In this document: piece after piece, positions 1 to 30,460 of the stretch
Layout of the letters: every line of letters starts with the position of its first letter
Numbering within the stretch: the stretch's first letter is position 1
From: a virus
Reading direction: 5' to 3' (one strand)
DNA: 30,460 nucleotides
IMG/VR virus record: IMGVR_UViG_3300035670_000945
Coordinates: 1-30,460 of that record
Program-made: the position numbers and the translations under genes
Notes under the pieces: generated by a model
Databases searched by the model: none
The model's input: the letters and a program-made list of their open reading frames with translations, nothing else
Told to the model about the DNA's origin: nothing

Positions 1-127
1 ACGCTTATAACGTAGCAAATGGAAATAAATAGTACAATCATATTCGAAAAGAACTGGAGCGCACTTCAAGAAAAAGGGGTGCGTTTTGTTATTAATGAAG
101 GTGGTTCGCGTTCAAGTAAGACCTACT
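1..127. repeat. Terminal overlap, left copy
   Basis: Bases 1-127 are identical to bases 30334-30460. A direct overlap at the two ends of a contig is what assemblers leave when a molecule is circular or circularly permuted. The exact length of 127 is also a common maximum k-mer size, so it is probably an assembly trace and not a biological terminal repeat. Joining the ends gives a circle of about 30,333 bp and makes the small and large terminase genes adjacent. Confidence 0.95.
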
Positions 128-1170
128 CACTTTGTCAAATGGTTATCGTCTATTGTTTGCAAAACCCTAACAAGGTAGTGAGTATCATTAGAAAGACTTT
201 CCCGGCATTACGTGCAACTGTTATGCGTGACTTCTTAGAAATACTAAAAGACTTAGACATCTATGAAAAGACGAATCACAATATGTCTGAGAACATTTAT
301 AGGTTTCCAAACGGAAGTATAGTAGAGTTCTTCTCCGTAGACGACGAACAAAAGATTAGAGGGCGTAAACGTGACATAGCGTGGTGTAATGAAGCTAACG
401 AACTATTCTACGATGATTTCACTCAGTTGAATATGAGAACCGAAACTAAGCTAATATTCGACTACAACCCTTCGGATAGTTCGAGTTGGTTATACGAGTT
501 ACCAAAAGACGAATCAATACTAATCAAGTCCACTTATAAAGATAATCCATTTCTACCTGAAACTATAAAACGTCAGATAGAGGACTTAAAACGAACTGAC
601 GAAGCCTTATATCAAATTTACGCACTCGGAGAAAAAGCCATTAGCAAATCTAACATCTATTCTAATTGGACATTCATAACGCATAGACCCGCTAAATTTA
701 CTTCTTATGTCTATGGCTTAGACTTCGGATATAACCACCCCACAGCATTAATGAGGGTGTACTGGAGAGATAATGACATTTACATAGAACCGATTATTTA
801 CGAGTCATATTTGACTACTTCGAATCTCATAGAGAAAATGAAGATACTAAAAGTCGAAGAGAATGTAGAGATATTAGCTGACTACTCAAGACCCGAAATA
901 ATACAGGAAATGAACAACAGCGGTTTCAATGTCTTAAACGCTAACAAGGTAGTTAAAAAGGGTATTGACAATGTAAAGACCTTCGGAGTATTTTGTCAAG
1001 ATATACCCTACTTAAAAAAAGAATACGAGAACTACAAGTGGAAAAAGATAGGCGACAACATAACTGACGAACCTATCAAGTTATATGACGATGCTATGGA
1101 TGCTGTGAGATATGCGACTACGTACATAAAAGAAAACTATTACACAGACGATAGCTACATAGCCTTCTAA
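19..1170 (+). CDS. terL: Terminase large subunit (PBSX/Terminase_3-like)
   Basis: This is the ATP-driven DNA packaging motor with a C-terminal RNase H-like nuclease that cuts phage DNA and loads it through the portal. The 383-residue length is normal for the family. The Walker A loop GGSRSSKTY is at residues 28-36 and the Walker B-like DIAWCNEAN at 119-127. Nuclease acidic residues appear in YGLDFGYNH (D235), EILADYS (D288) and YDDAMDAVRY (D357, D358, D361). The ATG at 19 overlaps the end of a 45-codon ORF that starts at 30228 in the circular genome. The small terminase lies just before that. It is followed not by the portal but by tail genes, which is unusual. The Terminase_3 assignment is from motif recognition. 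Confidence 0.95.
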   Translation: MEINSTIIFEKNWSALQEKGVRFVINEGGSRSSKTYSLCQMVIVYCLQNPNKVVSIIRKTFPALRATVMRDFLEILKDLDIYEKTNHNMSENIYRFPNGSIVEFFSVDDEQKIRGRKRDIAWCNEANELFYDDFTQLNMRTETKLIFDYNPSDSSSWLYELPKDESILIKSTYKDNPFLPETIKRQIEDLKRTDEALYQIYALGEKAISKSNIYSNWTFITHRPAKFTSYVYGLDFGYNHPTALMRVYWRDNDIYIEPIIYESYLTTSNLIEKMKILKVEENVEILADYSRPEIIQEMNNSGFNVLNANKVVKKGIDNVKTFGVFCQDIPYLKKEYENYKWKKIGDNITDEPIKLYDDAMDAVRYATTYIKENYYTDDSYIAF

Positions 1171-1191
1171 AAACACGAATAAAAACGCTTT

Positions 1192-1199
1192 TAATATAG
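1192..1199 (+). promoter_or_regulatory. TAATATAG element before the 1202 gene
   Basis: An exact TAATATAG lies two bases before the ATG of the first tail gene, in a 31-base gap that also carries AAAACACGAAT. The same octamer precedes the genes at 5476, 7823, 11668 and 14277. It differs from the TAnnTTTG box of the host promoters. I infer a late promoter -10 element that would give a nearly leaderless mRNA. A translational signal is the alternative. Confidence 0.55.
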
Positions 1200-1201
1200 T
1201 T

Positions 1202-2689
1202 ATGGCAATATCAATAATCGCAGAACCACAAGATTTAACTCCAGCTTATAACGAGTGTAAATTCATAATAGATAGCACTAACGTAAACAATCAAGGCTTC
1301 AGGTATATCTTCGACATATACGAAAGCGGAACGTCTAACAAAATAGCTGAATATAGAATCCTCCCCGATTTAAATGGCTATGGAGAACAAGACCTATCTA
1401 AACTTTTAAGTAGCCAAGTAAGCTACAACTTTAATCCGTCTATTACTACGTTCTACGATGCGGATAACTGCTACTACAAATACGACGTTAAGTTTGGTGA
1501 GGAGTATCTAACTAAGACTTCTTACACGTCTTCTTTAACGAATAGTTCCGGGAACGTAAGAATAAACGTATCGAACACTTTTGTAGTAGGTGACCAAGTA
1601 GTTATCTATCAAACAGACGGAGGATTAGCGAATCCAACATTAGAGGGTTTACATACTGTTATCGCTCAAGGTGTAGGTTATTTAGTAGTAGACGCGCTTT
1701 GGTCAGATGTAACGGATGCAACTATTGACGGAGATGTTTTGTATGCTGACAATCGAAAGACTATTACAAGGGACATAACTACTACTTTAGATAAATATGT
1801 TTTCAATGGAGCGGTTAAATGGGTAGACTTTCCGTTTTACGATAACACGGATTATGTACTCGATAACACTAACGCTTTATTCCTAACCAACCAACCTTTA
1901 AGCTTTCATTGTACATTAGGTCAAGACCTTTGGTTAAACCTACGCGACAACGGAGTAAAAGTAAACGAAAGAGTTTACTTCGAAAATAGCAACGGAGATG
2001 TTTTCTACAAGTCTATAAGTGGTGACGAATATATAAAAGGTGTAGCAGTAGGCTGTAACAACTTCGGCACGTTAACTTTGGTTTCAGGAACTGCTGGACT
2101 AATAAAAGGCGATACTGAATATTACGATGTTTACTATGCGGATTCTTTAGTTATAACGCAACGTAGCGCGAAATATAGAATTTATGTAGATAGACGAATA
2201 CTAATATCTGAAACACACATTTTGTTTTTAGATAGAATGGGTAGTCTAAGTAGTTTTGCTTTTCAGCTTAAAAACTATGAACGCGGAAACATCACGCGAG
2301 AAACTTACAACAAGGATGTTCAAGGTTTTGTTAGTGGTGGCGAGTGGTCTTATAAGACTTATGAACAAGGCTTCGTTAATTACAATACTCAAGTCACTAA
2401 AGACTACGACTTGAACACGAATTGGATGACTGAGAACGAGGGTATTTATTTCCAAGAATTACTTACGTCACCACAAACGTGGGTAAAGAACGTAACTTAC
2501 CGAATCACGGAAGACTTACTAAATAGATACGACGAAACTGGTTGTATTATACGCATACCTGAATCTACCGAGTATTTAAGTTGTAATGTATTAACAAACA
2601 ACTTCGAAGTATTTAAGCAACGAAATAAGAACTTGATTAAACAAAGCATTTCAGTAAGGTTATCAAATAACGACATAATCAATGGTTAA
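1202..2689 (+). CDS. Probable tail/baseplate structural protein
   Basis: A 495-residue protein rich in Asn, Thr, Tyr and Asp, with no transmembrane segment and no enzymatic motif I recognise. The composition suggests a beta-rich virion protein. It is the first gene of a block leading to the tape measure gene and overlaps the next gene by 8 bases, so the two are translationally coupled. That next gene looks like a baseplate or fibre protein, so a distal tail or baseplate role is the most reasonable reading. Its start is supported by the TAATATAG element two bases upstream and by the absence of another good start. The precise function is unknown. Confidence 0.6.
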   Translation: MAISIIAEPQDLTPAYNECKFIIDSTNVNNQGFRYIFDIYESGTSNKIAEYRILPDLNGYGEQDLSKLLSSQVSYNFNPSITTFYDADNCYYKYDVKFGEEYLTKTSYTSSLTNSSGNVRINVSNTFVVGDQVVIYQTDGGLANPTLEGLHTVIAQGVGYLVVDALWSDVTDATIDGDVLYADNRKTITRDITTTLDKYVFNGAVKWVDFPFYDNTDYVLDNTNALFLTNQPLSFHCTLGQDLWLNLRDNGVKVNERVYFENSNGDVFYKSISGDEYIKGVAVGCNNFGTLTLVSGTAGLIKGDTEYYDVYYADSLVITQRSAKYRIYVDRRILISETHILFLDRMGSLSSFAFQLKNYERGNITRETYNKDVQGFVSGGEWSYKTYEQGFVNYNTQVTKDYDLNTNWMTENEGIYFQELLTSPQTWVKNVTYRITEDLLNRYDETGCIIRIPESTEYLSCNVLTNNFEVFKQRNKNLIKQSISVRLSNNDIING

Positions 2690-5462
2690 AATCGTATTAG
2701 AAAACGGAACGCTTGACATTAGAGAAGATGTTAAGTTTCCTTTGAATTTTAGTATAGGAGATATTAGGGACATATCCAAAAGAACGGGAACATTCTCAAA
2801 GACTATTATCGCTACCGGTACTAAGAACAATCACGAGTTATTAGGGCATTACTACGATGTAAATATTCAGTCGGGGACATTTAACATAAACACTATTACA
2901 AAGTGTCAAGTAATTCAAAACGGAGTTCCTGTATTAGAAGATGCGTTGATTCAATTAACAGGTGTTATAAAGAAGCAAAACACGAACGCCTACGAAGACG
3001 AAGTTAACTACGAATTGTTAATAAAAGATTCTAAAGTTGAGTTCTTCACTCAGATAGCAAACAAGGAATTAACGGATTTAGATTTCTCAGATTTAAACCA
3101 CACTTTAGATAGTGCCTTTGTAGTTAGTTCTTTTAGCAACTCAGTAGCTGACGGATATAAATACATCCTTCCCTATTCAGATGACAACACGTATAGACTA
3201 AACGAGTTTAAACCGGCTATTTACGCTAAGACGTATTTCGATAGGATATTCTCAAATGCTGGTTTCTCTTATACGTGGAATGGACTTCAAGACGCTAAGT
3301 TTGATAAATTACTAATTCCTTACAATGGCGATGTTGAACAAGCGAATGTAGATTCTTACAAGGTAATTGCTAATAATACGTGGACTACTTCGTATGTAAG
3401 TCCTATAGGGCAAAATCCTACGTTCTACGAGGTTATAGATTCGTGGACTGAGGTGTTAGATTCAGCGGGTTCTTTCGACCCTATTACCGGTGTTTATACT
3501 GCGCCATTATACACGGACACTACGCAAGGTCAATACTATAATTTTAAGCTATCTTACACGGCTGACATTAACTTAGATAATACAAGTGGTGGTAATGCTT
3601 ATTCAGTAAGTCAACAGCAAGGTACAATAGTCCCTGAAGACAGATACTACAAGTTACATTTTAGGCTAATAAAAAACGGAAGCACTATCGTAGGTCAATA
3701 CACTATATCCGGGTTCGGTGTTTTCTTTGATGCCTCAAATCCTTTGCCTAATGGATTGACTACCTTAGCAAGTTTTTCGCAAGTTGTCAATATTCCTACA
3801 AACCAAAACATTTTACCTACTGACACAATCGAAGTTCAAGTTGGATTAAGTTTTGTTTCAAATGATACCGCAAACACTTTTTGGCGTAATGCAGCTGCAC
3901 CAGCATCAGGCGCTTTAGCGCAAGTAAACCACGAAGTAGATGTTACGAGTTTACAACTTGAAATCTTACCTAACAACGCTCCGAACTTATACAATGGAGT
4001 TGTAGCTGTAGGCGGGTATGTTCCTTCTAAGATTAAGCAAAGTGATTTCGTTAAGTCTATATTTCAGATGTTCAATTTGTACGTAGAAATAGACGAAGAC
4101 CAACCTAACAACCTAATCTTAGAACATAGAGATAACTACTACGATAATGGAGCGGTAAAAGATTGGACTTATAAGTTAGCAAAAGACCGAGAACAAAACC
4201 TACAATTTTTACCTGAAGTTACTTCTAAGAAATTAAGACTTACTTACAAAGCTGACAAGGATAGTCCTAACACGATATTTACGGATATAACAAATGAGAT
4301 TTACGGACAAATAGAATACACTTTCGATAATGAGTATGTTCGAGATACTGACGTTAAAGAATTGGTGTTTAGTCCTACGCCTATAGTAAGAACTATTTTC
4401 GATGCGTATGTCCCTAATATTGCGGGTGCTGCTCCAAAGATTAACATTCGTGTTTTATTAGACGGAGGAAACTTGACTTGTCTGCCTTACGATATTTACG
4501 ATGTTGAGTTTCCTAACACGCCTTCTTTAAACATAGGCACTACAGGAATAACCACCTATCCAGCTGTAGGGCATTTCGACAACCCATTACTACCGACTTT
4601 CGATATTAACTTTGGAACGTGTGACTATTACTATTACGCACCTTCTACGCTTACGAATAACAATCTTTATAACTTATATTGGCGAAGAACTATAAATCAA
4701 ATAAACGTCGGTAAAATGCTTACTGCGTATTTCGATTTAAATGAGTTAGATATTCAGTCATTAAGGTTAAACGACAAAATACGGATTGATAATTCTTGGT
4801 GGAATATCAACAAAGTGATTGACTACGATGCTAACGGGACATCGTTAACCAAAGTAGAGTTGATAAGTGTAGATAGTGAGATTGAGTTAGTTCCATTTCA
4901 GACGGGTAACGGAACGCCATTAGAAGACACGATAGTTGCGGTGAGTAGTGATAGCGTTGTAAAAACACGAACACAACAAAGCAACGTAATCTTAGGTAAC
5001 GCAGACGTAAAAGGTAGAGGTAACGTAATAGGACAAAACGTAAAAGCTGTAGTAGAAGGTAACGGACAAGCCTTAGCAGAAGACGGAATAACAACAAAGA
5101 ATCTACAAGTAGAAACCATAAACGGACAAAGCGTATCTAATGCTTTACCTACCTATTCAAAGTACATAGCTAACATTAGTCAAACTGGAACTAATGACCC
5201 TACGTTAAGCATACTTGAAAATGATTTAGGCGATTTAGTTTTTACTCGTGCTGCCATAGGTAGATATGAAGCTACGTTAACGGGTGCTTTTCCTACACAG
5301 GGACAAGTTTACTTAATGGTTTCAAATAGTCAAGTAGATACTTATTTAAGAATCTTTTGGACTTCTACGGACACTATCGAAATACGGACACTTGATTTCA
5401 CCAATACGTTAACCGATGGTTTATTAGATTACAATACTTTAGAAATACGTGTCTACCCTTAA
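2682..5462 (+). CDS. Large baseplate/tail fibre protein with C-terminal fibre-tip domain
   Basis: The largest gene of the window (926 residues). The N-terminal half looks beta-rich and baseplate-like. Residues around 770-830 form a Gly/Asn/Val-rich stretch containing NADVKGRGNVIGQNVK, which looks like a short beta-helical shaft ending in a TKNLQVETINGQSV linker. The last 100 residues begin YIANISQTGTNDPT and contain LTGAFP. They resemble a small beta-sandwich tip domain that I recall at the C-termini of many Bacteroidota phage and host surface proteins. This suggests a central fibre or receptor-binding role. It overlaps the preceding gene by 8 bases, and a TAATATAG element follows its stop. 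Structural role fairly sure, exact position in the tail inferred. Confidence 0.65.
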   Translation: MVKIVLENGTLDIREDVKFPLNFSIGDIRDISKRTGTFSKTIIATGTKNNHELLGHYYDVNIQSGTFNINTITKCQVIQNGVPVLEDALIQLTGVIKKQNTNAYEDEVNYELLIKDSKVEFFTQIANKELTDLDFSDLNHTLDSAFVVSSFSNSVADGYKYILPYSDDNTYRLNEFKPAIYAKTYFDRIFSNAGFSYTWNGLQDAKFDKLLIPYNGDVEQANVDSYKVIANNTWTTSYVSPIGQNPTFYEVIDSWTEVLDSAGSFDPITGVYTAPLYTDTTQGQYYNFKLSYTADINLDNTSGGNAYSVSQQQGTIVPEDRYYKLHFRLIKNGSTIVGQYTISGFGVFFDASNPLPNGLTTLASFSQVVNIPTNQNILPTDTIEVQVGLSFVSNDTANTFWRNAAAPASGALAQVNHEVDVTSLQLEILPNNAPNLYNGVVAVGGYVPSKIKQSDFVKSIFQMFNLYVEIDEDQPNNLILEHRDNYYDNGAVKDWTYKLAKDREQNLQFLPEVTSKKLRLTYKADKDSPNTIFTDITNEIYGQIEYTFDNEYVRDTDVKELVFSPTPIVRTIFDAYVPNIAGAAPKINIRVLLDGGNLTCLPYDIYDVEFPNTPSLNIGTTGITTYPAVGHFDNPLLPTFDINFGTCDYYYYAPSTLTNNNLYNLYWRRTINQINVGKMLTAYFDLNELDIQSLRLNDKIRIDNSWWNINKVIDYDANGTSLTKVELISVDSEIELVPFQTGNGTPLEDTIVAVSSDSVVKTRTQQSNVILGNADVKGRGNVIGQNVKAVVEGNGQALAEDGITTKNLQVETINGQSVSNALPTYSKYIANISQTGTNDPTLSILENDLGDLVFTRAAIGRYEATLTGAFPTQGQVYLMVSNSQVDTYLRIFWTSTDTIEIRTLDFTNTLTDGLLDYNTLEIRVYP

Positions 5463-5464
5463 TT

Positions 5465-5472
5465 TAATATAG
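5465..5472 (+). promoter_or_regulatory. TAATATAG element before the tape measure gene
   Basis: An exact TAATATAG three bases before the ATG of the tape measure gene, inside a 13-base gap. This is the second of five identical copies placed the same way. Confidence 0.5.
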
Positions 5473-5475
5473 TTT

Positions 5476-7353
5476 ATGAATCAAGTTGAAATTCCTTTAA
5501 AACTCACGGGTATAGGCGCAATCAAAAAAGAATTGCGTGATTTAAAAGGTCAGATAGCAAATGCTACTGACCCAGAACAAATGACAAAACTCGCGCAAAG
5601 AGCGGGTGAATTAGCCGACCAATTAAAAGACGCAAACGAACAAGTAGCAATCTTTAACAGCGGTTCGAGGTTTGAGGCTGCGTCTAATGCTTTTGGAATG
5701 ATTAAGCAAGACTTAATGTCTTTAGATTTCGAAGGTGCTGCGCAAAAGGCTAAGGTATTTCAAACTGCTATGGCTGGAATAAGCGGTAAGGATATAACAG
5801 GAGCGTTTAAAGGATTGATAAGCACTGTTAGCACGTTAGGGCAAACGTTTGTAAGATTCGGAGTTATGTTATTGACTAATCCTATTTTCTTACTTGTGGC
5901 TGTTATAGGTGCTATCGTTGCGGGTGTAGTTATTTTCTTAAATAAAATAGGTCTTTTAGGAAAAGCATTTGATTTATTAATGATTCCTGTAAACGCAGCT
6001 ATTCAAGGTTTTAAAGATATGACTGATTGGTTAGGATTAACTGACCACGCTGGAGAAGAAGCTGCGAAGAATGAAGAGGCGCGTCAAGAAAAACTTGCTA
6101 AATTACAGCAAGAAAAAATGGACAATATGATGTTAGAGTTTGAACGTCAAAAACAATTAGAAGAAGCTATTGAAAATAGGCAAAAAGCAGAGATTGCTTT
6201 ATTAGAATCACAAGGTAAGTCAGCTCAAGAGTTAAAACGTATAATGGCGCAACAGCAATTAGACGAAGCCAAAATGAGTAAGGAAAGATTAGATAATATA
6301 ACTAAAGGCGCAAAAACTTGGTTTAAATCATCTGAATCTGCAATAGTAGAATATGATACTAAAATAATTGAGGCTCAAACTAACTTAAATAACGTAATAA
6401 AAGAAGGAGCAGAAAAGTACAAAGAATATCAAAAAGCGCGTATAGAAGCATCGCGATTAATTAGAGATTTAGAATTAAGCTTAATAAAAGACGCTACTGA
6501 AAGAGAACTACAAGAAAATCAAGTTAAGTATCAACGCTTAATTAATGACACTAAGACAAACGAGAAATTAAAAGCTGAAGAAAAGAAAAAGATAACTCAA
6601 TTATATGCTCAGATTCAAGCAGAAGAAGAAAAAAAGATTCAACAGAAAGCAAAAGACGAGCAATTAAAACAAGCTACTGAGTTGGCTGATGCATTAAATG
6701 CTGTTACTGAACAAAACAAAAATAAAAAATTAGCAGCTAATTTAGCAGAAATACAATCTCAAAAAGAAAAAGCTGAAAAGCTAAAAGAGTATAACGATGC
6801 GTTAATAGAATCTGAGAAAGGTTTATTCGATGCAAGGTTAGGATTTGCAAAAGGTTTGATTTCAGGGTTAACTGAATTAGCTGGAGAAAACAAGAAAATA
6901 GCAAACGCATTGTTTTTAGTAGATAAGGCTTTAGCTATTGGAGAAATAATCGTAAATACACAACGAGAAATATCCGGTTATTGGTCTAATCCTACGTGGA
7001 AACTTCTCCCGGATGGCGGTACGGCATTGGCTACAAGTGCTTCAACTGCTGCTAAAATACGTGCAGCTACTTCTATAGCTTCTATCGCTGCATCAACTAT
7101 ATCTAAGTTCATAGGTGGTGGAGGTGGTTCTATACCTTCGGGTGGTGGTGGCTCTGCTCCAACTGCAACAGCTACGGCACAAGCTACACCGGCAGTAAAT
7201 CTATTCGGTAAAGGTAATCAACTTAATCAAGTGGGTGCGCCTACAAGCGTAGAAACGAACCAAAATATAACAGTACAAGCGGTAGTAAGTGAAACCGATG
7301 TGACTACTACACAAACGAAAATTGATAAAATAAAAAAGAACGCTGAGTTATGA
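5476..7353 (+). CDS. Tail tape measure protein
   Basis: The 625-residue protein has the usual tape measure layout. It has an amphipathic N-terminus, a strongly hydrophobic stretch at about 127-160 (LLTNPIFLLVAVIGAIVAG) that may enter the host membrane, and a long charged coiled coil at about 190-440. A second mixed hydrophobic region follows, then a Gly/Ser/Ala/Thr-rich C-terminus with GGGGG. In tailed phages the length of this protein sets tail length at about 0.15 nm per residue. That would predict a tail near 90-95 nm, typical of a siphovirus. It lies between the baseplate genes and a small tail gene that it overlaps by 4 bases. The order baseplate-tape measure is reversed relative to many siphoviruses. 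Confidence 0.85.
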   Translation: MNQVEIPLKLTGIGAIKKELRDLKGQIANATDPEQMTKLAQRAGELADQLKDANEQVAIFNSGSRFEAASNAFGMIKQDLMSLDFEGAAQKAKVFQTAMAGISGKDITGAFKGLISTVSTLGQTFVRFGVMLLTNPIFLLVAVIGAIVAGVVIFLNKIGLLGKAFDLLMIPVNAAIQGFKDMTDWLGLTDHAGEEAAKNEEARQEKLAKLQQEKMDNMMLEFERQKQLEEAIENRQKAEIALLESQGKSAQELKRIMAQQQLDEAKMSKERLDNITKGAKTWFKSSESAIVEYDTKIIEAQTNLNNVIKEGAEKYKEYQKARIEASRLIRDLELSLIKDATERELQENQVKYQRLINDTKTNEKLKAEEKKKITQLYAQIQAEEEKKIQQKAKDEQLKQATELADALNAVTEQNKNKKLAANLAEIQSQKEKAEKLKEYNDALIESEKGLFDARLGFAKGLISGLTELAGENKKIANALFLVDKALAIGEIIVNTQREISGYWSNPTWKLLPDGGTALATSASTAAKIRAATSIASIAASTISKFIGGGGGSIPSGGGGSAPTATATAQATPAVNLFGKGNQLNQVGAPTSVETNQNITVQAVVSETDVTTTQTKIDKIKKNAEL

Positions 7354-7793
7354 CAAGTTACCAAGCCTTAATAAATAAGATTGAAGCATTTTACAACGCA
7401 CACCTACAGGTTAAAAAAGTAGGTAGTGACTTCAAAGAGCAGTTGTTTAATTTTGCTACGAAAGACGAAAAATATCCGATTATCTATATCGTTCCTGTAG
7501 GAAGTACACCTACCGAAAACACGAATATATTTTCTTTAGAGATATATTGCTTTGATATAATACAAAAAGATAGAGCAAACATTAACGTAATACTTTCAGA
7601 TTGTAATCAAATCTTAGTAGACTTAGTAAACTATTTTAGATTCTCAAATGATTATGATTTCGACATAGTTACTGACCCGGTATTTACTCCTTTAAACAAC
7701 GACTTGTTAGATTATGCAGCGGGTTGGTTAATGACTTTAGATGTTGACGTATCTAATTGGACGGATTGTCAAGTGCCATTACAAGGTGAGTAA
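7350..7793 (+). CDS. Probable tail terminator / tail completion protein
   Basis: A 147-residue protein starting in an ATGA overlap with the tape measure gene. The pattern of an N-terminal helix, a central beta-rich part (YPIIYIVPVG, FSLEIYCFDI) and a closing NDLLDYAAGWLMTLDVDV resembles small tail terminator proteins (lambda gpU type). Those cap the tail tube and join it to the neck. There is no catalytic motif. The call rests on size, position and pattern only. A neck protein is the alternative. Confidence 0.45.
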   Translation: MTSYQALINKIEAFYNAHLQVKKVGSDFKEQLFNFATKDEKYPIIYIVPVGSTPTENTNIFSLEIYCFDIIQKDRANINVILSDCNQILVDLVNYFRFSNDYDFDIVTDPVFTPLNNDLLDYAAGWLMTLDVDVSNWTDCQVPLQGE

Positions 7794-7811
7794 CAAAACA
7801 CGAATTTAAAA

Positions 7812-7819
7812 TAATATAG
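7812..7819 (+). promoter_or_regulatory. TAATATAG element before the fibre genes
   Basis: An exact TAATATAG three bases before the ATG at 7823, in a 29-base gap that also carries AAAACACGAAT, as in the gap before 1202. This is the third of five copies. Confidence 0.55.
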
Positions 7820-7822
7820 TTA

Positions 7823-8563
7823 ATGGCAAGAGCAAAGATATCAAAACTTGACCCTAAAGGTGCAGACTTATCTTCTACTGATTTATTCGAGGTTAGTGTT
7901 AATACCGGTAGTGGTTATGATACTTATTTTATTACAGGACAAGAAATAATAAACGGAGGTAGTGGTGTGTATGTTCCTTATACGGGTGCAACTCAAGATG
8001 TTGACTTAGGCGCTAACAAACTTAGTGCTGAATCTGTTTACATTGAAGGAACTAACGGAGCGGGACACTTGCATCTTAAACACCAAAACGCAGACGCTAC
8101 CGCTTCGGGACAATCTACGGCTTTATTTGCTGACGTTAACGGAGATATCAAGTATAAGAACGATAACGACTATTACACGACATTAAAAACATCGTTAAAC
8201 ACAGCGGATAGAGTTTACACGTTTCCTGACGTTTCGGGTGTTGTGGCATTACAAGAAATTATCTTTGATAAGAAAGCGACATCTTACACTTTGGTTTTAG
8301 GTGACGCGTATAAATTAATAGAAATGGAAGTTACAAGTGCTAATACTTTGACTATACCTACAAATGCGAGTGTGCCTTTTCCTTTAGGTACTCAAATTTT
8401 AGTGAGTCAATTAGGCACGGGACAAACAACAATAACTCCATCGGGTGGTGTAACACTACGTTCAAGCGGTGGTAAAACAAAAACGTCTGCTCAGTATTCA
8501 ATGTGTACATTGATAAAAAGAGGGACTAATGAATGGTATTTAAGCGGAGATATAACAACTTAA
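7823..8563 (+). CDS. Tail fibre-like structural protein
   Basis: 246 residues, rich in Thr, Ser, Gly and Asp. Residues about 50-70 carry VYVPYTGATQDVDLGANKLS, a motif I associate with fibre proteins of Bacteroidota phages. The rest alternates short beta strands with turns (VYTFPDVSGVVALQE, GTGQTTITPSGGVTLRSSG), as in trimeric fibre or needle proteins. It opens a unit with its own TAATATAG element, followed by two further surface-type genes. Function inferred: adsorption apparatus or decoration. Confidence 0.6.
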   Translation: MARAKISKLDPKGADLSSTDLFEVSVNTGSGYDTYFITGQEIINGGSGVYVPYTGATQDVDLGANKLSAESVYIEGTNGAGHLHLKHQNADATASGQSTALFADVNGDIKYKNDNDYYTTLKTSLNTADRVYTFPDVSGVVALQEIIFDKKATSYTLVLGDAYKLIEMEVTSANTLTIPTNASVPFPLGTQILVSQLGTGQTTITPSGGVTLRSSGGKTKTSAQYSMCTLIKRGTNEWYLSGDITT

Positions 8564-8573
8564 TAAAAGACGA

Positions 8574-8846
8574 ATGGCAACAAATTTAATGGGCGAATTA
8601 GTAGCGAATAACGGAACATTCATACTAAACAATACTGACGAATATACAGCGTCAATAGACGCTATCGTAGTGCTTGAAGATACTGTTTTCAATGCGGTTA
8701 AAATTGCGGGAGTAGACGTAAAGTCAAGCTACATAGCAACACCGGCAACAGCGGTAAAAGCGGGTGCTATCTTAACACCTACGGCAGACCAAAAGTTTAG
8801 CGGTGTAGATTTAACTTCAGGAAGTGTCGCACTTGTATTGGCTTAA
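8574..8846 (+). CDS. Small structural protein (fibre or decoration), unknown
   Basis: A 90-residue protein with many Ala, Thr, Val and Asn and few charges, predicted beta-rich (GTFILNNTDEYTASIDAIVVLED). It lies 10 bases after the fibre-like gene and 2 bases before the next one, so it is clearly part of the same unit. No family is recognised. The composition resembles small head-fibre or decoration proteins, but this is only an impression. Confidence 0.5.
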   Translation: MATNLMGELVANNGTFILNNTDEYTASIDAIVVLEDTVFNAVKIAGVDVKSSYIATPATAVKAGAILTPTADQKFSGVDLTSGSVALVLA

Positions 8847-8848
8847 TT

Positions 8849-9679
8849 ATGTATGGATACGGAAATAGTATGTTCTTAGCAACACACGGAATATTAGCAA
8901 GGTCAGGAGGTGGCGGTGGTATCGACCCCGATGCACAAGCATTCATAACAGCAGCTTCAATAACAGACCCTACACAACAAAGTGCTATTAATCAGTTAGT
9001 AGTTGACTTAAAAGGGTATTCTATTTGGAGTAAAATGAAGGCTTTGTATCCGTTTGTTGGTGGGACAGCCTCAACTCACAAATACAACTTAAAAGACCCA
9101 AGAGATTTAGATGCTGCATTTAGATTAGTGTTTAATGGTGGAATTACGCATTCTTCAACAGGAGCATTAGCAAATGGAACAAATGGTTATGCAGATAGCT
9201 TTTTAAACTATTCGACATATTTAACAAATTCTAATTTGCATTTTTCTTGGTATTCAAGGACAGCAGCAACAAATGGTGCTTTTTCTTGTGAAATGATTCC
9301 AACAGGTAACTATACAGCAAATAATTGGTCAACTTTTAGGATAAACAATAAAATTTCAGGAAATGCTTATTTTTCTGCTGGTGATGACAATGCGGCTGCA
9401 ACAGTTAGTAATACTCAAAGCGGTTTTTTTATAGGTAGTGAAACAGCATCAAATTCAAGAAAATTATATCGTAATGGTTCATCAATAGCAACAAATACAA
9501 CTAATGATACAAGTGCATTACCAAATGTGAATTTAAAATTTTGGGGTAATACATTAGCTCAATATTCAGCTAATAATTGTGCCTTTGCATCAATAGGAGA
9601 TGGTTTAACAGATACTGAAGCAGCTAACTTTTACACAGCAGTACAAGCATTTCAAACAGCATTAAATAGAAACGTATAA
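8849..9679 (+). CDS. Probable receptor-binding/tail fibre tip protein
   Basis: 276 residues. A Gly-rich hinge (RSGGGGGIDPD) at about 18-28 is followed by a short helical part (TDPTQQSAINQLVVDLKG) and then a beta-rich domain (about 60-260). That domain resembles the LamG/concanavalin-like sandwich of phage receptor-binding proteins: KLYRNGSSIA, LKFWGN, ASIGDGLTDTEAANFY. Its last base is the first base of the next ATG. From about 9000 on, codon use shifts: the ACG and GAC triplets common in neighbours become rare and ACA, AAT and TCA dominate. This suggests an exchanged host-range module. The LamG-like fold is inferred, not shown. Confidence 0.55.
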   Translation: MYGYGNSMFLATHGILARSGGGGGIDPDAQAFITAASITDPTQQSAINQLVVDLKGYSIWSKMKALYPFVGGTASTHKYNLKDPRDLDAAFRLVFNGGITHSSTGALANGTNGYADSFLNYSTYLTNSNLHFSWYSRTAATNGAFSCEMIPTGNYTANNWSTFRINNKISGNAYFSAGDDNAAATVSNTQSGFFIGSETASNSRKLYRNGSSIATNTTNDTSALPNVNLKFWGNTLAQYSANNCAFASIGDGLTDTEAANFYTAVQAFQTALNRNV

Positions 9680-9930
9680 TGAAACTAACAGATTTAACAA
9701 CAGAACAAAAAGCTACCTATGTCGGACTATTGACAGAGGTACAAAAAGACGAATTAGTAGGTCAATGGTATGCATCTGATTCTTATTTCAATCCTATTCA
9801 AGATGCTCAAGATAATTGGGTAATATCAGTTGAAGAAATGGAGCAAAACGAAAATCCAACTTTTATTTGGGTGAAAGATTTGCCATTAATAGAATACATA
9901 CCTAAACCAACACCACCACCTTTTGAATAA
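9679..9930 (+). CDS. Small protein after receptor-binding gene, unknown
   Basis: 83 residues, acidic, with a Pro-rich C-terminus (IPKPTPPPFE). It overlaps both neighbours by one base, so it is tightly coupled to the receptor-binding gene before it. The pattern LTTEQKATYVGLLTEVQKDELVGQ is helical. Position and size would suit a fibre chaperone or accessory, but there is no family match I can name. Confidence 0.45.
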   Translation: MKLTDLTTEQKATYVGLLTEVQKDELVGQWYASDSYFNPIQDAQDNWVISVEEMEQNENPTFIWVKDLPLIEYIPKPTPPPFE

Positions 9931-10376
9931 TGGCAAGGTACGCAAATAACGGAATATTCTACGTCAAGTATAAGACGCGTGTAAAGATTCAAAAATTACT
10001 ACAATCTTTGATTCGTGAATACGATGCTATTGACACGGGTGCTTTGTACGAGTCAGTTCGTATAAACGCAGAAATACCCGCTTTAGGAGAGTTGAATATT
10101 CAGATTAACGCGATGTATTACTTTGGATTCTTAAACAACGGAGCGAACTTATGGAATGGCGGAGTAATAGCGTCTTATGATTTCTGCGCTAAGTTAACCG
10201 ACTTAATGAATAGTAGCGGTGTAAGTGCTGAGATATTCGACCAATACACCGAGTGGATGACGCAACGTTATCCTTTGCTACAAGTAGCTACTATCTTAGG
10301 AGAAAAGCGAAGTATAATCTACTCGTTTAATCCTATCGGTGGGGAGTTCTTAGGAGCGTTATCTTTTAAAGGTTAA
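9930..10376 (+). CDS. HK97 gp10-like head-tail/neck protein (putative)
   Basis: 148 residues. The segment IREYDAIDTGALYESVRI at about 28-45 matches the DTGALxxS pattern of HK97 gp10-like neck or tail completion proteins. A following Tyr/Phe-rich segment (INAMYYFGFLNNGANLWNGG) resembles the part where those proteins have xxYAxxxEfGT. It is the last gene of the tail unit and its final 11 bases overlap the end of the minus-strand gene, with no terminator between the converging genes. Moderate confidence. Confidence 0.5.
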   Translation: MARYANNGIFYVKYKTRVKIQKLLQSLIREYDAIDTGALYESVRINAEIPALGELNIQINAMYYFGFLNNGANLWNGGVIASYDFCAKLTDLMNSSGVSAEIFDQYTEWMTQRYPLLQVATILGEKRSIIYSFNPIGGEFLGALSFKG

Positions 10377-11103
10377 GTTCCTTTTTCATAGACAACATAT
10401 TAAACACAAAGATTAACGACAAATCGGAGGCTTGACTTATCTTAGTCAGGTCTTCGTTGCATATAGAGTACAGTAATCTTTCCCACGACCATTTTTTAAT
10501 CTTTTGTTCTTCTTGAATTTCTTTCTTTTCTTCGGGTGTTAGGTCTTTAGTGTCTTCTTCGGTTTCTTCTTCTTCGAATTCGGGTTCGAAAAGGTTAGCG
10601 TAAGTCTTCATAAAGTTATCTCTAAAAGACAAATACTCTGGAATGATTCCGTAAATGTGTGGTATTGGTATTTCGTCAAATAGATACGCCCTATCAAAAG
10701 GCGAATAAGTATAAGGTTCGTAAATGGTTTCTTTCCATTCGTTTTTTTTCGTCTTTTTGTAACATATAGCAGCTATCTCAGAAATATTTTCTATGTAGTC
10801 TTTGCTAAAGAAATACTCTATATCTATAAACTCCCCTAAAGTTAGCTTATTAAACCCCTTAAAATGCATCTTAGCTACTTCTAATTTATACTTCTTAGGT
10901 GGTTCTGAGTTTATCCATTTTACTTTTGTCATAAACTCTTGAATCTCGTCAACGTCGTAGTCTTCTAAGTCTTCAGATGGTAGACCCGTGAGCGTAGCTA
11001 AGGCTTCTATTTCACGAGAAAATAGTTCCGGTATATCTTTTAGTGTACGAAGTTCTTTAAATTGTAGAACGTCTATATCATTCCACGACTTCGGCAGTAG
11101 CAT
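10366..11103 (-). CDS. Probable tail assembly chaperone, second protein
   Basis: I take the ATG at 11103; an in-frame TTG lies six bases before it. The protein has about 245 residues. It begins PKSWNDIDVLQFKEL and continues IEALATLTGLPSEDLEDYDVDEI, the same plan as the preceding minus-strand gene (LTIQQFEDI, then FELLGVSEDEMVEADIDFE). An acidic, coiled segment (about 175-205) and a C-terminal WSWERLLYSICNEDL follow. It overlaps the upstream gene by 26 bases in another frame. Such pairs between neck/tail and head genes are often tail assembly chaperones that bind the tape measure protein. Function is inferred from this arrangement and weak pattern memory. Confidence 0.45.
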   Translation of the reverse strand: MLLPKSWNDIDVLQFKELRTLKDIPELFSREIEALATLTGLPSEDLEDYDVDEIQEFMTKVKWINSEPPKKYKLEVAKMHFKGFNKLTLGEFIDIEYFFSKDYIENISEIAAICYKKTKKNEWKETIYEPYTYSPFDRAYLFDEIPIPHIYGIIPEYLSFRDNFMKTYANLFEPEFEEEETEEDTKDLTPEEKKEIQEEQKIKKWSWERLLYSICNEDLTKISQASDLSLIFVFNMLSMKKELNL

Positions 11104-11623
11104 TTTCAATTTGTTTAGAGAATTTTTGTCCTATGTAAACTAAATAAGGAACTGCAACGGCAGCTTTTTGTTCTCTAAATAATTTAGCCTTGTGTTTGAT
11201 GTGTGCTTTGTCGTAGTGTTCTACTTTCGATAAGTCAGTTCTTTTAAATAGCACTGCAATAAGTTCGCTTAAATAACCTTTGTGTTTAGAGTTTATTATT
11301 TTCTCTATTACTTTCATATCTTTTACTGATAGCTTAAACTCTTCCTCGTGTGACTTGTATGTATATCCGTCTATTTCTATTTCTTTGATTATATCCGCGT
11401 CAGTTTTTTGGTTAAATTCCTGTACATATTTCTTGAATGTTTCAAAGTCTATGTCAGCTTCTACCATTTCGTCTTCACTTACTCCTAAAAGTTCAAATAC
11501 TTTGATATGCTTTTCGATTATATCTAAAGACGAATCGTTGTGTATCTCTGTAATATCTTCAAATTGCTGAATAGTTAACTCGTCTAACTGATTCGGGATT
11601 TGTTTTCCTAAAATTTCTATCAT
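11078..11623 (-). CDS. Probable tail assembly chaperone, first protein
   Basis: With the ATG at 11623 the protein has 181 residues. In-frame codons run upstream to 11647, but the promoter box at 11636-11643 makes that longer start unlikely. Features are an N-terminal IEILGKQIPNQLDELTIQQFED, the lysine-rich YKSHEEEFKLSVKDMKVIEK, and a C-terminal KAKLFREQKAAVAVPYLVYI. The protein is mostly helical and has no membrane segment. It is the first gene of the only minus-strand unit in the genome, with a host-type promoter directly upstream. The tail chaperone reading rests on gene size, pairing and position. An early regulatory role cannot be excluded because of the promoter type. Confidence 0.45.
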   Translation of the reverse strand: MIEILGKQIPNQLDELTIQQFEDITEIHNDSSLDIIEKHIKVFELLGVSEDEMVEADIDFETFKKYVQEFNQKTDADIIKEIEIDGYTYKSHEEEFKLSVKDMKVIEKIINSKHKGYLSELIAVLFKRTDLSKVEHYDKAHIKHKAKLFREQKAAVAVPYLVYIGQKFSKQIENATAEVVE

Positions 11624-11635
11624 AATTTTTTTTAA

Positions 11636-11667
11636 CAAATATAACACACTTTTTAATATAGTACAAA
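11636..11667 (-). promoter_or_regulatory. Host-type promoter for the minus-strand pair
   Basis: Read on the minus strand, TTTG (11667-11664) is followed after 20 bases by TATATTTG (11643-11636). This matches the Bacteroidota primary sigma consensus TTTG/TAnnTTTG. Transcription would begin near 11630, a few bases before the ATG at 11623. The element physically overlaps the plus-strand TAATATAG at 11654-11661. Confidence 0.6.
11654..11661 (+). promoter_or_regulatory. TAATATAG element before the head genes
   Basis: An exact TAATATAG six bases before the ATG of the protease/scaffold gene, the fourth of five copies. It lies between the -33 and -7 boxes of the opposing host-type promoter, so RNA polymerase could probably not occupy both at once. 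Confidence 0.55.
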
Positions 11668-12657
11668 ATGAGTAAAGATTTACCTATCTATAAAATCACA
11701 ATCGACCCTGAATACTCCGACGGAGAAGATTTAGGAATCGAACAAATCGCATTCACTTCAACACCGGCTATTAAAGTTAAAGGTATGGCGTTTAATCAAG
11801 CGCAGTCTTTCTTTTTTGCTGACTCTACTAAATACCGAATCGTTGCACCCGCTATGATTCCAATGGAGATTTATAGACGTGACGACGAAAGCGGTGAGTA
11901 TTATGTTCAATTTACCGAAGAGGTAATAGAGCAAATATACACGAAGTTTATGCGTGACTTAAACAATAGAGATTTATTTAACTTAGAACACGAAACTGAG
12001 AAAACTGTTCCCGCTTATATTCTTGAATCTTGGATAGTTGAAAAACCACGAGAAGACAAGTCTTATACAAGCTACGGAATAGAAGTGCCAAAAGGTACTT
12101 TGATGTTGACTGCTCAAGTTACCGACGTTGACTACTACGAGAAATTAGTAAAAGACGAACAAATAGGTTTTTCTATTGAAGGTTTTTTAGGTCTGAAACT
12201 AAGTAATCAAATTAAATTAAATACAATGAAGTTACCAGACGGAGAACATTTAATCGAAGGTAAAATCTACGTAGTAAAAGACGGAGAAATTATCGAGGTT
12301 AAAGAACAAGAAATGGCTGAAACTCAAGTTGAGGAGGAAGTCAAAGAAGAGGTTGCTATGGCAGAAGACGTAGTAGAAGAAGAAGTAAAAGAAGAAACAA
12401 CCGAAGAGCCTACTGAAGAAGTAGTAGAAGAGGCTATGGCTGTTGACCCTACAACTGACGCTGAAGCTATCTTAGCTATCGTTAAACCTATGATTGAAGA
12501 ACAAGTTAATTCTTTACTTGCTATTATCGCAGACTTGAAGAACCAAGTTGAAGAGCGTATAATGGAAAAAGAAGAAGAAGAAGAAGTTATCGAAGAGGTT
12601 AAAATGTCTGCATTCGATAAATTCAAAGCATTTCGTAATACTTTTAAAAACCAATAA
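11668..12657 (+). CDS. Prohead protease fused to scaffold (XkdF/S78-like)
   Basis: 329 residues in two parts. The N-terminal part (about 1-185) has the head maturation protease pattern. LFNLEHE supplies the likely catalytic H108, VPAYILESWIVE follows, and IGFSIEGF supplies the likely nucleophile S169. The C-terminal part is a Glu-rich stretch (about 210-258) and a helical coiled segment (about 263-310), as in scaffolding proteins. It ends FDKFKAFRNTF, a plausible capsid-binding tail. An internal Met at about 187 (MKLPDGEHLIEGKIYVV) could start a separate scaffold, as in phages that make it from an internal start. The major capsid gene follows after two bases. Protease assignment is by motif; cleavage is not shown. 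Confidence 0.8.
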   Translation: MSKDLPIYKITIDPEYSDGEDLGIEQIAFTSTPAIKVKGMAFNQAQSFFFADSTKYRIVAPAMIPMEIYRRDDESGEYYVQFTEEVIEQIYTKFMRDLNNRDLFNLEHETEKTVPAYILESWIVEKPREDKSYTSYGIEVPKGTLMLTAQVTDVDYYEKLVKDEQIGFSIEGFLGLKLSNQIKLNTMKLPDGEHLIEGKIYVVKDGEIIEVKEQEMAETQVEEEVKEEVAMAEDVVEEEVKEETTEEPTEEVVEEAMAVDPTTDAEAILAIVKPMIEEQVNSLLAIIADLKNQVEERIMEKEEEEEVIEEVKMSAFDKFKAFRNTFKNQ

Positions 12658-12659
12658 AA

Positions 12660-13592
12660 ATGAATCGTAAATTAAAATTCGACTTAGACGTTGAAACTAA
12701 CGCACTTTTGTGTGCGAATCCTGAAGAGTTTTACTCTCGCGCTTATTTAACTGATACTACTGCGGACAACTTCCGTACACTTCCAGGTATCAAGTCAGCT
12801 ACTAAATTAGCTAACGTAACTTTCGGTAACATCTTACAAGCATCTACTTGTAACTTCTCTGCTCCGACTGATACATTGAACGCTATCGACATCGACGTAT
12901 GTCCTTTGTCAGCTATGGCACAAATTTGTCAGTTTGACCTTGAGCAATCTTTCTTAGCTTTACAAATGGCTAAAGGTTCTAACGGAGATTTTACTGTTGC
13001 TTCTTTTATGTCTTACTATTGGGACACTATGTCTAAGCAAATTGGTGAAGACGTTGAGTTATTAAGATGGCAAGGCGACACTACATCTGAAAGTGCTATC
13101 CTTTCTTTGTGTGATGGTCACTTGAAAAAATTGTGTGCTGACGCTGACGTAGTAGGACAATATGACGGAGCAGTTACTTCTGCTAACGTACTTGCTACAT
13201 TAGAGGCTGTATGGGCTGCTGCGCCTTCTACAATTAAATTCAAAAAAGGAGATTTAAGATTCTACGTTTCTGCAAACGTTGCTCAAGCATATGAGTTAGC
13301 TGCTGCTTCAGGAAACACACAAACTTATGTTACTCTTCCTTTAGGTTTGACTTTCTTAGGAATCAATATGGTAGTAGCTGAAGGTATGCCTGATAACACT
13401 ATCGTGTTAACTTTGAAAAATAACCTTATCTACGCATTCGATGCTGAAGGAGATTCTAAAGCGTTGAAAGCTGTTAACCTTTCTGACACAGTTGCTGAGC
13501 CGTACATTCGTACAAGAGCAAACTTGAAAGTAGGTTTCTACCATACAAACCCAACTGAAATCGTTGTTTATAGTTCTTGCTTTGAAGCATAA
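12660..13592 (+). CDS. Major capsid protein (HK97 fold)
   Basis: 310 residues, directly after the protease/scaffold gene and before a strong terminator. The order protease, scaffold, major capsid is diagnostic. The protein has mixed alpha/beta character, a P-domain-like helix region (QICQFDLEQSFLALQMAKG) and the C-terminal AEPYIRTRANLKVGFYHTNP expected of HK97-fold subunits. Its codon use differs visibly from its neighbours: TCT, GCT, ACT and AAC are favoured and runs of rare codons are absent, as for a very highly expressed gene. No separate delta domain is obvious beyond the scaffold fusion upstream. Confidence 0.85.
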   Translation: MNRKLKFDLDVETNALLCANPEEFYSRAYLTDTTADNFRTLPGIKSATKLANVTFGNILQASTCNFSAPTDTLNAIDIDVCPLSAMAQICQFDLEQSFLALQMAKGSNGDFTVASFMSYYWDTMSKQIGEDVELLRWQGDTTSESAILSLCDGHLKKLCADADVVGQYDGAVTSANVLATLEAVWAAAPSTIKFKKGDLRFYVSANVAQAYELAAASGNTQTYVTLPLGLTFLGINMVVAEGMPDNTIVLTLKNNLIYAFDAEGDSKALKAVNLSDTVAEPYIRTRANLKVGFYHTNPTEIVVYSSCFEA

Positions 13593-13612
13593 TAAACATT
13601 TTTCATAGGTAG

Positions 13613-13643
13613 AGGGTGGTGACTAATCGCCACCCTTTTTTTT
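13613..13643 (+). terminator. Rho-independent terminator after the major capsid gene
   Basis: AGGGTGGTG (13613-13621) pairs with CGCCACCCT (13628-13636) around the loop ACTAAT, with one T-G wobble. A run of eight T follows. It lies 21 bases after the capsid stop codon. Confidence 0.9.
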
Positions 13644-13666
13644 GAAACTTTAAAAAAAATAAATAT

Positions 13667-14188
13667 ATGTCTTGCGCAACATTACAAACAATCACAAAAT
13701 CGTGTGACAATAATTCCGGAGGAATCTATACGTTATACGTAAACCAACAAGATAATATCGCATCTATTACAACTGACGAAACAGGGACTAATTGGATTGT
13801 TGATGGTATCACTTTAACTGACCCTTTAGATGTATTCGTTCCTATCGAATTTAGAAGAAACGTAGGTTCTTATACTGAAGAAGCAAACATCGACTTAATC
13901 AATGGTTCTTCTTACGTTACTCAAACTATCAACTTAATGTTGCATAGACGTGACCAAGAGAAATCAAAAGCTATTAAAGTGATGGGTGCTGGTCAACAAT
14001 ACTTAGCTGTAATCGTAGGTGATGCAAATGGTAAGTTTTGGTACTTCCCGTATATGCAAGTTACTGCGGTAGGTGAAGGTTCAGGTACTACTCGTGCGGA
14101 TGGTTCAAAGTATTCTTTGACTCTTACTGCTGAGAATGAATTTTTAGCTTACGAGGTTGACTCTACAATTATAGCGGGTCTATTGTAA
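13667..14188 (+). CDS. Probable major tail (tube) protein
   Basis: 173 residues, beta-rich, beginning CATLQTITKSCDNNSGGIY and ending ENEFLAYEVDSTIIAGLL. It is flanked by terminators on both sides, an arrangement suited to an abundant virion component. Its codon use is of the same highly expressed type as the capsid gene. Size and the strand-rich pattern fit tail tube subunits of siphoviruses. I see no clear promoter in the 23 bases between the capsid terminator and this ATG, so expression may depend on read-through or on an unrecognised element (TAAATATATG). A capsid decoration protein is the alternative. Confidence 0.6.
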   Translation: MSCATLQTITKSCDNNSGGIYTLYVNQQDNIASITTDETGTNWIVDGITLTDPLDVFVPIEFRRNVGSYTEEANIDLINGSSYVTQTINLMLHRRDQEKSKAIKVMGAGQQYLAVIVGDANGKFWYFPYMQVTAVGEGSGTTRADGSKYSLTLTAENEFLAYEVDSTIIAGLL

Positions 14189-14208
14189 TCTGTTTTCTCT
14201 CCATAATT

Positions 14209-14235
14209 AGCCACTCTTTTTGGGGTGGCTTTTTT
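14209..14235 (+). terminator. Rho-independent terminator after the tail tube gene
   Basis: AGCCACTC (14209-14216) pairs with GGGTGGCT (14223-14230), with one T-G wobble, around the loop TTTTTG and is followed by a run of T. It lies 20 bases after the stop codon. Confidence 0.85.
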
Positions 14236-14264
14236 CTTTTTAAACAAATACAAGAATATACTTA

Positions 14265-14272
14265 TAATATAG
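14265..14272 (+). promoter_or_regulatory. TAATATAG element before the portal unit
   Basis: An exact TAATATAG four bases before the ATG at 14277 and about 30 bases after a strong terminator. This copy is the best argument that the element is a promoter, since transcription must restart here. Confidence 0.6.
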
Positions 14273-14276
14273 TTAT

Positions 14277-14627
14277 ATGATTTACTTAGAAAAAGGGCAA
14301 ATAAACACATTTGTGTTGACTTTAACTGAAGTAACTACGTATAGTAGTCCCTTTTATTTATTTGTGTTTGAGAACGAATTTAACACGGCTGTAGAGCCTA
14401 TCTTATGGGCGGGTGTAGACTCTTCACCTTATCCGGAAAGATACAATTTATTTACTTTAGAAGAAGGAGTAGACGTAGACTTTGTTAAAGGTCAATATAC
14501 ATACAGCGTTTACGAAAGTGACGAAGCTATAATAGTAGACGAAAACACGAATGTAAACGATTACAATTTAATAGAAGAAGGTAGAATGGTAGTAGCGGGA
14601 GTAGTAACTAATTCAATATACGACTAA
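14277..14627 (+). CDS. Small virion or assembly protein, unknown
   Basis: 116 residues, acidic and beta-rich (NTFVLTLTEVTTYSSPFYLF; YTYSVYESDEAIIVDENTN). It overlaps the portal gene by one base and is the first gene of the portal-adaptor-lysis unit. The pattern of alternating hydrophobic strands ending in GRMVVAGVV suggests a small immunoglobulin-like or neck protein. I recognise no named family. Confidence 0.45.
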   Translation: MIYLEKGQINTFVLTLTEVTTYSSPFYLFVFENEFNTAVEPILWAGVDSSPYPERYNLFTLEEGVDVDFVKGQYTYSVYESDEAIIVDENTNVNDYNLIEEGRMVVAGVVTNSIYD

Positions 14628-15790
14628 TGGCGTGGTATAACATATTTAAAAAAGAAGAAAGTAAACCCGAAGTAGTAGAGGGTTATCAATCATTTAGCAC
14701 ACCTTTTGGTAAGGTAGGCGGTGCAAACTTGTCGTTACCTTATGTAAACGGAAGATATCAAATATCTGGATACATTCCTTTTGGTCACGATAACTTATAC
14801 CCTCAACTTTTAACTCAGTTGTATTTTACAAGTCCGCTACACGGAGCGATAGTGGATTTTAAAACGAATGCAGTTACTGGAGGAGGTTATGTATTAAAAA
14901 CTGACAAGCTAACAAATGAGGAAAAATTAAATGTTTATACTTTCGAAAAAAAGGCAAAGTTAAATAAGTTAGTTCCTTCCGTAACAAAGCAGTTAATTGT
15001 ACATAATAGAGTTTACTTTAAATTGTTCTTTAATGACAAAGGAGAAGTAAAGAAAATAGAAAATGTTTTCCCTGACAAAGTAAGAGTAAACAAAGAAAAG
15101 AATTGTTATTATATTTGTGAAGATTGGGCTTCAAGAATAGACGTAGAACCTATAAAACCTTATTCACCTTCTTGTGGTGATAAAGTTCAATTATATGTTT
15201 ATGAATATCATTCGTTAGGACAAGATTACTATTCTTTACCAACTTATTCAAGTTGTACTAATTGGATTTTCTTAGATGGCGAAATGAGTTATCTGCATAA
15301 ATCAAATATTCAAAACTCTATCTTTCCGTCTTTTGCTATGATGTTTCCTAAGAAGCCACAAAGCGAAGAAGAAAAGCATATAATTAAAGACACTATTGAT
15401 AAAATGAAAGGCGCAGCGAATGCCGGGAAAGCTGTTGCGTTTTTCGCCAATTCTGCTGAGAACCTTCCTAAGATAGAAACTATTTCTACAAACAATAACG
15501 ACCAGCTATTTATACAAACTGACGGAAGGATTGACGAAAAGATATGTCAAGCGCATACAATCGACCCTATTTTAATGGGTATTCGTGTAAGTGGTAAATT
15601 AGGTTCGGGAAGCGATATAAAGCAATCTTATGTGATATTTGAAAAGAATGCTATTATGCCTTTAAGAAATGAAGTGGAAGAAATATTTAACGACCTTTTA
15701 TTTATTGCTCGTTTAAATGTAGAGTTCGAACTTAACAACTATCAAATAATCGGAGATATAATTGAAGAAGAAACAAAAATAAAAGAATAA
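14627..15790 (+). CDS. Portal protein
   Basis: 387 residues. Portal proteins form the dodecameric ring at one capsid vertex through which DNA passes. Features fitting the family are an early IPFGHDNLYPQLLTQLYFTS segment (about 51-70) and SPLHGAIVDFKTNAVTGGGY. The middle is Tyr-rich, and a helical segment (about 235-265) is followed by ETISTNNNDQLFIQTDGRID and a C-terminal QSYVIFEKNAIMPLRNEVEE. This last pattern is typical of Bacteroidota phage portals. The adaptor gene follows with a one-base overlap. The portal lies about 15 kb from the large terminase gene instead of next to it. Confidence 0.8.
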   Translation: MAWYNIFKKEESKPEVVEGYQSFSTPFGKVGGANLSLPYVNGRYQISGYIPFGHDNLYPQLLTQLYFTSPLHGAIVDFKTNAVTGGGYVLKTDKLTNEEKLNVYTFEKKAKLNKLVPSVTKQLIVHNRVYFKLFFNDKGEVKKIENVFPDKVRVNKEKNCYYICEDWASRIDVEPIKPYSPSCGDKVQLYVYEYHSLGQDYYSLPTYSSCTNWIFLDGEMSYLHKSNIQNSIFPSFAMMFPKKPQSEEEKHIIKDTIDKMKGAANAGKAVAFFANSAENLPKIETISTNNNDQLFIQTDGRIDEKICQAHTIDPILMGIRVSGKLGSGSDIKQSYVIFEKNAIMPLRNEVEEIFNDLLFIARLNVEFELNNYQIIGDIIEEETKIKE

Positions 15791-16314
15791 TGATTTACTT
15801 CATAACTGAAACCTACTTAAAGACGAACACTCCTATAACTGCAAACGTAGATGTAACAGACGTTACTCCATACGTAAAGACACAGAGTGATTTAAGAATA
15901 CAACCTATCTTAGGGACTTATTTTTACAACTATTTATTAGCACAGTATAACGCTCAAACGCTTAATCCTGACGAAGAGTTATTGGTAGAAAAGATAAAGC
16001 CTTGTATCGCGTGGTATAGCGCAGTAGATGCGGTGTTTGGTTTGTCTTACCAGCTAAAAAATAAAGGTTTACAGCAACAAAACGGAGATTATTCTACGAG
16101 TGTAAGTAGAGCAGAAGTAGCTTTTGGGATGGAACACTACGAAGAGAAGGCTGCATTCTACGAAAGACGTTTAAGAGAATGGCTAAAAGAACAAGTTAAA
16201 GCTAATCCTAATATATTCCCGGAGTTTGTAAGTTCATTAAATACTGACTCAGATATGAAGCCATTAAAAGACGAAGACCAAAACGGGTATAACATAGGAA
16301 TTTTGATAATATGA
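15790..16314 (+). CDS. Head-tail adaptor/connector
   Basis: 174 residues, directly after the portal. The helical N-terminal half (TPYVKTQSDLRIQPILGTYF, then LLVEKIKPCIAWYSAVDAVF) and the later YEEKAAFYERRLREWLKEQ are the pattern of gp6/gp15-like connector proteins, which dock under the portal ring. It overlaps the portal by one base and the holin gene by four, so it links head and lysis genes in one transcript. Assigned from position and helical pattern; no catalytic residues are expected. Confidence 0.6.
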   Translation: MIYFITETYLKTNTPITANVDVTDVTPYVKTQSDLRIQPILGTYFYNYLLAQYNAQTLNPDEELLVEKIKPCIAWYSAVDAVFGLSYQLKNKGLQQQNGDYSTSVSRAEVAFGMEHYEEKAAFYERRLREWLKEQVKANPNIFPEFVSSLNTDSDMKPLKDEDQNGYNIGILII

Positions 16315-16739
16315 AGACTAAGCTACTTTTAATTTGTTCGTCTTTTCTTGCGGTGTTATCGCCTATTAAACCACTTATTTACGTGGCTATTTTAGCAATA
16401 CTTTTAGACACGGGGTTTGGTATTTGGAGAAGCGTAAAGAAAAACGGATATGCTTCGTTTAGGTCGCGTAAATTATCGCATACTATAAGTAAGACATTTC
16501 TTTATTCGTTAGCTATTGTATTCGTGTTTTTCGTGGAAAAATACATAGCCGCTGATTTAGTCGCGCACTTTATAGCAATAGACTTAATCTTAACAAAAGC
16601 AGTAGCGTTATTCTGCGTGTTTACGGAAGTTATTTCCATCAATGAATCATATCAATCGGTTACAGGAAAAAACATTCTTAAATCGCTTAAATCATTTGTA
16701 TTAAGAGCCAAAGAAGAAGCTGACAAAATAAAAGAATAA
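16311..16739 (+). CDS. Holin
   Basis: 142 residues with about three or four membrane segments (about 4-15, 20-35, 60-78 and 85-110, including LLICSSFLAVLSPI, IYVAILAILLDTGFGIW and FLYSLAIVFVFFVEKY). The charged C-terminus ends in RAKEEADKIKE. Holins set the time of lysis by forming holes in the inner membrane. It lies directly before the amidase gene with a one-base overlap. The pattern LDTGFGIWRSVKKNGYASFRS fits the holin family often seen in Bacteroidota phages, which have the plan of Phage_holin_4-type proteins. Confidence 0.75.
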   Translation: MKTKLLLICSSFLAVLSPIKPLIYVAILAILLDTGFGIWRSVKKNGYASFRSRKLSHTISKTFLYSLAIVFVFFVEKYIAADLVAHFIAIDLILTKAVALFCVFTEVISINESYQSVTGKNILKSLKSFVLRAKEEADKIKE

Positions 16740-17380
16740 TGGACACTACTAAAATAGTTCAACAAAGATTACCTGAATCGCAGTTTATTAGCGAAAACAC
16801 GGACAAAAAACAAATCTATTTACATCACACAGCGGGTAATAAAAACCCTATCGCTACAATTAAAGGTTGGGAAGCAAATAAAGAGCGTGTAGCTACTGCT
16901 TTTGTTATAGGATATGAAGGCAAGATAGCACAAGCGTTTAGTTCTCGTGAGTGGGCTTGGCACTTAGGCGTGAAAGATAGTGTGTTCAAAGGTCAAGGGT
17001 TGCCGTATAAGAACTTAGATAAATATTCAGTAGGTATAGAGTTAACTAACTGGGCTTACTTAGTAGAAAAAGGCGGAAAATACTATAACTATGTAGGTGG
17101 TGTAGTAGATAAATCTGAGGTTACTTGGTTAGAGAAACCATTTAAGAACCATAAAACGTGGCACAAGTATAGCGATAAGCAAATTGAATCATTAAGAGAA
17201 CTTCTTATTTACTTAGGTGAAACTTACGGAGTGAACTTAAAATATAATGAAGATATTTGGTCGTTAAATAAAAGAGCATTAAAAGGAGAAAACGGATTAT
17301 TTACGCATAATTCAGTTAGAGTAGATAAGTCAGATGTTTACCCTTGTCCGAGATTAATTCAAATGTTAAAAGGCTTATGA
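16739..17380 (+). CDS. N-acetylmuramoyl-L-alanine amidase (endolysin)
   Basis: 213 residues, a single Amidase_2/PGRP-like catalytic domain with no signal peptide and no separate wall-binding domain. The zinc ligands probably are H29 in IYLHHTAG, H190 in FTHNSVR and C203 in YPCPR. The catalytic-site E101 sits in SVGIELTNW and EWAWHLG is at 71-77. It hydrolyses the amide bond between MurNAc and L-Ala in peptidoglycan. Lack of a signal peptide fits release through the upstream holin. It overlaps the spanin gene by four bases (ATGA). Confidence 0.9.
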   Translation: MDTTKIVQQRLPESQFISENTDKKQIYLHHTAGNKNPIATIKGWEANKERVATAFVIGYEGKIAQAFSSREWAWHLGVKDSVFKGQGLPYKNLDKYSVGIELTNWAYLVEKGGKYYNYVGGVVDKSEVTWLEKPFKNHKTWHKYSDKQIESLRELLIYLGETYGVNLKYNEDIWSLNKRALKGENGLFTHNSVRVDKSDVYPCPRLIQMLKGL

Positions 17381-17796
17381 GGTATTTAGTTTTATTCGTG
17401 TTTTTGTATTCCTGTAGTGCGGAATATCACTTAAACAAAGCAATTAAAAAAGGCTACAAATGTGAAGAAACAGGGGACACGATTAGAATTACTACCATAG
17501 ATTCTATTCCGTATATTGTAAACGATACAATAAGATGGGAAAAGATAATAACGACAAAAGATACTATCATTAAATACAACAAGGTTTACGTTCCTAAAAC
17601 AAAATGGCAAGTAAAAACCGAGTTGAAGTTTCAACGTGACACGATTAGAATAAAAGAAAAAACAAAACAAGCTGAAGCAAAAGCAGAAGCTAAGTCTAAA
17701 AAAAGACCTAACCTAAATTTTCTATTTATCGGAATATTTGTTGGTTTCGCTTTATCTTACTTACTTCGTAGAGTAGACTCAAAAATTAACTTATGA
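17377..17796 (+). CDS. Putative unimolecular spanin (lipoprotein plus C-terminal TM)
   Basis: With the ATG in the ATGA overlap at 17377 the protein has 139 residues. The N-terminus RYLVLFVFLYSCSAEY is a lipoprotein signal with its likely lipidated Cys at about residue 13. The centre is a charged, Lys/Thr/Ile-rich periplasmic rod. The C-terminus has a membrane segment (NFLFIGIFVGFALSYLLRR, about 114-132). An outer-membrane lipid anchor and an inner-membrane segment on one chain is the u-spanin plan (T1 gp11 type), which fuses the two membranes in the last step of lysis. Position after holin and amidase agrees. The residue at position -2 (Tyr) is not ideal for a lipobox. Confidence 0.65.
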   Translation: MRYLVLFVFLYSCSAEYHLNKAIKKGYKCEETGDTIRITTIDSIPYIVNDTIRWEKIITTKDTIIKYNKVYVPKTKWQVKTELKFQRDTIRIKEKTKQAEAKAEAKSKKRPNLNFLFIGIFVGFALSYLLRRVDSKINL

Positions 17797-18668
17797 ATTT
17801 AATAAAACACGCTAAGAACATACACGAGTTACGTGTAGATGGTACGTCTTTCCGTATGGGTATGTTTTCAGACATCCATTGGGACAATCCAAAATGCGAT
17901 TGGAACTTACTAAAACACGATTTAGACTACTGCTTAAAGAATGAAATCCCTATAATGTTCAATGGCGATACTTTTTGTTTAATGCAAGGTGCTTATGACT
18001 TCCGTAAAGTAAAGAACGATATAAGACCCGAACACAATAACGCGAGATACTTTGATAGTATAGTCGAAACTGCTGTAGATTTCTTTTTGCCGTATGCTAA
18101 TTTAATGACAGTAATCGGATATGGTAACCACGAAACATCTATTATAAAAAGACACGAAACGGATATTTTACAAAGGTTTGTTACCTTAATAAACTACAAA
18201 GCTGGTAGTAATGTAATGACAGGTGGTTACGGTGGGTGGTTTATTGTAAACCAAGTATGCCGCGCAAATACACGTATGACTTCAAAAATAAAATACTTTC
18301 ACGGAAGTGGTGGTGGTGGATTAGTTACTAAGGGAGCATTGAATTTAACTCGTGCTATGGAATCCTACGAAGGTTATGACGTGTTTACTATGGGTCATAT
18401 ACACGAAAATTCAGCGCGTAACGATGTCCGTGATTCGATAAGTTTTCACGCTACAAAAGGTTATTACTTTAATCATAAGCAAATACATTCAATGATTACA
18501 GGAACGTACAAAGAAGAGTATGCAGATGGCGCATACGGATGGCACGTAGAACGTGGCGCTCCTATGAAACCTGTTGGCGGTAGAATATTAACTATTGATT
18601 ACGCACGAACACTAGAAAATGGAGATGCTTATATTAGAAATATTGATAGTATTAAATTTCCTTTGTAG
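17793..18668 (+). CDS. Calcineurin-like metallophosphoesterase
   Basis: 291 residues with the full two-metal site: SDIHWD (D27, H29), NGDT (D59), GNHET (N112, H113), YFHGSGG (H170) and GHIHEN (H202, H204). These proteins hydrolyse phosphomono- or diesters; the substrate cannot be read from sequence. It overlaps the spanin gene by four bases and closes the late unit before a terminator, an unusual place for a nucleotide or nucleic acid enzyme. Possible roles are DNA end trimming, nucleotide signal degradation or counter-defence; all are speculative. The length fits the Mre11/SbcD-like or YfcE-like range without an accessory domain. Confidence 0.8.
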   Translation: MNLIKHAKNIHELRVDGTSFRMGMFSDIHWDNPKCDWNLLKHDLDYCLKNEIPIMFNGDTFCLMQGAYDFRKVKNDIRPEHNNARYFDSIVETAVDFFLPYANLMTVIGYGNHETSIIKRHETDILQRFVTLINYKAGSNVMTGGYGGWFIVNQVCRANTRMTSKIKYFHGSGGGGLVTKGALNLTRAMESYEGYDVFTMGHIHENSARNDVRDSISFHATKGYYFNHKQIHSMITGTYKEEYADGAYGWHVERGAPMKPVGGRILTIDYARTLENGDAYIRNIDSIKFPL

Positions 18669-18695
18669 ATTTGTACTTTCATAATGTGTTAATTA

Positions 18696-18718
18696 GGGGG
18701 TCATTGACCCCTTTTTTT
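18696..18718 (+). terminator. Rho-independent terminator ending the late unit
   Basis: GGGGTCA (18697-18703) and TGACCCC (18705-18711) form a GC-rich hairpin whose inner pairs must open to give a loop. Seven T follow. It separates late structural and lysis genes from the early region. Confidence 0.85.
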
Positions 18719-18759
18719 ATGCTCTAAAAAAAATAATTTAAAATTTTTTACTAAAAATG

Positions 18760-18789
18760 TTTGTAGTTTGTGAATAAGTATTATATTTG
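18760..18789 (+). promoter_or_regulatory. Host-type early promoter
   Basis: TTTG (18760-18763), an 18-base gap and TATATTTG (18782-18789) match the Bacteroidota primary sigma consensus fully. Transcription would start near 18795, about 20 bases before the ATG at 18815. The upstream DNA (18724-18750) is nearly pure A/T, as in an UP-like region. This is the best promoter of the window and probably starts early transcription. Confidence 0.8.
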
Positions 18790-18814
18790 CATATAACTAA
18801 TTAATAAAAACATT

Positions 18815-18952
18815 ATGAAAACAACAAAAACACGAAGAAAAGACTTAGCCTACCAACAGACTGCTGTAGGTCAAGCATTGCAACCAATGGAAAAGCCTGA
18901 AGCGTTACTTGATTGGTCTATTGAACAACTATTAAAACTTGTAAAAAAATGA
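18815..18952 (+). CDS. Small early protein, 45 residues, unknown
   Basis: First gene after the strong early promoter, with an A-rich leader typical of Bacteroidota starts. The N-terminus is basic (MKTTKTRRKDLAY) and the C-terminus is amphipathic helical (EALLDWSIEQLLKLVKK). It overlaps the next small gene by four bases (ATGA). No family is recognised. First-expressed, tiny phage proteins often bind host enzymes; this is only an inference from position. Confidence 0.6.
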   Translation: MKTTKTRRKDLAYQQTAVGQALQPMEKPEALLDWSIEQLLKLVKK

Positions 18953-19068
18953 GATTAGAAAACTTTTTACCGAGAACAAGTGAGCATAAATCGTTTTTAA
19001 GCCACTTTTTAGCCCCTTTAACGGCTTTTATCGTAGTGTTTGGTGTAATCATATCACTACTTAATTAA
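18949..19068 (+). CDS. Small membrane protein, 39 residues
   Basis: Starts in an ATGA overlap with the preceding gene. The N-terminal half is polar and basic and the C-terminal half is one membrane segment (APLTAFIVVFGVIISLLN). The coupling, the clean stop before a 21-base gap and the membrane segment support a real gene. Function unknown; small early membrane proteins may act in superinfection exclusion. Confidence 0.55.
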   Translation: MRLENFLPRTSEHKSFLSHFLAPLTAFIVVFGVIISLLN

Positions 19069-19089
19069 TAACGTCTTAAATCAAAGAAA

Positions 19090-19401
19090 ATGAAGTTAGA
19101 GAATTTTTATATTGAACACAGCTTTGTAAGTGAAGAAAGAGTAGTTACGTTTAATTGGGAAGACGATGGATTGACTTTTTACGTAGTAGCTAATTACGGA
19201 TTAGATGCGTATAGCAACGAAGTAGAGTTAGGTAGTATTATTCAGTCGGAGTGTTGGAGTGACGTAGAACCTATTACTAAATTCGTTATTTCGGATGCTA
19301 TGTTAGACTACTTAGAAGAAGAGTTAATTAGCTACCAAAAGACGAATCCATCCGTGTTTTTACAAGACTATGATAACGACTATTTAAACTATTGGATATG
19401 A
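19090..19401 (+). CDS. Conserved-looking early protein, 103 residues, unknown
   Basis: An acidic, soluble protein rich in Tyr, Trp and Asp (FYIEHSFVSEERVVTFNWED; WSDVEPITKFVISDAMLDYL). The GC-containing codon pattern (GAC, ACG, TTA) matches the rest of the phage. It overlaps the next gene by four bases. No family is recognised. Confidence 0.6.
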   Translation: MKLENFYIEHSFVSEERVVTFNWEDDGLTFYVVANYGLDAYSNEVELGSIIQSECWSDVEPITKFVISDAMLDYLEEELISYQKTNPSVFLQDYDNDYLNYWI

Positions 19402-19598
19402 GTGCAAATGCAGCAGCTAAATTAAGGTATATGTTTGCAGAAGAACTTAACCTAAAAACAACCGACAAAAAAGTTATAAATTGTTGCCTAATAACAGTTA
19501 ATGAAATGTTAGACTTTAGAAATGGTTTATACATAAATGAAGGAAGTATAGCACACGAGTATTTATTAAATATAAAAAAAGAATTAGAAAAGTTATGA
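19398..19598 (+). CDS. Small early protein, 66 residues, unknown
   Basis: The ATG in the ATGA overlap at 19398 is chosen over an in-frame TTG six bases earlier. It is helical (ANAAAKLRYMFAEELNLK) with two adjacent Cys in the middle (INCCLITVNEML). It ends in another ATGA-type overlap with the next gene. Confidence 0.55.
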   Translation: MSANAAAKLRYMFAEELNLKTTDKKVINCCLITVNEMLDFRNGLYINEGSIAHEYLLNIKKELEKL

Positions 19599-19753
19599 TG
19601 ACACTACTTAAACAAATAGAATACTGGAAGCGAAACGGAAGTTTTAACTTCGACTTGTACATAGCAGTTTGTAAGGCTAAAGAATACACGATTAACATAG
19701 AAACTAAACAAAAAGTATTTAGATATGAGAAAAAGAAAATATCCAACAAATGA
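19595..19753 (+). CDS. Small early protein, 52 residues, unknown
   Basis: Starts at ATG ATG overlapping the preceding stop, so either Met may be used. It is basic and aromatic (QIEYWKRNGSFNFDLYIAVC) with a Lys-rich C-terminus (FRYEKKKISNK). It overlaps the next gene by 29 bases. No family is recognised. Confidence 0.5.
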   Translation: MMTLLKQIEYWKRNGSFNFDLYIAVCKAKEYTINIETKQKVFRYEKKKISNK

Positions 19754-20006
19754 CGCTTTCGTTTTGGCTGCTATTCAAAAGCAGTTAGAAATAGCTGGAC
19801 TACCAACCGACTTGTACGAAAAGACGGAAAATTGGTACACGAACGAAATAACCTACGAAAAGCACATAGAGTTCAAAGAGTGGTGGTTAAAAGAAGCACA
19901 AGAGCAATTTAGATACACGAAAGCGCATACGATAAAAGCGTGGGGGTGGTTTGATTTATCTTATGGTTTAAAAGTTCCTATTCAACAAGGCAATGAAGAC
20001 TTATAA
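19725..20006 (+). CDS. Early protein, 93 residues, unknown
   Basis: The N-terminus is basic (MRKRKYPTNDAF) and the body is Trp-rich and helical (EFKEWWLKEAQEQFRY, then IKAWGWFDLSYGLKVP). Four Trp in the second half suggest a compact protein or a binding surface. It overlaps both neighbours. No family is recognised. Confidence 0.55.
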   Translation: MRKRKYPTNDAFVLAAIQKQLEIAGLPTDLYEKTENWYTNEITYEKHIEFKEWWLKEAQEQFRYTKAHTIKAWGWFDLSYGLKVPIQQGNEDL

Positions 20007-20142
20007 AGTTTGGATATGGTTTACTTACGGATGTAAGAAAGAACTATCGTATAAGATTGTACAAGCTAATTCACCTGAAGATGCTAAACGAAAAGCTGAC
20101 GTTTGGGAAAAGATTATTCACAAAGTAGAACTAATAAAATGA
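19993..20142 (+). CDS. Small early protein, 49 residues, unknown
   Basis: The ATG at 19993 lies inside the end of the preceding gene. The product begins KTYKVWIWFTYGCKKELSYK and continues with the helix SPEDAKRKADVWEKIIHK. The pattern of a strand pair and a helix with ANSPEDAKRKA looks like a complete small fold of the kind found in phage accessory proteins. Function unknown. Confidence 0.5.
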   Translation: MKTYKVWIWFTYGCKKELSYKIVQANSPEDAKRKADVWEKIIHKVELIK

Positions 20143-20219
20143 TATTAAAACACCGCCAAAATGAAGATATTTTTAGAGTTTTGGCTGCAAATAAATTAAA
20201 GAATGAAAGCAGAATTTAA
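20139..20219 (+). CDS. Possible 26-residue peptide
   Basis: An ATGA overlap links it to the preceding gene and it runs 17 bases into the next one. The product LKHRQNEDIFRVLAANKLKN is helical and basic. The overlap fits the run of coupled small genes here, but the length gives little statistical support. Confidence 0.25.
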   Translation: MILKHRQNEDIFRVLAANKLKNESRI

Positions 20220-20418
20220 CAAAAGAAAAAGCGCGATGGTTATGTTAGATGATATTTATCATAACGATTCAATAGATTACATTGAAGTATGTCAATGGAG
20301 TAACGGAGAAGGTTGGGACATATCTATCTCAGATAAAACCATTTTCAGTTTACATTACACTGAATACGAAGCAATGAAGAAACTTATAAAAAAGTTGAAT
20401 AATGAAGAGAATTTTTAA
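20203..20418 (+). CDS. Small early protein, 71 residues, unknown
   Basis: A soluble protein, strand-rich in the centre (IDYIEVCQWSNGEGWDISIS) and Lys-rich helical at the end (YEAMKKLIKKLNNEENF). It ends 32 bases before the DnaA-like gene and is the last of the run of small early genes. No family is recognised. Confidence 0.55.
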   Translation: MKAEFNKRKSAMVMLDDIYHNDSIDYIEVCQWSNGEGWDISISDKTIFSLHYTEYEAMKKLIKKLNNEENF

Positions 20419-20450
20419 TTTAATTTTTGAAGTGATAATAATTTTAATGT

Positions 20451-20885
20451 ATGGAAAACAAGATTGACAAAGTAAAAGAAGTAATAGAAAAAGACGGATT
20501 AATAACTAAATCCAGATACAGAACTTTTTTAGATAGACGTAGCTACTTATACGCGATGCTAAATAAAAACGGAATGTCTTTAGTAGAAATAGGAAGACTG
20601 TTCAATAAGAATCACGCTACTATAATCAACGGAATAAAGAAGCATCACGCTTACACACGATTCAAAGACGAATTGTATTTACACAACGTAAAAGAATATC
20701 GTGAAATATTCTACGAACCAAAGAAGATTAACGTTGATTTGATAGAAAAAGACGAAAAGAAATACAACGGCTCTCAGTTAATCACCGATATTTTAGAGTG
20801 TAAAAACACTACTGAACTACAGGATATAAAGCGCAAATTGTTAAACGAAGAATATTTATTTACTGAAGCAACTTATTATAAGTAA
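20451..20885 (+). CDS. DnaA domain IV-like DNA-binding protein
   Basis: 144 residues. Residues about 29-66 (RRSYLYAMLNKNGMSLVEIG, then RLFNKNHATIINGIKKHH) match the helix-turn-helix of the DnaA C-terminal domain. In DnaA, LGRxFGGRDHTTVxxAxxK contacts the DnaA box; here NKNHATIINGIKK replaces it. The AAA+ ATPase part is absent. The rest is acidic and helical. A protein like this could bind the phage origin, recruit or titrate host initiation factors, or regulate transcription. It lies before the candidate RNA and the replication genes. The DnaA-like reading is by motif and fairly convincing; the role is inferred. Confidence 0.6.
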   Translation: MENKIDKVKEVIEKDGLITKSRYRTFLDRRSYLYAMLNKNGMSLVEIGRLFNKNHATIINGIKKHHAYTRFKDELYLHNVKEYREIFYEPKKINVDLIEKDEKKYNGSQLITDILECKNTTELQDIKRKLLNEEYLFTEATYYK

Positions 20886-20892
20886 ATATCGT

Positions 20893-20900
20893 TATATTTG
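20893..20900 (+). promoter_or_regulatory. TATATTTG -7 box before candidate RNA
   Basis: An exact TATATTTG as in the promoters at 18782 and 25563, starting 8 bases after the preceding stop codon. The -33 region at the same spacing reads ACTT, so it is a weak or incomplete match. Transcription would begin near 20905, exactly at the first helix of the candidate RNA. Confidence 0.5.
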
Positions 20901-20904
20901 CAGA

Positions 20905-20996
20905 CGGACTCCTTCAACATTATAAGTCCTTAAGGTATTATTACCCTTGTTTTTGAAGTAGAGGTTGAAGGCTACGGATAAAGCGAGGGTTTTTTA
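20905..20996 (+). ncRNA. Candidate structured RNA with interleaved helices
   Basis: About 90 bases between a TATATTTG box and a T tract. Three pairings are visible. GGACT (20906-20910) pairs with AGTCC (20925-20929). CCTTCAAC (20911-20918, in the loop of the first) pairs with GTTGAAGG (20964-20971). ACCCTTG (20943-20949) pairs with CGAGGGT (20984-20990, one T-G wobble), followed by TTTTT. Neighbouring helices interleave, so the fold would be a double pseudoknot, or the pairs are alternatives in a switch. There is no good ORF. It may be a free small RNA or an attenuating leader for the gene at 21016. I recognise no known RNA family. Confidence 0.5.
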
Positions 20997-21015
20997 TTTA
21001 CTAAAAATTTAAATT

Positions 21016-21225
21016 ATGGCAACAATTAATTTTACAAATGGACAAGAATTATCAGTCCCATTAACAATTGAAGAAATACAAAAATTACCAGTAGGACATA
21101 AAGATTTTATAGAAATTAATAAAGAAAAAATAGTTTGTGTTGGTAATAATCAAAACACAAAAAAAATCACAAAAAAGTTATTAATTAATATAAATTCAAT
21201 TGCTTATATTGAAGAAAACCTGTAA
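21016..21225 (+). CDS. Small AT-rich protein, 69 residues, unknown
   Basis: Very AT-rich, and I find no ACG triplet in it, unlike most of the phage. This suggests recent gain. The N-terminus INFTNGQELSVPLTIEEIQK and the later DFIEINKEKIVCVG look like a small beta-barrel or SH3-like protein. It lies directly after the candidate RNA and two bases before the replication organiser gene, so it is cotranscribed with the replication genes. Confidence 0.55.
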   Translation: MATINFTNGQELSVPLTIEEIQKLPVGHKDFIEINKEKIVCVGNNQNTKKITKKLLININSIAYIEENL

Positions 21226-21227
21226 AA

Positions 21228-21884
21228 ATGAGTGGTTGGATTAAAATACATCGCAAGTTTTTAGACTGGGAGTGGTTTAATAAAAGCGAAGCAGTTCATT
21301 TATTTATGTATTTAGTTTTAAAGGCTAATCACAAAGAAGGACAATGGCAAGGAATTGATATTAATAAAGGTCAATTTGTTACGTCTTTTGGTAAAATTTC
21401 AGCTGATACTGGAATCAGTTTACAAACGATTAGAACACTTTTAAAAAAGCTTGAAAAATCAAATGAAATTAACATACAAACAACAAACAAATTTAGTATT
21501 ATAACTATCTGTAAATATGAGTGTTATCAAAACGAAACTGAAGTTAATGACACCAAAGTAACAAGCAAACAACAAACAACTAACAAACAACTAACAACAA
21601 ACAAGAATAATAAGAATAATAAAGAAATATTATTAGACACTTGGGTTGAATATCGTAAGCAAATTAAAAAGCCTATAAAACAATCTACTATAAAAATTAT
21701 TTACGATAAGATGTTGTTACATACTGAAGAAGAATGTAGGTTTGTAATTAATAATTCTATAGAGAATGGTTGGATAGGTTTATTTTGGGATAAGATAGTT
21801 AAACAAGAAAAACCTAAATTTGAAGATTTAGACCCATTAGTAAGAAAAGCAATAGAGCAAGGTTACATAAAATATCCACAATGA
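21228..21884 (+). CDS. Replication organiser with winged-helix N-terminus (DnaD-like)
   Basis: 218 residues. The N-terminal part, GWIKIHRKFLDWEWFNKSEA and then GKISADTGISLQTIRTLLKK, is the winged-helix pattern seen in phage replisome organisers and DnaD-like primosome proteins. A low-complexity Thr/Lys/Asn/Gln linker (about 105-130) leads to a small helical C-terminal domain (TEEECRFVINNSIENGWIGL) with the Trp typical of DnaD/DnaB-type DNA-binding ends. It overlaps the helicase gene by four bases, which fits a loader or organiser for that helicase. Codon use is AT-rich. Confidence 0.7.
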   Translation: MSGWIKIHRKFLDWEWFNKSEAVHLFMYLVLKANHKEGQWQGIDINKGQFVTSFGKISADTGISLQTIRTLLKKLEKSNEINIQTTNKFSIITICKYECYQNETEVNDTKVTSKQQTTNKQLTTNKNNKNNKEILLDTWVEYRKQIKKPIKQSTIKIIYDKMLLHTEEECRFVINNSIENGWIGLFWDKIVKQEKPKFEDLDPLVRKAIEQGYIKYPQ

Positions 21885-22822
21885 TAAACAACAAAGGACA
21901 ACACTTACAATACCTAATTGACTACAAGGAAGGGAAAATAAAACAGGGGTTAGGGTTAGATTGCTCAATGGATAACTACCTACGTTATAAACCTAAACAA
22001 CTAAACATAATTTTAGGACACGACAACGTCGGTAAGTCGTATTGGATAAATTGGTATTTCCTTTCATTAGCACTAAAACACGGAATAACATTTTGTATGT
22101 GGAGCGGTGAGAATCAATATGGTCAAATACTGCGCGATATGGTTCAAATCTATACAGGAAGAAAATTTAAGGAATTATCAGTTAGTGAAATTCAAAATCA
22201 TTCGGCATACTTAGAACAGTATTTTGATTTTGTAGATAATTCAAAGCTGTATAAACCTGAAGAGATATTTCAAATATTCAGAGGTAGTAATGCGAATGTA
22301 TGTTTAATTGACCCTTATACTGGATTAGATAGGCAAATGGGTTACGAAGGTAATTACCAATTCTTAAACAATGCAAGACAATTCGTTAATGAAACAGGTA
22401 AAACGCTATACATAAATACGCACCCGAATACGGAAAGTGGTAGAAGTGGTAATCTTTACCCTGAAAGCCATATGTGGAACGGGCACTTAAAGCCACCAAT
22501 GAAAGACCACATAGAAGGAGGTAAGGCTTTTTTAAATAGATGCGATGATATGTTCGTAATTCATAGATTAGTAAAACACGAAACAATGAAATTTGTAACT
22601 TTGATTAGTGTTGAAAAAGTAAAAGATACTGACACGGGTGGTAAAATAAGCGGAATAGATGACTTTGTAATGTGTGATTTTAACAGCGGATTAGGCTTTA
22701 CTATTGATAGTAGAGACCCATTGAAAGACCATAGACCTAAGCCACCTACTCAAACACGAATACCACAAACTGAAGGATTAATGTCAACAAGTGAAAAACT
22801 AAAACAACTAAACAACAAATGA
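21881..22822 (+). CDS. Replicative DNA helicase, DnaB/RecA-fold
   Basis: 313 residues with Walker A GHDNVGKS (46-53), a following GITFCMWSGEN (about 68-78, catalytic Glu position) and Walker B VCLIDPYTG (140-148). A THPNTESGR segment (about 180) is at the sensor position, and the C-terminus contains ISVEKVKD. The N-terminal DnaG-binding domain of host DnaB is missing, as in many small phage helicases. It probably unwinds the replication fork together with the preceding organiser. It overlaps both neighbours by four bases. Confidence 0.75.
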   Translation: MINNKGQHLQYLIDYKEGKIKQGLGLDCSMDNYLRYKPKQLNIILGHDNVGKSYWINWYFLSLALKHGITFCMWSGENQYGQILRDMVQIYTGRKFKELSVSEIQNHSAYLEQYFDFVDNSKLYKPEEIFQIFRGSNANVCLIDPYTGLDRQMGYEGNYQFLNNARQFVNETGKTLYINTHPNTESGRSGNLYPESHMWNGHLKPPMKDHIEGGKAFLNRCDDMFVIHRLVKHETMKFVTLISVEKVKDTDTGGKISGIDDFVMCDFNSGLGFTIDSRDPLKDHRPKPPTQTRIPQTEGLMSTSEKLKQLNNK

Positions 22823-23667
22823 AAACAGTAAATTCATTAAGTGGAGGTAAGACTTCAAGTTACATAGCGGTACATTACCCTGCTGATTATAACATATTTT
22901 CACTTGTAAGGACAAATGATACTTCGTGTTTATTTCCAGATGCTAAAATTAGACAACTTGTAAGCGATAAAATAGGTATTGAGTTTATAGGAACGTTAGA
23001 AATGGACGAAATAATTTACACGATGTTAGATTTAGAGCAGTTTATAGGTAAAGAGATAACTTGGTTAAGCAAAAATACTTTTGAGAATGTTATAGAATCT
23101 TATAAAATGGCAGATGGTAGTAACTATTTACCTAATCAAATGACACGTTACTGCACTACAGATATGAAAGTAAAACCAATAGCGCAGTGGTGCTACGAAA
23201 ACACGAACTTACCTGTTGAAATGAGAATAGGATTTAGAGCAAATGAAATGAGTCGCGCTAAAACAATGTTAGAACGACAAATAAATGGAATAGAGAACTT
23301 TAAATTTAAAATAGGAAACAAGAATGGTAGAAACAAATGGAAGGAACTACCGTATAGAATAGCAACTTTTCCGTTAATAAATGACGGAATATTTAAGGAC
23401 ACAATAGAAAGTTATTGGAGTGATAAAAAAGTTAGATTTGCATACAAAAATAATTGTGTAGGTTGTTTCCATAGGTCAGAAATATTTTTAAAACACATAA
23501 GTTCAAAAGCAGAAAATAAGTTTAACTGGTTTGTAAACATTGAAAAGAAAAATAACTGCACCTTTAAGAGTGGTGTTACCTATGAAAAAATTAAAAACCA
23601 TAAATTACAATTAGAATTATTTGACGATGACTTTAATGAATGTGATTCAGGTTATTGTGGACTATAA
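22819..23667 (+). CDS. PP-loop ATPase, PAPS reductase/DndC-like
   Basis: 282 residues. The PP-loop is LSGGKTSSYI (7-16), with Lys where many family members have Asp. A following RYCTTDMKVKP (110-120) matches the family pattern around an active Cys. Further Cys occur at NNCVGCFHRSE (C213, C216) and CDSGYCGL (C275, C280), possibly a zinc or iron-sulfur site. The superfamily activates substrates as adenylates and transfers sulfur: PAPS reductases, DndC in DNA phosphorothioation, tRNA thiolation. In phages the substrate is generally unknown. It lies between the helicase and a DNA methyltransferase gene, so a nucleic acid target is plausible. Confidence 0.75.
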   Translation: MKTVNSLSGGKTSSYIAVHYPADYNIFSLVRTNDTSCLFPDAKIRQLVSDKIGIEFIGTLEMDEIIYTMLDLEQFIGKEITWLSKNTFENVIESYKMADGSNYLPNQMTRYCTTDMKVKPIAQWCYENTNLPVEMRIGFRANEMSRAKTMLERQINGIENFKFKIGNKNGRNKWKELPYRIATFPLINDGIFKDTIESYWSDKKVRFAYKNNCVGCFHRSEIFLKHISSKAENKFNWFVNIEKKNNCTFKSGVTYEKIKNHKLQLELFDDDFNECDSGYCGL

Positions 23668-23679
23668 AAAAACGAATAA

Positions 23680-23973
23680 ATGGAAGATTTAAAACTACTA
23701 AAGACAAGTGTCCAGTTAGGCGCATTATACGCTAAAGTAAGCCTATCATTAGACGAAATAAAAAAGAATCACCCAAATAGAGAAGACTTAATAACTTCTA
23801 TGTCTAAAAGTCTACAAGACATTCAAGAAATACACGAATGCTTTAAGGAATTAGAAGAAGATTATAGAACTACGGTAAAGGCTTTATTTAGGCTTCAGTA
23901 CGTAAACTTAGACCTGAAAAATAAGTTTCAAGACTTACAAAACGAAATAAAATTTAAGGATATTGACTTATGA
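23680..23973 (+). CDS. Coiled-coil protein, 97 residues, unknown
   Basis: Nearly all helical with heptad-like spacing (SLSLDEIKKNHPNREDLITS; KALFRLQYVNLDLKNKFQDL). It has no enzymatic motif. It overlaps the methyltransferase gene by four bases. It may be an accessory or dimerisation protein for a neighbour; function not known. Confidence 0.55.
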   Translation: MEDLKLLKTSVQLGALYAKVSLSLDEIKKNHPNREDLITSMSKSLQDIQEIHECFKELEEDYRTTVKALFRLQYVNLDLKNKFQDLQNEIKFKDIDL

Positions 23974-24638
23974 AAATAACTGATAAAATAGAAATAACAA
24001 ACGAAGACAATATGGAGCTAATGGCTCGTTATCCTGATAAGTATTTTGATTTGGCTATTGTTGACCCTCCTTATGGAATAAACTTTGGAGAGTTTAATAG
24101 AACTAATAAAGATTCAAATGGAAATAGATATAAGGCAAATAAATATAAACAAGATAATTGGGATGATTCAATACCTAATGAAGCGTATTTTATAGAATTA
24201 CAGAGAGTTTCTAAAAATCAAATAATTTGGGGTGGAAATTATTTTCCTATTTTATGGAATAACGGATGTAAAGGTTTTATTTTTTGGTATAAACATCAAC
24301 CCGTTGATAATTTTTCAAAAGGAGAATTGGCGTGGTCTTCATTTGATAGACCTGCAAATTGTTTTGATTTTCAATATTATGGAGGATTGCAAGGTAATAC
24401 AAAAGCAGAAAATAAAATACATCCAACTCAAAAACCAAAAGAACTTTACAAATGGCTTTTAGATAAATACGCAAAGCAAGGAGATAAAATTCTTGACACT
24501 CATTTAGGCAGTGGTTCAATAGCAATAGCTTGCCACGATTATGGCTTTGATTTAACAGCTTGTGAATTAGATAAAGAATATTTTGATAAAGCGATGGAAC
24601 GAATTAAAAACCATACTAACCAACAAAAGCTATTTTAA
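23970..24638 (+). CDS. DNA adenine methyltransferase (class beta-like)
   Basis: 222 residues. Motif IV DPPY (32-35) is near the N-terminus. HPTQKP (151-156) and the SAM-binding motif DTHLGSGSIAIAC (176-188) are near the C-terminus, the beta-class order of N6-adenine or N4-cytosine enzymes. DPPY favours adenine. It has no partner nuclease with a clear restriction fold beside it, so it is best read as an orphan methyltransferase protecting phage DNA or timing events. The region is AT-rich in codon use compared with its flanks, a sign of transfer. It overlaps both neighbours. Confidence 0.9.
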   Translation: MKITDKIEITNEDNMELMARYPDKYFDLAIVDPPYGINFGEFNRTNKDSNGNRYKANKYKQDNWDDSIPNEAYFIELQRVSKNQIIWGGNYFPILWNNGCKGFIFWYKHQPVDNFSKGELAWSSFDRPANCFDFQYYGGLQGNTKAENKIHPTQKPKELYKWLLDKYAKQGDKILDTHLGSGSIAIACHDYGFDLTACELDKEYFDKAMERIKNHTNQQKLF

Positions 24639-25162
24639 TGTCACGTTGTAAGAACTGCAAAAAACCATTTGAGCCTATACGCTTTCTTCAAAAATATTGT
24701 TTGAACGAGGAGTGTGTTCGTGTTTGGGTAGAATCCGAAAAGACCAAGCAATGGAAAAAGACGAAAGCTAAAATGAAAAACGATTTACTAACTATTCAAG
24801 ACTACATAAAATTAGCGCAGCAGACTTTTAATAAGTACATAAGACTAAGAGACAAAGGTAACGTGTGCATAAGTTGCCAAAAAACACCAAAAAAAGAGAA
24901 TGCGGGACACTTTTGGAATGCTAATAATCATTGGTCGGTAAGATTTGACGAAAGGAACGTGCATCTCCAGTGCGAACATTGTAACACATATCTTTCAGGA
25001 AATTTAATTAATTATCAATATTACCTAATAAGCAAAATAGGAAAAGACGAATATGAGAAATTAGAATTAGAAGCTAACAAAACACGAAAGTTTACAATAG
25101 AAGAACTAAAAGAAATAATTAACACCTATAAACAAAAGATAAAACAATATGAGGGAAAGTGA
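24638..25162 (+). CDS. ninG: NinG/Rap-like recombination nuclease
   Basis: 174 residues. Zinc-binding Cys occur at RCKNCKKPF (C4, C7) and YCLNEEC (C21, C26). A second cluster has VCISCQK (C77, C80), AGHFW (H91), RFDERNVHLQCEHCN (H109, C112, C115) and LSGN. This is the arrangement of lambda NinG (Rap), an HNH-like enzyme that resolves recombination intermediates. It lies upstream of an ERF annealing protein and a YqaJ-like exonuclease, so the phage appears to carry a recombination set. It overlaps the next gene by 14 bases. Confidence 0.85.
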   Translation: MSRCKNCKKPFEPIRFLQKYCLNEECVRVWVESEKTKQWKKTKAKMKNDLLTIQDYIKLAQQTFNKYIRLRDKGNVCISCQKTPKKENAGHFWNANNHWSVRFDERNVHLQCEHCNTYLSGNLINYQYYLISKIGKDEYEKLELEANKTRKFTIEELKEIINTYKQKIKQYEGK

Positions 25163-25535
25163 TTTGTTCGATTATTTAAAAGCTAATTACTTTTCTGACT
25201 TACAAAAAAGCGAAATACAATTTTCTAAATGGGATTGTTATTCGTCTAAATATAATTCAAGGATAGAATTAAAATGCAGAAATAAGCATTACGATTTTTT
25301 AATGATAGAGCGTTCAAAATATTACTATCTCATAAAAATGTACATAGAAAAAGATGAAATACCATTATACATTAATTCAACTCCTAAAGGGATATATTCT
25401 TTTGATTTAAGAAAAATAATTCCTACTTGGATTACTGATTCACGAATGCCACAAACAACTGAGTTTGAAAAAATATCTAAAGTAGAAAAGACTTATTCTC
25501 TTTTAAATATCTCAGAAGCAAAAAAAATACAATAA
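25149..25535 (+). CDS. Putative PD-(D/E)XK nuclease-fold protein
   Basis: 128 residues. SKWDCYSSKYNSRIELKCR (about 26-44) has the spacing of a PD-(D/E)XK site, with D29, E40 and K42. It is followed by a strand-helix region (DFLMIERSKYYYLIKMYI). The protein is too short for a large nuclease, but similar small proteins with an ELKxR core occur beside recombination genes in phages. AT-rich codon use. It overlaps ninG by 14 bases. The nuclease reading is inferred from three residues. Confidence 0.5.
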   Translation: MRESDLFDYLKANYFSDLQKSEIQFSKWDCYSSKYNSRIELKCRNKHYDFLMIERSKYYYLIKMYIEKDEIPLYINSTPKGIYSFDLRKIIPTWITDSRMPQTTEFEKISKVEKTYSLLNISEAKKIQ

Positions 25536-25541
25536 AATATA

Positions 25542-25570
25542 TTGTAATATAATAATTATACTTATATTTG
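25542..25570 (+). promoter_or_regulatory. Host-type promoter before the recombination genes
   Basis: ATTG (TTG at 25542-25544), an 18-base gap and TATATTTG (25563-25570) repeat the arrangement of the promoter at 18760. Transcription would begin near 25576, just under 20 bases before the ATG at 25594. Confidence 0.65.
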
Positions 25571-25593
25571 CTTATAATTTTAATTTAACACCT

Positions 25594-26130
25594 ATGAAAA
25601 ATTTATTTAAATCTTTATCAGGATTTCAGCAGGATTGTCCTGTAATTTTAAAAAATGCAAATGGTTATGGCTACCAATTTGCGGATTTGCCTAAAATCTT
25701 TGAAGTGATTAATCCACTACTACAAAAACACGGATTAGGATTCACTCAAACCCTAAACACTAAAGAAGGTATTACTTACCTATGTACAACAGTATTCCAC
25801 GTAGAAAGTGGAGAATGTTTAGATTCAATGGTTGAGATACCACAAGTAGCGTTAAAAGGAATGAATGACTATCAGTCTTTCGGTTCTGGTGTAACATACT
25901 TCCGTAGATACGCATTATCTTCGGCATTAGGATTAGTTACCGACAAAGACACGGACGCAAGTGGCGAACAATTAAAAGACGAACAACCTAAAGCGAAGAA
26001 AGCAAAGATTGATAACGCACGTTTTAACAAAGCTATCGAAGCAATTAAGAACGGAGAATATCAAATAGAAAAGCTAATTGAAACTTTTGATTTAGATGCG
26101 TCACAACTTAAACAAATTACTGAGTTATGA
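25594..26130 (+). CDS. erf: ERF-family single-strand annealing protein
   Basis: 178 residues. ANGYGYQFADLPKIFEVINP, LLQKHGLGFTQTL and YQSFGSGVTYFRRYALSSAL with GLVTDKDTDAS are the ERF signature. These proteins anneal complementary single strands and pair ends during phage DNA recombination. A Lys-rich linker (KAKKAKI) leads to a small C-terminal helical domain. The gene has its own promoter and overlaps the exonuclease gene by four bases, the usual annealase-exonuclease pair. Confidence 0.9.
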   Translation: MKNLFKSLSGFQQDCPVILKNANGYGYQFADLPKIFEVINPLLQKHGLGFTQTLNTKEGITYLCTTVFHVESGECLDSMVEIPQVALKGMNDYQSFGSGVTYFRRYALSSALGLVTDKDTDASGEQLKDEQPKAKKAKIDNARFNKAIEAIKNGEYQIEKLIETFDLDASQLKQITEL

Positions 26131-26798
26131 AGATACGTTGTTCACAAATCGGAAAACTTATGGCTACTCCCCGAACCAAAGGGGAGAGCCTATCGCAAAC
26201 AGCTAAGACTTATATTCAAGAACTTGTTTTAGAACACAAATACGGAATTAAGAAAGAGTTTTGGTCACGTTACACAGACAAAGGAAACCAAGTAGAAGAC
26301 GATGCTATTAGTTTTGTCAACGATGTTTTAGATTTAGGCTTTATTTACAAGAATGAAGAACGCTTCGAGAATGACTTTATAAGCGGTGTGCCTGACGTAA
26401 ACACGAATGAAATACTTTTAGACGTTAAATCTTCTTGGGATGCTACTACGTTCCCGTTCTTTGATACTGAAATTCCTAACAAAGACTACTACTACCAGCT
26501 TCAAGGTTATATGTGGTTAACAGGAAAAACTGAATCGTTACTTTGTTATTGCTTAATGAACACACCTTTCGAGATAGTAGAAGACGAAGTAAGAAGAGAA
26601 CATTGGAAACAGCATAAGATAGACGAAGATTTAGACATCCGTGATTTTGTACAAAAGAAGCATAACTTCGGCCACATTCCTAACGAAAGACGAATCAAAG
26701 TATTTAAAGTAGAGCGTGACGAAACAGTAATATGGCAAATACAAGAAAAGATAGAGTTAGCACGAGATTACTATAACAACTTATTCGATACGATATGA
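26127..26798 (+). CDS. YqaJ/RecB-like exonuclease
   Basis: 223 residues. SQIGKLMATPR at the start, NQVEDDAI (E57), SGVPDVN (D90) and ILLDVKSSW (D99, K101), with a later YYYQLQGYMWL helix, are the PD-(D/E)XK pattern of lambda-exonuclease-like YqaJ proteins. The enzyme would resect DNA ends to give single strands for the ERF protein encoded directly before it. It overlaps both neighbours by four bases. Confidence 0.8.
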   Translation: MKIRCSQIGKLMATPRTKGESLSQTAKTYIQELVLEHKYGIKKEFWSRYTDKGNQVEDDAISFVNDVLDLGFIYKNEERFENDFISGVPDVNTNEILLDVKSSWDATTFPFFDTEIPNKDYYYQLQGYMWLTGKTESLLCYCLMNTPFEIVEDEVRREHWKQHKIDEDLDIRDFVQKKHNFGHIPNERRIKVFKVERDETVIWQIQEKIELARDYYNNLFDTI

Positions 26799-26989
26799 AA
26801 CAGACAGCAGTAGAATGGTTGGTAGAACAAATAGAAAATAAAAATGGTAAAGAATTTAATTCATATTTTAAAGAGTTTATTGAACAAGCCAAAGAAATGG
26901 AGAAAGAGCAGATAATAGAGGCTTATTGTAATGGAGATGATAACATTAGTGCAGAACAATACTACAACGAAACCTTTAAATCAGAATAA
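26795..26989 (+). CDS. Conserved small phage protein, 64 residues
   Basis: Begins KQTAVEWLVEQIENKNGKEF and contains EQAKEMEKEQIIEAYCNGDD. I associate this helical pattern with a small protein common in Bacteroidota phages but have no function for it. It overlaps the exonuclease gene by four bases and stops one base before the next ATG. Confidence 0.65.
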   Translation: MKQTAVEWLVEQIENKNGKEFNSYFKEFIEQAKEMEKEQIIEAYCNGDDNISAEQYYNETFKSE

Positions 26990-26990
26990 G

Positions 26991-27179
26991 ATGCAAAAAG
27001 ACGAAATAGTGGAATCAGTAATAAACGAATTTAGAGCGCGTTCAGAGCGTGGAATAAAGAAATATGGAACTACACTACAAGAAAACGAATTAAGTCATTT
27101 AGAATGGCTAAAACACCTACAGGAAGAACTTATGGATGCAGTTCTATATTTAGAAAAAGTAAAACAAATAAATAAATAA
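26991..27179 (+). CDS. MazG-like nucleotide pyrophosphohydrolase (short)
   Basis: I take the ATG at 26991, giving 62 residues; longer in-frame starts would overlap the preceding gene heavily. INEFRARSERGIKKYGTTLQ and WLKHLQEELMDAVLYLEK resemble the EELxDAxxYL helix of MazG-like phage enzymes, which hydrolyse nucleoside triphosphates or ppGpp. The protein is near the lower size limit for the fold and would have to act as an oligomer. Function inferred from this short motif. Confidence 0.55.
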   Translation: MQKDEIVESVINEFRARSERGIKKYGTTLQENELSHLEWLKHLQEELMDAVLYLEKVKQINK

Positions 27180-27181
27180 AA

Positions 27182-27430
27182 ATGGAAACAAAAGTAAACG
27201 GAGGAGCAATCTTCAAAAACGAGAAAAAGGCGGACACGCACCCAGACTACAAAGGAACTATTAACGTAGATGGTCAAGAAAAAGAGATAGCGTTATGGGT
27301 TAAGCAAAGCGCAAAAGGAACTACTTACTTTTCGGTAAAGATTTCAGAGCCTTACAAAAAGGCGGAAGAACCTACGCAAGGTAAATGGATTAAACCCGAG
27401 CAAGTAATAAACAAAGACCTTCCCTTTTAG
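27182..27430 (+). CDS. Small OB-fold-like protein with SSB-type tail
   Basis: 82 residues. GAIFKNEKKADTHPDYKGTI and KEIALWVKQSAKGTTYFSVK resemble the DUF736-like family of small single-domain beta proteins found in phages and plasmids. It ends KDLPF, close to the DDDLPF tip by which bacterial SSB proteins recruit partners. Its place among recombination genes supports single-strand DNA binding. OB fold is inferred. Confidence 0.6.
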   Translation: METKVNGGAIFKNEKKADTHPDYKGTINVDGQEKEIALWVKQSAKGTTYFSVKISEPYKKAEEPTQGKWIKPEQVINKDLPF

Positions 27431-27432
27431 TT

Positions 27433-27657
27433 ATGTACATTGACGATTACACTCTACGAAGGTTACTTCAGGAGTTACTACGTAGAAAAACACGAAACCA
27501 AATAGTACAAGAAATAAAGTTAAAAGGTGAAAAGTTCCACCAATACAACTTAGACAAATTCTTAGAAGGAAAAGACGTAAGTTTATCCACCTTACAAAAG
27601 ATAGATAAGTACGTTTGTAGACAATACTACCAAGACGGAAGAAGCCCACTTTTATAG
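27433..27657 (+). CDS. XRE/Cro-like helix-turn-helix regulator (putative)
   Basis: 74 residues, basic. FHQYNLDKFLEGKDVSLSTL followed by QKIDKYV has the pattern of the second half of an XRE-type helix-turn-helix. As the last gene of the early unit, with a terminator overlapping its stop codon, it could repress early transcription or control the middle promoter. Without an integrase, a lysogenic repressor role is less likely. Confidence 0.55.
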   Translation: MYIDDYTLRRLLQELLRRKTRNQIVQEIKLKGEKFHQYNLDKFLEGKDVSLSTLQKIDKYVCRQYYQDGRSPLL

Positions 27658-27669
27658 TGGGTTTTTTTT
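27642..27669 (+). terminator. Rho-independent terminator ending the early unit
   Basis: CCCACT (27645-27650) pairs with AGTGGG (27656-27661) around TTTAT, extendable by outer A-T and G-T pairs, followed by a run of eight T. The stop codon of the preceding gene (27655-27657) lies inside the hairpin. Confidence 0.85.
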
Positions 27670-27695
27670 GTATTTAAAAAATATGATTATATTTA
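27667..27695 (+). promoter_or_regulatory. Host-type promoter for the middle genes
   Basis: TTTG (27667-27670), a 17-base gap and TATATTTA (27688-27695), one base off the consensus. Transcription would begin near 27700, at or beside the GTG start codon of the next gene, giving a leaderless message. The -33 box overlaps the terminator T tract. Confidence 0.5.
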
Positions 27696-27699
27696 CGTC

Positions 27700-27954
27700 G
27701 TGGAATTGATTAGTTTATTAGCATTGAGTTGGTGGTTTACGGCATTTGAGCCTATCCAAGTCCTTATTGACAAGTCTTTTGAGCGTTTACCCATTACTCC
27801 TTTAACGATGTATTTGCATAGTGCATTCGGGTGCTGGAAGTGTGTATCGTTTTGGACTACGTTATTAGCTACGCATAATCTATTCTACGCTTGTATAGTT
27901 TCATTAACAGCTTATATAATATCGGAATGTTTACAGACTCTGACACGGCATTAA
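27700..27954 (+). CDS. Small membrane protein with Cys pair
   Basis: 84 residues from a GTG start. Hydrophobic stretches at about 2-24 and 45-75 (LISLLALSWWFTAFEP; FWTTLLATHNLFYACIVSLT) frame a FGCWKCVSFW motif whose CxxC could bind metal or form a disulfide. I have the impression that the GCWKC motif recurs in Bacteroidota phages. The start could also be a later TTG. Function unknown. Confidence 0.6.
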   Translation: MELISLLALSWWFTAFEPIQVLIDKSFERLPITPLTMYLHSAFGCWKCVSFWTTLLATHNLFYACIVSLTAYIISECLQTLTRH

Positions 27955-28130
27955 TAAACGAGATTCACGCACTCGACGAAACCAAAAGATACGCAAAGAC
28001 GAATCTAATTAAGCTACGCACCATAAAAGAAAGAATAACCGGAATAAAAGACAAGGAATGTTTTTGTCAATCGGTAAGGCGTAGAGTATGGTATACTGAT
28101 TTTAGGACTTGGTATGAAAGCCGTTCTTGA
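27927..28130 (+). CDS. Small protein, 67 residues, unknown
   Basis: The ATG at 27927 overlaps the membrane-protein gene by 28 bases; a longer TTG start is less likely. It has a helical first half (DTALINEIHALDETKRYAK) and a basic, aromatic second half (CFCQSVRRRVWYTDFRTWYE). It overlaps the sigma-like gene by 17 bases. It may modulate the sigma-like factor, but only position suggests this. Confidence 0.55.
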   Translation: MFTDSDTALINEIHALDETKRYAKTNLIKLRTIKERITGIKDKECFCQSVRRRVWYTDFRTWYESRS

Positions 28131-28647
28131 CAAGTACATACAATGTAATTACGACGAGGTAAGAAGATACACAAACTACTTCCTCGTAAGAATGAACAGC
28201 CATATAGACGCGGACACAGTTATCAACAACTCTTATTTACACGTTCTAAGCATAAACGACGATACTGCTTGTGAGGAAAAAGTAAAATCTTACCTTCTAA
28301 ACACAATCAAATGCCAGGTTTTATGGTCTACAAGTCAGTCAAACAATGACGATAGAGTAACGGCAATCGAAGAAGGAAAACAACAGGACTGCGAAAACAC
28401 GGATTTAGAATGGAAAATTCAGTTAGAAGAGCAGTACATATTAAAAAAATCTATCATAGAGATATATCGAAATAGTATAAACGATAGAATTAAGCAAATT
28501 ATCTTCGAAGCATATTACGACAAAGGCTTAACTACTCAGAAGGAACTAAGTCAGTACTTCAATATCTCAATGACTGCTGCTCATTTCTTAATCAAAGAGA
28601 TAAAACAAGGCATAAAAGAAATTCAATATAGTTATGACACACGCTAA
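28114..28647 (+). CDS. RNA polymerase sigma-70-like (ECF-type) factor
   Basis: 177 residues. The N-terminal half has a region 2-like pattern (HIDADTVINNSYLHVLS, then KVKSYLLNTIKCQVLW). A polar linker is followed by a region 4-like helix-turn-helix (DRIKQIIFEAYYDKGLTTQK, ELSQYFNISMTAAHFLIKEI). Size and order fit ECF sigma factors, though the sequence is diverged. It would redirect host RNA polymerase, most plausibly to the TAATATAG elements of the late genes, because it lies just upstream of the late unit. A CAATATAG copy sits near its own 3' end. The sigma call is by pattern; a plain DNA-binding regulator is possible. Confidence 0.6.
   Translation: MKAVLDKYIQCNYDEVRRYTNYFLVRMNSHIDADTVINNSYLHVLSINDDTACEEKVKSYLLNTIKCQVLWSTSQSNNDDRVTAIEEGKQQDCENTDLEWKIQLEEQYILKKSIIEIYRNSINDRIKQIIFEAYYDKGLTTQKELSQYFNISMTAAHFLIKEIKQGIKEIQYSYDTR
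28624..28631 (+). promoter_or_regulatory. CAATATAG, one-base variant of the late element
   Basis: CAATATAG two bases before the ATG at 28634, inside the end of the sigma-like gene. Position relative to the start codon is as in the five exact copies. It is also part of coding sequence, so chance is a real possibility. Confidence 0.3.
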
Positions 28648-28804
28648 TTTACTTGCAACACTTGCTTTTTTTACTGCCGTCTTTGGTGGTTTTGCTTTAA
28701 TGCTTAATCATATGGAGTTATTCCGTGTTTTTGGAGGGTTATTTATAGTGTTGTGGTGTTTATTTAAATTAGCATTAGAATTAGAGAATTATGAAAAGGA
28801 TTAA
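28634..28804 (+). CDS. Small membrane protein, 56 residues
   Basis: Two membrane segments (ANLLATLAFFTAVFGGFALM; FRVFGGLFIVLWCLFKLAL) with a short loop and an acidic end. It overlaps the sigma-like gene by 14 bases and the next gene by 14. The reading frame and hydrophobicity make it credible despite its size. Possible roles include an antiholin-like or exclusion protein; none is shown. Confidence 0.55.
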   Translation: MTHANLLATLAFFTAVFGGFALMLNHMELFRVFGGLFIVLWCLFKLALELENYEKD

Positions 28805-29033
28805 ATTAGAATACATAGATAAAACTATCGTACAAAAAGACGGAATCTTAGGGAACCGCAAAATAGTAGTAGCTACTATAGACCCTACTAAATATTCTTA
28901 TTACGTTTCTATTGGACTTGGTTATCTTTTCGAAGATGCTACGATAAAATATGTAGGCATAGAACAAGAAACGCCTGTAGAAGAAGTTAAACCTATAAAA
29001 ACACGAAGAAGAAATGCCAAGACCAAAAAGTGA
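28791..29033 (+). CDS. Small basic-tailed protein, 80 residues, unknown
   Basis: Beta-rich N-terminal part (IKLEYIDKTIVQKDGILGNR; YYVSIGLGYLFEDATIKYVG) and a Glu/Pro then Arg/Lys-rich tail (KTRRRNAKTKK). The tail suggests nucleic acid binding or a packaging-associated protein. It overlaps both neighbours (14 and 20 bases). Confidence 0.55.
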   Translation: MKRIKLEYIDKTIVQKDGILGNRKIVVATIDPTKYSYYVSIGLGYLFEDATIKYVGIEQETPVEEVKPIKTRRRNAKTKK

Positions 29034-29496
29034 CGAATCACGTAAAGAGTTTATGGAAAGATGTATGGCAGACCCTGAGTCTGTAAATACTTTCCCGGAT
29101 GCAAGTCAAAGATATGCCGTATGTAATTCAGTTTGGACTACCGATAGAATGACATCAATGAGTAAATTCTTAGACGCATACGCAGAAACTTATAACGACT
29201 ATCCTAAACAAGCTACTGAAAATGCAAAAATAGCGTTAAGATGGGCAGAAGAAAACGGATGGGGTGACTGCGGTACTCCTGTAGGTAAAATGAGAGCTAA
29301 CCAATTAGCAAACGGAGAAGCTATTTCTGAGGACACTATTGCGAGAATGGCAGCCTTTGAAAGACATAGACAAAACTCCGACAAAGAATTAGGCGATGGA
29401 TGCGGTCGTTTAATGTGGTTAGCTTGGGGTGGTGACGAAGGAATAGAATGGGCGCAACGTAAACTTGAACAAATAAGAAATGAAAAAGCAAACTAA
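29014..29496 (+). CDS. Conserved phage protein, 160 residues, two-part
   Basis: The first part (1-50) has a PKSDESRKEFMERCMADPES pattern, and the region ending QRYAVCNSVW is a Cys-containing motif I associate with portal- or prohead-linked phage proteins. The second part (60-155), NAKIALRWAEENGWGDCGTP, RANQLANGEAISEDTIARMA and MWLAWGGDEGIEWAQRK, is a widely spread small domain of unknown function. It lies shortly before the packaging genes. A structural or assembly role is inferred from such contexts. Confidence 0.6.
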   Translation: MPRPKSDESRKEFMERCMADPESVNTFPDASQRYAVCNSVWTTDRMTSMSKFLDAYAETYNDYPKQATENAKIALRWAEENGWGDCGTPVGKMRANQLANGEAISEDTIARMAAFERHRQNSDKELGDGCGRLMWLAWGGDEGIEWAQRKLEQIRNEKAN

Positions 29497-29608
29497 CGTA
29501 AGCGCGTTCCTTAGGAAAACACGAAAGAAAAGACCTAAGCAACACTCAAAAAGCTCAAAGCTAAAAACAAGTAAAAGATACGTTAAACTAAATAGAGGTC
29601 AAGGATGA
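29480..29608 (+). CDS. Very basic 42-residue peptide
   Basis: KKQTNVSAFLRKTRKKRPKQ followed by SKSSKLKTSKRYVKLNRGQG: about half of the residues are Lys, Arg or Ser. It overlaps the preceding gene by 17 bases and the next ATG by four, so translation is coupled. Similar short basic peptides are common at this place in Bacteroidota phages as I recall them. It may bind DNA or RNA; no function is established by sequence. Confidence 0.6.
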   Translation: MKKQTNVSAFLRKTRKKRPKQHSKSSKLKTSKRYVKLNRGQG

Positions 29609-29796
29609 GAAACGAAGATTTAAGGTTCTTTTTAATAGACACGGGTGTTGACGTGCAGAACTATTGTCAATACGTATGCGACAAGCTACAAAAAGACGGA
29701 CACCACTATCTATTATATCTAAGTGACCAACCTAACTTATTCTGCATAGAAGAAATATCAGAAGACGAATTTTTTAAACACGTAAAAAATGGCTAA
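29605..29796 (+). CDS. Small protein, 63 residues, unknown
   Basis: Soluble, acidic, with a strand-rich centre (DGHHYLLYLSDQPNLFCIEE). It overlaps the basic peptide by four bases and the small terminase by eight, so it belongs to the packaging transcript. No family is recognised. Confidence 0.55.
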   Translation: MRNEDLRFFLIDTGVDVQNYCQYVCDKLQKDGHHYLLYLSDQPNLFCIEEISEDEFFKHVKNG

Positions 29797-30223
29797 TAAA
29801 GGAAAACCCCGAAACATAGATAGTCCCGAAGAACTATATAACCTTTTTGAACACTATTCAATAGACTGCAAAAGTAGAATAAGACGGATTCCAAAAGCAA
29901 CAGTAAAAGGAGTAGTATACGAAGACCATATACCACCATTAACAATAGACGGCTTTAAAACCTACTGCAATAAAAATAACAAAGATATAAACCGATATTG
30001 GTATAACTTGGAGAATAACTTTCAAGATTACGTAACCATCGTTATGCGCATTAAGGAAGAAATACGAAACGACCAAATAGAAGGAGCGATAGTAGGTCAG
30101 TATAACAACAATATCGTTGCAAGGTTAAACGGCTTAAAAGAAAACTCTGACGTCACTACAAACGGCAAAGAGATAAACGAAATTAAGATAAACATAATCA
30201 AAGGTGACAATAAGGGAAGTTGA
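29789..30223 (+). CDS. terS: Terminase small subunit
   Basis: 144 residues. The N-terminal GKPRNIDSPEELYNLFEHYS and the later LTIDGFKTYCNKNN form a helix-turn-helix-like DNA recognition part. IVMRIKEEIRNDQIEGAIVG followed by NIVARLNGLKE is the C-terminal helical motif of this small-terminase type. It recognises phage DNA and feeds the large subunit. The large subunit gene follows through the circular junction, 128 bases on, with only a 45-codon ORF between. Confidence 0.8.
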   Translation: MANKGKPRNIDSPEELYNLFEHYSIDCKSRIRRIPKATVKGVVYEDHIPPLTIDGFKTYCNKNNKDINRYWYNLENNFQDYVTIVMRIKEEIRNDQIEGAIVGQYNNNIVARLNGLKENSDVTTNGKEINEIKINIIKGDNKGS

Positions 30224-30227
30224 CCAG

Positions 30228-30365
30228 ATGTGTCAAGTAGTAGAAGCGTTCATTCTAAAGAAGAAAGGTGAGCGCGTCACTATAAACCGAACACAAGTTA
30301 TAATGGATGTTAGACAACTTCAAATGCTATTAAACGCTTATAACGTAGCAAATGGAAATAAATAG
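30228..30365 (+). CDS. 45-residue ORF between the terminase genes
   Basis: ATG at 30228, stop at 30363-30365; in the circular genome it overlaps the large terminase start by 14 bases. The product (CQVVEAFILKKKGERVTINR, then TQVIMDVRQLQMLLNAYNVA) is amphipathic, a strand followed by a helix. Position and frame support a real small gene, perhaps a packaging accessory. In the linear window it exists only because the contig ends overlap. Confidence 0.5.
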   Translation: MCQVVEAFILKKKGERVTINRTQVIMDVRQLQMLLNAYNVANGNK

Positions 30366-30460
30366 TACAATCATATTCGAAAAGAACTGGAGCGCACTTC
30401 AAGAAAAAGGGGTGCGTTTTGTTATTAATGAAGGTGGTTCGCGTTCAAGTAAGACCTACT
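30334..30460. repeat. Terminal overlap, right copy (partial large terminase)
   Basis: Identical to bases 1-127. Bases 30352-30460 are the first 109 bases of the large terminase gene again, cut off by the contig end. This is one gene seen twice and not a duplicated gene. Confidence 0.95.

Follow-up and report, generated by a model that had tools for sequence, protein, structure and literature searches.

Does the 130-base gap in the replication block of an uncultivated virus hold a functional RNA, and if so, what might that RNA control? The DNA analysed here (the window) is 30,460 nt long and corresponds to positions 1-30,460 of the IMG/VR virus record IMGVR_UViG_3300035670_000945. Its ORFs include a terminase, a portal, an Erf-like annealing protein, a NinG-like protein and a replication block, along with tail proteins as judged by eye. 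The nearest annotated relatives of the terminase belong to Parabacteroides and Flavobacterium phages, at ~33% identity; based on these relatives and on the Bacteroidota-type promoter boxes described below, we infer that the host is probably a Bacteroidota bacterium. The gap separates a DnaA-C-terminal-like ORF (20451-20885) from a 69-aa ORF (21016-21225). The match of the upstream ORF to Bac_DnaA_C reached 29 bits, under the curated cut-off of 31.5, and in 70 of 102 homologous loci an ORF upstream of the RNA belongs to the same BLAST cluster. Searches of Pfam and PHROG with the 69-aa ORF gave no match, and this ORF is followed by a gene for a DnaD-like helicase loader and then by a primase/helicase-like ATPase gene (Table 1). 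Further along the window, a 177-aa protein (28114-28647) with a weak helix-turn-helix match (phrog_668, E 4e-4) looks by eye like a small sigma-like DNA-binding protein, and is a possible phage transcription regulator.

Table 1 Features of the leader RNA and of the flanking genes in the window
Feature	Position	Strand	Basis
Upstream ORF, DnaA C-terminal (helix-turn-helix)-like, 144 aa	20451-20885	+	Pfam Bac_DnaA_C, E 1.1e-6
-7 promoter box TATATTTG, Bacteroidota type (TAnnTTTG)	20893-20900	+	Sequence and homologues
P1 5' strand GGACT	20906-20910	+	Covariation with 20925-20929; both sides change in 5/5 pairs
Kissing strand 1 CCTTCAAC, within P1 loop	20911-20918	+	Covariation with 20964-20971
Unpaired loop segment AUUAUA, conserved (consensus A-N-N-AUA)	20919-20924	+	Columns 14 and 17-19 at least 97% conserved
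P1 3' strand AGTCC	20925-20929	+	Covariation
Linker, conserved (consensus AAG...UUAUU)	20930-20942	+	Alignment columns 27-37
P2 (putative terminator stem) 5' strand ACCCTTGTTTT	20943-20953	+	Both sides change in 11/11 pairs among homologues
Internal loop 5' side UGAA	20954-20957	+	93-100% conserved
P2a 5' strand GTAG	20958-20961	+	4/4 pairs covary, 100% paired
Kissing strand 2 GTTGAAGG, within P2a loop	20964-20971	+	Covariation, kissing-run counts
P2a 3' strand CTAC	20972-20975	+	Covariation
Internal loop 3' side GGAU	20976-20979	+	82-95% conserved
P2 3' strand AAAGCGAGGGT	20980-20990	+	Covariation
T tract immediately 3' of P2, intrinsic-terminator-like	20990-20995	+	T counts in homologues
First downstream ORF, 69 aa, no function assigned	21016-21225	+	Pfam/PHROG without match
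DnaD-like helicase loader (replication initiation)	21228-21884	+	phrog_2514, E 1.8e-31

A kissing-loop RNA upstream of the replication genes

The first-pass annotation of this DNA had proposed a new structured RNA with interleaved helices in the gap. All the strings that it named are present, i.e., the box TATATTTG, GGACT/AGTCC, CCTTCAAC/GTTGAAGG, ACCCTTG/CGAGGGT (20943-20949/20984-20990, one wobble) and a T tract from 20990. The fold spans window positions 20906-20990, and comprises a hairpin (P1), a terminator stem (P2), a small hairpin (P2a) and a kissing helix between P1 and P2a. The ACCCTTG/CGAGGGT helix proved longer than described, 11 bp rather than 7, and P2a, which is joined to it via the internal loop UGAA/GGAU, had been missed. 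P2a is a 4-bp hairpin whose 10-nt loop exposes the GTTGAAGG strand, while the first eight bases of the 14-nt P1 loop are the complementary CCTTCAAC. Because P2a presents GTTGAAGG in its loop, the 8-bp helix is a loop-loop (kissing) interaction. Instead of the double pseudoknot or mutually exclusive folds envisaged earlier, there is thus a single kissing interaction, and P1, P2, P2a and the kissing helix are mutually compatible and can form together.

Energy alone is unremarkable (minimum free energy z-score -0.88 with the kissing helix left out), and the case for the fold therefore rests on comparison with homologues. Seed loci came from a scan that used the window's own kissing pair as its pattern and from protein-anchored scans with the DnaD-like and DnaA-like proteins. 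A descriptor search of the seed virus contigs, which required the kissing helix, returned 55 distinct copies with the same architecture and different letters. A covariance model built from P1, P2 and P2a only, without the kissing helix, then gave 71 matches in 82 loci (one per locus), at least 78 matches in 77 of the 82 loci of a second set (nearly all retrieved by scanning for the unpaired bases that are conserved), and 42 matches in 86 further loci, 80 of which had been fetched via homology to a different DnaD-like protein. After allowing for contigs recurring between sets, the RNA is present in more than 150 IMG/VR virus contigs, normally as one copy per contig, and the true number is higher.

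These homologues are uncultivated virus contigs throughout. A covariance-model search of Bacteroidota genomes (117 of one family and 395 across the phylum) found no match but had no positive control and shows little, and annotated phages, queried by BLASTN with the region and with a consensus-like homologue, yielded chance matches only. An Rfam search had been suggested at the outset as a check, and no family matches: neither the window nor any of 15 diverse homologous loci matched an Rfam 15 family (isrK, C4 and riboswitches included) at the gathering threshold, and the sole match in a permissive scan of 551 bases was a chance-level snoRNA family beside the RNA (E 9.9).

All four helices covary. 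Across 58 distinct aligned copies, 26 of the 28 base pairs, kissing pairs included, change on both sides, so that the compensatory changes whose absence would have refuted the first-pass proposal are clearly found. Helix cells are paired in 97.8% of cases (97.9% for P2), and the covariation score of 0.846 compares with 0.240 after shuffling and at most 0.130 with slid partners. Within the kissing helix, six of eight pairs change on both sides and the remaining two (A-U and C-G) are invariant. When column pairs were ranked by APC-corrected score in 111 sequences, the 19 highest all fell within P1, the kissing helix, P2 and P2a. Conservation of unpaired bases is found in loop 1 (A-N-N-AUA), the linker (AAG...UUAUU) and the internal loop (UGAA and GGAU).

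Selection bias is a fair worry for the kissing helix, since the descriptor had required it. A kissing run of at least 8 bp was detected in 104 of 114 distinct RNAs, and in 27 of 30 distinct RNAs from a sample unselected for kissing, i.e., loci fetched by protein homology and searched with the model lacking this helix. Mismatched chimeras, in which loop 1 of one phage was combined with loop 2 of another, reached such a run in ~1% of cases. The collection holds at least 29 different kissing words, each complementary to its own partner, with G-U pairs nearly absent from this helix (3 cells). Over all helices, 226 cells are G-U versus 4 A-C, from which we conclude that it is the + strand RNA that is under selection; the same counts rule out function as the complementary strand. 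Taken together, because the fold is retained in more than 150 related virus fragments whose letters differ, this comparison confirms that the folded RNA is real, far beyond chance. In structural terms it can be assigned, from these sequences, to the kissing-loop pseudoknot RNAs, as the criterion of compensatory loop-loop pairing is met.

Promoter box, putative terminator and distance to the first gene

The first-pass annotation had placed the predicted transcription start at the first helix, which fits a -7 box ending 5 nt before P1. Of 111 distinct homologues, 108 have a TAnnTTT box no more than 22 nt upstream of the RNA; TAnnTTTG is the sigma-ABfr -7 consensus, as confirmed by RNA-seq in Flavobacterium johnsoniae (PMC7366714). 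At the other end, at least 6 T were counted among the 10 nt at the P2 end in 113 of 114 distinct homologues. P2 and its T tract meet the sequence criterion for an intrinsic terminator (a G+C-bearing stem, then a U tract), while termination in vivo is inferred.

The first ORF starts 14-20 nt past the model end (10th-90th percentile). These first ORFs fall into more than 20 unrelated families or clusters, including HNH and GIY-YIG nucleases, ParB-like and DUF6378 proteins and many unknowns, and the spacing is the same whichever family follows. No further -7 box (TAnnTTT[GC]) lies between the RNA and the first ORF in 110 of 111 cases. On paper, this arrangement meets the criterion for a structured 5' leader, one that precedes a gene with no intervening promoter. 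Given the fixed spacing and the lack of an intervening box, operon transcripts should therefore have to pass the terminator. The stretch that separates the leader RNA from the DnaD-like gene (21016-21225 in the window) is filled by many unrelated small ORFs in different phages; lying behind a constant promoter-RNA block, it appears to resemble an insertion or exchange hot spot.

Other leaders at the same site

In some phages, the space from this type of promoter box to the replication gene is occupied by other leaders. Those of class II (L331-L339, L251, L254 and L287) differ in their internal loop, GGTTAGTA/GAACGCTG, and have kissing words of 6 or 7 nt (AGGCAG/CTGCCT, GGTACAA/TTGTACC). For L331, L332, L335 and L254, a copy of AGGCAG occurs immediately upstream of the start codon (AAGGCAGTAAAATG), so that loop 2 could pair with either copy; in the predicted fold of L331, this copy sits in the loop of a third hairpin with a stem formed from the T tract and an A run. 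The contig L201 carries, besides its normal copy, a second, divergent kissing-loop leader (19-101, - strand; GGGCAG/CTGCCC, 25.8 bits), which another start codon follows, and the kissing pair of L269 is GTGCCG/CGGCAC.

A different RNA follows the same promoter in L111 (from ~2505), and the same leader is found in L340, L341 and L105. Its stems are CCGCCAC/GTGGTGG and AAGGAAG/CTTCCTT, CACGACC kisses GGTCGTG, and CACGACC appears again just upstream of the ATG; this RNA looks unrelated and follows the same logic. Among class I leaders, L178 and L204 repeat seven kissing-word bases, CTTCGAC, between the terminator and the ATG, flanked by short T and A runs. In L178 and L204, and likewise in L111/L341, this repeat would offer loop 2 a second place to pair. 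A further type, with an AATGAGG/CCTCATT stem then a T tract and no obvious kissing pair, was seen near the DnaD-like gene in L295, L299 and L305, where it follows a TATATTTG-like box and precedes the replication gene. Finally, in L112 (IMGVR_UViG_3300021598_000043), just past the DnaA-like ORF, the leader ends inside loop 1 (GCACTCCTTCGACATTA...) and unrelated coding sequence follows, reflecting either recombination or an assembly join.

One tentative possibility, on which we would not yet rely, is that there is a widespread undescribed superfamily of kissing-loop leaders at phage replication operons. Its several classes would share one logic, in which the P1 loop kisses the apical loop of the terminator stem, and would be told apart by their internal loops and by the lengths of their loops. 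Members of some classes could use the apical loop to bind the first gene's start region instead, and one word could thereby couple termination, small-RNA release and translation.

A proposed cis-acting terminator leader and its alternatives

The first-pass annotation had allowed for either a small RNA or an attenuator of the replication genes. Because no -7 box lies between the terminator and the first ORF and the start-codon spacing is tight, the placement favours an attenuator or leader, although the choice remains open. With moderate confidence, we interpret 20901-20996 as the 5' leader of the replication operon, a structured RNA of ~95 nt that acts in cis as a terminator leader. We consider this the best reading because, if P2 terminates, the downstream operon can be reached by read-through only. 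Transcription would start just before P1, which would fold first, with its 14-nt loop. As P2a emerges, its loop would kiss the P1 loop over 8 bp, and P1, the kissing helix and P2a could stack; P2 would then form next to the U tract, completing an intrinsic terminator. After ~95 nt, RNA polymerase would either stop and release a small RNA or continue into the first ORF and on to the genes for the DnaD-like loader and helicase. Termination at P2 would most likely be set in cis by the folding of the kissing-loop domain or by its bound partner; no ligand or protein has been identified. The RNA probably controls when the phage replication genes are switched on, with regulation being inferred in the absence of transcript data. 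The regulated nature of any read-through, and a signal acting on the kissing/internal-loop core, are likewise inferences. A constitutive leaky terminator that merely yields abundant small RNA would look no different at the sequence level.

Two predictions of a classical two-state attenuator or riboswitch were tested and neither was met. No column pair consistent with an antiterminator helix competing with P2 covaries in 111 sequences, and pairing between the linker and the P2 5' arm scored 8.85, at the level of permuted combinations (8.77). With no competing helix supported, a classical two-state switch is therefore not visible, and regulation, if any, probably operates via folding or binding of the kissing/internal-loop core rather than via an alternative stem. 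Leader-peptide attenuation was rejected as well, there being no ATG in 20901-20996.

The strongest competitor to the cis-acting terminator leader is a stand-alone small RNA, i.e., a terminated RNA of ~95 nt acting in trans on host or phage targets or on a protein, with read-through merely incidental. Its own -7 box, compact fold and T tract are all marks of a small RNA, and the fold is conserved beyond the needs of an ordinary terminator. However, the next ORF lacks its own promoter box and follows at a near-constant distance, which would be odd for an independent RNA gene. The own kissing words occur 5 times on the + strand of phage sequence versus ~2.9 expected, not clearly above foreign words, and 29 interchangeable words argue against a fixed antisense target. 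We consider this explanation unlikely, though not negligible.

Some of the other leaders bear on a dual small RNA/mRNA translation switch, as in IsrK of Salmonella prophage Gifsy-1, in which loop 2 would have two alternative partners, the P1 loop and the start region of the first gene, the latter on the read-through mRNA or in trans. The loop-1 word AGGCAG found again directly before the ATG in class II leaders L331, L332, L335 and L254, its display as a third hairpin loop in the minimum free energy fold of L331, and the repeats of CACGACC in the unrelated leader L111/L341 and of CTTCGAC before the start in class I leaders L178 and L204 would all be consistent with such a switch. Yet the words concerned number only three, and a start-region copy was detected in only 2 of the 107 class I leaders tested and is absent from the window, which leaves this switch improbable as an account of the RNA.

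An immunity RNA like the CI RNA of phage P4, in which a short RNA would pair in trans with the nascent leader of an incoming relative and stop its replication operon, appears very improbable. The position matches that of P4 CI/seqA, in the leader of replication genes before a terminator (PMC4825925), and the kissing words do vary between phages, but variability in the kissing strands does not exceed that in P1 or P2a, and the own words are not clearly enriched elsewhere in the contigs. The window holds no second copy of CCTTCAAC or GTTGAAGG, so that the criterion for a C4-type antisense target is not met, nor was an integrase or repressor recognised in its ORF list (by eye, not exhaustively).

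We give hardly any credence to a replication-origin RNA (primer or R-loop RNA) without a role in gene control: the RNA does sit between DnaA-like and helicase-loader genes, but G+C skew does not switch near 20.9 kb, and the T tract and fixed start-codon distance indicate an mRNA leader. A type III toxin-antitoxin RNA (ToxI-like, with tandem pseudoknot repeats before a toxin nuclease) was rejected, since there is a single copy per locus, except for the weak divergent second one in L201, and diverse ORFs and replication genes lie downstream.

Comparison with known regulatory RNAs

Kissing complexes, in which two hairpin loops form Watson-Crick pairs, are known from TAR/TAR* and ColE1 RNAI/RNAII. 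The loop-loop pairing described here is of this kind, including complete pairing of the 6-nt loops of class II leaders, whereas it is intramolecular and tied to a terminator stem. Attenuators and riboswitches built on intrinsic terminators share the structured 5' leader, the terminator stem and the spacing to the first gene; unlike them, the present RNA has no detectable antiterminator helix and no evident leader peptide. HK022 put is also a structured RNA that opens an early phage operon. It overcomes terminators further downstream, whereas the RNA described here itself ends in a terminator.

In its organisation the RNA resembles P4 CI/seqA and Gifsy-1 IsrK, for which a phage transcript is either terminated or extended by read-through into the operon (PMC4825925). 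As in satellite phage P4, the RNA would be a leader of replication genes with expression hinging on premature termination (PMC4825925). However, the processed antisense RNA of P4 works via seqA and seqC, while the RNA described here has no complementary pair other than the kissing one in cis, and no target in trans was detected. IsrK has its own promoter, an intrinsic terminator and partial read-through into a downstream operon (PMC4825925), features also inferred for the new RNA, and pairing with the start region is possible in some of the variant leaders found here. By contrast, the new RNA matches no Rfam family, its two loops kiss in cis beside the terminator, the window has no complementary copy at the first start codon, and the downstream genes are replication genes, rather than anrP/antQ as for IsrK. 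We conclude that the RNA represents a new family of a known general kind (structured phage leaders with a terminator), outside the P4 CI/seqA and IsrK families, an earlier description outside Rfam not being excluded.

Implications

Overall, the locus provides a well-supported new RNA fold at the DNA-replication control point of an uncultivated phage group. The promoter-RNA-ATG block precedes many unrelated first genes, and so might serve as a modular expression cassette for engineering Bacteroidota. Should the terminator prove to be regulated, the RNA would constitute a compact attenuator gated by kissing loops, and early gene control in these phages would become directly testable.
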